NCBI RefSeq assembly: GCF_013407955.1
Contig: NZ_JACCBU010000001.1
Coordinates: 1-64,000, forward strand
Direction: 5' to 3'
From: Microlunatus parietis
Lineage (GTDB): Bacteria; Actinomycetota; Actinomycetes; Propionibacteriales; Propionibacteriaceae
Length of the DNA: 64,000 bases
The notes beneath the pieces are model-generated. The model saw nothing but the letters and a program-made list of their open reading frames with translations. It had not been told where the DNA came from and made no database searches. The position numbers and the translations under genes are program-made. Shown here piece by piece: positions 1 to 64,000 of the stretch (positions within the stretch are counted from its first letter, which is position 1; each line of letters opens with the position of its first letter).

Positions 1-117
1 CAGGGACACCCGCAACTGTGGGTCCAGGACCGGTCGGTCGACTGGGACCTGAAGCGACGCATCGAAGACGTGGCCGCCGGCGTCGTGGCGCAATACACGA
101 TGAGCAAGCAACTCTGA
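1..117 (+). CDS. 3' end of an unidentified gene
   Basis: The frame is open from the first base of the window to a TGA at 115-117 and encodes 38 residues ending in AQYTMSKQL. The fragment is short, hydrophilic and partly helical (LKRRIEDVAAGVVAQY). I do not recognise a family from it. The rest of the gene lies upstream of the window. A repeat-like tail follows at about 157-180, similar to the ends of the 87-bp intergenic repeats described below. Confidence 0.5.
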   Translation, partial: QGHPQLWVQDRSVDWDLKRRIEDVAAGVVAQYTMSKQL

Positions 118-254
118 CCCGTCCCCGCAGGCACTTCCAGGCCTGTCCGATAAGCGACATTATGTCAGGTAGTCGACTGCGTATTGCATCAGATGAATCA
201 ATCACCTGGATCACAGTCGCCACCCCGCCGACAACCGCCGGAGCGTTCACGGCA

Positions 255-341
255 CCCGCCCGTCTCCGCCACCCGGTCAAACCTTCGGCGCAGGCGCTGG
301 GAACGCATCACCGGCCATCTAGGCATCCGTCAGTACAGTGG
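255..341 (+). repeat. Intergenic C-rich repeat, copy 1 (87 bp, full length)
   Basis: The C-rich head (255-280) reads CCCGCCCGTCTCC followed by CCCGGTCAA. The tail (about 303-341) contains ACGCATCACC and then CCGTCAGTACAGTGG, which match the tails of copies 5 and 6. The repeat lies directly 3' of the minus-strand phosphotransferase gene, and its tail overlaps that gene's last codons. The gap 118-254 also holds a stray tail-like piece (TGTCAGGTAGTCGACTG near 164-180). Confidence 0.6.
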
Positions 342-1236
342 CGAAATGGTGCAGGTCCGCAAGAACACCTGCGAATACACCCGGCTCCTGGTCTCGGCCC
401 TGGTAGTAGATCGAGCGCACTGAATCGAAGGCCACGGCAGCCCCACAGGCGGCAAATACGCCAGGGCCGGCCACCTCTCGTCCTGCCCGCCGAACGGCAG
501 AGATGATCTCAGGGCTGGCTCCCTGCTGTAGGAGCCTCGGTAGCAGCGTTGCGTAGTCCAGTGCCCGGGTGCCGCTGCCGAGTGATTCGGCGTCGATAAC
601 GCCGGTGATCTCGCCGTTCTGGCACATCACATTGCTGTTGTTGAGGTCACCGTGCACCATGTCATGACGAGGCAACTTGAGTTCGACGTACGGTGCCAAC
701 AGAGCTTCGAAACGAGCGATCAGCTCGATACCCGACTGACCGAGCCGACGCGTCATCGGCCGGGGATCGTTCTCGCCGTCACCGAACGCGCATTCCCAGA
801 CGTACTCGGACCAGTTCTCCGTCGGATCGGGATCGAGGCCGGCCTGACGTTCAATCACCTCGATCAGGTGCTCGACCGTGCGCAGGGTCAACCGGGAGCG
901 CAACATCGACTCGCCTGATACAAAGTCCACGACATGATAGGTGGTGCCGTCGGCGGTTTCGCCAGCCGCGAGCCACCGCGGGGTCGGATATCCCGCGGCC
1001 CGAACCCTGTCGACCAGTCGGGGCAATTGCTCCATGCGGTGCGCCATATCGGTGTTGATCTTCAAAATTGCGCGCCGACCATCATCATCAGACAACAGCC
1101 AGGCTCCTGCAAGACCCTCCGGGCAGCGCTCGCGAAGAACGAACCGAAGGCCGTGTGACTGATTGATGTGACGCACAAGCTCTTGCGTGGGTTCGAACGT
1201 CGTGGGCACCGGTGGACCTCTCCCCAAGGAAAGCAA
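319..1236 (-). CDS. Aminoglycoside-phosphotransferase-fold kinase
   Basis: This 305-residue protein has the APH/choline-kinase fold. The catalytic loop is HGDLNNSNVM (His195, Asp197, Asn202), the Mg-binding Asp is in GVIDAES (Asp215), and the likely ATP-binding Lys is in AILKIN (about residue 59). Such enzymes transfer phosphate from ATP to a hydroxyl of an antibiotic, sugar, amino alcohol or similar small molecule, in the cytoplasm. The substrate cannot be read from sequence. It is a single gene flanked by repeat copies 1 and 2. An internal Met further in could be the true start. Confidence 0.8.
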   Translation of the reverse strand: MLSLGRGPPVPTTFEPTQELVRHINQSHGLRFVLRERCPEGLAGAWLLSDDDGRRAILKINTDMAHRMEQLPRLVDRVRAAGYPTPRWLAAGETADGTTYHVVDFVSGESMLRSRLTLRTVEHLIEVIERQAGLDPDPTENWSEYVWECAFGDGENDPRPMTRRLGQSGIELIARFEALLAPYVELKLPRHDMVHGDLNNSNVMCQNGEITGVIDAESLGSGTRALDYATLLPRLLQQGASPEIISAVRRAGREVAGPGVFAACGAAVAFDSVRSIYYQGRDQEPGVFAGVLADLHHFATVLTDA

Positions 1237-1440
1237 CTATCGCGCGGTCGTGCTCACGATAACGTGAGGTCGACATCGTGATCGCAGTCGACCGCGAGGA
1301 CGTCGGTCTCTGCGCATCCACGCCAGGCTGCTTCAGCGCCGCACTCCCCTGGGCCACCGGCAGTTGGTCGAGGCCCCATCGAATTGAGCGCCGACGGGTC
1401 AGTATCGACTCCGAAGGACGTGAGATAGCGCTCTCCCCCA

Positions 1441-1464
1441 ATCGGCTCCCCTCCCGGTCAACGG
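1441..1464 (+). repeat. Intergenic C-rich repeat, copy 2 (head only)
   Basis: The motif CGGCTCCCCTCCCGGTCAAC matches the head of the other copies (CTCCCC, then CCCGGTCARCG). The conserved tail is not visible. It lies 43 bp beyond the stop codon of the minus-strand esterase gene and in the upstream region of the phosphotransferase gene that starts at 1236. The remainder of the gap 1237-1506 shows nothing I can name. Confidence 0.5.
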
Positions 1465-1506
1465 GCCATGAGCGATCACCTGGCGACTTCTCCATGGATG
1501 TGGGTC

Positions 1507-2391
1507 TTACGTACGCCCCCACAACCATCGCATCGTGTCCGGGAAGATGGCTCCGCCGTGCTTGAGCGTGTGCCCACCTTCGCCGATGACCAACTCACAC
1601 TCGTAGCCGCGGTAGGCAAGCGCGGACGCCATGTCTCGGTTGGCGATCGGCCAATTCCCGAAGACGACATCAAGGTCTCGCTCACCGGTCTGCAGGAACA
1701 CGCGTAGCGGCTTGCGTTCGGTCCGGCGGATCAGGCTCGGGTACTCGTGACCCCCGCGTATGTTGACGAAGCTGCCGCAATGGCTCACGACGTTGCCAAA
1801 GGCATCGGGACGTTCCCACGCGGCGGTAAACGCGCAGATCCCTCCCGAGCTGTGGCCGCAGATTGCGCGACGCGTGGGAGAGTCGGTCACGGCAACCGGA
1901 AGGCGTGGGATCAGGTCATCGAGCAGGAACTGCCCATAGGCGTCACTGAGTGTGTCGTACTCGACGTTGCGGTTCGTGTCGCCACCCCACAGCGGGTTGC
2001 CGGGGCCGTTGTCGCCAGGCTCGACGAACACACCGATGCAGACCGGCAGCTCGCCTCGATGGATGAGATTGTCGAAGACCACGTGGGCGTTGACATTCGG
2101 ACGCAGGTACCAATCGCCGTCTTGGAACACCATGAGGTTCGCCGGGTGATCCGGCGTGTACTGGGCGGGGACGTACACCCAGTATCGGCGCTTCGTTCCG
2201 GGGAACCTCTCACTGTCGTCGAGTCGGTACTCGGTGACGCTGCCCCGAGGGGTTCCCGGCTGAGGCAGCGAGTCGGGGCCGAGTTCATAGGGCTCGTCGC
2301 TCGCCTCCGCAGCCTGAAGCTGCAACTGATCGCGCTTACTGATGCTCAAGCGAGAACCCCCTATCTGGACGCAAGTCAGCGGTCCGGTCAT
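1507..2391 (-). CDS. Esterase (enterochelin-esterase / esterase D-like alpha/beta hydrolase)
   Basis: The protein has 294 residues. Family features in order are: a beta-rich entry (RRYWVYVPAQYTPDHPANLMVFQDG), a GVFVEPGDNG stretch, the Arg/Tyr-rich block NRNVEYDTLSDAYGQFLLDDLIP, the nucleophile elbow GHSSGG, and a late His in GEGGHTLKHGG. This pattern is typical of the Fes/IroE-like esterase family, which hydrolyses esters such as ferric-siderophore or carbohydrate esters. No siderophore genes are nearby, so the substrate is open. No signal peptide is seen. The first 15 or so residues are poorly family-like, so the true start may be internal. Confidence 0.78.
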   Translation of the reverse strand: MTGPLTCVQIGGSRLSISKRDQLQLQAAEASDEPYELGPDSLPQPGTPRGSVTEYRLDDSERFPGTKRRYWVYVPAQYTPDHPANLMVFQDGDWYLRPNVNAHVVFDNLIHRGELPVCIGVFVEPGDNGPGNPLWGGDTNRNVEYDTLSDAYGQFLLDDLIPRLPVAVTDSPTRRAICGHSSGGICAFTAAWERPDAFGNVVSHCGSFVNIRGGHEYPSLIRRTERKPLRVFLQTGERDLDVVFGNWPIANRDMASALAYRGYECELVIGEGGHTLKHGGAIFPDTMRWLWGRT

Positions 2392-2474
2392 TCAAATCTG
2401 CGTAGTCCTCGTCACAGCTTGCGGCATCGACGCTGCCGAGGTGACCACGCATACGGCCTTTCGCCTTGCCCGAG

Positions 2475-3404
2475 TCAGCTGCTTCGCACGGAAAACTGAT
2501 CGAGTGCGGCGCGGAGGAACGCATCGCGGCGTTCGGTGACGGCCGCTGCGTCCAGCGGGCTACCGTCGTCAGCGAACCCCGGGAGGCCGTGCATCACGGT
2601 AGGCGTGTTGAGCGCGGCCACCGCATCCCAGTAGGGCACAGACGTTGCCGCCCGACCGGCCTGTCGCTGCCAGCCCTCCAACACATGGCCCGGCGCTTCC
2701 TGGCCGTACTGAAGGGCCATCTGCATCCGTAGGCTGCCGAGATCGACCCCCGGATCACCGACGCCGGCCGTCTTCCAGTCGATCAGCGCGACGCAACGAT
2801 CCCCTTCCCACAGCATGTTGCCGGCCCAGACGTCGCCATGCACGAACACCGACGCGGACGAGGGCACACCGTGCGATCTGACCCGCTCGTCGGCCTGCCG
2901 CAGAAGAGGGGTGGTCGGCATCGAGCCTCGCCTGCGTTCGCCGGCGCGGTCGTCAACGGCGCACGGCCGAGGACGGTACGGCAGGTCGGACTGAGCCTCC
3001 ATGGTGAAAGCGTGGACCCTGGCAAGGGCGGCTCCTCCTTCCCGGAGCCGGGCGACCGAAGCCGTCGGCGGGAAATCGGCGCTGCCGGACAGGAAGGTCT
3101 CCAGGGTGCTCCCCCTCCCGCCGAAATCGGCGGCGATCAGCCGCGGCGCGGACAGGCCATGGGCCTCGGCCAGCTGAAGGGCTCGGGCGTTCGTGATCAG
3201 CCACGCGGCGGCGATCCAGCCCCGGACGGGCACCTTCAAGATCACGTCCGTGGCCCGGTCCGCCGGCCCTTCGATTCTCAGGCGGAACGTGCCAGAAGAG
3301 CGGTGGCTGCCGCGCCCCAGGCTTTCGACGGAGAGCTGGCTCCTGCCGGCACCCAGGGCACCGCACGCCCAAGCCAGCGTGGCTTCACCTGGTGAATGAG
3401 TCAT
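2475..3404 (-). CDS. Aminoglycoside-phosphotransferase-fold kinase
   Basis: The 309-residue APH-fold protein has the catalytic loop VHGDVWAGNML (His189, Asp191, Asn196) and the metal-binding Asp209 in ALIDWKTAGVGDPGVDL. The Lys in VILKVPV (about residue 57) is the likely ATP ligand. It is a cytoplasmic small-molecule kinase of unknown substrate. Only 83 bp separate it from the esterase gene downstream on the same strand, so they may be co-transcribed. A hairpin lies just before its start codon. Confidence 0.8.
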   Translation of the reverse strand: MTHSPGEATLAWACGALGAGRSQLSVESLGRGSHRSSGTFRLRIEGPADRATDVILKVPVRGWIAAAWLITNARALQLAEAHGLSAPRLIAADFGGRGSTLETFLSGSADFPPTASVARLREGGAALARVHAFTMEAQSDLPYRPRPCAVDDRAGERRRGSMPTTPLLRQADERVRSHGVPSSASVFVHGDVWAGNMLWEGDRCVALIDWKTAGVGDPGVDLGSLRMQMALQYGQEAPGHVLEGWQRQAGRAATSVPYWDAVAALNTPTVMHGLPGFADDGSPLDAAAVTERRDAFLRAALDQFSVRSS

Positions 3405-3412
3405 CTTCGAAG

Positions 3413-3448
3413 GTTCCCTTCAACAGTGAATGTGTGTGAAGGGGGAAC
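3413..3448 (-). promoter_or_regulatory. Hairpin in the 5' leader of the phosphotransferase gene
   Basis: The arms GTTCCCTTCA (3413-3422) and TGAAGGGGGAAC (3437-3448) pair over ten bases with a two-base bulge. On the minus-strand transcript the hairpin ends about 8 nt before the ATG at 3404, and its 3' arm (TGAAGGGAAC) contains the only purine-rich ribosome-binding-like sequence. It could therefore hide the ribosome-binding site. A protein operator or simple chance are alternatives. Confidence 0.35.
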
Positions 3449-3570
3449 GACGAGAAGTAAGAACTCTCCCGCCCACCATCACGTTTTCACGCCTCCCCCC
3501 TTCGGTCAAGCGCTGCAACTCATAGTCGATGCCGGCCAGATCGTCGAACAAGGCACCGGCGCCGAACTCA

Positions 3571-3598
3571 CCCGCCCGTCTCCCCTGCCCGGTCAGCG
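3571..3598 (+). repeat. Intergenic C-rich repeat, copy 3
   Basis: CCCGCCCGTCTCCCC is followed by TGCCCGGTCAGCG, a near-consensus head. It ends 5 bp beyond the stop codon of the minus-strand P-loop kinase gene, so any tail would lie inside that gene's 3' end, where only weak similarity is seen. On the minus strand the head has four runs of three or more G within 26 nt, a potential G-quadruplex. Confidence 0.55.
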
Positions 3599-3603
3599 AG
3601 CGG

Positions 3604-4197
3604 TCATTGACCTGATTGGCTAACCCGAGATCTTGTCGAAATATCTAGGACGGCGCGCTCGACCGCGCTAAGGACGTCCTCACGTGTCATGTCGGTGGTG
3701 TCGAGCACGGTCGCGCGAGGGTTTTCGGCCCAAGCTTGCCAAGCCCAGCGGTGGCTCTCCCGTACCTGTTCTTCGGTGATGGCGTCGCGACCGTGGAGTC
3801 GGTTGGTGTCCATGCGTCGACGTTCAAGTCGCGCCTCAAGACTGGGCAGGAGAACGATGGTGATCGGGTCAAGTTGGTCGAGGTCGTCCCACACCGACAC
3901 CCACTCTGGCGGATCGGTCGGACTGGCTGGGACTCGTGGGCCCGCGATCACACAATCGATTCCGGAGGCGGTGATATGAGCAGCGGTTGCGGACGCGATC
4001 TTGGCAGCGAACCGGTACTGAAGGCTGACGTCGGTCAAGGATTGGACTCTTTGTCCTCGGAACAGAACACTGCGAAGTTCGTCCCAGTCAAGCGGCGCGG
4101 TTGTGCGGGGACGTTGTTCAGCCCACTTCATGGCGGTGCTGGTCTTGCCTGCTAGCGGCGGGCCGGTGAGCAGGATGGCCTGACCGTGCTGCTTCAT
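3604..4197 (-). CDS. P-loop kinase-like ATP-binding protein
   Basis: A start at the Met of MKQHGQAILLTG gives 197 residues. The open frame continues further upstream but loses family-like composition. The Walker A motif is GPPLAGKTST close to the N-terminus, followed by a lid-like Arg-rich stretch (LEARLERRRMDTNR) and an ITEEQVRESHRWAW helix. The size and arrangement resemble small AAA/adenylate-kinase-like phosphotransferases of the chloramphenicol-phosphotransferase or zeta-toxin type. No antitoxin gene is visible next to it. The substrate is unknown. The gap 4198-4426 behind it shows nothing clear. Confidence 0.65.
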   Translation of the reverse strand: MKQHGQAILLTGPPLAGKTSTAMKWAEQRPRTTAPLDWDELRSVLFRGQRVQSLTDVSLQYRFAAKIASATAAHITASGIDCVIAGPRVPASPTDPPEWVSVWDDLDQLDPITIVLLPSLEARLERRRMDTNRLHGRDAITEEQVRESHRWAWQAWAENPRATVLDTTDMTREDVLSAVERAVLDISTRSRVSQSGQ

Positions 4198-4426
4198 TTC
4201 GCTCACGGTGGCCAGTCTGCCCGAGGCCGTCCCCGATGTGGAATTGTATTTCCTTGCCGCCCGATAGCCGTTCACTGCCCGACAGACTCGTAGTAAGTCC
4301 AGATGGTCCTGGCTTCCTCGCGAGTTTGATTCTTGTGCAGCATCGGCATTCGACGCAGCCGAATCGACTCTGGCTCGCTGGAAGTCAGCAGGACATTTCC
4401 GGGACGCTTGTTCGGCGACTTTCAAA

Positions 4427-5401
4427 TCATGACTGGTCGTGCAGCGAGAAAGGTCGGAGCAAGCTGGACCATGGCTCCGCGTCCGCACTGGACGTGAACT
4501 CGAGGAAGTCAACCAGCGACGCGCTGCGTGGCGCCGCCCAGTTGCGGTCTTCCGAAGTGGAAGGTCGCTTGAGGAGTCGCGCCAGCGCCAGGTAGCGGTG
4601 ATACCACAGCGCGTCGCGCTCGAGCGTGCGTTCGGGATCTCCCGCAGGCGCATCTCCGGCCGCCGAACGGTACCCGGAGACCACGTCGGGTAGTGAATGG
4701 ATCCGAAGGCCCACGAGATCTCGGGCCGGATTGCCCCACGTGGCACATCCCCAGTCCAGCAACGCCGTGACAGTCCCGGCGCGATCGACCATGACGTTCG
4801 TCTCGCTCACATCACGGTGAAGGAGGACCGGGTCGGCTGACGACGGGCCGCCCGGCTGGAGGAGTTCGAACGACTCGAGGAGCCAGTCGCGTTGCAACGT
4901 TCCGATCTCACCCGCCTCCGAAAGGTCGCGGACCAGCTCCGTTACGGAGAACGTGTACGGCTCCGGGACCGACTCGATCGGACCGATGCTGCTGCGACGG
5001 ATCCGATGGAGGCTCGTCAGAATCTGCCCGAGGGACTCATACGTGCGCCGCACGGCGACAAGATCAGGGCGTTGAACGGCCAGGGTCACGCCACGCGCCC
5101 GCTGCTGGACCATAAATGGCAAGCCGGCCACGCTGAGCGATTCGTCATGGAGCAGGAGTTCTGGAGTCGGGATGCCTGCGTCGCGAACCAGCCCGATGAC
5201 GCGCGCTTCCTTCGACAATTGCGCCGCCGCCTTCGGAGTGCGTGGGATGCGCACGACCAGTTCGCTGCCGAGGTAAGCGGTGAAGTTGACCTGTCCTTGA
5301 ACGGGCACCGGGACCACGTCTTCGACCTTCACGCCGTAGTGGTTCGCGACGTCCCGCGCTGCGCACTCGAACGAGTTCGCGTCCACCGCGTCAATCATCA
5401 T
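4427..5401 (-). CDS. Aminoglycoside-phosphotransferase-fold kinase
   Basis: The start at the double Met (MMIDAVDANSFE) is chosen because an AGGGGA sequence sits 4-7 nt before it, although the frame opens 25 codons earlier. The product has about 324 residues. The catalytic loop is HRDVSETNVMV, with Arg replacing the usual Gly of HGD, as in protein kinases. The metal site is ALLDWGCATWGNPARDL and the ATP-binding region is VNFTAYLGSELVVRIP. It is a cytoplasmic small-molecule kinase, and Asp and Asn of the loop are intact. Confidence 0.8.
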   Translation of the reverse strand: MMIDAVDANSFECAARDVANHYGVKVEDVVPVPVQGQVNFTAYLGSELVVRIPRTPKAAAQLSKEARVIGLVRDAGIPTPELLLHDESLSVAGLPFMVQQRARGVTLAVQRPDLVAVRRTYESLGQILTSLHRIRRSSIGPIESVPEPYTFSVTELVRDLSEAGEIGTLQRDWLLESFELLQPGGPSSADPVLLHRDVSETNVMVDRAGTVTALLDWGCATWGNPARDLVGLRIHSLPDVVSGYRSAAGDAPAGDPERTLERDALWYHRYLALARLLKRPSTSEDRNWAAPRSASLVDFLEFTSSADAEPWSSLLRPFSLHDQS

Positions 5402-5640
5402 CGATTCCCCTGAATTCGCACTCTCCGGCATGAGGTCGCAGTCTTCAGCGATCTCCACACGACCGCAACAAGACAAGGCCGGCAGATCCGTGGCAGCGGC
5501 GTGTCGATCCGCGAGGAGTTGATCATCCAGCGACTCCCCTCCGGGCGGTTCAGGAGCGAGTCAGAGTGGCCGGTGATGGTTCCACCACCGGGCCGGGCGC
5601 TGGCCGATCGAGCACGCGGTGCGGCGAGCTGCCCGCACTA

Positions 5641-5737
5641 ACCGCCCGACTCCCCCACCCGGTCAACGGCGACCCACGGACTCCAGATTGGGACCGAATA
5701 CGCGAGCTCAAGACGCATGGCTTCCAGTAGTACTCTG
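5641..5737 (+). repeat. Intergenic C-rich repeat, copy 4 (long form, 97 bp)
   Basis: The head ACCGCCCGACTCCCC followed by ACCCGGTCAACG matches the consensus. The tail contains GAATACGCG, AGACGCATGG and TCCAGTAGTACT, aligning with the tails of copies 5 and 6 with about ten extra bases. It lies in the 374-bp gap between the phosphotransferase start (5401) and the Nudix stop (5776), directly 3' of the Nudix gene. Nothing else is recognisable in 5402-5640. Confidence 0.6.
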
Positions 5738-5775
5738 CCCCCGCGGATCGATCGGAGTTCCTGCCGGGGGGCACG

Positions 5776-6279
5776 TTACTCGCCTGCGGGGACAGGAAAT
5801 CCGTTCTCGAGGTAAGCGACTCTTCCCTCGGCTCGGGCGTCGACGGCGGCACGAATCCGGCGTGCGTACGGAGCAGGAAGTCGTTCGTCGAGCTGGTCGA
5901 CTCGGCACCAGTTGTATGCCTTCAACTCGTTCGGCGGCAGGAGGATCGACGCGATCTCCTCGGGCGAGAGGACGCCGCCGTCGAAGACGGTGGTGAGCCC
6001 TTCAATCGGGATGTTCGTGGTGCGCGGCTCCCAGTCCACCGCGATCAACTGACCGAGTTGCTTGGTCAGGCCAAGTTCCTCGCGGATCTCCCGGCAGGCC
6101 GCGGCATAGGGAGCCTCGCCAGGCTCGACGATCCCGCCGGGATAGTCCCACCCCTCGACATAGGTGGGGTCGACAATCAACACCCGGGCGTGCTCGTCGA
6201 AGAACAATGCGCCGGACGCCTCGCGCTTGCGCGGCAGCTTGAGACTCCAATGACCAGGCGGCGGTTCTATCGTGGGCAT
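5776..6279 (-). CDS. Nudix hydrolase
   Basis: The 167-residue protein has a perfect Nudix box: GIVEPGE, seven residues, then REIREELGL, matching GX5EX7REUXEEXGU. The Glu residues bind the metal that activates water. Nudix enzymes cleave a nucleoside diphosphate linked to another group, such as ADP-ribose, NADH, dinucleoside polyphosphates or oxidised dNTPs. The single-domain size and the absence of a partner gene do not settle the substrate. It forms a single-gene unit between repeat copies 4 and 5. Confidence 0.9.
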   Translation of the reverse strand: MPTIEPPPGHWSLKLPRKREASGALFFDEHARVLIVDPTYVEGWDYPGGIVEPGEAPYAAACREIREELGLTKQLGQLIAVDWEPRTTNIPIEGLTTVFDGGVLSPEEIASILLPPNELKAYNWCRVDQLDERLPAPYARRIRAAVDARAEGRVAYLENGFPVPAGE

Positions 6280-6376
6280 CGCCGCAGCGTATCTGCACCT
6301 GGAGACGCCGATCCCGGCACGAGACGCCGGTCCGCACCCCCGCTGAGCCTGCAGCGACGCTTGGGTCTCCGTTTGA

Positions 6377-6463
6377 CCTACCCGGCTCCCCTACCCGATG
6401 CCGTGACCTGCGGACAACTGAATACGCATGACCTTGATACGCAGAGTGTCCGGTAGTACTGAT
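6377..6463 (+). repeat. Intergenic C-rich repeat, copy 5 (87 bp, full length)
   Basis: The head is CCTACCCGGCTCCCCTACCC, diverged at GATGCCG where the others have GGTCARCG. The tail carries inverted hexamers CGGACA (6411-6416) and TGTCCG (6447-6452) enclosing two direct copies of ATACGCA, then GGTAGTACTG. The arms could form a stem with a 30-nt loop. It lies 3' of the minus-strand kinase gene that ends at 6535 and is the same length as copies 1 and 6. Confidence 0.6.
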
Positions 6464-6534
6464 GCCGATCCGACCTCTACTGGCCGGGACCGCTGACCGG
6501 ACATGTCGCTACCCCGTGGGGCGTGAAATCTGAC

Positions 6535-7068
6535 TCACCAGCATTCCGACAGAACCCGCTCGACAGTCGAATCGAAACTCTCCTCGGGGCCGATGATCTG
6601 TTCGTTCAGGCCGGACACGGGTTGGAAACCACGCCACCATTTGCGCAAGTTCTGTTCCCAAGAGTCCTTCACCGCCGGCTTGGTCGCGGTGCGACGAACA
6701 GTCTCCTCGAAGGGCAACTTCCAGATGTAGGACCGGGACACGCCACGATGATCGGCCATCAGCTGGACCAGCGTGTCGGTGTACCAGGCCGCGTTCAAGA
6801 TGCCTTCGACGATGACATCGACACCACGATTGAGGAGGTGTCTTGCGATCATGTCCGTGAGGGACATCGGATGGCCAGCCAGGTCCTCACCACTGCCCAG
6901 GATCTCGCGTCGAATCACGTCCTGTCCGATGATCGCCAACGTGCCGGCCGGCCTTGCCTCGCGGACAGCTGCTGCGATCGTTGACTTCCCTGAACCGCTG
7001 TTCCCACGAAAGGTGATGAAGCGGGTCGACTCTGCGCCAACACCGCCAGCTGCGATTGGGTTCGCCAC
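6535..7068 (-). CDS. P-loop kinase (AAA / zeta-toxin-like fold)
   Basis: The 177-residue protein has Walker A GNSGSGKST near residues 22-30. It also has an IIGQDVIRREIL segment typical of small kinases related to polynucleotide kinase, shikimate kinase and zeta toxin, a DVIVEGILNAAWY strand in the Walker B position, and LPFEETVRRTATKP as the lid region. It probably phosphorylates a small molecule with ATP in the cytoplasm. No antitoxin partner is adjacent, which argues against a toxin-antitoxin role. It is a single-gene unit between repeat copies 5 and 6. Confidence 0.72.
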   Translation of the reverse strand: MANPIAAGGVGAESTRFITFRGNSGSGKSTIAAAVREARPAGTLAIIGQDVIRREILGSGEDLAGHPMSLTDMIARHLLNRGVDVIVEGILNAAWYTDTLVQLMADHRGVSRSYIWKLPFEETVRRTATKPAVKDSWEQNLRKWWRGFQPVSGLNEQIIGPEESFDSTVERVLSECW

Positions 7069-7220
7069 CCGCCGATTCTGCCCGAACTTGCTCCTCCAGT
7101 GGATTGGCGCGACACGCGTTCTTCAGCGATACAGCTGCCCGGTGACCGCTCCGCCAGCGGGCCACTCTGACCTTTGGGTCAGCTCGGGGGCGCGGTGAAG
7201 CGGTGAAGTGGCCGTAGAAC

Positions 7221-7307
7221 CCCGCCCGGGCTCCCCGCCCGGTCAGCGTGCGACGTACGGACAACGGATTGCGCACGATGGTGATACGCAGAATTTCCGG
7301 TAGCAGC
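7221..7307 (+). repeat. Intergenic C-rich repeat, copy 6 (87 bp, full length)
   Basis: The head is CCCGCCCGGGCTCCCC plus GCCCGGTCAGCG, within which CCGGGC and GCCCGG can pair around TCCCC. The tail aligns with copy 5: ACGGACAACGGATTGCGCA, GATACGCAG, then TTTCCGGTAGCAG. It lies in the 348-bp gap 7069-7416, 3' of the methyltransferase gene and 5' of the kinase gene. The rest of that gap shows no gene. Confidence 0.6.
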
Positions 7308-7416
7308 AACTGACGAGTGCGCGAGCGTTCTCTCCTCGATGCGGCCAAGGTTCCGGCCTTCGCCGCCTGCGACGGCCGGTCCCCGCGATCGTCGCACCCG
7401 GCCCAGAACGTCACCC

Positions 7417-8077
7417 TTATAGACGCTCAATTCTGGCAAGCCAGGCGGGGGAACCACGGTTATCGAACTTGGTTTCGTAGCGGTCCGAGTCGATTCGTAC
7501 TACCCGCCAGCCGTTGCTGAACGAGGAACGAATCTCCGCCTGAGACACGTGCCGCGGCCCGCCGTTGCCCGGGGTCGTGTCGTTGAAGCACAGTAGGTGG
7601 ATCAACCCGCCCCTCGCCGTCACTGCGGCCAGACTCTCGACATACCTCCGCCGCTCCCGGTCATCGAAGGTGTGGAACAGCCCGCAATCCAGAACCGCCT
7701 GGAACACCTGACCCAACCGACCCAACTGCAGAGCGTCGTGAAGGAGGAAACCTACGTTGACGCCATGTGCGACTGCCTTGGACCTGGCCACCTCGATCGC
7801 CGTGGCCGCCACGCCAACGCCGAGGACCTCCAAGCCTTGCGTTGCCACCTCGATCGCGTTCTCGCCGGTACCGCATCCAGCGTCAAGAACTCGTCCGGCA
7901 AAGGCGCCCTTCCTCAGCCAGCCGGACTACCGCCGAATGCGGGCGCCCGGCATCCCAAGGCGGCCTGGAATCGCGGTATGAATGGTCCCACGACTCTCCG
8001 GTGAGCCGTTCGTGAAAGGTCGGCGACCGACCTGCTAGCGAATCACGTTCCATTTCGTCTCCGAGATCATCACACAC
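7417..8077 (-). pseudogene. Class I SAM methyltransferase, broken by a +1 frameshift
   Basis: The N-terminal frame (from 8077, or from the Met at 8053) encodes HERLTGESWDHSYRDSRPPW and reaches RLAEEGRL. At the AAA run 7900-7902 the sense shifts by one base, and the next frame continues AGRVLDAGCGTGENAIEVA, the SAM-binding motif I. After that come DCGLFHTF (motif IV), GGLIHLLCFND and the C-terminus at 7417. Removing one T from the sense-strand CTTTGCC restores a continuous methyltransferase of about 219 residues, close to the size of the thiopurine/tellurite-type family. It is either a decayed gene or a sequencing indel. The substrate is unknown. Confidence 0.75.
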
Positions 8078-8238
8078 GTCCAGAACCTCCGTGTCGGCCC
8101 GCGATCAACCAGATCCTCAGATGGTGTCACGTCAATCGGTTTGGCTCGTCCGCTCTGCTGCCGCCCGAGTCACACGGACAGGACTGATGGCCAGAATTGG
8201 ATTGATCGCAACATTCTTCTGGCGACAGACTCTTCGCT

Positions 8239-8907
8239 GTGGACTCTGTATTTCTGCCGGCCGATGTCGATGACTGGTCCTTGCTTGATCACTGCGGAGT
8301 CCGGAACGCACTGGAGCGGGACGGCTGGCGATTCGTTGCTGCCGGCGACTGGGCTGTCGTCCTCGGCGATCCGACGGGTCGCTATGCCGCCCGGATCAGC
8401 CCATTCGAACGGGCTTACCAGTACTTCGTGGAGCTCTGCCGACGTCACCCAGGCAACCGATGGCTGCCCACGATCCATGCCGCGACAAATCTGGCTGGCG
8501 GTGGGCATCTGACGGTGATGGAACTGCTGACACCCAGGCACATCCCCGATGACGACCATCCGGATCCGGTCTGGTCCAGCGACGACTCCGACCTTGCCAC
8601 GGTGCGGGCCGACGTGGAACGCACCTACGCAGATTGCAAGGCAAACGTGCAGTGGTGGGGCTCGTTGGACGTCAAACCAGCTCACTTCTTGCTCGACTCC
8701 GAGGGCCAGTTGAAGCTGGTCGACCCGTTTGGCTTGGCCGGCGCGGAGTTGTATGGCATGGCGGAGTCGGACTACCCGTCGTTCTGCAAGCTGGTACCGA
8801 CGGACGAGCGCCGCTACATGTTGCAGATCCCACACTTCTCCCAGTCCTACGCTGCCCCGCTACTTCGCACGCTACGCGCCGTCATCAGTGCACACGACGC
8901 ATGCTGA
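8239..8907 (+). CDS. Atypical kinase-like protein
   Basis: The 222-residue protein has a protein-kinase-like C-lobe signature. DVKPAHFLLD (Asp144, Lys146, His149) resembles the catalytic loop DxKPxN, and KLVDPFG (Asp162) resembles the DFG metal site. No clear glycine loop or VAIK lysine is seen in the short N-terminal part, although GDWAVVLGDPTGRYAARIS could serve as the nucleotide cradle. It may be a divergent small-molecule or protein kinase, or an inactive relative. It is followed 73 bp later by the acetyltransferase gene on the same strand. Confidence 0.55.
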   Translation: MDSVFLPADVDDWSLLDHCGVRNALERDGWRFVAAGDWAVVLGDPTGRYAARISPFERAYQYFVELCRRHPGNRWLPTIHAATNLAGGGHLTVMELLTPRHIPDDDHPDPVWSSDDSDLATVRADVERTYADCKANVQWWGSLDVKPAHFLLDSEGQLKLVDPFGLAGAELYGMAESDYPSFCKLVPTDERRYMLQIPHFSQSYAAPLLRTLRAVISAHDAC

Positions 8908-8980
8908 TGCAGCATCCCGCGACGATCTGCGGACGTCCAGTTCGAACGAACACGAGCCCGGGGCCCGGAATGATGGCGCC

Positions 8981-9595
8981 GTGACCGTCAACGAATCCGG
9001 CGACGCGTCGGAGGCCAGCTCGCTGCACCGGCTCTGCTGGCCCGCACGGACCGCGAGGCTGACCATTCGCCCCGCACGAATGGAAGACGCAGACGCGGTC
9101 TGGGCCTTCCGCAGCCTCCCGGCCGTGCACCGCTGGTTGTCGTCGATGCCCGGCGATCGCTCCGAGTGGACCGCGCACATGCGCCGCCGGCTCCCCCGCA
9201 CTCTGGTCATCAAGCATGACCAGAAAGTGATCGGCGACTTGATGGTTCGAGTGCAGAACGCATGGGGGCAGTCCGAAGTCTCCGAGCATGGCCGCGACTC
9301 CGAGGCCGAACTCGGCTGGGTCCTGGACCCGGCGTACTCCGGCCGCGGATATGCCACCGAGGCCGTCTCAGAACTGCTGCGGATCTGCTTCACCGAACTA
9401 CATCTGCGCCGCGTGGTCGCACAGTGCTTCGCCCGTAACGAGTCTTCGTGGCGCCTCATGGAACGGCTCGGGATGCGGCGCGAAGCCCACACCGTAAGGG
9501 ACTCGCTACATCGGGAGTTCGGATGGCTCGACGGCTACTCCTACGCACTCTTGGCTGACGGCTGGAGAGCCAGGCCGTGGAAAGCAGGTCCTTAG
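8981..9595 (+). CDS. GNAT-family N-acetyltransferase (RimJ/RimL type)
   Basis: A GTG at 8981 gives 204 residues. The body reads LTIRPARMEDADAVWAFRSLP, then ELGWVLDPAYSGRGYATEAV, which is the acetyl-CoA-binding motif A (the Gly-rich turn SGRGYATEA), and NESSWRLMERLGMRREA, the conserved C-terminal motif. It transfers an acetyl group from acetyl-CoA to an amine of a protein N-terminus or an antibiotic such as an aminoglycoside. It lies 73 bp after the kinase-like gene and before an SDR gene, all on the plus strand. Confidence 0.85.
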   Translation: MTVNESGDASEASSLHRLCWPARTARLTIRPARMEDADAVWAFRSLPAVHRWLSSMPGDRSEWTAHMRRRLPRTLVIKHDQKVIGDLMVRVQNAWGQSEVSEHGRDSEAELGWVLDPAYSGRGYATEAVSELLRICFTELHLRRVVAQCFARNESSWRLMERLGMRREAHTVRDSLHREFGWLDGYSYALLADGWRARPWKAGP

Positions 9596-9730
9596 CGACA
9601 CCCGGACCATGATCACGTCACTCACGCGCTGACCGACGGCGAGCGCGACTTCCGTTCACGCCCCGACGTTGTCTGAGCTGCCACCTATCATGCGGGCAGA
9701 CCTTGTCGTCGATGTGGATGGGTCGTTGAG

Positions 9731-10696
9731 ATGGATGGCGAAGCTTCAACCTCACCAGGTGCAGTGAGCGGGGCGGATCGATGGGCGGCACCGGATCTCA
9801 GGCGTTTCGTAGCCGTTGTGACTGGCGCGAATCGTGGTGCCGGCCGCGGTATCGCGCGAGTGCTCGGGAAGTGTGGCGCGACGGTGTACGTCACCGGCCG
9901 TAGCAGGGCTGGCCGCACTTCGACGAGGGCTGGCGAGGACGTGAGTTTGTCCGAAACGGCCCGGATGGTCTCCGCTCTCGGCGGTACCGGGATCGCGGTC
10001 GAAGTTGATCACGCCGTCGACGCCGAGGTCGAGGTGCTCTTCACGAAGGTCCAGCATGAACAGGGCAAACTCGACATCTTGGTCAACAACGCTTGGGGCG
10101 GGTACAGCGTCAACGACGGCACGTTGGACGAGCCGTTCTGGCTGCAACCGATGCTCCGGTTCGATCGGATGTGGACGGTGGGCGTCCGGTCCAACGTGGT
10201 GGCGACCCGTCTGGGTCTTCCGTTACTACTGGAGGCTGACCGCGGACTGGTGGTCAACACGACGTTGATGTTCAGCGACCTGGCTCGCGACATCGGCGCG
10301 CTCATCGGTGAAGGCCCCGCCGATTTGGACAAGCCGCCATCCGAGACCCATGCCGGGTGCGCGCTCTTCTACCGAACGGTGAAGTTGGCGATCAATCAAA
10401 TGACGCTGTACATGGCCAAAGACCTCGCCTGGAACGGGCATCGGGTGGCCATGATCGCGCTCTCACCGGGCTTCATGCGCACCGAGGCGATCATGGAAGA
10501 AGTCGGCACCGACGCGCAGCGCTGGCAAACGAAACCGATACTTCAAGGCACAGAATCAACTGAGCTCGCCGGCCGAGGCGTTGCTGCCCTCGCGACAGAC
10601 CACGACCTCTTAGCGAGATCTGGCCAGACCCTCAGCACTCGCAGTTTGGCACGGGAGTACGGATACTCCGACGTCGATGGACGATTGCCGAGCTAG
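9731..10696 (+). CDS. Short-chain dehydrogenase/reductase
   Basis: The 321-residue protein has the SDR Rossmann motif TGANRGAGRGIA (near residue 30), the NNAWGG motif (NNAG variant) and the active-site YRTVK (YxxxK). TGRSR after the second strand contains an Arg that usually favours NADP(H). It catalyses oxidation or reduction of a hydroxyl or carbonyl group, substrate unknown. The first 25 residues are not family-like, so translation may begin slightly later. Confidence 0.85.
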   Translation: MDGEASTSPGAVSGADRWAAPDLRRFVAVVTGANRGAGRGIARVLGKCGATVYVTGRSRAGRTSTRAGEDVSLSETARMVSALGGTGIAVEVDHAVDAEVEVLFTKVQHEQGKLDILVNNAWGGYSVNDGTLDEPFWLQPMLRFDRMWTVGVRSNVVATRLGLPLLLEADRGLVVNTTLMFSDLARDIGALIGEGPADLDKPPSETHAGCALFYRTVKLAINQMTLYMAKDLAWNGHRVAMIALSPGFMRTEAIMEEVGTDAQRWQTKPILQGTESTELAGRGVAALATDHDLLARSGQTLSTRSLAREYGYSDVDGRLPS

Positions 10697-10748
10697 TTGT
10701 CCGGGCTCACAGGCCAGCCTCCTCGTCGCGGCGGGGTGCCTCCACTCG

Positions 10749-11474
10749 TTAGCGACTGGCCTCAAAGATCATCAGTCGCTGTTCGGTCCCTCCGGTGAAC
10801 GGCGAGCGGTCCCAGTCTTTCCACACGTGACCCGGTTCCAGGCCTGCTCGCTCCAGGTCAGCAACGATCTGCTGCATCGACCGGAACTGGAGTCGCTGCT
10901 CTACATCGAGGACACCGCCAGCGTCGAGGAAATCGTTGTGGCAGTACATCGTGACGACGCCCGCAGCATCTGGAGGAGTCGTCGTGGTCGACTCCCGAAG
11001 TCGACCGATGGGCGTCTGCCGTACGGCAAGCGGGCCATTCCAGGTACGCCATGCCTCCGCGTCTGGATTGCGCGATTCGAAGACGAGCCGGCCACCGGGC
11101 ACCAGCCCTCGCGCGATGTCGTCGAGCGCTCGATCCCAATCAGAGCCGACGATGTGCATCGCAACATTGGCGCTCATGATCATCAGGTCCGCCGACTCGG
11201 TGTCGATACGCTCAGCGGTGCCGAGACGCCACTCCACTCGGTCACCGCCGGGGCGGTCGGCGGCATAGGCCAGCATCGCCGCGGCTGGATCGATCCCGAC
11301 CACGCTCCGGCCGGGCCGCGCCAGGGTCACGGTCAGGCTGCCGGTTCCACAACCAAGATCAATGATCCGGTCGGCTTCGCTTCGGTCAGCGAGCTCCCGG
11401 AAGTAGACGTGGTCCTGGCCGCCAGGGTTGTCCGCGTCATAGATCGCGGCCAACCGCCAGTCGTCGTAGGTCAT
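10749..11474 (-). CDS. Class I SAM-dependent methyltransferase
   Basis: A start at the Met of MTYDDWRLAAIYD gives 241 residues. A longer frame begins 14 codons earlier. The SAM-binding motif I is IIDLGCGTGSL, the acidic ribose-binding residue follows in VVGIDPA, and VEWRLGTAERID and GGRLVFESRNP are motifs II-IV. It resembles the ubiquinone/menaquinone-type or small-molecule methyltransferases. The substrate is unknown. It is convergent with the SDR gene and divergent from the SGNH hydrolase gene, with repeat copy 7 in the divergent gap. Confidence 0.82.
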   Translation of the reverse strand: MTYDDWRLAAIYDADNPGGQDHVYFRELADRSEADRIIDLGCGTGSLTVTLARPGRSVVGIDPAAAMLAYAADRPGGDRVEWRLGTAERIDTESADLMIMSANVAMHIVGSDWDRALDDIARGLVPGGRLVFESRNPDAEAWRTWNGPLAVRQTPIGRLRESTTTTPPDAAGVVTMYCHNDFLDAGGVLDVEQRLQFRSMQQIVADLERAGLEPGHVWKDWDRSPFTGGTEQRLMIFEASR

Positions 11475-11526
11475 GGGAGCGAGCCTCGAGCCTGTCCACC
11501 CCTCAGTCAATCTCAATTCGGGGGGA

Positions 11527-11555
11527 CCCGCCCGACTCCCCCCGAACTGTCAGCG
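11527..11555 (+). repeat. Intergenic C-rich repeat, copy 7 (head only)
   Basis: CCCGCCCGACTCCCC is followed by CCGAACTGTCAGCG, so the first half matches the consensus and the second half is partly diverged. Unlike copies 1-6 it sits between two divergent genes, the methyltransferase on the minus strand and the SGNH hydrolase on the plus strand. Confidence 0.5.
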
Positions 11556-11576
11556 TCCTCGGGCACGATGCTCACC

Positions 11577-12119
11577 ATGACGGTCCTCCTCCTCGGTGAC
11601 AGCAATCTTGCTCAGCTGTACGACAACCAACCTGACCTGGTACCTCTCGCGTTTGGTGCCGATCCCGAGTGTCGCGCCGCCGGCGGTGCGTGGTCCGGCT
11701 CCCTGCGACAACAGATCGGTATGCGAAAGCCGTCCGGCTACGACGCGATCGTGGTATCTATCGGAAGTAGCGACAGCCACCCATCCAAGAACAGTTCGCC
11801 GACGATCTTCCGCGAGAACCTGTCCCGTGAATTGACGCAGGGTGGTCGCTGGATCGCGTTGCTACCGCGCAGCCTCGCCGCGACTCTTGATCCGGCCCAG
11901 TCCACCGAGGAAGTCAACGCCCTGATCCGCGTCTACCGTGCGATCCTGGCCGAGATGATCAACGCGTCCGGAGGCATCGCACTCGATACCGGTGCGATCA
12001 CGGGAAGCCTCGGGCCCGAGGCGTACGACACTGACGGCGTACACCTGACGCGCGCAGCTTATGAGGAACTCGTACCGGAAATCGCCAAGGCCGTCGAGGC
12101 GGTCGCCCAACGAACATGA
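11577..12119 (+). CDS. SGNH/GDSL-like hydrolase
   Basis: The protein has about 180 residues from the ATG at 11577, with another Met three codons earlier. It begins with MTVLLLGDSN, the block I serine motif GDS at the N-terminus. IVVSIGSSDSH stands in the block III position (GxND-like, with Ser replacing Asn), and DTDGVHLT carries the block V Asp-x-x-His pair. These features mark an SGNH-fold esterase or lipase acting on an acyl or acetyl ester. No signal peptide is seen. It is convergent with the phosphotransferase gene 15 bp downstream. Confidence 0.75.
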   Translation: MTVLLLGDSNLAQLYDNQPDLVPLAFGADPECRAAGGAWSGSLRQQIGMRKPSGYDAIVVSIGSSDSHPSKNSSPTIFRENLSRELTQGGRWIALLPRSLAATLDPAQSTEEVNALIRVYRAILAEMINASGGIALDTGAITGSLGPEAYDTDGVHLTRAAYEELVPEIAKAVEAVAQRT

Positions 12120-12134
12120 TCAAACTTGTGTCGT

Positions 12135-13118
12135 TCAACGGATCTGGTTCCAGGTCGGACCGTCCCAGCGGGGCAGGTCAAGGGATCGGGAAGCCCAGCT
12201 AAGGCAGATCACGGCGATTCGCTGCAGGACTCGTCGGAACCAGTCCGGCAATTCTGGTTCACGGAGTGTGCGATGCACGTAACGCCCTGCGAGTAATGCG
12301 GCCCAGCGACCTCCATCGGGTAGCACATCGTGGGGATCTGGCCCGCCTTCCAGTGGCAAGGTGGAGGCTGCGGTGGCAACGTCGTATTCCGGGTTTCCCC
12401 GAAAGGCCTGGGCCCAGTCGACCAAGACCACGCGCTGTCCCAGGAAGCACAGGTTGTCGCTGCGCACGTCGTTGTGGACCAGAGCTTCTCCTCGTTGGTC
12501 TGCGTCGCGTTCGGCCGCGGCGAGCCCGTTGACCGCGGCGTTGAACCACTTGCGGCTACACAATCCCAGCGTCATAAAGGCCTCGACGTCCTCGGTTATC
12601 AGCGGCCAGTTCTGTGCGGACGGCGGTGGTGCCGAGGGTAGCGACGGCGGCGGAGGCAATTCGGCAACCCGGTTCAGGGCGGCGAACATGAGATCGAATT
12701 GCCCGGGCTTCCAGTTGACCGGTTCATGGTCGGCCGGCCAGTGCGCCGAGCTGAGGTCCTCGATCACCAGGACAGGACGCTCTCCGTCGTCCAGCCAAGC
12801 TAGTTCGCTGGGCACCAGGTCGCTGCCGACCGTAGAGATGACCTCGTGTTCGTTGCGGATCAGACTCGCGCTCTGATCATCGACAGCCGATTTGACGAAG
12901 GCAGTCGAACCGTCATGGAAGGTGACGACAAAGCACGCCGCCGAGAGACCCGTGTGAGGCTTGTGCCACGCAACCGGGGCCTTATCCAATGCCGCTGTGA
13001 TCAACTCGCGGAGTGCGGGCGTCGGCGGACTGTCTCTGGTCAGGTTGGCGGCTGTCGGCTCGTGGCTGATCGGCTTGCTCGATCTCATGGTGCGGCTTCC
13101 AATCGACGTCAGCGACAC
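12135..13118 (-). CDS. Aminoglycoside-phosphotransferase-fold kinase
   Basis: The 327-residue APH-fold protein has the catalytic loop HNDVRSDNLCF, with Asn replacing the usual Gly and Asp and Asn retained, and the metal site LVDWAQAFRGNPEYD. TAFVKSAV holds the probable ATP-binding Lys and VLVIEDLS the hinge. It is a cytoplasmic kinase of unknown small-molecule substrate. The first 30 residues are weakly conserved in appearance, and the Met at 13088 is an alternative start. The 232-bp gap before the next gene (13119-13350) shows no recognisable feature. Confidence 0.8.
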   Translation of the reverse strand: MSLTSIGSRTMRSSKPISHEPTAANLTRDSPPTPALRELITAALDKAPVAWHKPHTGLSAACFVVTFHDGSTAFVKSAVDDQSASLIRNEHEVISTVGSDLVPSELAWLDDGERPVLVIEDLSSAHWPADHEPVNWKPGQFDLMFAALNRVAELPPPPSLPSAPPPSAQNWPLITEDVEAFMTLGLCSRKWFNAAVNGLAAAERDADQRGEALVHNDVRSDNLCFLGQRVVLVDWAQAFRGNPEYDVATAASTLPLEGGPDPHDVLPDGGRWAALLAGRYVHRTLREPELPDWFRRVLQRIAVICLSWASRSLDLPRWDGPTWNQIR

Positions 13119-13350
13119 AAAGGGCGCGTTTACGGGCAGATCTTCAAAGGGGTGAGTAGGTGGGCATTGCCCCTTCGGTGGCCCGACGCGCCCTACCGCA
13201 ACACGCCTCAGTCTCAGCGCGACGCCACCTCATGTCAAGGTCACGATGAACCGGCATCGCACTCACCGCTCGCGTCAAGATTCTCGACCGGGTCGCCAGA
13301 ACACACGCTCGGTCGCGGCGTGGATACCGGGGAACCTCCCTCCCTCGGTT

Positions 13351-13968
13351 TCACGGTCGAGGCCGAGCTTGCGTAGCATTCCCTCTCCCCTGGTTCAGCC
13401 ATTCGAGGGCGAGCCGCGCGACCTCATGGGCAGGCAGGCCTCGGGTGTCGATGCGAAGGTGCGGGTGCCGGGTCAGGAAGCCGTCGGCGGCAGTCGGCGT
13501 CGACCCGGTGGGATCGGTGGTGAGTTGGTACTTCTCCATGCGACGGACGTTGCCGTCGGACCATTCGAGGTCACGCTTGGTCGGCTTCGCAGCCAGCCGG
13601 CTTTCGCCTCGATTGCGCACCAGTCGCGTCTCGAGATCGGCGGTCAGTTCCAGCACCCATACTTCGCCGTCGGCATGATCGAAAGGGGTGACGAGCTGTT
13701 CGACGTACGCAGTGTCAGCTGGTTCCTGCAGATTCCAGACGTAGCTGAAGATCACATCGAGCTTGGCCCGTGCGGCTTCCTCGATCACGCGCCGGCGGAA
13801 TTCCACGTTCAAGATGTTGAACGGCTCGGTGCCATAGCCGAACACCTCGACCAGCGGCTCGATGGTGTGGTGATTGTGGAACAGCCTGAAGTCGCTCTGT
13901 GCGGCAATCTCCCGGCCCACGGTCATCTTGCCGACAGCCGGTGGTCCGATGATCAGCAGCAGCCTCAT
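13351..13968 (-). CDS. P-loop ATPase/kinase-like protein
   Basis: A start at MRLLLIIGPPAVGKMTVG gives 205 residues with Walker A GPPAVGKMT at the extreme N-terminus. It continues with FRLFHNHHTIEPL, LDVIFSYVWNLQEPADT (Walker B region), and VWVLELTADLETRLVRNRGESR as the lid. This layout is common in small uncharacterised AAA kinases related to shikimate or adenylate kinase. The final product and substrate are unknown. It is divergent from the next phosphotransferase gene. Confidence 0.7.
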   Translation of the reverse strand: MRLLLIIGPPAVGKMTVGREIAAQSDFRLFHNHHTIEPLVEVFGYGTEPFNILNVEFRRRVIEEAARAKLDVIFSYVWNLQEPADTAYVEQLVTPFDHADGEVWVLELTADLETRLVRNRGESRLAAKPTKRDLEWSDGNVRRMEKYQLTTDPTGSTPTAADGFLTRHPHLRIDTRGLPAHEVARLALEWLNQGRGNATQARPRP

Positions 13969-13990
13969 GATCGGCAACAGTCCCAGACGG

Positions 13991-14018
13991 CCGGCTCCCC
14001 CGCAACCAGGTTCACGCG
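13991..14018 (+). repeat. Intergenic C-rich repeat, copy 8 (diverged)
   Basis: CCGGCTCCCCC followed by GCAACCAGGTTCACGCG keeps the CTCCCC core and a CARG/CACGCG-like end but is the weakest member of the set. It lies in the divergent gap between the P-loop kinase and the phosphotransferase gene. No further copy is seen to the right of this point. Confidence 0.35.
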
Positions 14019-14068
14019 GCAGCGAAATCCTGTCGCAGGCCGCCGCTCCTACTGACAGGCTGGGTTTC

Positions 14069-14995
14069 GTGGATCTTCCTCAGTTCGTCGAAACCCATTG
14101 GGCGCAGGCGGTTCGCCGGATCGAGGTGCTGACCGGAGGCCTGAACTCCGAGACCTGGACGGTTACCACGGCTACCGGCCGGTACGTCCTGAAGTCGGTC
14201 CCGGCGCACGACGCCGGCTTCATCCGGGGCCTCGAATTGGCGGCTTCGCTGGACCGTCGGGGTGTCCCGACCGGAGCTCCGATCAGAACGGTTGCCGGGA
14301 GCCTGTTCGAGCGGACCCCGGACCGTTCGGTCGCGCTCCTCCGCTGGGTCGACGGGGAACCGCTGTCGGCTGCCGACCCGCGATCCGGTGCTCGCATGGG
14401 TTCGATGCTGGCGCGGGTGCACGAGGCCGGAGCCACCGAACCAGACGACCTGGAGACCTGGCTGCGGATCCTTCCGTTCGGGGACGATTATCTGGATTAC
14501 GAACCGTGGATCAGGCCCGCAGTCGAGAACACCCTGGAGGCTACGAGGGAGCTCCATGCGCGATCCAGGATGACGTGGGTCGGCCTGCACGGTGATCCCT
14601 CGCCGAGCTCGTTCCTGGTGCGCGGCGACGATACCGGGCTGATCGATTGGGGTGCGACCATGTTCGGCCCAGCTCTGTACGATCTCGCGTCGGCGGCCAT
14701 GTATCTCGGCTGCTCGATCGATGAAGCCGGTCCGGAATTCGTCGTCCGCGCCGTCGAGCACCCGGGCTCCGCGTCCGGTAGCGAATCCCTCGTGGCCGGT
14801 TATCTTGCCGCGCGGCCGGGCATGATCGATGAGGTTCGTCTGGGATTCGGCACCTATTTGCGAGTCCGGTTATGCGTGCAGGCCGGCTATTTCGCGTGGC
14901 GTTGTGCCAACGATATTCGTACCGGCATCAATTCGGCGGAAGAGAACCAGCAGGGGCTTCGGCACGCCCGCGAATCATGGGGAATTCAGACCTAG
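14069..14995 (+). CDS. APH-fold phosphotransferase with altered catalytic loop
   Basis: A GTG at 14069 (VDLPQFVETHWAQ) gives 308 residues. The APH fold is clear from the start: TGGLNSETWTVTTATGRYVLKSV has the nucleotide cradle and Lys, and GLIDWGATMFGPALYDLASA is the metal site. The catalytic loop reads HGDPSPSSFLV, so the usual Asn is Ser while His and Asp remain. That may lower activity or reflect a subfamily. The 3' end overlaps the convergent TetR gene by 21 bp. Confidence 0.72.
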   Translation: MDLPQFVETHWAQAVRRIEVLTGGLNSETWTVTTATGRYVLKSVPAHDAGFIRGLELAASLDRRGVPTGAPIRTVAGSLFERTPDRSVALLRWVDGEPLSAADPRSGARMGSMLARVHEAGATEPDDLETWLRILPFGDDYLDYEPWIRPAVENTLEATRELHARSRMTWVGLHGDPSPSSFLVRGDDTGLIDWGATMFGPALYDLASAAMYLGCSIDEAGPEFVVRAVEHPGSASGSESLVAGYLAARPGMIDEVRLGFGTYLRVRLCVQAGYFAWRCANDIRTGINSAEENQQGLRHARESWGIQT

Positions 14996-15556
14996 AATGC
15001 GGAGAACATTGCGTACGCCCTCTTCGAGGATGTCGTCTGCCAGCTTCGGGTCGGTCAGCGTACGGGACAGCTGGATCGTCCCGATCATCAGCGCGTACGC
15101 ACTCGACACCTTGACCCGGGTCGCCGGACCCGGGTCGCCGATCACGTCCGCGATCTTGGCGAGCAACTCCCCCATGGCAGCCGTGTAGGCACGTCTGGTC
15201 GCGGTGTCGCAGCGGCCCAGCTCATCGAGCAGTGCGGCCGAGGGACAGCCGTCGACGCGATGATCACGGTGCTCAGGCGACAGGTAGTCCTTGACGAACT
15301 GGGCCAGGTCCTCACGCGTGGTGACGCTCTTCAGGAAGCTCGCCGTCTGGCGCCGCAACTCTTCGGTCACCGCGGCCCCGACGAGGTCTTCCTTCGAAGC
15401 GAAGTGGGCGTAGAAGGCGCCGTTGGTCAGCCCGGCATCGGCCATCAGGGTCGAGACACCGGAGCCGTCGATACCGTCCGCCTTCAGCCTCCGACCGGCC
15501 GCCTCGATGATGCGCTCCCGCGTCTGCCGCTTGTGGTCCTTGTCATACCGAGCCAT
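14975..15556 (-). CDS. TetR-family transcriptional regulator
   Basis: The 193-residue protein has an N-terminal helix-turn-helix: TRERIIEAAGRRLKADG, GSGVSTLMADAGLTNGAFYAHFASKEDLV. The recognition helix is LTNGAFYAHF. The all-alpha C-terminal half is typical of the AcrR/TetR ligand-binding domain (TetR_C subgroup with DYLSPEHRDHR and GCPSAALLDELGR). It is divergent from an SDR gene 73 bp away, with a 14-bp near-palindrome between them, so it most likely represses the SDR gene and itself. Confidence 0.9.
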   Translation of the reverse strand: MARYDKDHKRQTRERIIEAAGRRLKADGIDGSGVSTLMADAGLTNGAFYAHFASKEDLVGAAVTEELRRQTASFLKSVTTREDLAQFVKDYLSPEHRDHRVDGCPSAALLDELGRCDTATRRAYTAAMGELLAKIADVIGDPGPATRVKVSSAYALMIGTIQLSRTLTDPKLADDILEEGVRNVLRILGLNSP

Positions 15557-15594
15557 CGCGCTACTTCCTCCTTGCCCAACCGTGTTAGTTTTGT

Positions 15595-15608
15595 ATTACG
15601 ATCATAAT
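15595..15608. promoter_or_regulatory. Candidate TetR operator between divergent genes
   Basis: ATTACGATCATAAT is a near-perfect 14-bp palindrome with one mismatched pair. It lies in a short A+T-rich stretch between the TetR gene (start 15556) and the SDR gene (start 15630), 21 bp before the SDR ATG. TetR regulators commonly bind such palindromes in divergent gaps. Confidence 0.5.
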
Positions 15609-15629
15609 CTATCTGAGTCAGGAGTCACC

Positions 15630-16448
15630 ATGCGTGTTCAACCAGTCGCCATCGTCACGGGAGCCGCCGGCGGAATCGGTGCCGCCGCGGCTACCGCTCT
15701 TGCGGCGAAGGGTTTCGTGGTGGTCGGCACGAGTCGCAACGCCGCCAGGGCTACCCCGGTCCCGGGAGTCAGCATGGTCGACCTCGACGTCGCCAGCGAC
15801 GAGTCCGTGGCCCGGGTCGTCGCCGGCGTGATCGCCGAACACGGCCGGATCGACGTGTTGGTCAACAACGCCGGCATTGGGTCGGCCGGGGCCGCCGAGG
15901 AGAGCTCGATCGAGCAGGCCCAGCACATCTTCGACGTCAACGTCTTCGGAACGATCAGGATGATCAACGCCGTGCTGCCGCAGCTGCGCCGGCAGGGCTC
16001 CGGGCGGGTGATCAACGTCTCGTCGGTGCTCGGCCTCATGCCGGCCCCGTTCATGGCGTTGTACGCGGCGACGAAGCACGCGCTCGAGGGGTACAGCGAG
16101 TCGCTTGATCACGAGGTACGGGAGCACGGCGTCCGCGTCCTGCTCGTCGAGCCCTTCTATACCCGGACAGCCTTCGAGGCCAACGCAGTGAATCCGGACC
16201 GGCCGCTGGCCCTGTACGAAGATCGCCGGGCCGCGGCACGGCGGATCACGGCAAGCGGGGTCGAGAACGGCGATGCCCCGACCGTCGTCGCCGCCGCCAT
16301 CGTCGCCGCGGCCACCACCAACCGGCCGCGGCTGCGCAACCCGGCCGGGCCCTCGGCCCGGCAGGTCTCTCTGCTGCGCCGGTACGTGCCCGCCGCGGCG
16401 TTCGATCACCAGGTCCGCAAGCTCAATCGGCTGCCGGCTGCACGGTGA
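15630..16448 (+). CDS. Short-chain dehydrogenase/reductase
   Basis: The 272-residue protein begins MRVQPVAIVTGAAGGIGAA, with the TGxxxGIG cofactor motif. It carries DLDVASDES, NNAGIGSAG, GRVINVSS and YAATKHALEG, giving the catalytic Ser, Tyr and Lys. TSRNAARA after strand 2 suggests NADP(H). It is an oxidoreductase of unknown substrate, probably controlled by the divergent TetR protein. Its 3' end overlaps the convergent methyltransferase gene by 26 bp. Confidence 0.88.
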   Translation: MRVQPVAIVTGAAGGIGAAAATALAAKGFVVVGTSRNAARATPVPGVSMVDLDVASDESVARVVAGVIAEHGRIDVLVNNAGIGSAGAAEESSIEQAQHIFDVNVFGTIRMINAVLPQLRRQGSGRVINVSSVLGLMPAPFMALYAATKHALEGYSESLDHEVREHGVRVLLVEPFYTRTAFEANAVNPDRPLALYEDRRAAARRITASGVENGDAPTVVAAAIVAAATTNRPRLRNPAGPSARQVSLLRRYVPAAAFDHQVRKLNRLPAAR

Positions 16449-17253
16449 CGGAAACAGGATCCGCGGTGATCTTGGTTCCAAAGATCGCCCGCACGGGGAC
16501 GTACTCGAGGTACGGCTGGAAGGGATCAAGCGCCTCCCGCAGGCTCGCCGCGAACCGGGCCCGTTCCGGAGGCGGTGGCAGCCGGTCGACCGGCAGCGCG
16601 CTGTAGATCCCGCCGATCAGGTGATCGAAATCGAGTTCGTCGGTGTAGTCGAGCTCGACCTGACTGACGTCGAAGCCGTTGGCGATCAAGCTCTCGCGGT
16701 ACCGCTGCCGGGTGAGCTCGTCGGTGCCGCAGCTGTTCGCGGGACGTGTTCCGAACCAGTTCTGCAGCCAGCCGCGCAAGGCTCGCGACCAGTCCGAATC
16801 CTGAAGCCACAAAGGGATTCCGTTGGAGACGACGACGATCCCGCCGCCAGGACGAAGCAGCGGGCCGACCGCAGTGAACAGCGTCGCATGATCCATCCAG
16901 TGCAGGGCCTGTCCGATCGTCACTGCAGCCACTGATTGATCACCGAGCACGGTGCGCAGAAGCGGAAGATCACTGTCCCGGCCGACCAGCCAGCCGATGT
17001 TGGTGATGCCCTGCTCCGTGGCCGCCGTGCGCGCGCGAGCCAGCATGTCGGGTTCAGGGTCGACCGCCAGCACGGCACGGACGTGCTGAGCCATCGGTGC
17101 GGCCAGCTGTCCGGTGCCGCACCCAAGATCAACAACCAGGTCGTCGTCCCGCAGCGAGAAGGCCACGGCGATGGCTCGGAACAACTCCGGCGGATAGCCC
17201 CGCCGGAAACGGTGATACAGGTCGGAGATCTCGCCGCCGAAGCCCAGGTCCAT
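16423..17253 (-). CDS. Class I SAM-dependent methyltransferase
   Basis: The 276-residue protein begins MDLGFGGEISDLYHRFRRGYP, a common opening of this family. Motif I is VVDLGCGTGQLA, followed by VLAVDPEPDML with the ribose-binding Asp, then VTIGQALHWMDH and LRPGGGIVVVSNG. It resembles methyltransferase_11/25 proteins of unknown substrate. It overlaps the SDR gene tail to tail. Confidence 0.85.
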   Translation of the reverse strand: MDLGFGGEISDLYHRFRRGYPPELFRAIAVAFSLRDDDLVVDLGCGTGQLAAPMAQHVRAVLAVDPEPDMLARARTAATEQGITNIGWLVGRDSDLPLLRTVLGDQSVAAVTIGQALHWMDHATLFTAVGPLLRPGGGIVVVSNGIPLWLQDSDWSRALRGWLQNWFGTRPANSCGTDELTRQRYRESLIANGFDVSQVELDYTDELDFDHLIGGIYSALPVDRLPPPPERARFAASLREALDPFQPYLEYVPVRAIFGTKITADPVSVTVQPAAD

Positions 17254-17357
17254 CGGGCCAGCATGCCTCCAAACGTCCGCGAACCGACGCTTCTTCTGCC
17301 CGTGGCGTACTTCCCGAACGCGGCCGGGTTGTCAGTGCTCGCTCGTACGGTGTGACC

Positions 17358-17930
17358 ATGGCAACGATCTGGCTCACCTCCGTCGCAGCCCGCTACCGGG
17401 GAACCCTCGAAGACCTGGCGATCGGTCTTCGGACCTGCCCGGACGAGCAGTGGGAGGAGAGTCTTTATCCGATCGATCCGGCCGAGCCCGCGACCTGGAC
17501 TCCCCTCGACCCGACGGGTCAGCCGTTCGAGGACGAGGCGGTCGCCGAGCAGAAGCGGCGAGCGCAGGGAGCGGTGTGGCGGACCGCGGCGCACATCCTG
17601 TTCTATACCGACGCCGAACTCTCGGCGACGGAGCGGGATTGGGCGCCGCCGCCACCGATGTCACCGCGCGACGAGGACGCGGACGTCGTACCGCCCACCC
17701 ATTCCCGCGAATTCCTGCTGGGGTACGCCGATCACTGCCTGCACAAGGTCGACGAACTCTTCGCCACCCTGACCGATGCCCGAGCGGAAGAGCCCGTCGC
17801 CGACACGCATCGCCACCGCGGGACCCCGCTCGGCGAGATGCTCGTCACCGGCCTGGTCCACCTGCAGCTGCACACGGCACAGCTTCGTACGTTCCTGGTG
17901 ACTCGAGGTGTCCCCTGGGCCGGCGAATAG
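17358..17930 (+). CDS. DinB-family (metal-binding helical bundle) protein
   Basis: The ATG at 17358 gives 190 residues. Three spaced His-bearing helices are visible: VWRTAAHILFYTDAE, LLGYADHCLHKVDELF and MLVTGLVHLQLHTAQLRTFL. This is the usual three-His metal site of the DinB/YfiT four-helix bundle. Relatives include thiol-dependent transferases and DNA-damage-inducible proteins, and most are uncharacterised. It ends one base before the convergent phosphotransferase gene. Confidence 0.75.
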   Translation: MATIWLTSVAARYRGTLEDLAIGLRTCPDEQWEESLYPIDPAEPATWTPLDPTGQPFEDEAVAEQKRRAQGAVWRTAAHILFYTDAELSATERDWAPPPPMSPRDEDADVVPPTHSREFLLGYADHCLHKVDELFATLTDARAEEPVADTHRHRGTPLGEMLVTGLVHLQLHTAQLRTFLVTRGVPWAGE

Positions 17931-19037
17931 TCAGGCGTCGACCGCCAGCGTGCCCGCGAACGCCGGGAAGGTTCGCGGAGGCTGCCTCGCGTTGTCCCAG
18001 CGTTCCCGCATCGCGTCGGCGATCGCGAGGAACCAGCCTGCCAGCGCCCGGTAACACCCGGCTCGCGAGGCGATCTCCGCGCAGGAGGTGAGCGTCTGGA
18101 CGATCTGGGTACGGCGGCGTAGGGCGAGGTCGGGATCCTGCCCAGGCAGGGCGATCACGGGCAGGCGGTGCGCGCGGATGATGGCCCAGACCGCGCACCC
18201 CGTAGCGATTCCGGTCTCGTACGTCCGGTCGTCCAGCGCGCCCGGCCACCCGACCGCCAATTCGGCGCGATAGGCCTCGTCCATCGCCGCGATCACGGCG
18301 GCGGGCAGGACGGCCCAATGCCCGTAGGCAGGGAACGGCAGGCGCAGATTGGCTGCCTCGAGCCCGAAATGCCGGAACCCGGAACCCTCGAAATCGACCA
18401 GGCGCGCACGTCCGCCGGAAAGTACGGCGTTGTTCGGGCCGAGGTCGCCCTGCACGAAGACGCGGAAGCGTGGGTCGGCCAGTGCCGAGTCCAAGGCCTC
18501 CAGATCGGCCGAGACCCCCAGCGGGGCAGGGAAATCGAGCCCGGCGGCCGCCTGCCGCAACTCCGGCCAGTATTCGAAGGCCCGGTCGAGAAAGGTCGTC
18601 CGGTTCCGCCACGGCGGTTCCAGTCCCACGGAGGTCGCATGCAGGATGCCTGCAGAGCGGGCCAACGCGACCAGGCCGTCGGTGGCGTCGGCGGTGGTGC
18701 CGCCCAGCAGGACATCCTGCACCGACGGGCCCGTACCCACGTCGGTCATCAGGATGTGGCTTTCGTCGGCGGCCAGCAGCCGCGGGGCGATGTCGACGCC
18801 GAGCTCGGTCACCAGCGCAATCCCGCGCCGCTCGTTGTCCAGGGCCGCCGCGTCGTCGCCCCAGGGGCCGGCGACCTCACGCCTGGTCTTGACCACGACG
18901 GTGGTGCCGTTGTCGAGGCTGAGTCGCTGGACCGGGGCCCAGTCGTCACCAAGATCGACTGCGCCGACGATGCGTACGTTCTCGCCGAACGCCGCGGCCA
19001 GCAGCCGCTCCGCCACCACCCATCGGTCCTCGCGCAC
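17931..19037 (-). CDS. APH-fold phosphotransferase family protein
   Basis: The 368-residue protein has VVVKTRR as the probable ATP-binding Lys region, the loop VQGDLGPNNAVL (the usual His is Gln, with Asp and Asn retained) and the metal site RLVDFEGSGFRH. A long helical C-terminal part follows. It is probably a small-molecule kinase, though the His-to-Gln change makes activity uncertain. It is divergent from the histidine kinase gene 98 bp away. Confidence 0.72.
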   Translation of the reverse strand: MREDRWVVAERLLAAAFGENVRIVGAVDLGDDWAPVQRLSLDNGTTVVVKTRREVAGPWGDDAAALDNERRGIALVTELGVDIAPRLLAADESHILMTDVGTGPSVQDVLLGGTTADATDGLVALARSAGILHATSVGLEPPWRNRTTFLDRAFEYWPELRQAAAGLDFPAPLGVSADLEALDSALADPRFRVFVQGDLGPNNAVLSGGRARLVDFEGSGFRHFGLEAANLRLPFPAYGHWAVLPAAVIAAMDEAYRAELAVGWPGALDDRTYETGIATGCAVWAIIRAHRLPVIALPGQDPDLALRRRTQIVQTLTSCAEIASRAGCYRALAGWFLAIADAMRERWDNARQPPRTFPAFAGTLAVDA

Positions 19038-19135
19038 CGGACGAGCCTAGGGCAGTTCTCCGCCAACAAACTCAGGAGCGGCTCTCGGCCGGTGTCGATA
19101 GGCCGGCGAAAGCTCGGATCCTGTGTACTGGGCCC

Positions 19136-20248
19136 ATGCCTGTGTCGAGACCACCCGGGTTGAGTGTTCGGCTCAAGCTGACGCTCAGCTACGCCGCCTG
19201 CATCATGGCCACCGGCGGCGTGCTCCTGACGGTGGTCTGGGTGTTTCTGCTGCGGTACGTACCCGAGGTGGTGATGGTTCCCGGCTCGGGCGGACGGACT
19301 CCTGCCGTACCGAACCAGTCCGACCTGATCCGTGCGTTCACCCCACCGGCGATCGGTGCCGTGATCTTCCTGCTGATCTTCGGACTGGTCGGCGGCTGGA
19401 TCCTCGCCGGCAGCATGCTCGCGCCGCTGAACCGCATCACTCATGCGACTCGGCTGGCCGCGAACGGCTCGCTCTCCCACCGGATCCACCTGGAGGGCCG
19501 CGGCGACGAGCTCCGCGAACTCGCCGACGCGTTCGACACCATGCTCGCCCGGCTCGAGACGCATGCGATCGAGCAGCAGCGGTTCGCCGCCAACGCCTCG
19601 CACGAGTTGCGTACGCCGCTGGCGATCACCCAGACGCTGCTCGACGTCGCGCACCAGGATCCCGACCACGACAACCGCGAGCTCGTGGAACGGCTCCGGC
19701 ACGTCAACACGCGAGCCATCGACCTCACCGAGGCGCTGCTCCTGCTCAGCCGGGCCGACCAGCGGTCGTTCACCAAGGAAGCGGTCGATCTGTCCTTGAT
19801 CGCCGAGGAAGCCACCGAGACGCTGCTGCCGCTGGCGGAGCAGAGCGGGGTGACGATCATGACCTCCGGCGATATCGCGCCGACGCTGGGTTCGCACCCG
19901 TTGCTGCTGCAGCTGACGACGAACCTCGTCCACAACGCGATCGTGCACAATCTGCCCGACCAGGGTTCGATCTGGATCACGACGCGGGTCCTTCCCGAGT
20001 CCGTGTTGATCACGGTGGAGAACACCGGTGCGAAGCTCGCGCCGTCGCTGGTGGCCACGCTGGCTGAGCCGTTCCAGCGCGGCACCCAGCGGGTGCGTAC
20101 CGATCACTCGGGAGTCGGCCTCGGCCTGGCCATCGTCAAGAGCATCGCCCAGGCGCACGACGGGACGCTGACCTTGACCGGCCGCCCCGAAGGCGGTCTG
20201 CGCGCCACCGTGCAGCTGCCGGCGGCTCCTCCCGACGCCGAGGACTGA
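19136..20248 (+). CDS. Sensor histidine kinase (orphan)
   Basis: The 370-residue membrane protein has TM1 at about 15-40, a short extracytoplasmic loop (41-71), TM2 at about 72-93 and a HAMP domain (94-146). The dimerisation/phosphoacceptor H-box is NASHELRTPLA (His156), the N-box NLVHNAIVHN and the G-box GVGLGLAIVKS. It autophosphorylates His156 with ATP in response to an unknown signal. Its loop is too small for a large ligand domain. No response-regulator gene lies on either side, so its partner must be elsewhere. Confidence 0.92.
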   Translation: MPVSRPPGLSVRLKLTLSYAACIMATGGVLLTVVWVFLLRYVPEVVMVPGSGGRTPAVPNQSDLIRAFTPPAIGAVIFLLIFGLVGGWILAGSMLAPLNRITHATRLAANGSLSHRIHLEGRGDELRELADAFDTMLARLETHAIEQQRFAANASHELRTPLAITQTLLDVAHQDPDHDNRELVERLRHVNTRAIDLTEALLLLSRADQRSFTKEAVDLSLIAEEATETLLPLAEQSGVTIMTSGDIAPTLGSHPLLLQLTTNLVHNAIVHNLPDQGSIWITTRVLPESVLITVENTGAKLAPSLVATLAEPFQRGTQRVRTDHSGVGLGLAIVKSIAQAHDGTLTLTGRPEGGLRATVQLPAAPPDAED

Positions 20249-20274
20249 TGCTGGCCCGGATCCGTACCCGGGTG

Positions 20275-21297
20275 TCAGAAACGGTCGAATCGGCAACCCG
20301 CGAGCAATGGCTCGTTGGTGCCGCCGACCAGCTCCTGCGCGACCAGCCGGCCCACCGCCGGGCCGAGCGTGACGGCGGCGTGCATCACCGCCAGATACAG
20401 GCCCGGTGACTCGGCGACCGGGCCGATGATCGGCTCGCCGTCCGCGGGCATCGGACGCTCACCCACCCGGGCACTGAGCAGTTCGACCGTGTCGGCACCG
20501 CGGAACGTCGACCGGATCGCGGCGAGCGTCGGCTCCGCCGCATCCGCCGCGGCGACGAGTCGATCCGGCGCGACCTGCCGGAGATCGAAATGCTCGGTGT
20601 TGACAACCCGGTGGACCAGACCGGCCGGTGCACGGAATCGGAAGAGCGTCGCGGGCGAAGGGCTGACCGGGACCTCGATTCCGACTGGCGCGGCCAGCTC
20701 GGCCGTGGCCACGGCGGCAGCCAGGACGACGGCGTCGCCGGTGAGCGAACCGGCAGCGGTCTCCACCCCGCTGACCCGACCCGTGGCGTCGCGACGGAGG
20801 GCGGTGACCGGCGTGTCCAGGTGGACCTGCGCCCCGTGATCACGGGCGCCCGTGATCAGCCGCTCGATCACGCCGACGGCGTCGACGGAACCGTCGGCGG
20901 AGGCCCAGACGGCCCAGTCCGGAGGTTGCCGCAGGTTCGGTTCGAGCTTCGCTGCGACGTCCCCGCCGACGATCTCCTCCCCCGGCCCGGCCTCCGGCGC
21001 GCTGCCGCTCGAACGCCACGACAGCGAGCCGGACCAGGTCACCGGAAGCCCGGGCAACTCGGCCTCGAGCCGGCGGTATTCGTCCGTCGCCGCCATCCGC
21101 AGTTCAGCAGCGACGCCGGTACGGACACCGGCGGACCCGATCCAGGCGAACGAGTCGCGGGTCACCCCGCCACCCGGCCGGCCTGCCTCGACCAGGGTCA
21201 CGGCGGCACCCGCCCGCGCAGTGTGATAGGCGACCGACGCGCCGACGATGCCCGCGCCGACGACCACGAGGTCCTTGATCATGGTCTGGTTCGACAT
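20275..21297 (-). CDS. FAD-dependent oxidoreductase (DAO family)
   Basis: Starting at MSNQTMIKDLVVVGAGIVG, the protein has 340 residues; a Met five codons later is an alternative start. The FAD dinucleotide motif GAGIVG is followed by VTLVEAG, with the ribose-binding Glu. RVGERPMPADGEPIIGPV and AVMHAAVTLGPAVGRLVAQEL are the C-terminal FAD-contacting motifs of the D-amino-acid-oxidase / glycine-oxidase superfamily. It probably oxidises an amine or amino acid using oxygen. It is convergent with the histidine kinase and divergent from a phosphotransferase gene. Confidence 0.88.
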   Translation of the reverse strand: MSNQTMIKDLVVVGAGIVGASVAYHTARAGAAVTLVEAGRPGGGVTRDSFAWIGSAGVRTGVAAELRMAATDEYRRLEAELPGLPVTWSGSLSWRSSGSAPEAGPGEEIVGGDVAAKLEPNLRQPPDWAVWASADGSVDAVGVIERLITGARDHGAQVHLDTPVTALRRDATGRVSGVETAAGSLTGDAVVLAAAVATAELAAPVGIEVPVSPSPATLFRFRAPAGLVHRVVNTEHFDLRQVAPDRLVAAADAAEPTLAAIRSTFRGADTVELLSARVGERPMPADGEPIIGPVAESPGLYLAVMHAAVTLGPAVGRLVAQELVGGTNEPLLAGCRFDRF

Positions 21298-21381
21298 TGT
21301 CACGAAGCTACCGTCTGCCGGCATCGTTGTCTCCGGAATTGCGATGGCCGGCGGCAGCCCGTTGAGCCAGACTGCGGGGTC

Positions 21382-22284
21382 ATGGTGACAACGCCCCTCC
21401 CGATCATCGACTCGGTGGTGCGGTCCGTCTGCGGCCGTAGCATCGAGCACCTCGCTCCGCTGGCCGGTGGCGGAATGAACGAGACATACCGGGTGGAGCT
21501 CGGCGACGCGGGCACCGTTGTGGTCCGGATCGCCCGCCAGCCGACGCCGTGGTTCATCGACGAGGCCCACCTGATGACACGGGCACGTACGATCGGCGTA
21601 CCGACGGCCGAGGTGCTCGGCCTGGTTCATCATGATCATGAGGGCGAGCTGCTGTCCTTCTCGGTTCAGCAGTTCCTGCCGGGCCGTTCGCTGATGGACC
21701 AGGTCGATGAACTCCCCGCTGTTGATCTTGAACGGCTGGTCGTCGATGCCGGGGAAATCATGGCGCGGGTGCACAGCGTCGTACCGGCCGAAGATCGCGG
21801 AATCCGGCACGAGCTGCGCCGGCCCGACGATGATCAGGCCAGCAGGATCGCGCGGACTGTGAGCGAGGTGCTCGACCCGGCGGCAGCCGCGACCGTCGTG
21901 CGCGGCGCGGAGTTCCTCCGCCGGGAGATCTCGACCCGACCGACTCCCCCGCTGTGCTTGGCGCAGGGCGACTTCCTGCCGAAGAACCTCCTGGTGCACG
22001 ACGGGGCCGTGGTCGGGGTGATCGACTGGGAGTTCGCCGGCGCTGCCCCGCCGGCTTTCGACCTGGCCCGGTGGGAGGTGTCGGCCGGCCGGCCCTTCAA
22101 CGACCGTTTGGATCTGGTCCGCCGCGGGTACGCCCGGGTCGCCGATCCCGACCAGGCCGAGGCCGGCCTGCTGCCCGCCTTCGCCATCGATTGGATGCTC
22201 GAGATGCTGGCGTGGCAGAACCCAGCCACGCCGGCACAGTTCCGCCGCTGCGTGGAGTTGATCAACCGCTACACGGGCAACTGA
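21382..22284 (+). CDS. APH-fold phosphotransferase
   Basis: The ATG at 21382 gives 300 residues. LAGGGMNETYRVELGDAGTVVVRIA forms the nucleotide cradle and strand 3, where Arg stands in place of the usual Lys. The loop is AQGDFLPKNLLV (Gln replacing the catalytic-loop His, Asp and Asn kept), and VIDWEFAGAAPPAFDLARW is the metal site. The family includes macrolide, aminoglycoside and fructosamine-like kinases. The substrate is unknown. It is convergent with the next gene, with 9 bp between them. Confidence 0.8.
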   Translation: MVTTPLPIIDSVVRSVCGRSIEHLAPLAGGGMNETYRVELGDAGTVVVRIARQPTPWFIDEAHLMTRARTIGVPTAEVLGLVHHDHEGELLSFSVQQFLPGRSLMDQVDELPAVDLERLVVDAGEIMARVHSVVPAEDRGIRHELRRPDDDQASRIARTVSEVLDPAAAATVVRGAEFLRREISTRPTPPLCLAQGDFLPKNLLVHDGAVVGVIDWEFAGAAPPAFDLARWEVSAGRPFNDRLDLVRRGYARVADPDQAEAGLLPAFAIDWMLEMLAWQNPATPAQFRRCVELINRYTGN

Positions 22285-22293
22285 TCTTCGGAC

Positions 22294-22986
22294 TCAGGCC
22301 GATCGCAGAAGGTCGGCGACCAGGGGTTCGGCTGCGGTCGGCAGGACTACCGCAGCGGCGACGCGAAGATCATCAGCGAGCGAGGACCAGACGAGTTCCA
22401 GCAGGGTCTCTGCGTCGGTCGCGGCGACGGTCACCTCCGACGGCGGCTGATGGGTCGACACGACGTGTCGATCTTGGGAGAGGTACGTCGTCGTCAGGAT
22501 CCCTGATCCGACCGCCACGTCGCCCACGGTCAGCGTGCTCACGTACGTCTGCTCCGGCGCCAGCACGCTCGCCCGCGAACCCGCGATGAGCATCGGGCCT
22601 CCCGCCGTACGCGACGCCACCACGGTGATCCGCGGGGTCCGGAGCGGCGGATCGGGCTCGTACGCGATCCCTTGTACAGCCGTCGCCGGCTCCATCGTGG
22701 CGAGCCGAGTGATCACGGTGTCGACCTGGTCGCCGTTGCCGACGACGCACCATGCGGGCCCGATCGTCGCCGCACGGTAGTGGCGCAACGGATCGTGCTC
22801 GGTCACGCCCCGCGGCCGCGCATAGAGCGAAGCGCCGTCCAGCACCAGGGTCCGCTCACGACTCGCGGCGCTGCGGCCGGTCATGAAGTACACGATGCAG
22901 AGGCCGTCCGCGGGAGTCCGGGCCACCAGGAGACCACGCCCGGGATAGTCGTTGTCCGCCAGCACCTGCCGTACCGAGATCTGCAC
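22294..22986 (-). CDS. IMP cyclohydrolase-like protein (PurO-type)
   Basis: The 230-residue protein opens DNDYPGRGLLVARTPADG and continues with VYFMTGRSAASRERTLVL and HDPLRHYRAA. The YPGRG, TGRS-SR and DPLRHY blocks resemble the IMP_cyclohyd family (archaeal PurO), which closes FAICAR to IMP in purine synthesis. Bacteria normally use PurH for this step, so a second enzyme or a different substrate is possible. The call rests on family resemblance only, and no other purine genes are adjacent. Confidence 0.65.
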   Translation of the reverse strand: MQISVRQVLADNDYPGRGLLVARTPADGLCIVYFMTGRSAASRERTLVLDGASLYARPRGVTEHDPLRHYRAATIGPAWCVVGNGDQVDTVITRLATMEPATAVQGIAYEPDPPLRTPRITVVASRTAGGPMLIAGSRASVLAPEQTYVSTLTVGDVAVGSGILTTTYLSQDRHVVSTHQPPSEVTVAATDAETLLELVWSSLADDLRVAAAVVLPTAAEPLVADLLRSA

Positions 22987-23053
22987 GGAGGCATCGTGTC
23001 ATACGGCCGGAATTGCGGATGATCATCCGTACGAGATCTGTTATCAAGAGACG

Positions 23054-24028
23054 GTGTACTCACCGATCCGGATCGAGGCGCCGGCCCAGGTCGAGCTTCC
23101 CTGGGGCTTGCAATGGGACGATCTTCGCGGCGCGATCCCGGAGCTGCGTCTGCCCCTCGGCGTGTTTCGAACCCACGAGATCCGAGGGCTGCACCAGTCG
23201 GGTCGGTCGCAGATCCTGCTGCTGCGGTACGAAGATCGTGACGGACGACAGCAGGCCCGAACGATCTTCCTGAAGCTCGGCAATCCGGCTCGGCCGGAGG
23301 TCGCCAAGTACCGCTACCTGCTGGAGCGCGGCGCCCCGGTGTCCCCTCCGCTCGGGACGGCGACCACCGCGGCGGGCGAGATCATGATCTTCCCGTTCCT
23401 GCCCACCATCGGCACAACCGCCGAGGAGGCCGACGACCTCCTCGGCCTCGTGGCCGAGATCAACAGCATCCGGGATCCGGCTGCAGAGCTGTTTCGGCCG
23501 CCTCAGGGAACTCCGGGATACGGCGAACGGATCCGTGAGGTGTTGATCGACTTTCTGCCAACCGCCGAAGAGGCGCGGCGCTGGTTCGACGCCTATCAGG
23601 AGGCGATCGTCGCCGCCGACGCGATACCGCTGGCCCTCAATCACAACGAGCTGAGTTTCCAACAGGTGGGGTGGCTTGATCAGGGACCTGGCGATCGGAG
23701 GCGGCTCGTCGTCTTTGATCTTGAGACCATGTCGCTGCGACCGCTGTACACCGACCTCGCGGGCATGCTGCCCTCATTGGCGAACCAGACCGGACGAACC
23801 GAAGATGACCTGTTCCGTTCGTACCTGGCGAAGCTGGCCCATCGAACCGACGAGACGACGGATCAGCGCCTGGCCTGGAGCAGAATGCGTACCCTTCGTA
23901 TCATCCGCACCTTCGAATCCCTACCCTGGTTGATCACCATGGCCGGGACGATCGGCATCGAAACACCACAGCACGCGATCGCCAGGCTCGCCGGAGACCT
24001 CGGCGACTCCCGCTTGGGTAGCTTTTGA
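23054..24028 (+). CDS. Divergent APH-like protein
   Basis: A GTG at 23054 (VYSPIRIEAPAQ) gives about 324 residues, but the frame is open from 22952 and the start is uncertain. The fold is suggested by ILLLRYEDRDG, TIFLKLGNPARPEVAKYRYL (Lys), a MIFPFLP hinge, and LNHNELSFQQVGWL followed by VVFDLETMSLRPLYTDLAGML. The loop HNELSFQQ replaces the usual HGD...N, with Glu for Asp and Gln for Asn, so this may be an inactive or re-purposed kinase fold. It is followed 61 bp later by the nucleotidyltransferase gene on the same strand. Confidence 0.55.
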   Translation: MYSPIRIEAPAQVELPWGLQWDDLRGAIPELRLPLGVFRTHEIRGLHQSGRSQILLLRYEDRDGRQQARTIFLKLGNPARPEVAKYRYLLERGAPVSPPLGTATTAAGEIMIFPFLPTIGTTAEEADDLLGLVAEINSIRDPAAELFRPPQGTPGYGERIREVLIDFLPTAEEARRWFDAYQEAIVAADAIPLALNHNELSFQQVGWLDQGPGDRRRLVVFDLETMSLRPLYTDLAGMLPSLANQTGRTEDDLFRSYLAKLAHRTDETTDQRLAWSRMRTLRIIRTFESLPWLITMAGTIGIETPQHAIARLAGDLGDSRLGSF

Positions 24029-24089
24029 CCGGCAAACCGGGGACAAGGTTGCGAAACGGAATTGCACGCCCGACGGCATCCCTGGAATC

Positions 24090-25028
24090 GTGCACGGCAT
24101 GGGAAACGCGTCGCCGTCGGACCGCAAGCGCGAACAACTCTTGGACTTCACCATGAGTCAACTCGCACAGCATGAGGCTGTGCGAGGTGTGGTGGCGACC
24201 GGCAGTGTCGCGTTGGGGCTGGCGCGCGAAGGTGACGCTACCGTGCCCGGCTCCGATATCGATGCGGTCGTGTTCATGGAGCCGCTCGACCCCTATCTGC
24301 TGCCGGCCGAATTCGTCTGGCGCCGAGCCGACAACACGTATCACTCGATCATCTCCGACGACCCGGAACTCGACCGCGTCGGTGTCCAGTTCGATCTGGA
24401 CCGGTTTGATCTCGCGATCTGGCGCTCGGCTGATTTCATTTGGCCGGAGCCTCGGCGAGCCGAACTCGCGGACGGATGGATTGCCTACGATCCCACGGGT
24501 GAGATCGCCGCCCTGATCAAAGCTCGGACCATGATGCCGGACGTCGATAGGCTCGCGATCTTGGACCAGACGATCGGCCAGGCCATAGCGGTGATTCCCA
24601 ACGGCGATGCCGAACTCCATTGGCAGAAGCTCGGCGGCCCCGAGGCATTTGATCGGTTGCAGGCGGGCTACCAGGAGCTCACGCGCGCGATCTTCGCCTA
24701 CCACGGGAAATGGCGACCCTGGCGTAGCCGAGAACTGCGAGGACTGCAGAATCTGGAGTGGCTTCCCCAGGGATTCACGAACAACGTGCCCTCGCTCATC
24801 GCGACCGATGGGCACGACTTCGCCGCCTACTCGAGGCGCGCGGCCGCCCTGCGATCGGCACTCGAGGAGCTCGTCTCCAGGCTTCAGACCGACCGAATCT
24901 ATGGCGACGATCCTGACGGCGAGTCGTTCGTTCGGCTTCATGACGAACCGGGCCGGGCCTGGAACATGGACGAGTGGAACGCCGAGCACGCGAGGCGGTT
25001 CACCAAGATCACGGGTGACCATCCCTGA
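24090..25028 (+). CDS. Nucleotidyltransferase-domain protein
   Basis: The 312-residue protein has the polymerase-beta-like signature: GSVALGLAREGD, then GSDIDAVVF with the two metal-binding Asp residues, and FDLDRFDLAIW as the third acidic strand. The C-terminal two thirds are helical (DUF4037-like), as in aminoglycoside adenylyltransferases and MNT-type toxins or antitoxins. It probably transfers a nucleotide to a small molecule or protein. A Met three codons in (MGNASPS) is an alternative start. Confidence 0.75.
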   Translation: MHGMGNASPSDRKREQLLDFTMSQLAQHEAVRGVVATGSVALGLAREGDATVPGSDIDAVVFMEPLDPYLLPAEFVWRRADNTYHSIISDDPELDRVGVQFDLDRFDLAIWRSADFIWPEPRRAELADGWIAYDPTGEIAALIKARTMMPDVDRLAILDQTIGQAIAVIPNGDAELHWQKLGGPEAFDRLQAGYQELTRAIFAYHGKWRPWRSRELRGLQNLEWLPQGFTNNVPSLIATDGHDFAAYSRRAAALRSALEELVSRLQTDRIYGDDPDGESFVRLHDEPGRAWNMDEWNAEHARRFTKITGDHP

Positions 25029-25100
25029 AGTCCAGGGAACCGGGTCACATGCGCCGCCGGGGGTCAACGCAGTTACGAGCCGCAACGCCCCTGAGGTGAT

Positions 25101-26591
25101 TCAGCCGGGATCGGTAGGCGGGTCCAGGGTGATCAGCGGCAGGTGCCGCGGCTTGGGCCCGGCCGCTGGTAGGCCGGCCAGCTTGCGCCCTTCGCGTTCC
25201 CGGTCCGCCGCGACGCTGCGCTGCCAGAAGAACTCGCCCAGGAACAGCAGCCGGTTCAAGCCGCGATCGAAGATCAAACTCTGCAACAGCCTCCGGTACG
25301 AATACACCCGGCGACTCACGTGGACGAGCTCCCGGTTCAGCTCGCTCGGGGTCATCAGGGTCGGATGGTGCACGACATGCCCGGTGTACTTGGACCAGTC
25401 GGTGTGGATCAGTCGATCTTGGTGCGTCTTCCAGACCGGCGTGCCGGGCACGAAATACATCGACTGGACGAGCATGCCGCGCAGCCCGTTGTCGATCACG
25501 AACCGCGCCAGCCGCTCCCCCACCCCGGGCGTGTGGGTGTCGGCGCCGAGGATGAACAAGCCACGCACGTTGATCCCGTGGGCCTGGATGTTGCGGATGG
25601 ACTTGATCACCTCCTCCGACGTGCACGTCTTGTTGTACGCGTCGAAGGACTCGTTCTCCAGGAATTCGATGCCGAGCGCCAATTCGAAGAAGCCAGCCTT
25701 CTTCAACAGTTCCAAGATCTCGTCGTCGAAGCCGACTTCAAATCTCGCCTGCGCAGTGAATCGGTAGTCGATGTCGCTGTCGATGATCGCCTGCAGCACC
25801 TGCTTCGACCACGGCCGCAGCGCGAAGATGTTGTCGTCCACGATCCACATCGCCCGGTTCAGCCGCGGCAGCCGGCCTTGATCGAAGAACGCGATCGTCT
25901 GCCGGATGTCCTCGACGATGTTCTGCGGGTCCCGGCCGCGCATCTTCTGTCCCCAGTGCCGTACGACAGCGCAGTAGTCGCAACGGAACGGACAGCCGCG
26001 GGAGGCGATCACCTGCGGCCACAGGGTGTTGTGCCCGACCATGTCGGCGAACCGGTACACCAGACTGTGGTCCGGGATGGTGTCGATCTCGGTCGGCGCC
26101 GCCCGCTCGGCGGTCTTGATCACCGTGCCGTCCGGCGTCTGCCGTGCGACGCCGGAAAAGTCGATCGGGCGGTCGTGTTCGTACGCCTCCAGGAAGTCGA
26201 CGATGCTGTCGTCCGCCTCGCCGAGCAGGACGTAATCGCCCTGCCGGGCCGCCTCCTCGTAGTTGAGCGACGCGTGCAGCCCGCCGAGCACCACCGTCGC
26301 GTCGGAATGCTCCTTGACGTAACGGGCAAGTTCGTAGCCGCGCGGAGCGGCGAAGGTGAACATCCCGATGAACACGATGTCCGCGTCGAGAACGTCATCC
26401 CAACGAATCTTGGCGATCGACTCCGAGTAGAACAACGTGTCCGGCACCCGCCGCTTGACGATCGTCGCCAGCAGGGTCAGGCCAAGTGACGGGTTGCGGA
26501 GGTAGCGGTCGTAGGTGAAGTGGTTGCGCAGGGCCGGCCGGTAGGGCCGGTTGCCCGGTTCCAGGAACCGGACCTTCCTGATCTCCGGCAT
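25101..26591 (-). CDS. B12-binding-domain radical SAM protein (orphan)
   Basis: The 496-residue protein has an N-terminal cobalamin-binding-like Rossmann region (residues 1-150: NPSLGLTLLATIVKR, ADIVFIGMFTFA, TVVLGGLHASL, GDYVLLGEAD). The radical SAM core follows, with the cluster motif CPFRCDYC (CxxxCxxC) and the IVDDNIFAL and ALGIEFLENESF strands. Such proteins use a 4Fe-4S cluster and S-adenosylmethionine to generate a radical, often for methylation or ring formation. No biosynthetic partners are beside it, so the product is unknown. Confidence 0.85.
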   Translation of the reverse strand: MPEIRKVRFLEPGNRPYRPALRNHFTYDRYLRNPSLGLTLLATIVKRRVPDTLFYSESIAKIRWDDVLDADIVFIGMFTFAAPRGYELARYVKEHSDATVVLGGLHASLNYEEAARQGDYVLLGEADDSIVDFLEAYEHDRPIDFSGVARQTPDGTVIKTAERAAPTEIDTIPDHSLVYRFADMVGHNTLWPQVIASRGCPFRCDYCAVVRHWGQKMRGRDPQNIVEDIRQTIAFFDQGRLPRLNRAMWIVDDNIFALRPWSKQVLQAIIDSDIDYRFTAQARFEVGFDDEILELLKKAGFFELALGIEFLENESFDAYNKTCTSEEVIKSIRNIQAHGINVRGLFILGADTHTPGVGERLARFVIDNGLRGMLVQSMYFVPGTPVWKTHQDRLIHTDWSKYTGHVVHHPTLMTPSELNRELVHVSRRVYSYRRLLQSLIFDRGLNRLLFLGEFFWQRSVAADREREGRKLAGLPAAGPKPRHLPLITLDPPTDPG

Positions 26592-26626
26592 GGTGGCACC
26601 CTACTGCCGCCGGGTGCCGCCCGAGC

Positions 26627-27229
26627 CTATGCGGAGCCGTCGCGATAGGTCTGCAGGAACGTCTCGGCGATCACCCGATGCCCGGCTGCGGACGGGTGCA
26701 CCCCGTCGGGAGCCAGTTCGCCGAGCGGGCGGGTGGCGGCGGTCGCGTTCATCACGGCGTCGGTGGGCACCAGTTCGTGCCCGTACCGCTGCGCCAGCCG
26801 GCGTACCGCACTGATCTTGGGGTCGAGATCCTCCCGCCAGGCCCACTGCGGATCGTCGATCGGAGTCAGTACGGGCTCCAGCAGGATCACCCGCGCCACA
26901 CCGGCCGCGGCGGTCCGGTCCAGCAGTTCACCGTAGCCGGCAGCAAACGCCTCGGTACTGGTCGGATCGTCGCGGTCGTAGCGGCGCCAGGTGTCGTTGA
27001 TCCCGATCATGATCCCGACCGTGTCCGGCCCCGCGGCGAGCACGTCGGCGTCCCAGCGGGCGACCAGATCACGGACCCGGTTGCCGGAGATCCCGCGGTT
27101 GATCACCGTCACGTCCGGCAGCTCGGCGCCGACGACGGATACCCAGCCGCTGCCGAGCGACCCGGCGTCCTCCCGATCCCGACCGCAATCGGTCACCGAA
27201 TCCCCGACCAAGACCAGACGTTGTCCCAT
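26627..27229 (-). CDS. SGNH/GDSL-family hydrolase
   Basis: The 200-residue protein has all four SGNH blocks: LVGDSVTD (Ser), NRGISGNRV (Gly), GIMIGINDTW (Asn) and APDGVHPSAAGH (Asp and His). It is a cytoplasmic esterase, probably a carbohydrate acetyl esterase, judging by its size and the sugar-related neighbour. It lies 33 bp downstream of the TIM-barrel gene on the same strand and probably shares its transcript. Confidence 0.9.
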   Translation of the reverse strand: MGQRLVLVGDSVTDCGRDREDAGSLGSGWVSVVGAELPDVTVINRGISGNRVRDLVARWDADVLAAGPDTVGIMIGINDTWRRYDRDDPTSTEAFAAGYGELLDRTAAAGVARVILLEPVLTPIDDPQWAWREDLDPKISAVRRLAQRYGHELVPTDAVMNATAATRPLGELAPDGVHPSAAGHRVIAETFLQTYRDGSA

Positions 27230-27262
27230 GATCAGAATCGTACGGGATCGGACCGCCGGTGA

Positions 27263-28060
27263 TCAGCGACCAGCGCCGGCGATCTCGTGTACGGTCTCCA
27301 GGGCCTCCCACTCCCCCGGTTCCGTACCGTCGTAGACCAGGGCGAGCGGCCCGGCATAGCCCGCCTGGTTGATCACCCGGATCGATGCGGCGAAGTCGTC
27401 GCGATCCGGACGGTCGCCGTCGAAGTGGCACTTCGCGTGGCAGGTCTCGGCCCGCCTGGCGATCCGGCCCAGCCAGTCGTACTTGTCCGGCGCGGCCCAG
27501 TTCCCGAGATCGATCAACAAGCCGACCCTGCCGCCCGCGGCGTCCAAGATCGTTTCCACCTCGTCCGGTCCGGGCGTGAGGTCCAGCCAGTTCTCGGTGA
27601 CGATTCTGATGTCCGGATGACGATCGGCCAGTTCGGCAAGCCGGCGGCCGCTCTCGGCCAACCGGTCCGGAGTCGGCGACTGACGGCCGGCGATCACCCG
27701 GGCCCTGGTCGCGCCGAGGGCGACGGCATCGCCGATCCAGCCGGAGATCCACTCCTGGTGTGCGTCGGCCGCGACCGGATCGACCAGGTCACCGTCGTCG
27801 ACCAGCAGCGCGTCGAGCGTGATCGACGCGTCCGCGAGGGCCGACCGGAGCTCGGCCAAGTAGCCAGGATCCCTGCTGGGCAGGTGAAAATGGCAGAGCT
27901 GGACCGTGTCGTAGCCGTGCCGGCGCAACGCTGCCGGAAGATCGAGGAGCGACAAGCCGGAGGCCTGCGGCGTGAACTGCTCAGGGTCCGCCGGGGCTGC
28001 CGAGCCCGAGTGGTACGAGCCGAGCGTGCGGTGCAGGGACCAGCTGGAGACGGCTTTCAT
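27263..28060 (-). CDS. Sugar phosphate isomerase/epimerase-like TIM-barrel protein
   Basis: The 265-residue protein belongs to the xylose-isomerase-like / AP-endonuclease-2 TIM-barrel family. It opens MKAVSSWSLHRTLG, and its likely metal ligands are in RIVTENWLDLTPG (Glu), GLLIDLGNWA (Asp), CHAKCHFDGD (His) and LALVYDG. It would isomerise or epimerise a sugar or inositol derivative. Its ATG overlaps the stop of the upstream gene by 4 bp (28057-28060), so the two are translationally coupled. Confidence 0.8.
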   Translation of the reverse strand: MKAVSSWSLHRTLGSYHSGSAAPADPEQFTPQASGLSLLDLPAALRRHGYDTVQLCHFHLPSRDPGYLAELRSALADASITLDALLVDDGDLVDPVAADAHQEWISGWIGDAVALGATRARVIAGRQSPTPDRLAESGRRLAELADRHPDIRIVTENWLDLTPGPDEVETILDAAGGRVGLLIDLGNWAAPDKYDWLGRIARRAETCHAKCHFDGDRPDRDDFAASIRVINQAGYAGPLALVYDGTEPGEWEALETVHEIAGAGR

Positions 28061-29136
28061 GATGGGAACACTAGCCAGCCGGTCCGGAAGTGCCAGGACC
28101 GGCCGGACCTGATGTGATCGACGATGCCGCGCTGGAGCGACGTCTCCCGGGGCAGTTGATCAAGCTCGGCGATGGGGCGTTTGAAGATGAACTCGACCAC
28201 GGTCGGGTTCGAGTCCGGTCCGGTGTCCGGGGTCAGCGTGAACCGTTCCTGGAATCGGATGATGTTGCTGTCCGGCGCCAGATACTCCTTGAGCTGCGGG
28301 TCCAGCACCCAGGACGCGCAGGTCGCGTAGCGGTAGGGCTCGTCGGGAAAGTGTTCGGCGAAGAACCTGGCGGCCAGGGCCAGCGCGTCGTCGCAGGATT
28401 CCGGGGTCAATCTCCCTTCCGGGATGTGCAGGCCCAGGGCCGGTGCACCGCACCGCGGCGCGTCGGGAGCCGGTCCGGGATCGAACGTGATCATGGTCCG
28501 CTCGAAATGCAGCCGGCCGAGCGGATAGATCGCGCCCCGGTAGTGGTGGGTGACCCAGTTCTGGGTGTGCAGCCCGCCCTGGCCGTGTAGGGCGCGCCGG
28601 TTGTTCAACTGGCCGGCGAGCACGCCGAGCGCCGCCCAGGAATGATCATCCGAAATCCCGCGGGACCGGTGGAATCGCCTGACGTCCGCGACGACCGTGA
28701 GCATCACCCAGACATAGAGATAACGGCCGACCGGCCCGAGCTCGTCCGGCAGGTCCGGCCACGGGGCCAGCGGGGCGACACTCCCCTGGCGCTCGCGGAG
28801 CAGCGTGACGCAGCGTTCCAGCAGCCACCACAGTTCGGGCGTGGCCCGCAGGTCCGGCCTGGCCTCGGCCAAGTCGATGCGGTCGGCGGCCGAGATGCCG
28901 AGCCGATCCAGCAGCTCCGCTGACTCGGCTTCGTCGGGCAGCCGTACCTCGTCCTGGGGCGGGTGCTGGGCGAGCTCGTACAGCTTGAGGACGGCGGACG
29001 GCGGCAGGCCCAACTCGGCGATCAACCGCTCGATCTCCGGAAGATCATTTCGATATCGCGAACTATCGTTCGGAGTCACGAAACAAGCTTGACGCCTGTG
29101 ATCATGGTGCGCAAGCAACTCGGACAATCTGATCAA
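28057..29136 (-). CDS. Acyltransferase-like protein (NAT_N / GNAT_C type)
   Basis: The 359-residue protein begins with a helical domain (DLPEIERLIAELGLPPSAVLKLYELA) and continues with FHRSRGISDDHSWAALG and LGLHIPEGRLTPESCDDAL. It ends in a GNAT-C-like half (YRYATCASWVLDPQLKEYL, FIFKRPIAELD). This matches a family annotated as acyltransferase-domain proteins of unknown substrate. A GTG at about 29079 (VTPNDSSRYRND) is an alternative start. It is coupled to the TIM-barrel gene by a 4-bp overlap. Confidence 0.6.
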   Translation of the reverse strand: MIRLSELLAHHDHRRQACFVTPNDSSRYRNDLPEIERLIAELGLPPSAVLKLYELAQHPPQDEVRLPDEAESAELLDRLGISAADRIDLAEARPDLRATPELWWLLERCVTLLRERQGSVAPLAPWPDLPDELGPVGRYLYVWVMLTVVADVRRFHRSRGISDDHSWAALGVLAGQLNNRRALHGQGGLHTQNWVTHHYRGAIYPLGRLHFERTMITFDPGPAPDAPRCGAPALGLHIPEGRLTPESCDDALALAARFFAEHFPDEPYRYATCASWVLDPQLKEYLAPDSNIIRFQERFTLTPDTGPDSNPTVVEFIFKRPIAELDQLPRETSLQRGIVDHIRSGRSWHFRTGWLVFPS

Positions 29137-29234
29137 TCGTCACTCTGGTCCTGTCCGCCAGCGCCGTAGGGCTGTTTCGAGATGTCTCGACGTTCTGAGA
29201 ATCCTGTCCCGTTCACCTGCTTCGTTGGGAGGCC

Positions 29235-29315
29235 GTGTCACAAATCTGCAATGCAACCACCGCCGAACCGCCTGCAACCGATTGCAAGGGCGGTTCCGTT
29301 GCAGATTTGTGTCAC
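29235..29315. repeat. Long two-part inverted repeat
   Basis: The outer arms GTGTCACAAATCTGCAA (29235-29251) and TTGCAGATTTGTGTCAC (29299-29315) pair at 16 of 17 positions. An inner hairpin (GAACCGCC 29265-29272 with GGCGGTTC 29289-29296, then TGCAA with TTGCA around CCGA) sits between them, and TGCAA recurs several times. It lies 31 bp before the SnoaL-like gene. It could be a regulatory RNA structure, a protein-binding site or a small mobile (MITE or REP-like) element. Confidence 0.7.
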
Positions 29316-29346
29316 GCCGATGGGACCCCGTGGATACCGTGTGCGG

Positions 29347-29715
29347 ATGAGTGTGCTCGCCGAATACATGGACGCCTGGATCGCCGCCGACGTCGAGCGG
29401 ATCGCCGCCGCGGTGACGGAGGACTGCGTGATCATCGAGTGCTACGGACCGGTGTATCGCGGGCGGGAGTTGGTTCGGCACTGGGCCGAGGCGTGGTTCG
29501 GTGCGGGTGGAGTGGTGCATCGGTGGGATGCCGGTGATCACTTCAGTGCCGAGGATCGCGAGGTGGCGCAGTGGACCTTCGAGTGCACCTGGGCGGGCGA
29601 GCGGAGCGTGTTCGATGGGGCGACGGTGGCGCGCGTCAAGGACGGGCTGATCGCCGAGCTTCGCGAATACCAGACCACCGCGCCGCTGTACGACTGGCGC
29701 GGAACCTGGCGCTGA
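29347..29715 (+). CDS. SnoaL-like (NTF2-fold) protein
   Basis: The ATG at 29347 gives 122 residues with the NTF2/SnoaL pattern. A helix (MSVLAEYMDAWIAADVERIAAAV) is followed by TEDCVIIECYGPVYRGRELVRHWAEAWF and then beta strands (VAQWTFECTWAGERSVFDGATVARVKDGLIAEL). Such cone-shaped barrels are small-molecule isomerases, hydrolases or ligand-binding proteins, and the function here is unknown. A large inverted repeat precedes it. Confidence 0.78.
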   Translation: MSVLAEYMDAWIAADVERIAAAVTEDCVIIECYGPVYRGRELVRHWAEAWFGAGGVVHRWDAGDHFSAEDREVAQWTFECTWAGERSVFDGATVARVKDGLIAELREYQTTAPLYDWRGTWR

Positions 29716-29774
29716 CCTCGTAGGACCCTGCCCTCTTCCCCTTGCCGACTGGTCACTTCTGCAGCGACACGCCG

Positions 29775-29792
29775 CCAAAACAGCTGCTTTGG
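29775..29792. terminator. Possible bidirectional terminator hairpin
   Basis: CCAAAACAGCTGCTTTGG is an almost perfect 18-bp palindrome between the stop codons of two convergent genes, the SnoaL-like gene ending at 29715 and the GH95 gene ending at 29800. It lacks a strong T-run. A direct repeat GACTGGTCA flanks it (29747-29755 and 29794-29802). Confidence 0.4.
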
Positions 29793-29799
29793 TGACTGG

Positions 29800-32151
29800 T
29801 CAGCGGATGGGGGTGGGGGTATTTCGGGTGAGGCGGAGCGTGGTTCGGCCGGTCGGCCAGGTCACGTCGAGGGTGCGGTCTGCGTCGGCGGTCACCTGGG
29901 CCTCGGTGAGGACTCCGCCGGCCCAGTTCAGGGACACGGTGAGGCCGCCGCGGGCGCGGATGCCGGTCAGGCTCCCGTCGGGGAGTTCGGCGGGCAGGGC
30001 GGGTAGCAGGCGGAGGGTGCCGTCGTGGCTGTGCAGCAGGGATTCCAGCAGGCCGGCGAGGTAACCGAAGTTGCCGTCGATCTGGTACGGCGGGTGGGCG
30101 GCGAACAGGTTCGGGTAGAGGCCGCCGCTCTGGCCGCCACGGTCGGTGGACATGTCGCGGAAGATCAACTTCAGCAGGTCGGAGACCTTGTCGGCCTGGC
30201 CGAGGCGGGCCCGCAGGGCGAGCTTCCAGGCCAGCGACCAGCCGGTCGACTCGTCGCCGCGGGCGTCCAGGCTGGCCCGGACGCCATCGGCCAAGTCTTC
30301 GTTGTCATGATCACCCGGGTAGCAGAAATACAGGTGCGACACGTGCCGGTGGTGCGGCTCGGCCTGCTCCGGGTCGCTCAGCCATTCCTTGATCAACCCG
30401 TCCCGGCCGATACTCGGCGCCGGGATCCGCGGCAGGGCAGCCTCCGACGCCGCGACCACCGGATCGTCGTCGACGCCGAGCCGGCCGGCCAGCCGGGTCA
30501 GCTGCCGCAGGGTGTCGCTGATCAAGGTCAGGTCCATGGTCGAGGAGACGCCGACGCCGTAGGCCGTTCCGTCGATCAGGAAGGCGTTCTCGGGTGAGGT
30601 CGACGGCGCGGTGCCGAGGGTTCCGTCGCCGGCCTCGCCCAGCCAGGCCAGGCCGAACTCGGCGGCGCCGCGGAGCGCCGGCCAGACCCGCTCCCGGGCG
30701 AACGACTCGTCCCAGCGATGGTTCAGCCGCTCGACCAAGTGCCGGACCAGCCACAGGCCGCCCAGCGGCCACATCGACCAGCGCGGTTGGCCGACGGCGG
30801 CCCCGGGCATCGCCGAGTAGCCCCAGCCGTCGGTGTTGTGGTGGGCCAGCCAGCCGGGCAGGCCGTACTTCTCCCGTGCGGTCTTCTCGCCGCGGACCCG
30901 GAGCACGTCGATCAGGTCGTACAGCGGCTCCAGGCACTCGGTCAGCCCGATCGCTTCGGCCGCCCAGTAGTTCATCTGCAGATTGATGTTGATCGTGTAG
31001 TTGGACCGCCACGGCGCCGGCAGCCGGTCGTTCCAGATCCCCTGCAGGTTGGCCGGATGGCCGCCGGGCCGGGACGAGCTGATCAAGAGATAGCGGCCGT
31101 AGTTGAACAGCAGCTCGGCCAGCCCGGGATCCGCGGTCAGCGGGCCGCGGGGGTCGGCGTTGGCCCGGTCCAGGCGGCGATCGGTCGGCAGCTCACTCCC
31201 CCGCTGCTGTGCCTTGCCGATGCTCAGCTCGACCCTGTCATACTGCCGCGCGAAGTCCTCGCGATGGCTTGCCTGCAAGGAATCCGCGCCCAACCGGACG
31301 GCCCGGCCGAGCCGTTCCACGGCGTCGCGGCGGCAGCTGTCGAGGTCGCCGAGCTCGGTCCGGCCCGCGGCGAGTGCGGCCAGCCCGGGGTGCCCGGTGG
31401 CGGCAGTGATCATGATCACGCAGCGGCGTACGCCGGTCGCCCGCAGCTCGTCCTCGCTCTCGGCGTCGGTGCCGTCGTGCTGCCACCGTACGGCGACGGC
31501 GGCGCGCAGGGCGGCAGTCGGATCGTCGTCCCAGCTGATCGTGTCCCGCCGCAGGTCGACGTCGCTCGGCAACTGCAGGTCCGCGGTGATCATGGTCGAC
31601 TCGCGCCGGGTGCCGAGCAGGCGCAGCGGGGTCTCGAGGCGGAGCCGCAGGTCGGTCGGCTGCCCGGACTCGACCAAGATCACCAGGACGGACGGATCGG
31701 CGGCGATGAACGCGGCCCGCTGGATGGGTCGATCCTGGGTCTCGATCAACTCGGTGTGGGTGGCGGTGGGCAGCTCGAGTTCGCGCCGGTACGACAGCGG
31801 CTCGGCGAGCCCGTCCTGCTCCAGGAAGAGATCGACGAACGGAAGGTAGGACTGGCTGTCCGCGTCCTGCAGCCGGACCGCGGCAGCCTCGGCCGCCGCA
31901 TGATCACCCGCCGCGAGCGCCTCCCGGAGCTCGGCCAGGGTCTCCGGCTGACCGGAATGATCTTGGTCCCCGCTGCGCGGGGAGCCGGACCAGGCCGAGC
32001 CGTGGTTGAGCTGGATCCGCTGCTCCCGTACGCCGCCGAACATCATCGCCGCGAGCCGGCCGTCGCCGAGCGGCAGCGCCGCCAGCCAGTCCGGTGCCGG
32101 CGCGTCGTACCAGAGCCGGTGCTCGCCGTCGATCAGGTCCCCGTCGATCAT
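29800..32151 (-). CDS. Glycoside hydrolase family 95 (alpha-L-fucosidase-like)
   Basis: The 783-residue protein is near the usual GH95 core length. The N-terminal beta-sandwich begins LWYDAPAPDWLAALPLGDGRLAAMMFGG. The (alpha/alpha)6 domain carries HPANLQGIWN, the paired Asn motif NYTININLQMNYW, PSTSPENAF (general-acid Glu), HRHVSHLYFCYPG and PPYQIDGNFG (Asp). GH95 enzymes invert alpha-1,2-L-fucosides or alpha-L-galactosides. No signal peptide is seen, so it probably acts on imported oligosaccharides in the cytoplasm. It is divergent from the DUF1905 gene. Confidence 0.92.
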   Translation of the reverse strand: MIDGDLIDGEHRLWYDAPAPDWLAALPLGDGRLAAMMFGGVREQRIQLNHGSAWSGSPRSGDQDHSGQPETLAELREALAAGDHAAAEAAAVRLQDADSQSYLPFVDLFLEQDGLAEPLSYRRELELPTATHTELIETQDRPIQRAAFIAADPSVLVILVESGQPTDLRLRLETPLRLLGTRRESTMITADLQLPSDVDLRRDTISWDDDPTAALRAAVAVRWQHDGTDAESEDELRATGVRRCVIMITAATGHPGLAALAAGRTELGDLDSCRRDAVERLGRAVRLGADSLQASHREDFARQYDRVELSIGKAQQRGSELPTDRRLDRANADPRGPLTADPGLAELLFNYGRYLLISSSRPGGHPANLQGIWNDRLPAPWRSNYTININLQMNYWAAEAIGLTECLEPLYDLIDVLRVRGEKTAREKYGLPGWLAHHNTDGWGYSAMPGAAVGQPRWSMWPLGGLWLVRHLVERLNHRWDESFARERVWPALRGAAEFGLAWLGEAGDGTLGTAPSTSPENAFLIDGTAYGVGVSSTMDLTLISDTLRQLTRLAGRLGVDDDPVVAASEAALPRIPAPSIGRDGLIKEWLSDPEQAEPHHRHVSHLYFCYPGDHDNEDLADGVRASLDARGDESTGWSLAWKLALRARLGQADKVSDLLKLIFRDMSTDRGGQSGGLYPNLFAAHPPYQIDGNFGYLAGLLESLLHSHDGTLRLLPALPAELPDGSLTGIRARGGLTVSLNWAGGVLTEAQVTADADRTLDVTWPTGRTTLRLTRNTPTPIR

Positions 32152-32216
32152 GGACGCATTCTGTCAAGCGGCTGTCGGCTGCCGCGGCTAGGGTGTCGTG
32201 GCGGAAAGGAGTTGCG

Positions 32217-32519
32217 ATGGAGGGCTTGACGTTCGAGTTCACCGGCGACATCTGGCACTGGCGCGGGCCCGCGCCGTACCACTTCATCACCGTGCCGGAG
32301 GATGCCAGTGCCCAGCTCCGCGACCTGTCCGCCGCGCTCAGCTACGGCTGGGGCGTGATCCCGGTGCGGGCCCGGATCGGCGACACCGAGTGGACCACGT
32401 CGCTGTTCCCGAGGGACGACGGCTATGCACTGCCGGTCAAGGACGCGGTGCGGCGCGCCGAGCAACTCGCCGAAGGGTCGGTGGTGTCCGTGATCATGGA
32501 ACCGACCCGGTCACCCTGA
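32217..32519 (+). CDS. DUF1905 domain protein
   Basis: The ATG at 32217 is preceded by GGAAAGGAG and gives 100 residues: FTGDIWHWRGPAPYHFITVP, YGWGVIPVRARIGDTEWTTSL and DDGYALPVKDAVRRAE. This is the DUF1905 beta-barrel pattern, of unknown function. The next gene starts 11 bp after its stop codon, so the two form an operon. Confidence 0.85.
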   Translation: MEGLTFEFTGDIWHWRGPAPYHFITVPEDASAQLRDLSAALSYGWGVIPVRARIGDTEWTTSLFPRDDGYALPVKDAVRRAEQLAEGSVVSVIMEPTRSP

Positions 32520-32530
32520 GAGGAACCACG

Positions 32531-33055
32531 TTGTCGAAACTGCTGTACTCGGCGGCGATGTCGCTGGACGGCTTCATCGCCGGCCCCGGCGGCGACATGT
32601 CCTGGCTGAACCGCCACCCGATCGAGCCGAGCGAGGTCGCCGCCGGGCTGGCCGACCGGATCGGCAGCGTGCTGATCGGCGGCACCACGTTTCGCGGCGA
32701 CGATCCGAACCGCGGGACCGAGGAGGAGGGCGCCTTCGCCGGGCAGTACGAGGGGCCGACCCTGGTGCTGACCAGGCAGCCGCCCGAGCGGCCGGTGCCC
32801 GGCGTCGAGTTCCACACCGATCTCCCGGAGGCGGTGGCCCGGGCGAAGGACCTGGCCAGCGACCGGTACGTCAACGTCCTCGGAGCCGGCGTCGCGCGAA
32901 GCTGCCTGGAGGCCGGGCTGCTCGACGAGATCCTGATCTTCGTCGTGCCGGTCCTGCTCGGCGGCGGTACGCGAGCGTACGACGGCGCCAAAGAGGTGGG
33001 CCTGGAGCGGCTGCCCGGCACGACGGAGCACTGGTACCGGGTGATCAAGGATTGA
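32531..33055 (+). CDS. Dihydrofolate-reductase-family protein (RibD C-terminal domain)
   Basis: The TTG at 32531, with GAGAGGA upstream, gives 174 residues. The features are LLYSAAMSLDGFIAGPGGDMSWL, GSVLIGGTTFRG, GPTLVLTRQP, YVNVLGAGVARSCLEAGLLDEI and PVLLGGG. These match stand-alone RibD_C/DHFR-like reductases, which use NADPH on pteridine or related substrates. Many are uncharacterised. It is the second gene of the DUF1905 operon. Confidence 0.88.
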   Translation: MSKLLYSAAMSLDGFIAGPGGDMSWLNRHPIEPSEVAAGLADRIGSVLIGGTTFRGDDPNRGTEEEGAFAGQYEGPTLVLTRQPPERPVPGVEFHTDLPEAVARAKDLASDRYVNVLGAGVARSCLEAGLLDEILIFVVPVLLGGGTRAYDGAKEVGLERLPGTTEHWYRVIKD

Positions 33056-33086
33056 GTTCAGGATTCTCTGAGTTCAGGACATCCTG
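33053..33086. promoter_or_regulatory. Candidate ArsR operator region
   Basis: TGAGTTCAGGA occurs twice (33053-33063 and 33069-33079, 16-bp period), and the second copy runs into CAGGACATCCTG (33075-33086), a 5-2-5 inverted repeat. The region ends 13 bp before the GTG start of the ArsR-type gene. Such repeats are typical binding sites of metal-sensing ArsR/SmtB repressors controlling their own operon. Confidence 0.5.
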
Positions 33087-33099
33087 TATCGTCGCCGGT

Positions 33100-33435
33100 G
33101 TGCTGACGATCGCGACCGACATCGAGGCGATGACCAGGTTCGGGAGGGCGCTGGCCGACCCGATCCGGTGCCGCCTGCTCCTGCTGCTGCGGGACGGGCC
33201 CGCCCATCCCGCGGACCTGGCCGACACGCTCGGTATCAGCCGTTCCCGGCTGTCCAACCATCTGGCCTGCCTGCGCGACTGCGGTCTGGTGGTCGCCATC
33301 CCGGACGGCCGCCGGCAGCGCTACGAACTCGCCGACCATCGGCTCGGGCACGCGATCGACGACGTCCGGACCGCCGTGTTGGCCGTCGCCGGCGAGCCCG
33401 GCTGCCCCGACGCCGCAACCGAGGGCTGCTGCTGA
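33100..33435 (+). CDS. ArsR/SmtB-family metal-responsive repressor
   Basis: The GTG at 33100 gives 111 residues. The winged helix-turn-helix is ALADPIRCRLLLLLRDG, HPADLADTLGISRSRLSNHLACLRDCGLV and GRRQRYELAD. The C-terminus GCPDAATEGCC and the CRL and CLRDC cysteines could bind a thiophilic metal, as in CmtR or KmtR. Its stop codon overlaps the ATG of a cation-diffusion-facilitator transporter gene (TGATG), so it very likely represses metal efflux. Confidence 0.9.
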   Translation: MLTIATDIEAMTRFGRALADPIRCRLLLLLRDGPAHPADLADTLGISRSRLSNHLACLRDCGLVVAIPDGRRQRYELADHRLGHAIDDVRTAVLAVAGEPGCPDAATEGCC

Positions 33436-34142
33436 TGGCGGTCCCGACGGTGCTGACCGAGCAGCGGCGGAGTGTGCTCACCGGCCGGATCCGGCTGCTG
33501 GTCGCCGCGACGATCGGCTACAACGTGATCGAGGCGGTCGTCGCGATCACCGCCGGCACGATCGCGTCGTCCAGCGCGCTGATCGGCTTCGGCCTCGACT
33601 CGGTGATCGAGGTGTCGTCGGCCGCGGCGGTGGCCTGGCAGTTCAGCGCCCGCGATCACGCGATCCGGGAGGCCCGGGAACGGCGCGCCCTGCGGGTGAT
33701 TGCGCTGTCCTTCTTCGCCCTCGCCGGGTACGTCACCGTGCACTCGATCCTCGCGCTCACCGGCACCGGCGAGGCCGAGACCTCCATACCCGGGATCGCG
33801 CTCGCCGCGCTGTCGGTGGTGATCATGCCCTTCCTCTCGTACGCCCAGCGTCGGGCCGGACGGGAGCTCGGGTCGGCGTCGGCCGTCGCGGACTCGCGGC
33901 AGACCCTGATCTGCACCTACCTGTCCGCCGTCCTGCTGGTCGGGCTGCTGCTCAACGCCACCCTCGGCTGGAGCTGGGCGGACCCGGTCGTCGCCCTCGT
34001 GATTGCGGGATTGGCGGTCCGGGAAGGGGTCCGGGCCTGGCGGGGCGACGGCTGCTGCGCGCCGACCGGGCTCGCCCTGGCGGTCGGCCCGGACGGCGGA
34101 TCCGGGTGCGCGGACGGCTGCGCCTGCTGCTCGAAGCGCTGA
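33435..34142 (+). CDS. Cation diffusion facilitator-family transporter
   Basis: The 235-residue membrane protein has about six hydrophobic segments (LLVAATIGYNVIEAVVAITAG, ALIGFGLDSVIEVSSAAAVAW, VIALSFFALAGYVTVHSIL, IALAALSVVIMPFLSYA, TYLSAVLLVGLLLNATLG, PVVALVIAGLAV). GLDSVIE and ASAVADSRQT hold the acidic residues of the CDF metal site in TM2 and TM5. The long cytoplasmic CDF domain is missing and is replaced by a Cys-rich tail (DGCCAP, CADGCACC). It probably exports a divalent or soft metal in exchange for protons. Confidence 0.82.
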   Translation: MAVPTVLTEQRRSVLTGRIRLLVAATIGYNVIEAVVAITAGTIASSSALIGFGLDSVIEVSSAAAVAWQFSARDHAIREARERRALRVIALSFFALAGYVTVHSILALTGTGEAETSIPGIALAALSVVIMPFLSYAQRRAGRELGSASAVADSRQTLICTYLSAVLLVGLLLNATLGWSWADPVVALVIAGLAVREGVRAWRGDGCCAPTGLALAVGPDGGSGCADGCACCSKR

Positions 34143-34249
34143 TCGGGGCCGAATTCGGCGGATCTCGTTGCGGTGTCAAGGAACCGGGTGTAGTACGGAT
34201 CACAGCGGGCGGGCCAACGGGGACCCGCCCCCATCCGGGAAGACAACCC

Positions 34250-35371
34250 ATGCCTGCTCATTCCTTCGTCCGCGCCCGGCGACGCTGGCTCGCCCTGGCC
34301 GCCGGACTCACCGCTACTCTCACCATCGCCGCGGGCACGACGGCACCTGCCGCCGCCCACCCTCGTCCGTCCGAGCCGATCAAGGTCGTCGCCGACGGAC
34401 TCAACGGGCCGCGGCAGCTCAGCACCGGCTTCGGCCGGCTGCTCGTCGCCGAGTCCGATGCCGGCCTGATCACGGCCGTCGACCCCAGGACCGGGCGGAC
34501 CAAGGTCCTGGTCCGGGACCTGTTCCTCCCGCAGGGGGTCGCCGAGGTCGGCGGCAAGCTCTACATCGCGACCGGCGAGCAGGCGCCCGGCTCCGATCCG
34601 AGCGGTGCGCCGCCGTCGGGGCTGATGGTGGCCCGGCCGGGCGGGGAGGCCCGGATGTTCGCCGACCTGACCGCGTTCGAGCTCGCCAACAACCCGGACG
34701 GCCAGATCCAGTTCGGCCCCGACGGGCAACCGCTCGACGCGCTGTCGAATCCGTACTTCGTGCTCCGGGACCGGAGCCGGCACGGGTTCCTGCTGGTCGC
34801 CGACGCCGGCGCCAACACGGTGCTCAAGGTCGACCGGCACGGCAAGATCAAGAACTTCTTCACGCCGCCGACGGTCACCACCGGCGACTGCACGACCGCG
34901 CCGAACAACACCACCAGTGGGGTCGGCTGCGACGCGGTGCCGACCGGGCTGGCGTACGGCCCCGACGGTCTGCTGTACGTCTCCGCCCTGACCGCCGAGA
35001 TGCCGGGCGAGGGCCGGGTCTACGTGATCAACTCGAAGGGCAAGATCATCAAGGTGATCAAGGGCTTCACCTCGCCGACCGGGGTCGCGGTCGACCATTG
35101 GGGCACCGTCTACGTGTCCGAGCTGCTCGAGGGATCGCCGCCACCGAACGCTCCCCCGCCGCCCGGCTTCGACCCGAGCACGGTGGGCCAGATCGTCCGG
35201 GTGCCACGCTGGGGTCCGCGGACGTACGCGCAGGTGACGATGCCGAGCGGGCTGCTCATGTACCACGGTTCCCTGTGGTCCTCGGCCTGGGCGATCGCCT
35301 CGTTCCTCGGCATGCCCGACGCCGGGCAGGTCGTCACGGTGAACCGGAGGGCCTTCGAACCCGCGCCCTGA
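34250..35371 (+). CDS. Secreted ScyD/ScyE-family protein
   Basis: The 373-residue protein has an N-terminal signal peptide (RARRRWLALAAGLTATLTIAAGTTAPAAA) ending near residue 37. The rest is a beta-propeller-like repeat region (GLNGPRQLSTGFGRLLVAES, LFLPQGVAEVGGKLYIATG, GFLLVADAGANTVLKVD, VPTGLAYGPDGLLYVSAL, SPTGVAVDHWGTVYVSE). It matches the ScyD/ScyE family, named after cyanobacterial scytonemin genes but widespread in actinobacteria without a known role. It is exported. Confidence 0.8.
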   Translation: MPAHSFVRARRRWLALAAGLTATLTIAAGTTAPAAAHPRPSEPIKVVADGLNGPRQLSTGFGRLLVAESDAGLITAVDPRTGRTKVLVRDLFLPQGVAEVGGKLYIATGEQAPGSDPSGAPPSGLMVARPGGEARMFADLTAFELANNPDGQIQFGPDGQPLDALSNPYFVLRDRSRHGFLLVADAGANTVLKVDRHGKIKNFFTPPTVTTGDCTTAPNNTTSGVGCDAVPTGLAYGPDGLLYVSALTAEMPGEGRVYVINSKGKIIKVIKGFTSPTGVAVDHWGTVYVSELLEGSPPPNAPPPPGFDPSTVGQIVRVPRWGPRTYAQVTMPSGLLMYHGSLWSSAWAIASFLGMPDAGQVVTVNRRAFEPAP

Positions 35372-35387
35372 CCGCTACGGTGAGGTC

Positions 35388-35780
35388 GTGTACCGGAACC
35401 CGATGATCAATCTCTACACCGCCAGGATCGAGACCGCCCTGCGGTTCTACCGGGATCGGCTCGGGTTCACCGAGACGTTCCGGACGCCGGCCGAGGGGGT
35501 GCCGGAACACGTCGAACTGCGACTCGACGGCGTCACCCTCGGCCTCGGCGACGTCGACGCCGCGCGCCGCGTGCACGGTGTCGACGCGTCGCCGGGGACG
35601 CCCGGCTTCGCGCTGGTGATCTGGACCGACGACGTGGACGGCGCCTACGCGGACCTGGCGGCACACGGCGTGCCGGTGCTGCAGCCGCCGCACGACTCCG
35701 GCAACGGCAACCGCAACGCCCTGGTCCGCGACCCGGACGGCAACCTGATCGAACTCGTCGCCAAGATCAACCAGGCCTGA
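35388..35780 (+). CDS. VOC-family (glyoxalase/bleomycin-resistance-like) protein
   Basis: The GTG at 35388 gives 130 residues of the vicinal-oxygen-chelate fold: YTARIETALRFYRDRLGFTETF, VELRLDGVTLGLGD, DDVDGAYADLAAHGVPVLQPPHD and ALVRDPDGNLIELV, with the metal-binding Glu. Such proteins are metal-dependent isomerases, dioxygenases or drug-binding resistance proteins. The start lies 16 bp after the ScyD/E gene. Confidence 0.88.
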   Translation: MYRNPMINLYTARIETALRFYRDRLGFTETFRTPAEGVPEHVELRLDGVTLGLGDVDAARRVHGVDASPGTPGFALVIWTDDVDGAYADLAAHGVPVLQPPHDSGNGNRNALVRDPDGNLIELVAKINQA

Positions 35781-35787
35781 CGGCCGA

Positions 35788-37470
35788 TCAGCTCGCGCGG
35801 ATCGCGGCGTTGATCCGTTCCCGGGTCTGCAGGAAATGGGCCGGGTCGCGCGGGTAGTTCGAGAACGTCACCGTGCCGTCGGGGTCGATGATCTCCAGTA
35901 CGGCCTCGCGGCCGGCCCGGTCCCGGAGCAGCTGCATCGCCCGGTGATCGTTCATGGCCTGGGCGGCGACCCGGTGCCGGGTGGACTCCCACACGGTCCG
36001 GTCCGGCCCCGGGTAGACGATGAACGGGTCGCCGGCCGGGAACGCGCCGCCGGACGTGGTGTCGGTGAACGGGTTGAGCCTGGTCCGGGAGTGCTGGCCG
36101 TTGTAGAAGTTGAAGCCCCAGTGCAGGAAGCCGCCGGCGTCGGCCGCGAACAGCTGGTGGCCGAGCACCCGGTGCCGGGCCGCGGGCATGCCGATGAAGC
36201 GGTTCGCGACGATCTTGTTCTGGCTGACGCAGTAGTAGACCCAGAGCCGCTCGACCTTCGCCTCCAGGAACGGCTCGACGTGGTTCGTCGCCACCACCGG
36301 ATTCGCCACCACACCGCTGGTGTAGAACGCGTAGTCGCTCAGCGCGTCGACGACCAGACAGCCCTCGAGCAGGTCGGCCACCACCTTCCGGGCCGCCTGG
36401 TAGGACTCCAGTTGATCATGGTGCGGCTCGTCGGAGATGTGGAAGATGATCTTGGACGGATCCCAGTGCCGGCCGAGGAACTCGCGCAGCTGCGGCAGCA
36501 GGGCCTCCAGGAAACGGCGGTACTCCGGATCGGTCGCGGGCACGTCCCAGCCGAACAGCTGGGTCGGTTCGCCGTCCACCACCGCGTCGATCGCCGGCGT
36601 CGCCTTGGCGCCCCACTGGGTGAACAGGTGGGACAGTTCCAGATAGGCGATCCCGTGCTTGCGGAACAGGTCCAGCCAGCGGCCGAGCTTGTCGAACCCG
36701 AACCGGTAGCCGCCGCCGTCCCGGGTGATGTCGAGCAGTTGCACCGGGGTCCGCCGGAGCCCGATCGCGGTGTCCAGCGGCGGCGTCCAGAGCGGCGTGA
36801 GCAGACCGGTGATGCCCATCCGGGCGGCGCTGGCCACGAACTGATCAAGCGCGGCCCAGTGCCCCTCGTCGAACGCCGTGCCGCCGTAGTAGTCGACCAG
36901 GCAGTCCGCGTGCAGCCATTGCGTGTTGACGATGTCGAGCTCGGGCAGCACCTGGTTGATCACCGTCACCGGTACGGTCTCGGCGAACAGCTCCTCCTGG
37001 GTGCCGGCCCGCCGCGCAGTGATCCTCAGCTCCAGCTCCAGCTCGGCGACGCCCGCCGGGGCGTTCGCCGGGTCCACCAGGACGTCGATCCAGACGCTGC
37101 GCCAGCAGCCGACGATCGGCTCCACCCGGCCGTCCGGCACCGGCCGGAGGACGTCCGGGGCCAGCGCGGGCTCGGTGATCAGGTAGTTGTCGTCATGATC
37201 GGGAAACGCCGGCATCGGCGCCGGGACCAGGTCGACGGCGAAGATCGACGCGTGCTCCGCTGCCGTACCGGACAGCGTGAAGTCGACCGCATGGCTGCCG
37301 ACCCGGCCCTCGGGCGGCGGCCGGAACGCGACCTGCACCGAGTACGGCTCGCCGAGGAAGACCGAACCGCCGCCGCGCGGCCCACCGGTCTCCGCGTGCG
37401 GCCGCGGCTGGGCGGACGGAAGCACGGTCTCCAGGGAATCGGTCAGGACGAATTGCCAAGCGCGGGTCAT
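35788..37470 (-). CDS. DUF4091 / GH123-like glycoside hydrolase
   Basis: The start at MTRAWQFVLTDSLE is supported by GGAG seven bases upstream. The product has 560 residues. An N-terminal beta domain (VWIDVLVDPANAPAGVAELELELRI) is followed by a TIM-barrel-like DUF4091 region: NTQWLHADCLVDYYG, WLDLFRKHGIAYLELSHLF, IIFHISDEPHHDQLESY (the Asp-Glu pair equivalent to the GH123 catalytic DE) and LHWGFNFYNGQ. GH123 members are beta-N-acetylgalactosaminidases. The substrate here is an inference. It is divergent from the aldo/keto reductase gene. Confidence 0.82.
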   Translation of the reverse strand: MTRAWQFVLTDSLETVLPSAQPRPHAETGGPRGGGSVFLGEPYSVQVAFRPPPEGRVGSHAVDFTLSGTAAEHASIFAVDLVPAPMPAFPDHDDNYLITEPALAPDVLRPVPDGRVEPIVGCWRSVWIDVLVDPANAPAGVAELELELRITARRAGTQEELFAETVPVTVINQVLPELDIVNTQWLHADCLVDYYGGTAFDEGHWAALDQFVASAARMGITGLLTPLWTPPLDTAIGLRRTPVQLLDITRDGGGYRFGFDKLGRWLDLFRKHGIAYLELSHLFTQWGAKATPAIDAVVDGEPTQLFGWDVPATDPEYRRFLEALLPQLREFLGRHWDPSKIIFHISDEPHHDQLESYQAARKVVADLLEGCLVVDALSDYAFYTSGVVANPVVATNHVEPFLEAKVERLWVYYCVSQNKIVANRFIGMPAARHRVLGHQLFAADAGGFLHWGFNFYNGQHSRTRLNPFTDTTSGGAFPAGDPFIVYPGPDRTVWESTRHRVAAQAMNDHRAMQLLRDRAGREAVLEIIDPDGTVTFSNYPRDPAHFLQTRERINAAIRAS

Positions 37471-37577
37471 GATCAGCTCCGTTGACTGGACGGCGAGTGC
37501 ACCAACCCTAAACAGGAACGTCCCACCCACTGGTCTCCGGGTCACCGGATCGCGGACCGGAGCGACAAACTGGGGCC

Positions 37578-38366
37578 ATGACGACCGCCGACTACTCCCA
37601 GCCGACCGCCACGCTCAGCAACGGACCGACCATGCCGCTGCTCGGGTTCGGCACCTGGCAGATCCCCGACGCCGAGGCGCCGGCCGCGACCAGCGCCGCA
37701 CTGGAGGCCGGTTACCGGCACATCGACACCGCCACCGGGTACGGCAACGAGGCCGGCATCGGGCAGGCCCTGGCCGAGGCCGGGCTGCCCCGCGACTCGA
37801 TCTTCGTCACCACCAAGATGCCGCCCGATCACGTCGGCCGGGAGCGCCGGACTCTGGAGGAGAGCCTGACCAAGCTCGGCCTGGACCGGGTCGACCTCTG
37901 GCTGGTCCACTGGCCGCCGAACAAGCAGGCCACCCCGGCCGCCTGGGAGCAGTTCATCGCGGCGCAGGCCGATGGGTTGGCCACCTCGATCGGCGTCAGC
38001 AACTACTCGCTGGACCAGATCGACGAGTTGATCACCGCCACCGGCGTCGCGCCGGCGGTGAACCAGATCAAGTGGGGACCGTCGCTCTACGATCCCGCGA
38101 TCGCCGGCGGGCTGGCCGAGCGCGGAGTCGTGCTGGAGGGCTACAGCCCCTTCCGGGCTTCGAATCTGGACGATCCGACGCTCCTCGCCATCGCTGCTGA
38201 TCATGACGCGACCACGGCCCAGGTGATCGTCGCCTGGCACGTCAAGCACGGCTTCGTCGTGATCCCGAAGTCCACCCAGCCCGAGCGGATCGTCGCCAAC
38301 GCGGCGGGCGCCAAGATCGAACTCAGCGACGACGAGGTCGCCCGGATCGACGCCCTCGCTTCTTGA
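37578..38366 (+). CDS. Aldo/keto reductase
   Basis: The 262-residue TIM-barrel protein carries the AKR signatures MPLLGFGTWQ, GYRHIDTATGYGNEAGIG (Asp and Tyr of the catalytic tetrad), FVTTKMP (Lys), VDLWLVHWP (His), SIGVSNYS and VVIPKSTQPERI (NADPH binding). It reduces carbonyls to alcohols, physiological substrate unknown. It ends one base before the convergent TetR gene. Confidence 0.93.
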   Translation: MTTADYSQPTATLSNGPTMPLLGFGTWQIPDAEAPAATSAALEAGYRHIDTATGYGNEAGIGQALAEAGLPRDSIFVTTKMPPDHVGRERRTLEESLTKLGLDRVDLWLVHWPPNKQATPAAWEQFIAAQADGLATSIGVSNYSLDQIDELITATGVAPAVNQIKWGPSLYDPAIAGGLAERGVVLEGYSPFRASNLDDPTLLAIAADHDATTAQVIVAWHVKHGFVVIPKSTQPERIVANAAGAKIELSDDEVARIDALAS

Positions 38367-38939
38367 TCAAGAACAAGTGAGGCCGCGGAGTAGGAGGTCG
38401 ATCAGGCGGCGCGGATCGTAGCGGGGGTCGGCGTCGCCGCCGATGCAGAGGTTGCCGATCCCCCGCATCAGCTCGTACGGCTCCAGCTCCGCCCGCAGCT
38501 CGCCGGCGGCGACGGCGGCGTCCAGCAACTCGGCGCAGACCGGCAGCAGCCGGTCCAGAAACTGCCCGTGCAGGGTGGCAAAGCGGCCGCTGTCGGACCG
38601 CAGCGCGTCCGCGAGCCCGTGCTTGGTGACCAGGAAATCGACGAAGAGGTCGATCCAACGGCGCAGCGCCTCGCGCGGTGAGTCCGACTCCGCCAGTAGC
38701 CGCGGTCCGGCCTCGGCGCACTCCTCCAGCTGGTGCTGGAACACGGCCGCGACGAGGTCGGCCCGGGTCGGGAAATGCCGATAGACGGTGCCCATCCCGA
38801 CGCCCGCCCGGGCCGCGATCTCCCGGATCGGGGCGTCCACGCCTGCTTCCACGAACACCTCGGCCGCCGCGGCCAGCAGCTTGCGCTGATTCCGCGCCAC
38901 ATCGGCCCGCACCCGTCGTTCCGCGCCCGCTTCCGGCAC
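38367..38939 (-). CDS. TetR-family transcriptional regulator
   Basis: The 190-residue protein has the N-terminal helix-turn-helix RKLLAAAAEVFVEAGVDAPI and EIAARAGVGMGTVYRHFPTRADLV, and a helical ligand-binding part with YELMRGIGNLCIGGDADPRYDPRRLIDLLL, typical of the SbtR-like C-terminal domain. It is divergent from a hydrolase gene, with two palindromic sites in between, so it probably represses both genes. Confidence 0.93.
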   Translation of the reverse strand: MPEAGAERRVRADVARNQRKLLAAAAEVFVEAGVDAPIREIAARAGVGMGTVYRHFPTRADLVAAVFQHQLEECAEAGPRLLAESDSPREALRRWIDLFVDFLVTKHGLADALRSDSGRFATLHGQFLDRLLPVCAELLDAAVAAGELRAELEPYELMRGIGNLCIGGDADPRYDPRRLIDLLLRGLTCS

Positions 38940-38962
38940 CCGTCGACCTCCCGTCTTGAAAA

Positions 38963-39001
38963 CGGAGCAATGTTCCGATTATGATCTGGAGCAATGCTCC
39001 G
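38963..39001. promoter_or_regulatory. Twin TetR operators around a -10 element
   Basis: CGGAGCAATGTTCCG (38963-38977) and TGGAGCAATGCTCCG (38987-39001) are two copies of one palindrome, with centres 24 bp apart. The core GGAGCAATGCTCC of the second copy is perfect. TATGAT (38980-38985) between them fits a -10 element for the hydrolase gene starting at 39045. Binding of TetR dimers to both copies would block transcription. Confidence 0.75.
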
Positions 39002-39044
39002 TTTCTTGGTCGAGCATAGCCCACCTTCTGCGAAAGGATCCGTC

Positions 39045-39968
39045 ATGCCCACCGACACCCTGCTCGACGTGCCCGTGCTCTCGTACGCCCCGATCGTGAT
39101 TCCGGTGCCCGGCCGGCCGGTCGACCTGCACGTCCGGGCCACCTTCCCGGCCACCGGGACCGACCTGCCGATCATCCTGCTGTCCCACGGTCACGGCCGC
39201 AGCAACAACCTCTCCTCACTGAACGGCTATGCCCCGCTGGCCAATCTCTGGGCGGCCCTCGGGTTCGCCGTGCTGCAGCCGACCCACCTGAGCTCGGCCA
39301 CGCTGCGGGACCGGCTCGCCGACGAGCCCGACGCGCCGTACTTCTGGCGTTCCCGGGCCGCGGACATGAGCCGGCTGATCGATGCGCTGGACCAGGTCGA
39401 GCACGCCGTTCCCGCGCTGGCCAGCCGACTGGACCGCGGCCGGATCGCGGTCGCCGGGCACTCGCTCGGCGGCTTCACCGCGAGCCTGCTGCTCGGCGCC
39501 CAGGTCACCGAGGCCGGCGCGACGCCGGACCTGCGCGATCCCCGGATCGGCAACGGCGTGCTGTTCGGCACGCCCGGCCGCGGCGACGTGCTGAACGGCC
39601 CGATGGCCGACCAGGTGCCGTACTTCCGGACGATCGACTTCTCGACCATGATCACGCCGGCCTTGATCGTCGCCGGCGACCGGGACGACTCGCGGCACTT
39701 CACCGACCTCGGGCCCGACTGGCACGCGGACCCGTACCGGCTGGCGCCGGGGCCGAAGTCGCTGCTCACCGTGTTCGGCGCCGAGCACATCTTCGGCGGC
39801 ATCTCCGGCTACGACGCGACCGAGACCACCGACGAGAACCCGGCCATGGTCGCCGCCCTCACCCGGCTGACGGCGGCCTATCTGCGCAGCGGGTTCGACG
39901 CCGCCGACGACGCGTGGGCCAAGGCTCGCGCCGAGTTGGCCGACGTCGGCTCGGTCGAGGAGAAGTAG
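39045..39968 (+). CDS. Alpha/beta hydrolase (PAF-acetylhydrolase / chlorophyllase-like)
   Basis: The ATG at 39045, with AAAGGA nine bases before it, gives 307 residues. LPIILLSHGHGRS forms the oxyanion region, IAVAGHSLGGFTASLLL the nucleophile elbow (Ser), PALIVAGDRDDSRHF the acid loop and FGAEHIFGG the His. It is a cytoplasmic serine hydrolase. The TetR control suggests a detoxifying or inducible role. Confidence 0.87.
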   Translation: MPTDTLLDVPVLSYAPIVIPVPGRPVDLHVRATFPATGTDLPIILLSHGHGRSNNLSSLNGYAPLANLWAALGFAVLQPTHLSSATLRDRLADEPDAPYFWRSRAADMSRLIDALDQVEHAVPALASRLDRGRIAVAGHSLGGFTASLLLGAQVTEAGATPDLRDPRIGNGVLFGTPGRGDVLNGPMADQVPYFRTIDFSTMITPALIVAGDRDDSRHFTDLGPDWHADPYRLAPGPKSLLTVFGAEHIFGGISGYDATETTDENPAMVAALTRLTAAYLRSGFDAADDAWAKARAELADVGSVEEK

Positions 39969-39971
39969 GGC

Positions 39972-40895
39972 TCACCCACCCGACCGGACGACGGCCCGGA
40001 GCCGGTCGACCAGCCGGTCCACCTCGGCCAGGGTGTCCTCGTCGCCGATCGCGCCGACCGGGCCGCGCATCCGGACCGACGGCAGGACGCCCTGGCGGAC
40101 CAGGTTGTGCTTCTCCACCGACACGAACGTGTCCAGGCTGGACTGGTGGGTGATCACCAGGGCGAGCGGGCCGCCGATCTCGTACGCCCGCTCGTAGTCG
40201 CCCGCGCACAGCGCCCGCCACAGCGGCACCATCGCCCAGACCAGGTCGCCGGCCGGCATGGTGCCGATCGCACCGCGGCGAAAACTGTCGATCAAGTGCA
40301 GGCCGCCGGTGCCCTCGAAGATCCTGGCGCCGCCGTCGGTGGCCTTGCGCAGCGCGGACACCTTCGGCCCGATCGGCGGCGATTCCGGCTTGAACAGGGC
40401 CAGGTCGCCCAGCTCCCAGAACAGCCGGGCCTGCAGTTCGAGGGAAAGCGACCGGCCGACGTAGCCGGACGCGTCCTGGACCACGACCGGCAGCCCGGAC
40501 GACTCCGCGATCGTCGCGAAGTAGCCGAACAACTCGTCGTCCCCGACCGCGGTGAGCGCCGGCGGCACGGCCATCACCGCAGCCGCGCCGGCCCGCGCGG
40601 CATGCTTGGCGTGCCGGACCGCCGTATGGGTCGACTCCGCGCCGACGCTGACGATCACCGGACCGCGCCCGTCGGCGGCCTCGCAGGTCAGGCTCGCCAG
40701 CCGGTCCCGCTCGTCGGCGGTCAGTCGCAGCACCTCGGAGACCATCCCGGTCACCACGCCGTCCGTGCCCTCGGCGAACAGCCAATCCACCTGCCGCCGG
40801 TGCGCCGCCGGGTCGATCTCGTCGGCGTCGTCGAACGGCGTCTGGACGACGCTGATCACTCCGCCCAGCCCGGCCGGCCCTGTCCGCTCGGTCAT
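39972..40895 (-). CDS. Dihydrodipicolinate synthase-family aldolase/lyase
   Basis: The 307-residue TIM-barrel protein has GVISVVQTPFDDADEID at the start, VTGMVSEVLRLTADER (GTTGE region), VIVSVGAESTHTAVRHA, PVVVQDASGYVG, and LALFKPESPP with the Schiff-base Lys. The DapA family includes aldolases, dehydratases and N-acetylneuraminate lyases that act on keto acids. Beside an enolase-superfamily dehydratase and a LacI regulator, it likely cleaves a keto-deoxy sugar acid. A palindromic operator candidate lies about 32-62 bp upstream. Confidence 0.85.
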   Translation of the reverse strand: MTERTGPAGLGGVISVVQTPFDDADEIDPAAHRRQVDWLFAEGTDGVVTGMVSEVLRLTADERDRLASLTCEAADGRGPVIVSVGAESTHTAVRHAKHAARAGAAAVMAVPPALTAVGDDELFGYFATIAESSGLPVVVQDASGYVGRSLSLELQARLFWELGDLALFKPESPPIGPKVSALRKATDGGARIFEGTGGLHLIDSFRRGAIGTMPAGDLVWAMVPLWRALCAGDYERAYEIGGPLALVITHQSSLDTFVSVEKHNLVRQGVLPSVRMRGPVGAIGDEDTLAEVDRLVDRLRAVVRSGG

Positions 40896-40926
40896 CCGCC
40901 CCGTCCTTCCGCAGACCTTGCGATCA

Positions 40927-40957
40927 CTTCGATATACCGAAGATTATTACAATAATC
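40927..40957. promoter_or_regulatory. Candidate operator with two palindromes
   Basis: CTTCGATATACCGAAG (40927-40942) has 5-bp arms, and GATTATTACAATAATC (40942-40957) has perfect 7-bp arms around AC. They stand in an A+T-rich island 32-62 bp upstream of the DapA-like gene (start 40895, minus strand). A regulator of the LacI or GntR type could bind here. The nearby LacI gene at 42210 is a candidate. Confidence 0.55.
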
Positions 40958-41016
40958 GGAGGATAGCGAGCAAGGGTACGGGCGTTATCGCTCAACTGCT
41001 GGGAAACGCACCAGGG

Positions 41017-42192
41017 TCAGCGATCGCGCAGCCGATCCAGCACCGGCACCAGGGACGACTTCTGTTCCAGCCCGATGCCGGGGACCTGCGGCAGCGTGAC
41101 GTAGCCGTCCACCACCGGGTCCGCGTCGGCGAAGCCGCCGAACGGCTCGAAGATCCCCGGGTACGACTCCGCGCCGGCCAGCCCGCATGCTGCGGCGATC
41201 GCCAGGTTGAACTGGTGCCCGCCGTGCGGCACACACCGGCCGGGCGACCAGCCGTGCTCGGCCAGTGCAGCGAGGGTCCGGTCGTACTCGGTGAAGCCGT
41301 AGCTCAATGCCGAGTCCATCTGCAGCACGTCGCGGTCCGGCCGCAGGCCGCCGTAGCGGACCAGGTTGACCGCCTCCTGCCGGGACAGCAGGTTCTCCCC
41401 CGTCGCCAGCGGTCCCGGGTAGACCTCGGCGACCTCGCTGAGCGCCTGGTAGTCGAGCGGGTCGACCGGCTCCTCGTACCAGCGCAGCGGCAGATCCCGC
41501 AGTGCCTCCGCGTAGGTGATCGCCGTGGCCGTGTCGAACCGGCCGTTCGCGTCAACGGCCAGGTCGGCGCCGTCCGGGAGCATCGCCAGGACGGCCTCGA
41601 TCCGGGCCAGGTCCTCGGCCAGCGGCGCCCCGCCGATCTTGAGCTTGACGGTCCGGTAGCCGAGGTCGAGGTAGCCGCGCAACTCGTCCAGCAGCGCCGC
41701 AGTGCCCCGGTCCGGGTAGTAGTAGCCGCCGGCCGCGTAGACCCAGACCCGCTCCAGCGGTGTGCCGGTTCCGGAGGCTGCGCGTTCGGCCATCAGGTGC
41801 TGCACCGGCCGCCCGGCCAGCTTCGCGGCGAGATCCCAGGCGGCCATGTCAAGGATGCCGACGGCGACCGCGCGGTCGCCGTGCCCGCCCGGCTTCTCGT
41901 TGATCATGGCGGCGTGCCAGATCCGGTCCGGGGCGAGGTGGCCGGTGTCGGGGTCGATCAGACTGTCCGGCTCGGCGCCGAGGACCCGCGGGATGATCCG
42001 GTGGTCGAGAATCCCGGGCTGGGCGTAGCGGCCGTTGGAGTTGAACCCGAACCCGATCACCGGCTCGCCGTCGCGGACCTGATCGGTCACGATGGCCAGC
42101 ACGCTGACATCCATGCTGGCAAAGCTGATGTACGCGTTCGCCATCTCCGATTCGATGGGTACGGTGAGGTGGCGGATGTCGAGGATTCGCAC
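41017..42192 (-). CDS. Enolase-superfamily dehydratase (D-tartrate dehydratase-like)
   Basis: The 391-residue protein belongs to the mandelate racemase/muconate-lactonising family. VKLKIGG holds the KxK base, VDANGRFD, WYEEPVDPLDY and ATGENLLS the metal ligands, and PHGGHQFNLAIAAACGL the catalytic His. GAESYPGIFEPFGGFADA and the C-terminus LPQVPGIGLE resemble D-tartrate dehydratase. It would dehydrate an acid sugar to a keto-deoxy acid, a suitable substrate for the DapA-like enzyme next door. It is divergent from the LacI gene, with only 17 bp between start codons. Confidence 0.85.
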   Translation of the reverse strand: MRILDIRHLTVPIESEMANAYISFASMDVSVLAIVTDQVRDGEPVIGFGFNSNGRYAQPGILDHRIIPRVLGAEPDSLIDPDTGHLAPDRIWHAAMINEKPGGHGDRAVAVGILDMAAWDLAAKLAGRPVQHLMAERAASGTGTPLERVWVYAAGGYYYPDRGTAALLDELRGYLDLGYRTVKLKIGGAPLAEDLARIEAVLAMLPDGADLAVDANGRFDTATAITYAEALRDLPLRWYEEPVDPLDYQALSEVAEVYPGPLATGENLLSRQEAVNLVRYGGLRPDRDVLQMDSALSYGFTEYDRTLAALAEHGWSPGRCVPHGGHQFNLAIAAACGLAGAESYPGIFEPFGGFADADPVVDGYVTLPQVPGIGLEQKSSLVPVLDRLRDR

Positions 42193-42209
42193 GGGAGGGA
42201 CACTAGATC

Positions 42210-43232
42210 ATGAGCGAGAGGCGGAAGGCGCCGACCAGCGTGGACATCGCGCGGGCCGCCGGCATCTCCCAGGCCACCGTGTCCCGGGCGCTGAACGGCG
42301 GCGTCGTCTCCGACGAGACCCGGGCCCGGATCCTCCAGATCAGCAAGTCGCTCGGCTATTCGCCGAACGCGGTCGCCCGCGGCCTGGTCACCAGCCGGAC
42401 CGGGCTGGTCGGCGTGGTCGTCTCCGACATCACGAATCCGTTCTATCCCGAGTTCCTGGAGGAGATCGGGCGGACGCTCGCCGACCGCGGCCAGCAGATG
42501 CTGCTGCAGAACGGGCACGCCGGTGATCAACAGGAGGCGGTCGAGCTGCTGCTGCAGCAGCGGGTGGACGGGATCATCCTGACCGCGGCGACGCCGGGTC
42601 TCGGCATCCTGCGCGACCTGGTCCGGCGCCGCTTCCCGCTGGTGCTGGCGAACCGTACCGTCGACCTGGCCTGCGACTCCGTCGAGGGCGACAACGCTGC
42701 CGGCGCGGCGGCGGTCGTCGATCATCTGTACGGGCTCGGCCACCGGCGGTTCGCCATGATCGAGGGGACGGCCGGGACGAGCACCGCGACACAGCGGACC
42801 GCCGGCTTCCTGGGCCGGCTCGCCGATCATGGCATCGAGCTTAAGGACGAGTTCCGGGTCCGGACCGATTTCCGTTACGAACAAGCATTCACGGGCACCG
42901 AACGGCTACTGGACCGCCGCTATCCCCCGTCGGCGATCTTCTGTCACAACGACCTGCTGGCCTTCGCCGCACTCAACGTGATCAAGGAACGCGGGCTGCG
43001 GGTACCGGAGGACGTCTCGGTGGTCGGGTTCGACAACACGCTGCAGTCGGGCTGGAAGTCGATCGACCTGACCACCGTCGACCAGCCGCTGGCCGCGATG
43101 GCGGCCCGCTCGGTCGAATTGCTCGGCGGCCGGCTGGCCGAGCCGGAGCTGCCGCCGCGCCGCGAGGTGTTCCCGGCGGAGTTGATCATCCGCGGCTCCA
43201 CCGGACGACGCCGCCCTCGGTCCCGATCTTGA
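42210..43232 (+). CDS. LacI-family transcriptional regulator
   Basis: The 340-residue protein has the N-terminal helix-turn-helix TSVDIARAAGISQATVSRALNG, the hinge helix SPNAVARGLVTSRT and a periplasmic-binding-like domain (LVGVVVSDITNPFYPEFLEEI, VDGIILTAATPG, FAMIEGTAGT, PSAIFCHNDLLAFAALNVI, VSVVGFDNT). It probably senses a sugar acid and controls the divergent dehydratase and the DapA-like gene. Confidence 0.93.
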   Translation: MSERRKAPTSVDIARAAGISQATVSRALNGGVVSDETRARILQISKSLGYSPNAVARGLVTSRTGLVGVVVSDITNPFYPEFLEEIGRTLADRGQQMLLQNGHAGDQQEAVELLLQQRVDGIILTAATPGLGILRDLVRRRFPLVLANRTVDLACDSVEGDNAAGAAAVVDHLYGLGHRRFAMIEGTAGTSTATQRTAGFLGRLADHGIELKDEFRVRTDFRYEQAFTGTERLLDRRYPPSAIFCHNDLLAFAALNVIKERGLRVPEDVSVVGFDNTLQSGWKSIDLTTVDQPLAAMAARSVELLGGRLAEPELPPRREVFPAELIIRGSTGRRRPRSRS

Positions 43233-43269
43233 ACGTTGCAGGGCGCTCCCCCGACAGGGCTCCGGGTGT

Positions 43270-44765
43270 TCAGGTGTTGGGGTCGGCGGCGGTCCAGACG
43301 GCGTGCGCGAAGAGGCCTTGACCAAGATCGAAAGTGCCGGAGTAGTTCGTGATCTGAATGTCGCCGTGGGGTGATTTGAAGATCATCGTGTCCGGCTCGG
43401 GTTGTCGCCGCTGCCAGCCGCCGAACGTGACCGCCCGGTGCTCCCGCTTCGCCAGCGGGGTCAGCTTGGCCACAGCGGTCTGGCCGGGCGGACCGTCGGC
43501 CTGGTAGGGCTGGGTGTGATCGAATTCGAGTCGTCCGGTCGCGGTGGACCAGGGGAACCGTGAGCCGGGCCGGGCGAACCGCAGATACCGTTTGTGCCGG
43601 TCCGGGATCTCGTAGCCGTCCACCGGGGCCGGAGTGTCGTTCAGATCGATCACCGGCACCACTTTGACCCGGTCGTGACCGAGCCAATCCTTCACCACAC
43701 TCTTGAGGGTGGGGCCGATCCCCGGCACCCGGCAGATCCCCTGCCCTGACTCCAGCGTCTCGGCGGCAATGTGCACGACCAGGGTCGAGGTCGGCACCAG
43801 CCGGGCCGGATCGAGCTTGGCCACGATCTGCTCGACCGCGGCCCTGAACACAGCGGCCTTAAGGTCGTCGGTGTCGATGATCTTGGCCGGCTTGTCCCGC
43901 AGGGACGGATGAAGCTCGGATTCCTCGACCGGCTCGTCTTCCTCACCCACGATCGGCTCGACGCCGCAGCGAACTCCTCACCGAACAGGTCCGGCTGGCG
44001 ATATTCGGCCAACACCCGAGTCGCTTCCAGTTCGTTGGCCAGCAACGCCAAGCCGGCGGCCCGCCGCTCGTCCGGCGTCCGATCATCTGGCGGCAACGCG
44101 TCAGCCAGTTCTTGGATCCGGCCGAACAGGCGGACCGCGTCCGGCGGCTCCAACCTGGCGAACAGGCCCTTCAATCCTTCGTCGTTGGTTTGGGACAGCC
44201 ACACGCCGAGTTGCTTCTTCCGTTCCGCAGCTTCTCGCTCCAGCCGCGGGCCGTCGACCCGGGCGATCGCGGCTTCGGTCAGGTTCTGCAGTTTCCGCTG
44301 CGCGACCACCCCGGCAGCCCCGGCCAGGTCCTCATCGACCTGCCGCGCCAGCTCCAGGGAGAGGTGGTGGGTCTGACGGGCAATCCCACGGGCCTGCCAG
44401 CCCTCGACCTCACACCTCATCACCTTCTCCCACAACAGCGGGAGCCGGTGACGCAGATCGAGGACTTCACCCACGAACCGGCTGCACGCGAAGTCGCTCT
44501 TCTTGATCTTGACCGCCAACACCTCCAGAGCAAGATCATGGACTTCCGGCGTACCCTCACCGCCGGGCCGCACCCCACGCGGACCGCCAGTCAACTTCAG
44601 TTCGTCGGGATGGATCGAAGCAGCCGAGTTCGCCTCCGCCCACGCAGCGGTCCACGCCAGCAGCACGTTCTCGGCTTCCACACGAGCACGCACCGCCTCC
44701 GCGGCACCCTTGAGGATGTCGTCGGTCCCGTACCCGACAACCCGCTCCTCCAACGACTCGAACAT
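43270..44765 (-). pseudogene. DUF222 / HNH-endonuclease-domain gene, frameshifted
   Basis: From the Met at 44765 (MFESLEERVVGYG) the frame encodes the helical DUF222 domain up to PDLFGEEFAA. Near 43967 (sense GCTGCGGCGTCGAG) the frame shifts. The next frame reads VEPIVGEEDEPVEESELHPS and runs to 43270 through RLEFDHTQPYQADGPPGQ, LTPLAKREHRAVTFGGWQRRQ and MIFKSPHG, the HNH region of this family. One added G would restore about 498 residues. Such genes are common, multi-copy and mobile in actinobacteria. It may be real decay or a sequencing indel. Confidence 0.8.
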
Positions 44766-44847
44766 GTGTACTATTCTACCCCTGGAATCCCCCAAACACC
44801 ACCAAAACAAGGGAAATCTGCCCGCCGAGCGCCTTCAGTTCTTCCTG

Positions 44848-44876
44848 TTGCGCTGGCCTCCTGGCGCGGGTACGGT
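44848..44876 (+). promoter_or_regulatory. Predicted promoter of the threonine leader
   Basis: TTGCGC (44848-44853) and TACGGT (44871-44876) are separated by 17 bp, fitting a housekeeping actinobacterial promoter. Transcription would begin about seven bases after the -10, at or next to the ATG of the leader peptide (44884), so the leader mRNA would be leaderless. Confidence 0.5.
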
Positions 44877-44883
44877 GAGCAGC

Positions 44884-44940
44884 ATGGATCAGCGGTCACT
44901 GAACACCACGACGCCGGACGACCTCCGGCGCGCTCGCTGA
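44884..44940 (+). CDS. Threonine-rich leader peptide of the ThrRS gene
   Basis: An 18-codon ORF reads MDQRSLNTTTPDDLRRAR. Its three consecutive Thr codons (ACC ACG ACG, 44905-44913) directly touch the 5' arm of the first attenuator hairpin. Such leader peptides report the supply of charged tRNA: a ribosome stalled at the Thr codons changes folding of the following RNA. The peptide itself needs no function. No ribosome-binding site is visible, in line with a leaderless start. Confidence 0.75.
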   Translation: MDQRSLNTTTPDDLRRAR

Positions 44941-44985
44941 CCGCTCTCAGCATCGAAGCCCCGGAGCTTGCTCCGGGGCATTTTT
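44912..44985 (+). promoter_or_regulatory. Transcription attenuator (threonine, ribosome-mediated)
   Basis: Region 1 CGCCGGA (44912-44918) pairs with region 2 TCCGGCG (44924-44930). Region 2 (CTCCGG, 44923-44928) can instead pair with region 3 (CCGGAG, 44961-44966). Region 3-4 (GCCCCGGAGC 44958-44967 with GCTCCGGGGC 44970-44979) is a 10-bp stem followed by ATTTTT, an intrinsic terminator. With plenty of Thr-tRNA, 1:2 and 3:4 form and transcription stops. With a ribosome stalled on the Thr codons, region 1 is covered, 2:3 forms and the ThrRS gene is transcribed. Confidence 0.8.
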
Positions 44986-45024
44986 CATGCCCGGGCGGCT
45001 CCACCGAACCCGAGGAGCATGATC

Positions 45025-46269
45025 ATGATCGACAACGACGCGAGACCGGCGGTCCGCGACCATCGCGAGATCGGCCGCGCGATGGGCGTGTTCGCCGGTC
45101 ATCCGGACGTTGGTGCCGGGCTGCCGCTCTGGCTGCCGGCCGGCGCAGTGATCCGGCACGAGTTGGAGCAGTTCGCCCGGGAGGTGGCGCTGGCGTCGGG
45201 CTGCCAGCCGGTCTATTCGCCGGTGCTCGGCAAGCGGGCCCTGTTCGAACGGTCCGGGCACTGGGAGAAGTTCAGCGACGACATGTTCCCGCCGATGCCG
45301 GTCGGCGGTGATCAACTCGTGCTGCGGCCGGCCAACTGTCCGCACCACGCGATGATCTACGCCGCCGAGCAGCACAGCTATCGCGAGCTGCCGGTGCGCT
45401 ACAACGAGTTGGCGCCGATGTTCCGCTCCGAACCGTCCGGCTCGCTGAGCGGGCTGAGCCGGGTCCGCCAGATCGACCTCGACGACACCCACGTGTTCTG
45501 CCGGCCGGACCAGCTGCGGGACGAGGTGGTGCTGGCACTCGACGCGCTGCTGGACGCGTTCGCGGTGCTCGGCATCGACGTGGAATACCTCCGGTTGTCC
45601 TGCCGGGACGACGGTCCCGGCTATCTCGGCTCGGCCGACCAGTGGCGGCAGGCCGAGGACGAACTGCGGGCCGTCGTGTCCGGACGCGGGCTGGACTGGC
45701 GCGAGGCTCCGGGCGAGGCGGCGTTCTACGGGCCCAAGATCGACGTCCAGGTGCTCGACGCAGCCGGCAAGGAGGAGTCGATCGCGACCGTACAGCTGGA
45801 CTTCAACCAGCCGGAGCGGTTCGACCTGAGCTACATCGGCGAGGACGGCGCCGCGCACCGGGTGCTGATGATCCACCGCGGCATCATCGGGTCGATGGAG
45901 CGGATGGCGGCGTTCCTGCTCGAGGCGTACGACGGGCGACTGCCGCTCTGGCTGGCGCCGGTCCAGCTCTGTCTGCTGCCGATCTCCGCAGCTCAGCGCG
46001 ACGCCGCCGACGACGCCGTCCGGTTGCTCCGCGCCGCCGGGGTCCGGGTCCGGGTCGAGCCCGACGGCAGCCTCGGCCGGCGGATCCAGGAGTCACGATC
46101 ACGGCGGGACGCGCTGATCGGCGTGATCGGCGCGAGTGAGGCCGGAGCCGGCGAGATCATGGTGGACGACCCTGCCTCCGGTTCCCGGGCGCGGCTCAAG
46201 ATCGCCCGGCTGGCCGAGTTGATCATGGAAGCGGTCGGGCGGCGAGGCCGGCGGGTGCTGCTCGCGTGA
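45025..46269 (+). CDS. thrS: Short threonyl-tRNA synthetase (catalytic and anticodon domains only)
   Basis: The start at MIDNDARPAVRDH is chosen because CGAGGAG ends 7 nt before that ATG. The 414 residues correspond to the core of the roughly 640-residue ThrRS. All three zinc ligands are present (ANCPHH, DDTHVFC, MIHRG), as are FERSGHWEKFSDDMF, MFRSEPSG, FYGPKIDVQVLD and GSMERMAAFLLE. A C-terminal anticodon-binding domain follows (LWLAPVQLCLLPI to IMEAVGRR). The N-terminal TGS and editing domains are missing, so mischarged Ser-tRNA(Thr) could not be cleared by this protein. It is likely a paralogue induced by threonine limitation through the upstream attenuator. Confidence 0.88.
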   Translation: MIDNDARPAVRDHREIGRAMGVFAGHPDVGAGLPLWLPAGAVIRHELEQFAREVALASGCQPVYSPVLGKRALFERSGHWEKFSDDMFPPMPVGGDQLVLRPANCPHHAMIYAAEQHSYRELPVRYNELAPMFRSEPSGSLSGLSRVRQIDLDDTHVFCRPDQLRDEVVLALDALLDAFAVLGIDVEYLRLSCRDDGPGYLGSADQWRQAEDELRAVVSGRGLDWREAPGEAAFYGPKIDVQVLDAAGKEESIATVQLDFNQPERFDLSYIGEDGAAHRVLMIHRGIIGSMERMAAFLLEAYDGRLPLWLAPVQLCLLPISAAQRDAADDAVRLLRAAGVRVRVEPDGSLGRRIQESRSRRDALIGVIGASEAGAGEIMVDDPASGSRARLKIARLAELIMEAVGRRGRRVLLA

Positions 46270-48644
46270 TCAGCGGGGCCGGACCACGACGGCGGCGACG
46301 TCCTCGGCGAGCACCACCTCGCCGTGCCCGGCCGGCCGTTTCCGGACCAGCGAGTAGCCGCTCGGCATCGGCCGGGATCCCTTGTCGAGCGGACCTGCCA
46401 GCAGCTGGAGCTGCTCCCCGTCGGCCGGGCTCCAGACCCCGGCCAGGCACGTGTGGTCGACCCACGGCGTCCGGCCGGCCGTGTCGCTGGGCCGGAACTC
46501 CGCCTTGGGCAGCCGGGTCGACAGCGCGACCGGACCGCCGCGCTGCGGGCACCCGGGCGGCCTGGTCTGGCCGGTGATCATCCAGCCCGCCGCGAGGTCG
46601 GCGCCCTCGAAGTGCAGCGAGGTGGTCGCGCAGGACATTCCGCCGCCCGGCGCGAGCGCCTGAGACCACGGAGTGCGGCCGGCCGCCGCCCGGGTCAGGT
46701 CGATCAGCCAGAAGGCGAGGTGCTGCCGGCACTGTACGGAGCCGGACAGGGCGACCCAGCGGCCGTCGGCGGAGGCGGCGACCTGGCCGATCCCGTCCGC
46801 TTCCAGCCGCAGTTTGATCACCCGGCCGTCGGGACGGACCGCGTGCACCACTGGGCGTCCGTGCCGCCGACGTTCATGGTGATCAAGGCGCTGTCGCCGG
46901 CCGCGCCGACGATCTTGGCCGGTCCGATGTCGGCCGAGTCGAGCCCGGTCCCGGACGTGGAGCCGTTGATCTTGAGGCTTCGGGCGTCGTACCGGAGGAT
47001 CTCGATGCCGCCGGCACCCTGCAGCGTGAGCAGTTCGCCCTTGCTGTTGAAGGCGACCCCGAGGCAGGTGCAGCCGGTCGACTGCTGCTTGCCGGTGCGC
47101 GCGTCGGCGACGGTCAGCACCTTGCCGTCGGTCGCCGCGAACCAGTCGCCGTCGGCACTGAACGCCAGCTCCGGCCTGGTCGCCCCGAGCGCCTGGACCT
47201 CGATCGACAAGCCGTCGGTCAGCACCAGGTCGGTCCGATGGCTCCCGCCCTCCTCGGTGATCGTCGCCGCGGCGATCACCGGCTTCTCGCCCGGCGGCGG
47301 CGCCGGCGGATGATCATCGAGATACTTGGCTGCGGCCAGGATGTCCAGCCGTCCGTAGCCGTACTCGTCGTTGCGCTGACCAGGCTCGAGGTCGAGGCCG
47401 GCCTGGTTCGCGCTCATGATCAAGGCGATCCTGATCTCTGCCGGCGACGCGTCCGGGTGCCGTGCGGCCAGCAGCGCCGCCGCCGCGGCCACGTACGGCT
47501 CCGCGAACGACGTGCCGTGGCTCCGGCAATGCGTCCGCGGCCGTTCCTGATCATTGATGCAGGTCGAGACGAGTCGCGGGTCGCCCGGCACCGGCCCGTC
47601 GTCGCCGGCCCCGCCCGGCGCCACCAGCTGCACCGTCCGGTTGATCGGCGAATAGCCGGCCCGGTCGCCGTCGGTGGTGGCACCGACGCCGAGCACCGTC
47701 GGTTGGTCGGCCTGGCCGAGCACGTCGTGGCGGCGTCCGCAGTAGTCGTCCCGGAGGAGCCAGCTGCCGCAGTTGCCGACCGCGGCGACCGCCACCACCC
47801 CGTTCAGTTCCGCGTAGGCGTAGGCCGCGTCCAGCATCGAGGAACCATGATCGGTGGCGGAGACGCTGAGCACCCGGGCGCCGTGGTCGACCGACCAGAT
47901 GATCTCGTCGTGGATGCCGGGCTGGTTCGGCGGCCAGCCCTCTCCGTCGCGGTAGTACTGGACGTCCAGCAGCTTGGCGTTCGGGGTGATCCCGGTGATC
48001 CCCTGCCCGTCCGCGGCCGCGGCGACGATCCCGGCGTTGAAGGTGCCGTGGTCCCGGTGGTCCTTCGCGCCGAGCACCGTGTCCCGGGTTGCGACCACTC
48101 GGCCGGCCAGCTCGGGATGCGACGCGTCGACTCCCGCGTCGATCATGGCGACCCGGATCTCCGGGGCGCCCTCGGGCCACAGGTCGAGCAGCCGCTCCCC
48201 GCCCAGCGACTCTCGTGCCTCCTGTTCGAAGGACCGGCCCTCGCCGCTCTCGTACCTCCCGTAACCCGGCGGCGCGGTCTGCCGCACCCGGTCGGCGGCG
48301 ACCACGTCAGGCTCGGCCCGCAGCTCGGCGATCACGCGGTCGGCCTCGGTCTCCGTCGTGGCTACGGTCGCCGAGACCAGGCACCGTTCCTGCAGCCGGA
48401 GCACGCCGATGGCGACCTCGCCGGAGCCGTCGGGCCGCGGCGCCGGACGCTCGGCACACGCAGGGTCGGGATGGGCCCGTTCGACGAGTTCCTTGCGGAA
48501 CGGGCGTTCCTGGCGCGGCGGCGGAGGCGGAGCGGCACCGTCACCCATGATCACCACTGCGGCCGCGGCGATCACCGACAGCGCCACCCCGCCCGCCAAG
48601 ATCGCGATCAACCGGCCGCGGCGGCCGGTTCGCTGCTCGTTCAC
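46270..48644 (-). pseudogene. Membrane-anchored subtilase (S8), frameshifted copy 1
   Basis: The N-terminus has a single transmembrane anchor (residues 11-33). The subtilase domain keeps the full triad: AMIDAGVD (Asp169), RDHGTF (His199), SHGTSFAEP (Ser379), plus oxyanion Asn291. The frame ends early at about 46818 after NVGGTDAQ, while a second frame (46270-46851) continues VVHAVRPDGRVIKL and ends VVVRPR, matching the C-terminal part of the two paralogues next door. One missing G near 46850 explains the break. The intact protein would have about 791 residues. The cause is decay or a sequencing indel. Confidence 0.85.
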
Positions 48645-48703
48645 GGGCGATGAGTCTGCCGCATTCGTCCGCTACCGGCCAGGATTCGCCTCAGCACAGG
48701 GAT

Positions 48704-51034
48704 TCAGCGAGTCCGGACGGCGATCTCGTCCGCCTGCTCGGCGAGATTCTGCTCGCCCTCGCCGTTCGGCTTCAGCAGGACCAGCGTGTACTTCAGCGGC
48801 AGGGCCGAGCCCAGGCTGCCCCGGGCCCGGACCTGCGCGCCGTTCTTCAGCGGCCAGACTCCCGAGGCCGTGCAGTCGAGATCCTTCCAGGGCAGGTCGA
48901 CGGGGTCCCGGCTCGGCGTGAACTCGCCGATCGGCAACCGGCCCGTGACCGGCACCTCGCGCTCCTGGCCGGGCTTCAGGCAGGCGGGCTTTCGTTGCAT
49001 GTTTTGGGAGCCGAGCCAACCGAGGTGGAGGGCCTTGTCGCCGTCGAAGTGCGCCAGCATCGAGGTGGCACAGAAGATGTCGTCGTACCACAGCCACTTC
49101 GTCCAGGGTTTGCCGGTCGACCGGGTCTTCTCCACGTCGATCACGCGCGGACAGGACTGGGGACTGGATGCGACGACGAACCGGCCCGTGGCCGAGGCCG
49201 CCACCATGGTGTACGCCAGCCCGCCGCCGTCCAGCTCGGTCGCGGTGCTGTCCGGCCAGACCCCGACCAGCCGGTTGGCGTACTCGCCCTGGCTCAGCGT
49301 CACCAGCGCCACGTCGCCCGCGGCACCGACGAGCTTGGCCGAGTCCAGTCCCCCGGACAGCTTCGGGGCGTAGGTGGTGCCGGTCCAGTCGGCGGTCATC
49401 GGGTCGTACTGGGCGATCTTGAGCCCGCCGTGCGTCTGGGCGGCGAGCACCTGGCCCTTTGTGTTGAACGCGACGCCGCTGCAGCCGCATTCGGTCGACT
49501 GCTGCCGTCCCGTGTACGCGTCGACGACGGTCAACGTCTTCCCGTCGGCGGCAGCGAACCAGGCTCCGTCGGCGCTGAACGCGAACGCCGGGGTCCCGCC
49601 CTGGCCGAGCTGCTGGACGGCGAGCTTCTTGCCGTTGTCCATGATCAATTCGACCTTGCTACCGGTTCGGGCCGCCGCGGTGATCACCGGCTGCTCCGGC
49701 TGCGGCTGCGGCGGATGATCATCGAGATACTTCGCGGCGGCGATCACATTGAGCTTGCCGTAGCCGAACGCGTCATTGCGCTGCCCGCGTACGGTCTCGA
49801 TCGGGTCGGTGGTCGTGATCAAGGCCTGGCGGATATCGGCCGGGCTCGCTTCCGGATGCCGGGCCAGCAGGATCGCCACCGCACCGGTCACGAACGGTGC
49901 CGCGAACGACGTGCCGTCGTTCACGCACAGCGATCGTGGACCGGCCGTTCGGGTGACACACGTGGACAGGATCGCCTCGCCGGGGGCCATGATCATCACG
50001 GTGCGGTTCTTGGACGAGAAGCCGGCTTTGCGGTGCTCCTCGTTCAGCGCGCCCACCCCGAGCACGGTGGGCTGGTCGGCCTGACCGGCAATCTGGTTGC
50101 GGCCGCGCTTGCAGGGATCCAGCGGATCCGGCGCCGTGCCCGGGGGATCCGGCACGCTCACCGTCCAATGCCCGCAATTGCCGACGGCCGGGACCAGAAC
50201 GACGCTGCTCAACTCGGCGTACTCGTACGCGGCCCGGAGCAGCGAACTGTCGTTGGCCCCAGAGGACAGGTTGATCACCCTTGCACCCTGGTCGACGGCC
50301 CAGATGATCTCGTCATGGATCCCGGACTCACCCACCGCCACCCCGTCGCGCCAGTACTGGGCGTCGAGCAGCTTCGCCTTCGGCACCAGGCCCGTCACCC
50401 CCGTGCCGTCTGCGGCGGACGCGATGATGCCGGCGACCGCGGTCCCGTGGGACTCGTACCTGTCACTGCCGAGCACGGTGTCCCTGATCGCGATCACCCG
50501 GTCCCCGAACTCGGCCTGCTTCGGGTCGATCCCGCTGTCGACGACGCCGATCTTGATCTCCGGTGCGTCTGCCGGCCACAGGTCATGGAGCGCCGCGGCA
50601 CCGCCGAGCGCGTCCAGCCCCCACTGCTTCTCCTCGACCCCGTCCACTGCGGGACGGATATCTCTGGGCTCGGCCGGCGGCTGCGGCACGTCCGCGCGAT
50701 CGGCGGCGACGACGTCCTGCTGCTGCCGCAACTCGGCCAGCCTGGCCGCGGCATCGGCTTCCGCGACCACGACGGTCTCCGAGATCAGGCAGTGGCCGCG
50801 GAGCCGGATCACGCCGAGCTCGACGTCGCCCGAACCGGCGGGCTTCGGCCGCGGAACCTTCGCACAGCCGGGCTCGGGCCGGGCCTGCTTGATCAACTCG
50901 ATGTTGACCGGAAGCTCCTCCCGGTCCGGTTGTGCCGTCGGCTGATCACCGACAATTCCCACCACCGCGATCACGGCGACGACGACGATCACGACACCGA
51001 GCGCGATCGCTCCGATCAACCAGAGACGCTTCAC
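48704..51034 (-). CDS. Membrane-anchored subtilisin-like serine protease (S8), copy 2
   Basis: The 776-residue protein has one N-terminal transmembrane segment (residues 5-28), so the rest is outside the cytoplasm. The subtilase domain spans about 135-430: KIGVVDSGID (Asp166), ESHGTAVAG (His196), AVGNCG (Asn286) and DGTSFAAPFV (Ser376). A C-terminal region of about 300 residues looks like a partial beta-propeller (AFSADGAWFAAADGKTLTVVDAYTG, KLVGAAGDVALVTL). The catalytic domain resembles mycosins, but no ESX secretion genes are present. Substrate unknown. It is 60 bp from copy 1 and 21 bp from copy 3. Confidence 0.9.
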   Translation of the reverse strand: MKRLWLIGAIALGVVIVVVAVIAVVGIVGDQPTAQPDREELPVNIELIKQARPEPGCAKVPRPKPAGSGDVELGVIRLRGHCLISETVVVAEADAAARLAELRQQQDVVAADRADVPQPPAEPRDIRPAVDGVEEKQWGLDALGGAAALHDLWPADAPEIKIGVVDSGIDPKQAEFGDRVIAIRDTVLGSDRYESHGTAVAGIIASAADGTGVTGLVPKAKLLDAQYWRDGVAVGESGIHDEIIWAVDQGARVINLSSGANDSSLLRAAYEYAELSSVVLVPAVGNCGHWTVSVPDPPGTAPDPLDPCKRGRNQIAGQADQPTVLGVGALNEEHRKAGFSSKNRTVMIMAPGEAILSTCVTRTAGPRSLCVNDGTSFAAPFVTGAVAILLARHPEASPADIRQALITTTDPIETVRGQRNDAFGYGKLNVIAAAKYLDDHPPQPQPEQPVITAAARTGSKVELIMDNGKKLAVQQLGQGGTPAFAFSADGAWFAAADGKTLTVVDAYTGRQQSTECGCSGVAFNTKGQVLAAQTHGGLKIAQYDPMTADWTGTTYAPKLSGGLDSAKLVGAAGDVALVTLSQGEYANRLVGVWPDSTATELDGGGLAYTMVAASATGRFVVASSPQSCPRVIDVEKTRSTGKPWTKWLWYDDIFCATSMLAHFDGDKALHLGWLGSQNMQRKPACLKPGQEREVPVTGRLPIGEFTPSRDPVDLPWKDLDCTASGVWPLKNGAQVRARGSLGSALPLKYTLVLLKPNGEGEQNLAEQADEIAVRTR

Positions 51035-51054
51035 GTCGGGTCAGTCTGCCAGGC

Positions 51055-53439
51055 TCAGCGCGGTCGGACGACGATGACCTCGGCGCGCTCGGCCAGCTCC
51101 CGGTCGGGCTTGCCGCCCGGCTGGACCCGGACCAGCCGGTAGTTGTACGGCGTCCGGTCGGTGGACGGCATCAGCGGGCCCGGCTCCAGCCGGAGCTGCT
51201 CGCCGTTGGACAGGTGCCAGACGCCGGCTGACCCGCAGGTGAGCTTCGCCCACGGATCGTTGGTGTAGGCGTCGGACGCCTCGAACTCGCCGATCTCGAG
51301 GTGCGAAGCGACCGGCTCGCTGCCCAGGTTGTCCTTGCTCGGCTTCGGGCAGCTGTCCCGTACGCCGTCCGTGGCGGCGATCCAGGCGGCGTAGAGCTTG
51401 TTGCCCTCGAAGTGCAGTGAAGTCGCCGCGCAGGACAAGATCGCCGACGGCGTCAGCCACTTCGCGTACGCCCGGCCAGCCGCCCTGCTCCGCTCCAGAT
51501 CGATCAGCCGGAACTGGCGCGGATCGTTGTAGCAGTACGGCATTCCGGCGGCGACCACGTACCGGCCGTCGGGTGAGGCGGCAACCCTGCCGATGCCCTC
51601 CTGCGTGCTGAGCAGTCTGATGGTCGTGCTGTCCGGCCAGACCGCCACGAGCTCGTCGAGATTGACCTGCTCAGGTCCGACGGCCAGCAGGGCGACGTCC
51701 CCGGCGGCCCCGACGATCTTGGCGGCCCCGCTCTCGCTCGGGTGGAGCTCGGGCGCGTACGTGGTACCGGTCCAGTCGGTGGTCAGCGGGTCGTACTGGG
51801 CGACCTTGACCGAGCCGCCGCCGACCTGGGCGGTGAGCACCTGGTTCTTCGTGTTGAACGCGACCCCGCCACAGTCGCAGGCGGTCGACTGCTGCCGTCC
51901 GGTGTACGCGTCGACGACGGTCAACCTCTTCCCGTCGACGGCGGCGAACCAGGCGCCGTCCGCGCTGAACGCGAGGTCCGGCGTCGCGCCTTCCGGATCC
52001 AGCTGCTGCACCGCGATCTTCTTGCCCGAGTCCAAGATCAATTCGGTACGGTGAGCGGCGGACTCGATCCCGGTGATCTGGGCCGCGGTGATCACCGGCG
52101 GCTCGGGCAGCGGCTCCGGCGGATGATCATCGAGGTACTTCGCGGCGGCGATCACGTTGAGCTTGCCGTAGCCGTACTCATCGTTGCGCTGGCCGCGTTC
52201 GGTGCCGACCGGGTCAGCGGTCATGATCAACGCCTGCCGGACGTCGGCCGGCCGGGCTTCCGGATGCCTGGCCAGCAGGATCGCCGCCGCACCGGCCACG
52301 AACGGCGCGGCGAACGAGGTGCCCGTATCCGTACACAGGGTGCGTGGCCCCGCCTCCGTGGTGACGCAGGCGGACAGGATGTCCTGGCCGGGCGCGCTGA
52401 TCATCACGGTCCGGTTCGCGGTGGAGAAATCGGCCCGCTCGCCGTCCTCGGTGTGCGCGCCGACGGCGAGCGCGGTCGGCTGGTCGGCCTGGCCGGACAC
52501 CGCGTTCGGCCGGGCACAGTTCTTGCGGTCGTACTCGCGCTCCCAGGGCAGTGTGATCCGCCGGCCGGTGCCGCCGCAGTTGCCGGCGGCCGGGATGATC
52601 ACCACCCGGCTCAGCTCCGCGTACGCGTAGGCGGAGCGAAGCAGCGAGTCGTCGTGGGCGCCGGCCGAGGCATTGATCACCCGGGCGCCCTGATCGACCG
52701 CCCAGATGATCTCGTCGTGGATGCCCACCTCGCCGACATCGTCACCGTTGCGCCAGTACTGCGCATCGAGGAACTTCACGTTCGGTGCCACCCCGGTGAC
52801 ACCGGTGCCGTCGTCGGCGGCCCCGATCACGCCCGCCACGGTCGTTCCGTGGGAGGCGTAGTCGTCGGTGCCGAGTTCGGTGTCCTTGACCTTGATCACC
52901 CGGTCGCCGAACTCGGCATGCCCGGCGTCGATCCCGCTGTCGACGACGCCGACCCGGATCTCCGGTGCGTCGTCGGGCCAGAGGTCCCGGAGTGCCGCCG
53001 CGCCACCCAGGCTGTCCAGGCCCCACTGCCGCTCCGGTTGCCCGTCGACGGCGGGATGCGGGTCCTCCGGCCGCCGCGGCGGCGGCAGCGCGGACTGCAC
53101 CCGGTCGGCCGCCACCACGTCGGGCTGCTGGCGCAGCTCGGCCAACTTCGGCTCCGCGTCCGCAGCGGCGACCAGCACGGTCTCCGACACCAGACAATGA
53201 CCGCGCAGCCGGATCACCCCGAGGCGCACGTCTCCCGCTCCGGACGGCTTCGGCCGCGGCACCTTCGCGCAGCCCGGATCGGGATGCGCCTGCTCGATCA
53301 GTGCGCTGTTCACCGGGAGGTCCGGCCGGTCCGGCTGCGCCGCCGGCTGGTCGCCGACGACCCCGACCACCGCGATCACGGCGACGACCATGATCACCAC
53401 GCCGAGCGCGACCGCTCCGATCACCCAAGGACGCTTCAC
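51055..53439 (-). CDS. Membrane-anchored subtilisin-like serine protease (S8), copy 3
   Basis: The 794-residue protein is a close paralogue of copy 2, with near-identical anchor and linker and the same architecture: transmembrane segment 5-28, Asp167 (GVVDSGID), His197 (SHGTTVAG), Asn287 (AAGNCG) and Ser375 (TGTSFAAPFV). Its propeller-like tail is LAFSADGAWFAAVDGKRLTVVDAY and ends VIVVRPR. Paired Cys residues in the protease and tail suggest disulphides outside the cell. It is the first gene of the tandem set on the minus strand. Confidence 0.9.
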   Translation of the reverse strand: MKRPWVIGAVALGVVIMVVAVIAVVGVVGDQPAAQPDRPDLPVNSALIEQAHPDPGCAKVPRPKPSGAGDVRLGVIRLRGHCLVSETVLVAAADAEPKLAELRQQPDVVAADRVQSALPPPRRPEDPHPAVDGQPERQWGLDSLGGAAALRDLWPDDAPEIRVGVVDSGIDAGHAEFGDRVIKVKDTELGTDDYASHGTTVAGVIGAADDGTGVTGVAPNVKFLDAQYWRNGDDVGEVGIHDEIIWAVDQGARVINASAGAHDDSLLRSAYAYAELSRVVIIPAAGNCGGTGRRITLPWEREYDRKNCARPNAVSGQADQPTALAVGAHTEDGERADFSTANRTVMISAPGQDILSACVTTEAGPRTLCTDTGTSFAAPFVAGAAAILLARHPEARPADVRQALIMTADPVGTERGQRNDEYGYGKLNVIAAAKYLDDHPPEPLPEPPVITAAQITGIESAAHRTELILDSGKKIAVQQLDPEGATPDLAFSADGAWFAAVDGKRLTVVDAYTGRQQSTACDCGGVAFNTKNQVLTAQVGGGSVKVAQYDPLTTDWTGTTYAPELHPSESGAAKIVGAAGDVALLAVGPEQVNLDELVAVWPDSTTIRLLSTQEGIGRVAASPDGRYVVAAGMPYCYNDPRQFRLIDLERSRAAGRAYAKWLTPSAILSCAATSLHFEGNKLYAAWIAATDGVRDSCPKPSKDNLGSEPVASHLEIGEFEASDAYTNDPWAKLTCGSAGVWHLSNGEQLRLEPGPLMPSTDRTPYNYRLVRVQPGGKPDRELAERAEVIVVRPR

Positions 53440-53460
53440 GGCCGCTCAGTCTGTCAGGCC

Positions 53461-54012
53461 TCAGAGGATCCCGGTCAACACGGCAAGCCGTACCACGTCG
53501 GCGTGGTCGGGGTCGTGCTGCTCCAAGAAGTCGATCGCCCGGTCGGCCGGCAGCGTGTGCACGCCGGTGATCTGCTCGGCGTCCGGCGGGCTGGTCGGAG
53601 CCGCGACGACGGTGGCCGGCGCGTGCGCGTACGCCCAGTAGCCGAGCGGATGCGCGAAATGATCACGATGCGGCACCGGGTCACCGCTGACCGCGACGTG
53701 CGCCCCGAACACGACCGGCGGGCCGTCCAGCCGCAGGCCGGCCTCCTCCATCGCCTCCCGGTGGGCCAGCTCGTCGACCGACTCCCCCGGCTCACGGCGG
53801 CCGCCGGGCAGGAACCGCCACCCCTCCACGCTCTCGCAGACGACGACGCCGCCGTCCGCGGTGATCGCCAACAGGTGCAGCCGGTTGATCGCGTCGTCCG
53901 GGACCGGATCGACGGTGAACGTGATCTCGCAGTTGGCGTAGTCGATCCGGCTCGGCGCGAACAAGCGCGGCAACCGGGCGGCCAACTCCTCCGGCGCAGG
54001 TCGTACGGTCAT
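53461..54012 (-). CDS. Nudix hydrolase
   Basis: A start at MTVRPAPEELAARL gives 183 residues, with a Met three codons earlier as an alternative. The Nudix box GRREPGE, seven residues, then REAMEEAGL is complete. The N-terminal half has a strand-rich region (YANCEITFTVDPVPDD, LHLLAITADGGVVVCE). The substrate is unknown. The gene lies 44 bp downstream of the lyase gene on the same strand. Confidence 0.9.
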   Translation of the reverse strand: MTVRPAPEELAARLPRLFAPSRIDYANCEITFTVDPVPDDAINRLHLLAITADGGVVVCESVEGWRFLPGGRREPGESVDELAHREAMEEAGLRLDGPPVVFGAHVAVSGDPVPHRDHFAHPLGYWAYAHAPATVVAAPTSPPDAEQITGVHTLPADRAIDFLEQHDPDHADVVRLAVLTGIL

Positions 54013-54056
54013 GGACCGCATGCTCTCACGCCCGCCCGGCGGCGGGCCCGGCACCG

Positions 54057-56486
54057 TCAGGGCAGCCGGACCCGGATCCGTTGGGTGCCGCCGGCCCGGT
54101 CCGCCAGCGAGGCGAACTCGATCACCAGCCGACCACCGGTGCTGATCTTGGTCACCGTCTCGGGCTGGTCGATCACCGCGGCCACCGGCCGGTCCCAGGT
54201 GATCGTCAGGCCGGTGCCGGACCGGGTCGGATCCGAGACGCAGATCAGCGCCGTCCGATCGTCGCCGCCCCGGACCATGACCGAGGCCGGCCCGGACGAG
54301 GCGAGCGATCCGACCCGGGCCGCCGCCCAGAAGTTCGCCGCGGTCAGGCCGAGGTGAGCGACCTCGATCCCCTGAGCCGCAGCCGAATTCGCCATGATCT
54401 TGATCCGGCCACGCTGCGCCGGACCGGCCAGTTCCGCGGTGCGCTTCGCCGTGGCACCGGGCAAGATCAGGTACGCGTAGTCGGCACCGGCCGGGTCGAC
54501 CCCATGATCGACATAGAGAGCGAGATACCGCCGGGTGATCGCGTCGGTCGGCCCGCCGTTGTTGATGTCCCGCCACCGCCCGGTCCGCCGCTGGTCGAGG
54601 GCGGTGACCCGGACCGGCGCCGGGAACACGTAGCCGGCGTGGCCGTCGAGATGGGCCCAGCGGGGCCGGCGCAGCCGGGCCGGCACCCCGTCGGAGAGCG
54701 CCAGCCGTTCGCCGTCGACGACCAGTCCGGCGTCGTCGTCGACCTGCCGGTTCTCGATCACGGAGTCGACCTCGTGGCCGTCGCCGGCCTCGATGCCGGC
54801 GCCGAGGCAGACGATTCCTTCGTCCAGGCTGAACCAGGACTTCCGGGCCCGCATCGTCGACTCCAGCCCACGGACCTCCTGGCCGGCCACCCCGAACTCG
54901 CCGTCGGTGCAGCCGCCGGCCCAGGCGGTGTCCGGTTTCGCCGCGCCCCAATTCCCGCCGGCGCCGTCCGGCAGCGGCTTCAGCGACGTGGTCGTCCCGG
55001 CCAGCCGGTACGGGTCGACGGTCGGCCAGAAGGCGTCGGAGAACTGGCCGATCGTCGCGTCGGTCCACCACTGCAGCCAGCCCGAGCCGGTGTGGTAACC
55101 GCGCAGATTCTCCCCGTTGCCCACCTCGTAGTACGAGATCCGGCGGGACGACATCGAGATCGCCGCCGCCCACCCCGGCCGGCGGTGCGTCACCCGGTCC
55201 ATGCTGCCGAAGACCCGGTGCTCGACCGGCTCCGGCGCCGGCGTGATCGCCGCGTCGTCCATGATCGACTTCAGGTTGCTCAACCGGACCAGCGGCTGGC
55301 GCGGATCGGTCAGCGGCGGGGCGACGTCGTTGCGGTCCAGCCAGCCTTTGATCATGGAACGCCACCGGGCGGCCCGCTCCGCGTCGACGCCGTCCGCGAT
55401 CACCGCGATCGCTCCGAGCACCGGAGTGCCGCGGCCGAACTCGCTGCTCCCGCTGCGGCTGATCCCGCGGCCGGACACGTTGTCCATCATCAGCCCGTTG
55501 AAGATCAACGGCGCCGTCGCCGTGTCGATCGTGGCCAGGAACAGCTCCCGGTTCGGGTCGACGATCTCCCACTCCGACCCGGACAGCAGCGCGAACGCCC
55601 AGCCCAGCCCGGCGATCAGCACGGAGCCGTAACCGCCGATGTAGGGAACGGTGGTGTGCTGGATGAACGAGCCGTCGGCGTAATAGCCGTCCCCCGTGAT
55701 CACGTACGGGAACACGGGCGAGAACGCGTCCCGCGCGACGGCCATCCGGGCCGCGTCATCGGTGAGCAGGGCGCCGCCGATGATCGCCCGGCACAGGTCG
55801 ACCCGGTTCGCCCCGGTGCTGGTGCCGGTGTAGTGGGCGACAGCGTCATCGGGAACGTAGCGTTTGATCGCCGCGGCGTAGCGGGCTCGTTGATCAGCGG
55901 TCAGCTGGTCGAAGATCAACGCCGCGGTGCTCGCGAGCCGTTGCGGCGAACCGATCTGGAAGTCCCACCAGTTGCCGAACCTGGGCCGGTCGGCGCCGTA
56001 CACCTCCGCGTCCAGCTGATCGAGCCCGGCGATGATCTTGCCCAGCACGGCCGCGTCGCCCGACATCGTCGTGCCCGACCTGACATAGGCCTCGGCGAGC
56101 GTGAGCAGCCGCGTGTAGGAGCTGGTGACCCGGGCCGAGTAGCCGAACGACTCCGGGTCCGTGTCCGGCTTCGGATCAGCGTAGTCGAGGTCCGGCCAGA
56201 GCGCTCCGGGGCGTGGCGCGAACGTGTCGGCGTAGCCCGACGCCGTGGTGATCATGGTCGCCAGTGCGGACTTGAACGGTTCGGCGGTCGCGTCGAACGG
56301 CGGGCCGAGATGCAGCGCGCGGAAGCGATCACGGAGTGCCTCGAAGCCGGTCGCGGCGGCCGCGGTGAGCGGGTCCAGCGGGCGGGCCGCCAGCCAGGCG
56401 GTACCGGCGAAACCCGTACCGGCGAGGGCCAGCACCCGGCGCCGGGACCAGACGTCCGGATGGTTCTGCGGAGTGTCGTTGATCAT
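54057..56486 (-). CDS. Polysaccharide lyase family 8 (hyaluronate/chondroitin/xanthan lyase-like)
   Basis: The start at MINDTPQNHPDVWSRRRVLA has AAGGAG eight bases upstream and gives 809 residues. SRRRVLALAGTGFAGTAWLAA is a Tat-type signal, so the enzyme is exported folded. The (alpha/alpha) toroid carries the PL8 residues: Asn in NWWDFQIGSPQRL, His in DGSFIQHTTVPYIGGYG, and Tyr in YYEVGNGENLRGYHTGSGW. C-terminal beta-sandwiches follow. PL8 enzymes cleave uronic-acid polysaccharides by beta-elimination. No other uronate genes are adjacent, though sugar genes lie at 29-43 kb. Confidence 0.92.
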   Translation of the reverse strand: MINDTPQNHPDVWSRRRVLALAGTGFAGTAWLAARPLDPLTAAAATGFEALRDRFRALHLGPPFDATAEPFKSALATMITTASGYADTFAPRPGALWPDLDYADPKPDTDPESFGYSARVTSSYTRLLTLAEAYVRSGTTMSGDAAVLGKIIAGLDQLDAEVYGADRPRFGNWWDFQIGSPQRLASTAALIFDQLTADQRARYAAAIKRYVPDDAVAHYTGTSTGANRVDLCRAIIGGALLTDDAARMAVARDAFSPVFPYVITGDGYYADGSFIQHTTVPYIGGYGSVLIAGLGWAFALLSGSEWEIVDPNRELFLATIDTATAPLIFNGLMMDNVSGRGISRSGSSEFGRGTPVLGAIAVIADGVDAERAARWRSMIKGWLDRNDVAPPLTDPRQPLVRLSNLKSIMDDAAITPAPEPVEHRVFGSMDRVTHRRPGWAAAISMSSRRISYYEVGNGENLRGYHTGSGWLQWWTDATIGQFSDAFWPTVDPYRLAGTTTSLKPLPDGAGGNWGAAKPDTAWAGGCTDGEFGVAGQEVRGLESTMRARKSWFSLDEGIVCLGAGIEAGDGHEVDSVIENRQVDDDAGLVVDGERLALSDGVPARLRRPRWAHLDGHAGYVFPAPVRVTALDQRRTGRWRDINNGGPTDAITRRYLALYVDHGVDPAGADYAYLILPGATAKRTAELAGPAQRGRIKIMANSAAAQGIEVAHLGLTAANFWAAARVGSLASSGPASVMVRGGDDRTALICVSDPTRSGTGLTITWDRPVAAVIDQPETVTKISTGGRLVIEFASLADRAGGTQRIRVRLP

Positions 56487-56503
56487 GGACGGAGCTCCTT
56501 CTC

Positions 56504-56517
56504 TGACATCACTGTCA
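56504..56517. promoter_or_regulatory. Short inverted repeat before the lyase gene
   Basis: TGACATCACTGTCA has perfect 5-bp arms around TCAC. It lies 18 bp upstream of the lyase ATG (56486, minus strand), in the divergent gap to the decayed hydrolase gene. It could be an operator, but no regulator gene is beside it. Confidence 0.35.
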
Positions 56518-56587
56518 CGGGCTGTACGTCGGCGGGCGCACCCGTCCAAGGCTAAAAGCAGTTGCCGTCGTCGGCTACCGTGACGCC

Positions 56588-57396
56588 GTGTTGCCAGCCC
56601 TGTTGCCACGGTCGACGCCGGCAGCGTGCGGCGTGTCCTCCCGGTCGATCGCCGAGCTGCTCGACCGGCTCGACGACGGAGCTGTCGAAGCTCATTCGAT
56701 CATGATCGTCCGCCGCGGCCACGTGGTCGCCGAAGGCTGGTGGGCACCGTACTCGGCCGATCGTCCGCACCTGTTGTATTCGCTGACGAAGTCGTTCACC
56801 TCGACGGCGGTGGGGCTCGCGATCGCCGACGGGCTGTTGTCGTTGGACGACCGAGTGGTGGACGTCCTGCCCGATCACGTTCCGGCGGAGATGGCCGACC
56901 AGGGCCGCCGGCTCACCGTTCACCATCTGCTGTCGATGACGGCCGGGCACCCGGACGACAGCCTCAACGCGACCACCTACGTGCTGGCCCGGATGGTGGA
57001 ACGCGTGACCGGCCGCGGCCTGCCGGAGTTCCTGAACGCGCGGCTGTTCCGGCCGTTGGGCATCGACCACGCCGAGTGGGACCGGGTGGCCGGCGGCGCC
57101 GCGTTCGGTTCCACCTGGTCTATCCGGAGCACGACCTGGTCGTCGTGACGACCGCCGGCGACGGGCCGGACGGGACGACGACCGCCGCCGTCCACGACTG
57201 CCTGCTGCCCGGCATCGATCACCCGGACGACGCCGCGGACGACGATCGGCTGGGCCGGCTGGCGTTCCCGATGGTGTCGGCACCGCCGATCCGGGACGGT
57301 CGGGCGACCGCGACCTGGAGCACCGTGCCGCTGACCAGCCCCGACCTGATCCTGCACCTGCGGGCGCCCTTGCTGACCCGGCCCGACGTCGCCTAG
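56588..57396 (+). pseudogene. Beta-lactamase-family serine hydrolase remnant with internal deletions
   Basis: The first frame has VEAHSIMIVRRGHVVAEGWW and LLYSLTKSFTSTAVG (SxxK), then HHLLSMTAGHPDD joined directly to LNATTYVLARMVERVTG, so roughly 20 family residues around the YxN motif are missing. After GGAAFG the sequence jumps to another frame, LVYPEHDLVVVTTAGDG, skipping the region that normally holds GFHGLHLT and the catalytic-domain end. The second frame ends at 57396. Two deletions plus a frame change make a functional enzyme unlikely. Confidence 0.8.
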
Positions 57397-57430
57397 GAGG
57401 GCCGGCAGGTTTGTCGGTTACGGTGACTCA

Positions 57431-58600
57431 GTGCCGCTACGGGTGATCGGGATGATGTCGGGGACCTCGTTCGACGCGGTCGACGCCGCAGCGGTCGAGC
57501 TTGCGTTCGACGGGGACGTGATCGTGCTGCGGCCGCTCGGGCTGATCTCCCGTCCGTACCCGGAACCGCTCCGGGCGGCGATCACCGCCGCACTGCCGCC
57601 GCACCCGGTCGACCTGGAGACGGTCTGCCGGCTGGACACCGAGATCGGCCGGTGCTTCGCCGACGTCGCCGCCGCGGCCGTCGACGAGTTGTGCGACGGC
57701 CGGGCCGACCTGGTCGCGTCGCACGGGCAGACCGTCTACCACTGGGTCGAGGACGGCGCCGCCCGCGGCACCCTGCAAATCGGCCAGCCGGCCTGGATCG
57801 CGGAACGGACCGGGCTGCCCGTGGTGGCCGACTTCCGGACCCGCGACATCGCCGCCGGCGGCCAGGGCGCTCCGCTGGTCGGGCTGCTCGACGTGCTGTG
57901 GCTGCGGTCCCGGCCCGGCAACCCGGTCGCGCTCAACCTCGGCGGGATCGCGAACATCACCGTCGACCTCGGCACCGACCGTCCGCTGGCGTACGACACC
58001 GGGCCGGCCAACGCCCTGCTCGACGCGGCGGTCCGGGCCGTCACCGGCGAACCGTATGACCGCGACGGGGCCCGGGCGGCCCGCGGCCGGGTGCTGCCGG
58101 AGGCGCTGCACCGGTTGCTCGCGGCGCCGTACTATCGCCGGCTACCGCCGAAGTCGACCGGCAAGGAACTGTTCCACCTCGGCCATCTCGACGGCATCCT
58201 CAGCCTGGACGAGGACTCCCTGGACGACGCGCTGGCGACGCTGACCGAACTGACCGCGCGCACCGTGGCCGAGGCGATCCTGCGGCACGACCCGACCGAG
58301 GTGGTCGCGGCCGGCGGCGGGCTGCGCAACCCGACGCTGGCCGGCCGGCTGGCGGCGCTGCTGGGCCCGGTGCCGCTGCGGTCCGCCGACGAGCTCGGGC
58401 TGCCGTCGGCGGCCAAGGAGGCGATCCTGTTCGCGCTGCTCGGCTTCCTCACCGTGCACGGGCTGCCCGGCACCCTGCCGTCGACGACCGGAGCCCGGCA
58501 CCCGTCCGTCCTCGGCTCGATCACCCCGGGCCGCCGACCGCTGCGTACGCTCGCCGAGCCGGTGCCGCCCCGCGCGCTCGAGATCCGGCCGGCGTCCTGA
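57431..58600 (+). CDS. anmK: Anhydro-N-acetylmuramic acid kinase
   Basis: The 389-residue protein (GTG start) carries the AnmK signatures GMMSGTSFDAVDAA (ATP binding), SHGQTVYHW, ADFRTRDIAAGGQGAPLV (with the catalytic Asp), LNLGGIANIT, YDTGPANALLD and VVAAGGGLRNPTL. It hydrolyses the 1,6-anhydro bond of anhydroMurNAc and phosphorylates it to MurNAc-6-phosphate, recycling cell-wall sugar in the cytoplasm. It is convergent with mraY, 10 bp away. Confidence 0.95.
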   Translation: MPLRVIGMMSGTSFDAVDAAAVELAFDGDVIVLRPLGLISRPYPEPLRAAITAALPPHPVDLETVCRLDTEIGRCFADVAAAAVDELCDGRADLVASHGQTVYHWVEDGAARGTLQIGQPAWIAERTGLPVVADFRTRDIAAGGQGAPLVGLLDVLWLRSRPGNPVALNLGGIANITVDLGTDRPLAYDTGPANALLDAAVRAVTGEPYDRDGARAARGRVLPEALHRLLAAPYYRRLPPKSTGKELFHLGHLDGILSLDEDSLDDALATLTELTARTVAEAILRHDPTEVVAAGGGLRNPTLAGRLAALLGPVPLRSADELGLPSAAKEAILFALLGFLTVHGLPGTLPSTTGARHPSVLGSITPGRRPLRTLAEPVPPRALEIRPAS

Positions 58601-58610
58601 CCGGCCAGGC

Positions 58611-59705
58611 TCAGGTGCCGAGCCAGCTGACGTAGAAGATGCCGACGCCGATGATCATGAAGACGCCGGCGATGATCCAGAACCGGATCGTGATCGTCAC
58701 CTCGGCCCAGCCCTTGAGCTCGAAGTGGTGGTGCAACGGACTCATCAGGAAGATCCGCTTGCCCTTGGTCAGTTTGAAGTACGCCCGCTGCACGATCACC
58801 GAGCCGGTGATCACGCAGAACAGTCCGCCGATGATGATCAGCAGCAGCTCGGTCCGGCTCAGCACGGCCAGCGCGGCGAGTGCGCCGCCGAGGCCGAGGG
58901 CGCCGGTGTCGCCCATAATGATCTTGGCCGGCGGCGCGTTCCACCAGAGGAAGCCGATCAGGCTGCCGGACAGGGCCGTCGCGACGATCGCCAGGTCGAG
59001 CGGGTCCCGGACCTGGAAGCAGGCGTGCTCCAGCGACCTGGTCGCGCTCTGGCAGGCCTGGCTGGACTGGAAGAAGCCGATGAAGATGAACGCCGACAGG
59101 GCCAGGATCGTCGAGCCGGTGGCCAGGCCGTCCTGACCGTCGGTGACGTTGACCCCGTTCGAGGTCGCGACCGCCAGCAGGTTGATCCAGATCAGCACCA
59201 GCACGACGCCGACCAGGCCGAGCCCGGCCAGGTTGAGCCACGGGATGTCCCGGGTGAACGAGATCGCCGTCGACGCCGGCGTCAGCCCGGTCAGCGGGTC
59301 GGCGAACTGCAACGCCAGGATCGCGAACAGGGTGCTGACCGTCACCTGGCCGGCGATCTTCTGCCAGCCGGTCAGGCCCAGACTGCGCTGCAGCCGGGTC
59401 TTGGTGAAGTCGTCCAGGAAGCCGACGATGCCGTGGCCGACCAGCATCAGGATCACCAGCAGGGCGCTCGGCGAGATCGGCACGCCCGGGCCGACCAGGT
59501 GCCCGATGAAGTAGCCCACCAGCGACCCGGTGATGAAGACGAGCCCGCCCATGGTCGGCGTGCCGCGCTTCACCTCGTGGGTCGTCGGGCCGTCCACCCG
59601 GATCGGCTGGCCCCAGCCCCAGCGGGCGTACAGCCGCATCGCGACCGGCGTGACCAGCAGGCTGAACAGCAGGCCGACAGCGCCGGCCGAGAGCAGAGCG
59701 ATCAT
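58611..59705 (-). CDS. mraY: Phospho-N-acetylmuramoyl-pentapeptide-transferase (isolated copy)
   Basis: The 364-residue protein has about ten transmembrane segments. MraY motifs are [18 protein letters not shown] (Asp98, Asp99), [13 protein letters not shown] and [13 protein letters not shown]. It moves phospho-MurNAc-pentapeptide to undecaprenyl phosphate, forming lipid I. The usual TDGLDGLA motif has Gln at position 190 in place of Leu. MraY normally lies in the division/cell-wall cluster between murF and murD, but none of those genes is here, so this may be a second copy or a relocated gene. Confidence 0.93.
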
Positions 59706-59773
59706 GCGGAGGCGACCACCCGGACCGTCGTAGCGGCGAACTTGCTGAGCGGCAGACCGGGCCAGGACGTCAT
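59702..59773 (-). CDS. Short ORF coupled to mraY
   Basis: A 23-codon ORF ([20 protein letters not shown], then ASA) ends in a TGA that overlaps the mraY ATG (ATGA). It is the only reading frame leading into mraY. It could be a leader used for translational coupling or the remnant of an upstream gene end. It does not look like the C-terminus of MurF. Coding status is uncertain. Confidence 0.35.
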
Positions 59774-59908
59774 TGCGCCGATGTTAGTGGTACCCGACGG
59801 CGGACGGATGACGCCGCACCCGGAAACCGACGATCCGCCCTGCTCAGAGGCGTGTCCAATGAGACGGAATCACGATTTCCGGTACCAAAATCACGAAAAG
59901 GCCGCAGA

Positions 59909-60658
59909 ATGTACCGGGTGATCGACTTCCAGCTCGTCGACCTCGCCCGCGCGCTGGTCCGGGATCGCTTCCCCAACCTCCGGGCCGCCTGGCTGGGCGG
60001 GAGCTTCGTGTCCGAAACCGCGACGCCCACCTCCGACCTCGACCTGACCGTGTTGCTGCCCGGTCCGCCGGCCCCCTATCGCTCCGCCGAGCGGTACGAG
60101 GGTTATCCGGTCGAGTTCTTCGTCCAGACCGAGGACTCGCTGACGTACTTCTGTGAGCAGAGTCTGGAGAGCCGTCGGCCGTCCACGATCCGGTTGATAG
60201 GCGAGTCGATCGTCCTCGCCGACAGCGACGGCTCCGGCGCCATCTGGCAGCGGCGCTGCCTGGACTGGTTGCGGACCGGCCCCGAGCCGCTCAGCCAGTC
60301 CGAGTTGGACTCCCGCCGGTACCGGATCACCGACCTGCTGGACGACCTGCGCGGCGCCACGGACCAGGACCGGATCGGGATGATCGGCACCGGTCTGCTG
60401 GAATCCTCGGCCGACCTGCTGCTGGCGGGCTCGAAGCGCTGGGTCGGCCGCGGCAAGGCGCTGGTGACCGAGTTGGAGCGGTTCGACGCCGAGACCGGCA
60501 GCCGCTGGCAGGACGACCTGCTCGGCGCCGCACGGTCCGCCTGGACCGGCGACCCCGGCCCGATCGCCAAGCTGGCGGAGCAGATCCTGGACCAGTTCGG
60601 CGGCCCCTTGTTCGAGGGCTACCGGGCCGAGGCGAGGATCCCGCCCGCGTCCTTCTGA
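59909..60658 (+). CDS. Nucleotidyltransferase-fold protein
   Basis: The ATG at 59909 gives 249 residues. The signature is AAWLGGSFVSETATPTSDLDLTVLL, with the Gly-Ser and double-Asp metal site of the MNT/KNTase superfamily, and VEFFVQTEDSLTYF supplies the next strand. The C-terminal half is helical. It probably transfers nucleotides to a small molecule or tRNA, substrate unknown. A 135-bp gap separates it from the short ORF upstream of mraY. Confidence 0.72.
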   Translation: MYRVIDFQLVDLARALVRDRFPNLRAAWLGGSFVSETATPTSDLDLTVLLPGPPAPYRSAERYEGYPVEFFVQTEDSLTYFCEQSLESRRPSTIRLIGESIVLADSDGSGAIWQRRCLDWLRTGPEPLSQSELDSRRYRITDLLDDLRGATDQDRIGMIGTGLLESSADLLLAGSKRWVGRGKALVTELERFDAETGSRWQDDLLGAARSAWTGDPGPIAKLAEQILDQFGGPLFEGYRAEARIPPASF

Positions 60659-60680
60659 GCCCCGGCGTAGGCTCTCCGCC

Positions 60681-61442
60681 ATGCCCAGGGCCGACTCACC
60701 GAAGGACCGCTTCATCACCGTGTACGGCCATCGGCCCGTGCAGGCGGCCCTGGACGACCCCGGCCTGGCCATCGACAAGGTGATGATCGCCGACGGCGAG
60801 CGCGGCCCGGCGGCCCGCCAGATCGAGTCGACCGCCCGCGACCGCGGCGTCGAGGTGCAGCGGGCCCCGGCGCACCGGATCAAGCTGCTGTCCGGCAACG
60901 GCAAGCACGACAACGGGGTGCTCGCCGACGTCATCGCCCCCGGCATGCGGACACTGGCCGCCGCTTTGGACGGACCGGACCGGCCGAGCCGGATCTTGCT
61001 GCTGGACGGAGTGCGTACGCCGAGCAACGTCGGCATGATCCTGCGCACCGCGACCGCCGCCGGCCTGGACGGCATCGTCGTCCCGCACCGCGGCGTCGCC
61101 AGCATCGACCCGCTGGTGATCAAGGCCTCCGCCGGCGTCGCGTTCCGGGCACCCGTGCTGCGGTCGGGCACCGCGGCCGAGGCGGCCCGGCAGCTCCGCG
61201 ACGCCGGCTTCCAACTGGTCGGCCTCGCCGCGTCCGGTGATCATTCGATCTTCACCGTGGAACTCGGTCCGGCCGTCGCGCTCGTTCTCGGCAGCGAGAC
61301 CGACGGCGTCACCCCGCACGTCGCCGAATTGATCACCGACTGGGTCACCATCCCGATGCCCGGCCCCGTGGAGTCGCTCAACGTCGCCAGCGCGGCAGCC
61401 GTCGCCTGCTTCGAACTCGTCCGCCGCTCAACCGCGCCCTGA
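60681..61442 (+). CDS. SpoU/TrmH-family RNA 2'-O-methyltransferase
   Basis: The 253-residue protein has an N-terminal RNA-binding-like part (residues 1-95) and the SPOUT knot motifs LLLDGVRTPSNVGMILRTA (motif 1), ALVLGSETDGV (motif 2) and IPMPGPVESLNVASAAAVAC (motif 3). It methylates the 2'-OH of a ribose in tRNA or 23S rRNA using SAM. The exact site is unknown. Some relatives confer resistance to thiostrepton-type drugs, but this cannot be inferred here. It lies 22 bp after the nucleotidyltransferase gene. Confidence 0.92.
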   Translation: MPRADSPKDRFITVYGHRPVQAALDDPGLAIDKVMIADGERGPAARQIESTARDRGVEVQRAPAHRIKLLSGNGKHDNGVLADVIAPGMRTLAAALDGPDRPSRILLLDGVRTPSNVGMILRTATAAGLDGIVVPHRGVASIDPLVIKASAGVAFRAPVLRSGTAAEAARQLRDAGFQLVGLAASGDHSIFTVELGPAVALVLGSETDGVTPHVAELITDWVTIPMPGPVESLNVASAAAVACFELVRRSTAP

Positions 61443-61459
61443 AGCCAACCCACCACCCT

Positions 61460-61480
61460 GCCCTGAGCCTGTCGAAGGGC
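61460..61480. repeat. Small palindromic repeat CCCTGAGCCTGTCGAAGGG
   Basis: The element has the arms GCCCT and AGGGC around GAGCCTGTCGA and follows the SpoU gene stop by 17 bp. I know this motif (or its reverse, CCCTTCGACAGGCTCAGGG) as a recurrent intergenic sequence in many high-G+C genomes. It may act as a weak terminator or RNA end. Nothing else is recognised in 61443-61624. Confidence 0.5.
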
Positions 61481-61914
61481 CAGGGCACATCCGGCCTGGC
61501 CTTTCCGCCTTGCTCAGCCCGGATCCACCGACCCCGTTCGTGAGATGTCGCGATTTCTCTTGGCATCGACCGCAACGGCCGGCGGGCTCAGACGGTCGTC
61601 GCAACAACGATCTTGGAGGTTGTTGTGGCGGTCGATGCTGGTTTGCGGGCGCGGGTGTTGGAGTTGGTGGCGGCGGGCGAGTCGTGCTCGGAGGCGGCGC
61701 GCCGGGTCGGTGTTAACCGGCGGAGCGCGATGCGGTGGGCCAATCTGGCGGGCATGGAGTTGCAGCCGGGTCGGATCGGTGGGATCCCTGGGGTCAGTGC
61801 GTTTCGGCGGTCGCCGCGGTCGCGGCAGCCGCGGGTGCTGCCCGAGGGTGACTATCTGGATGAGAACGGCCGGTTGAACCGCCCCGGGTTTTCCGGACGC
61901 TTCGGGTTGTGTCT

Positions 61915-62826
61915 CTACCCGGTCGGGCTGAGACGGTTTCTTGCAGCGTAGTACGCGGTTTCGACCTCGATGGGTGTGAGGTCGTCGATGGCTTCGTGGG
62001 TGCGTTCGTGGTTGAACCAGTGGACCCAGTGCAGGGTCTCGATCTCGACATGATCAACATTGCGCCAAGGCCCGCAGCGTCGGATCATTTCGCTCTTGTA
62101 GAGGCCGATCTGGGACTCGGCGAGGGCGTTGTCGTAGGCGTCGCCCACTGAACCGACGGAGGGGTCGACGCCGGCCTCGATCAGCCTGCTGGTGAAGGCG
62201 AACGAGGTGTATTGGGAGCCGGCGTCGGTGTGGTGGACCAGGCCGGTGAGGTCGGTGATCCCGGCTTGATGGCGGGTCCAGAGCGCGTGTTCGAGGGTGT
62301 CCAGGACGAGTTCGGTGGTCATGGTGGTGGCGGCTCGCCAGCCGACGATCATCCGGGAGTAGACGTCGATGATGAACGCGACGTAGACGGTGCCGGCCCA
62401 GGTCGGCACGTAGGTGAAGTCGGCGACCCAGAGCCGGTTCGGCGCCGGCGCGGTGAAGTCCCGGTCGACCAGATCAGCCGCTCGGGCTTGCTTGGGGTCG
62501 GCGATCGTGGTTCGCACCTGCTTGCCCCTGAGTGCGCCGTGCCAGCCGTTTTGTGCCATCAACCGCTCGACCGTGCACCGGGCCACGTCGTGGCCCTGTC
62601 GGCGCAGATACAGCCACAGCTTCCGAGCACCGAACCCGTCGACGAACCGCTGCTGCCGGGCGGTCTTGATCAACTCGACGATCTCGGTGTCTCGTAACGC
62701 CCGCCGAGATGGCGGCCGGTTACGGGCCTCGTAGTAGGTGGACGGGGCGATCTTGATCCCGTGCTCGGTCAGCACGCGACAGATCGGCTCGACCCCGAAC
62801 CGGTCCCGGTGTTCGTCGATGAACAC
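61915..62826 (-). CDS. IS3-family transposase OrfB (DDE integrase domain)
   Basis: The 303-residue reading frame has VEPICRVLTEHGIKIAPSTYY, the rve core with WVADFTYV (Asp), VHHTDAGSQY (Asp) and NALAESQIGLYKSE (Glu), and the C-terminal HWFNHERTHEAI. Its frame is open upstream in the -1 phase of orfA (RPPTQVLIVFIDEHRD), so OrfAB is probably made by -1 ribosomal frameshifting near the end of orfA. I could not pin down the slippery sequence. Confidence 0.92.
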   Translation of the reverse strand: MFIDEHRDRFGVEPICRVLTEHGIKIAPSTYYEARNRPPSRRALRDTEIVELIKTARQQRFVDGFGARKLWLYLRRQGHDVARCTVERLMAQNGWHGALRGKQVRTTIADPKQARAADLVDRDFTAPAPNRLWVADFTYVPTWAGTVYVAFIIDVYSRMIVGWRAATTMTTELVLDTLEHALWTRHQAGITDLTGLVHHTDAGSQYTSFAFTSRLIEAGVDPSVGSVGDAYDNALAESQIGLYKSEMIRRCGPWRNVDHVEIETLHWVHWFNHERTHEAIDDLTPIEVETAYYAARNRLSPTG

Positions 62827-62828
62827 GA

Positions 62829-63158
62829 TCAGTACCTGGGTGGGCGGTCGAGCTCCGCCGCGAAGAAAGCCGACGCGCTCTTGAGGATCTCGTTCGCTCG
62901 GCGCAACTCGGCGTTCTCCTTCTTCAACGCCTTGATCTCAGCGATTTCCTCGCTGGTCTTGCCCGGCCGCTGACCATGATCAACTTCGGCCCGGCGGACC
63001 CACTTCCGGACGGTCTCGGCCGACCCGATCCCGAGCTGGTCCGCGATCGTGCGGATCGCTTCGAACTCGGACGGGTAAGCGCCGCGCTCCAGCGCCTCAG
63101 CGACCAGCCGGACCGCACGCTCCCGCACCTCGCGGGGATACTTCGACGGACGTGCCAT
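62829..63158 (-). CDS. IS3-family transposase OrfA (helix-turn-helix)
   Basis: A start at MARPSKYPREVRERAVRLVA gives 109 residues. A Met five codons earlier is possible. It contains a helix-turn-helix (AIRTIADQLGIGSAETVRKWVRRAE) and a leucine-zipper-like coiled coil (EEIAEIKALKKENAELRRANEILK), ending at 62829. It binds the element ends and regulates OrfAB synthesis. Confidence 0.92.
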   Translation of the reverse strand: MARPSKYPREVRERAVRLVAEALERGAYPSEFEAIRTIADQLGIGSAETVRKWVRRAEVDHGQRPGKTSEEIAEIKALKKENAELRRANEILKSASAFFAAELDRPPRY

Positions 63159-64000
63159 GACTTCATCCTCCAACTAATGAAGCCTCCCGACACCCCGGGG
63201 CGGTTCAGGTTGACGCTGGCCGGGCGGGTGGTGATCGCGATCCGGCTCCGGGAACGCCGGCGGCATGCTGCGATCGCCCGAGAGCTGGGGGTGCACCGGT
63301 CGACGGTGAAGCGTGAGGTCGAGGCCGGCAGCGTGGACGGTCGTTACCGGTGCAAGATCGCTCAGCGGCGGGCCGACGAGCGGCGGCGGCGGCCGAAGTC
63401 GGACCGGGTCAAGCTCAGGCCCGGGACCGAGCTGTGGGACGAGGTGATCGCCCGGTTGAACGCCAAGCAGTCACCCGAGCAGATCGCCGGCAGGCTGGCC
63501 CGAGACTTCGCCGGGCGTGACGCTATGCAGGTGAGCCACGAAACGATCTACCAGGCCCTGTATGTCCAGGGCGCCGGAGCGTTGCGGCACGAGCTGGCCG
63601 TGGAGAAGGCGTTGCGGTCGGGCCGGACCAGCCGCCGTCCCCGGTCCAAACTCGGACCACGGTCCAACCGGTCCTGGATCGGCGAGGCCAAGATCACGGC
63701 CCGACCAGCCGAGGCCGCTGACCGGGCCGTGCCCGGCCACTGGGAAGGCGATCTGATCATCGGCGGTGACCAGCGCTCGGCGCTGATCACCCTGTTCGAA
63801 CGCAACACCCGGTTCTGCCTGATCAGCCGCATCACCGTCCATGACGCCGCGACCGTGACCGACCGGCTCACCGAGATGGCCGCCCGGCTCCCCGCAGCGT
63901 TGTGGCGATCGTTGACCTGGGACCAGGGCGTGGAGATGGCCGAACATGCCCGGTTCACCATCGCGACCGGTTGCCCCGTGTTCTTCTGCGATCCCCACTC

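Follow-up and report, generated by a model that had tools for sequence, protein, structure and literature searches.

The short thrS locus and its leader region

The window, a stretch of 64,000 nt at the start of the single contig (7.24 Mb) that represents the genome of Microlunatus parietis, contains a short gene for a threonyl-tRNA synthetase (ThrRS), preceded by a promoter, a small open reading frame (ORF), and a series of RNA helices (Table 1). The product of the short gene is identified as ThrRS by its score with TIGR00418 (404.5 bits vs. a cut-off of 383.65). It comprises the class II core and the anticodon-binding domain (PF00587, PF03129); no TGS or editing domain was matched by Pfam in the enzyme of the window. 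The residues C105, H156, and H284, which we take to be the zinc ligands of ThrRS, are invariant among 17 aligned relatives, and threonine makes up 2 of the 414 residues, both encoded by ACC. A longer ThrRS homologue is encoded on the other strand of the same contig (positions 91298-92446) and is 39% identical to the short enzyme in the shared part. The idea that the short enzymes are distinguished by their borrelidin site was dropped; a six-frame motif scan, with residues taken from PMC4389257, matched the motif in 53 of 70 short-thrS loci (17 unmatched), and these have Q or K where our alignment places E. coli L489, but three actinobacterial full-length loci also have Q there, so that the short enzyme is not singled out.

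Table 1. Coordinates of the features at the short thrS locus of the window.
Feature	Position	Strand	Description	Basis
Promoter	44848..44876	+	-35 box TTGCGC (44848-44853), 17-nt spacer, -10 box TACGGT (44871-44876)	Sequence
Leader peptide ORF	44884..44940	+	MDQRSLNTTTPDDLRRAR*; ATG at 44884, stop codon TGA at 44938-44940	Sequence, family conservation
Helix 1:2	44912-44918/44924-44930	+	7 bp; overlaps the last Thr codon	Folded alone, -11.7 kcal/mol; 0/200 shuffles as good
Antiterminator helix 2:3 with inner helix	44923-44928/44961-44966	+		-18.5 kcal/mol; 7/200 shuffles as good
Terminator helix 3:4	44958-44966/44971-44979	+	9 bp, CTTG loop	-20.7 kcal/mol; 0/200 shuffles as good
U-run	44980-44985	+	ATTTTT after the 3:4 hairpin; the element spans 44958..44985	Sequence
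Segment 5	44997..45002	+	GGCUCC; complementary to the 3' end of segment 3 and the loop (44963-44968)	By eye
Shine-Dalgarno (SD) sequence of thrS	45012..45017	+	GAGGAG, 7 nt 5' of ATG 45025	Sequence
Short ThrRS gene	45025..46269	+	414 aa	Profile matches, Thr codon count

The leader ORF has 18 codons, with the threonine codons ACC, ACG, and ACG at 44905-44913. It can be read directly from the DNA as originally predicted, and its recurrence in 98 of 99 assessable relatives speaks against a chance occurrence. The -10 box ends 7 nt before the leader ATG, and the promoter fits a transcription start at A44884, the first base of the leader itself, which would render the transcript leaderless. Throughout the family, a TANNNT box ends 6-7 nt before the leader start (7 nt in 75 and 6 nt in 23 of the 98 loci). 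TANNNT occurs in that upstream DNA at a background frequency of 0.5% per position, and a mean of 2.3 candidate starts were available for selection. An SD-like motif ahead of the leader start was found in none of the 98 loci. A leaderless start, already suspected from the promoter spacing, is supported by the constant position of the box together with the RNA-seq report on thrL of Streptomyces lividans (PMC8079986).

Conservation and specificity of the leader

Conservation of the threonine codons in related actinobacteria, which the original prediction had put forward as a check, is evident at 98 of the 99 assessable actinobacterial short-thrS loci. The sample derives from 100 extracted loci (22 + 29 + 30 + 19), one of which (L090) is too short to be assessed; the last 19 were chosen by actinobacterial organism name out of 80 named ones, and at least two further short-type matches, one at a contig edge (G338) and one split (G035), were left out. 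Three additional loci that carry the leader (L172, L199, L200) stand outside the 99. In the first set of 57 genomes, which includes that of M. parietis, a TTT leader lies upstream of all 22 short-type loci taken, among the matches listed. The motif is nearly always TTTP, encoded by ACG-ACG-ACG-CCG; the threonine codons read ACGACGACG in 92 loci, ACCACGACG in five, and ACGACAACG in one. Many relatives also share the VPAR end of the peptide, whose codons coincide with segment 2, and the leader varies elsewhere in length and sequence. The sole locus where the threonine leader ORF was not found (L097, Streptomyces sp. ms191) has kept the hairpin and the SD segment, a point against the attenuator reading.

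A covariance model built from 36 loci was run against 394 genomes of the class. A clear short-type thrS is present in at least 61 of them. Another genome (G140) has a split match, probably caused by an in-frame run of GERLG repeats in its short thrS (L172). The model matched in 91 of the 394 genomes at E <= 0.01, and 63 hits reach E <= 1.1e-5. Judged by eye from their coordinates, 60 of these strong hits lie just upstream of a short thrS, two upstream of a full-length thrS, and one at a contig end (G281). Many of the 60 belong to or are close to the training set of the model; it is the absence of strong hits from other places that is informative. Among the matches listed, a strong hit is missing in two genomes of the class with a short thrS (G200 and G338), both cut by contig ends.

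The two full-length thrS genes with the attenuator (L173 and L174, in genomes G288 and G423) occur where no short thrS was found among the matches listed. Reading the upstream regions of 20 full-length thrS genes revealed the leader in one (L190, genome G400) and its absence from 19. This third full-length case likewise comes from a genome with no short thrS among the matches listed. The full-length copy of M. parietis itself (L179) has no such leader upstream, just an ORF with TT that looks unrelated.

Four weaker hits of the model that were inspected, with E-values from 7.9e-5 to 6.6e-4 (L175-L178), are not located at thrS and were treated as chance matches. The covariance model replaced the pattern ACSACGACGCCGN{4,16}CCGGCG, which proved unspecific over the class, matching 270 of 394 genomes and also in the backward control. 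No known RNA family matched the leader region at the Rfam gathering score, and the five matches below that score are all sRNA families, with no T-box among them.

Helices and their covariation

Taken as a whole, the 180-nt region is more stably folded than its shuffled versions (z -3.28, 1/200 as good). In the window, helices 1:2, 2:3, and 3:4 are mutually exclusive, with the threonine codons over segment 1 and the stop codon near segment 2. Helices 1:2 and 2:3 lie exactly where they had been predicted (folding energies in Table 1). The predicted terminator is also present, with a stem of 9 bp rather than 10; its hairpin and U-run (44958-44985) have the form of an intrinsic terminator.

The compensatory changes looked for in the helices of relatives were found mainly in one of them. 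Among 36 aligned loci, 8 of the 12 pairs in the 3:4 hairpin have undergone double-sided changes, and 89.1% of the cells are paired. By contrast, covariation is slight in helices 1:2 and 2:3: the former is paired in 96.8% of the cells with zero double changes, the latter in 92.0% with a covariation score that is reached by 159 of 500 shuffles, that is, without excess. When cognate segments were compared with segments exchanged among loci, helix 2:3 gave z -4.0 (98 loci) and helix 1:2 gave z -2.5, dropping to -1.0 with 62 loci and to +1.0 with the 12 loci of the most reduced set. Since both helices are conserved and vary little, covariation argues weakly for them.

The hairpin is conserved also among the homologous loci, but the U-tract turned out to be exceptional. 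A run of at least four U after the hairpin is present in 7 of 98 loci, including the window, and absent from the other 91, which suggests that attenuation may differ in most relatives. A script located the hairpins and the thrS starts; one hairpin (L042) and three starts (L034, L066, L102) were corrected manually, and the hairpin of L105 was re-picked; the hairpins of L033, L034, and L076 are short or irregular. The locus L105 (Streptomyces sp. DH37) carries an extra 19-bp inverted repeat between the hairpin and the SD sequence of thrS.

Partition of threonine codons between leader and gene

The leaders and the genes that they precede differ strongly in their choice of threonine codons. ACG accounts for 288 of 294 threonine codons in the leaders and for 5 of 581 in 70 whole short thrS genes (that of L009, which has an internal TAG, counted up to the first stop). 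It is absent from the 56 threonine codons of three attenuated full-length thrS genes (L173 and L174 read whole; L223, a part read of the thrS in the genome of L190). In the catalytic part of 39 comparison full-length thrS genes, all from genomes that also have a short thrS, ACG makes up 111 of 574 threonine codons; 17 of these genes come from genomes outside the model search, where the leader may be present. Among 2138 threonine codons in the open frames flanking short thrS, taken mechanically as the longest ones, the share is 35.2%. Fisher's test gave p = 5e-30 for ACG, with related genes pooled as if they were independent. GCG (41%), CCG (60%), and GTG (43%) are not depleted in short thrS. 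The threonine content of the short enzymes is 2.01% of residues vs. 3.84% in the comparison set.

The natural reading of this partition is selective charging, with the ACG-reading tRNA serving as the sensor and its codon avoided by the rescue gene. The third threonine codon may be held at ACG by a nucleotide constraint on segment 1, but, given the extent of helix 1:2, such a constraint would not apply to the first two. In E. coli, the codon bias of leaders fits selective tRNA charging, and the thr leader contains eight ACC codons (accessible part of PMC1183508, citing Elf et al. 2003). The strong codon bias in the leader is common to both cases; unlike the ACC of the E. coli thr leader, it is ACG that marks the leader here, whereas ACC is found in the gene. 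A sensor codon that is present in the leader and nearly gone from the gene would extend selective-charging theory, at the level of sequence, beyond E. coli.

Complementarity of segment 5 to the hairpin loop and the SD flank

Downstream of the hairpin, segment 5 is partly complementary also to the flank of the SD sequence (44998-45002 with 45014-45018, by eye). The resulting SD hairpin of the window has -8.6 kcal/mol, with 14 of 200 shuffles as good. In the swap test, both partners of segment 5 score better with their cognate segment, the loop of segment 3 with z -11.9 (99 loci), -6.5 (28), and -2.6 (12), the SD flank with z -7.0 (99), -4.5 (28), and -2.8 (12). The controls with 99 loci gave z -0.5 for segment 5 with the reversed SD flank, -1.7 for the loop with the SD flank, and -3.6 for the reversed loop with segment 5, which attributes part of the loop signal to composition or palindromy. 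Matching changes of loop and segment 5 occur as GAAC/GTTC (L083), GGAT/ATCT (L094), and GGGT/ACCC (L084, L102); non-matching combinations are CAGT/ACTC (L010) and GAGA/ACTC (L051, L061). Measured against dinucleotide shuffles, the advantage is of modest size, with mean z-scores of -1.54 (SD region) and -1.81 (loop with segment 5). The pairing of segment 5 is probably under selection, as judged from these comparisons.

Equilibrium folding did not separate the two states of the leader. With helix 2:3 or 3:4 forced, the accessibility of the SD sequence was 0.27 vs. 0.28 and higher in the ON state in 37 of 98 loci; with segment 4 barred, it was 0.29 vs. 0.28 and higher in the ON state in 45 of 98. 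Barring segment 4 left the pairing of the loop with segment 5 expected in 9 of 98 loci and helix 2:3 in 87. A translational switch at equilibrium is therefore unsupported, and because the SD hairpin stays in both states, segment 5, if it is part of a switch, must act kinetically or via a pseudoknot that such folding cannot draw.

Mode of action

The region is very probably an attenuator operated by the ribosome, through which a lack of charged tRNA-Thr would induce a second, catalytic-domain-only ThrRS. Comparison among relatives establishes the leader, its threonine codons, the leaderless position of the promoter, the 3:4 helix, and the codon partition; this comparison, with the conserved threonine codons and the compensatory changes in helix 3:4 as the checks originally asked for, strongly supports the attenuation envisaged in the original prediction. 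From this pattern, we infer the stalling of the ribosome, termination, read-through, and the tRNA species that is sensed. Transcription would begin at the AUG of the leader, as suggested by the promoter and published for one relative. With plentiful Thr-tRNA, the ribosome would reach the UGA and cover segment 2, allowing the 3:4 hairpin to form, which in the window should end transcription together with the U-run. When Thr-tRNA is scarce, the ribosome would stall on the threonine codons over segment 1, and segment 2 would pair with segment 3, leaving segment 4 without a partner, so that thrS would be transcribed. The sensor appears to be tuned to the ACG-reading tRNA, and a thrS almost devoid of ACG and low in threonine should be translatable while the switch is on.

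At the 91 loci that lack a U-run, the hairpin may terminate without U residues, or control may be translational. A second tier is a further, tentative idea: the stalled ribosome would let the polymerase pass the 3:4 hairpin, and the loop of segment 3 would capture segment 5 and thereby free the SD region. A single stalled ribosome would then cause thrS to be both transcribed and translated, and together with the codon partition, the rescue synthetase would be proofed at the sequence level against the very shortage that induces it. Should segment 5 really gate translation, U-run terminators might be dispensable for control by leader peptides in actinobacteria.

A purely translational attenuator, in which the leader ribosome selects folds that hide or expose the SD sequence of thrS and termination plays a minor role or none in most of the family, is improbable. 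The rarity of U-runs and the covariation of segment 5 with the SD flank and the hairpin loop (in the sets of 99 and of 28 loci) speak for it, and so does the single hairpin without a U-rich stretch described for S. lividans thrL (PMC8079986). Against it stand the equal accessibility of the SD sequence in both equilibrium states, the few loci in which the loop is expected to pair with segment 5, the signal of the reversed-loop control, and the good U-run of the window itself. Hairpins without a U-run may, moreover, still terminate in actinobacteria.

Two further readings are highly unlikely. Since E. coli thrS is regulated by its own product, ThrRS might bind its own leader also here, rendering the small ORF incidental; but protein binding would lead one to expect neither a leaderless ORF with near-invariant threonine codons as the conserved item nor the avoidance of the sensor codon by the gene. 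The other reading is that the small ORF encodes a functional peptide, or acts as a leaderless upstream ORF of constitutive kind, with no response to starvation: the VPAR end, which lies outside TTTP, is conserved in many relatives, but its codons coincide with segment 2 and the peptide is otherwise variable, and neither the codon partition nor the covariation of the hairpin agrees with it.

Relation to known systems

Leader-peptide attenuation of thrS in actinobacteria is not wholly new, and the novelty claimed for it in the original prediction was too strong. A leaderless, threonine-dependent leader upstream of thrS (thrL) was reported for S. lividans TK24 on the basis of RNA-seq in 2021; the accessible part of that account describes one hairpin, no U-rich stretch, and a termination that it calls unclear (PMC8079986). 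The thrL peptide MKRVRPFLETTPGFVPAR was found exactly, directly upstream of a short thrS, in L199 and L200 (2 of 295 genomes searched by pattern; both Streptomyces), which together with the identical layout places thrL in the leader family of the window. It differs from the leader of the window, which has three threonine codons and a U-run, in having two threonines in the peptide. The account concerns one species and, in its accessible part, gives no antiterminator, conservation, codon partition, or SD-flank segment. In the open-access literature searched, no account of the ACG partition or of the downstream SD-flank segment was met; codon choice was covered narrowly, and absence from print is unproven. 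The kind of device is thus known, with one member in print, to which family-wide conservation, the ACG partition, and a possible second tier are added. A single threonine-sensing device would span a conserved set of actinobacterial genomes.

A parallel case is an auxiliary gene for a tryptophanyl-tRNA synthetase (TrpRS), which reportedly stems from Streptomyces coelicolor. Its product is antibiotic-resistant and the gene under ribosome-mediated transcriptional attenuation, according to the title by Vecchione and Sello (2010) as cited in PMC4787780. Both cases seem to represent a second synthetase gene under leader-peptide attenuation, but that system concerns tryptophan and, by the title, an antibiotic-resistant enzyme. 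The editing-free second ThrRS may serve during threonine shortage or during inhibition of the main ThrRS.

Candidate attenuators have also been listed for Streptomyces trpS and leuS in a survey of actinobacteria from 2005 (PMC1262725). In the accessible part of that survey, these candidates resemble the present case in that a leader peptide is followed by an antiterminator, a terminator, and then a gene for an aminoacyl-tRNA synthetase; a difference is that those of leuS are described with poly-U tracts. For threonine operons, the same part reports no conserved structure. It also relates that mutating putative regulatory codons of the S. coelicolor ilvB leader was without effect and that the results for leuA were inconsistent with classical attenuation; an actinobacterial leader peptide therefore need not mean attenuation, which counts against the attenuator proposed here.

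Neighboring genes and other elements

Upstream of the promoter, the - strand carries two overlapping frames (43270-44810), one of which (372 aa) matches DUF222, the other being without a Pfam match; a frame change within a single gene might account for both. They are preceded by a gene for a LacI-type regulator (42210-43232). In L004, the end of a similar LacI-type gene directly precedes the leader (by eye), so that the DUF222 gene may have been added in the window. Beyond the short thrS, two adjacent ORFs on the - strand (46818-48644 and 48704-51034), judged subtilase-like by eye, resemble each other and are probably paralogues. The sole Rfam match of the window at gathering score is an ALIL pseudoknot (RF01497, 79.2 bits) on the - strand at 62743-62871.
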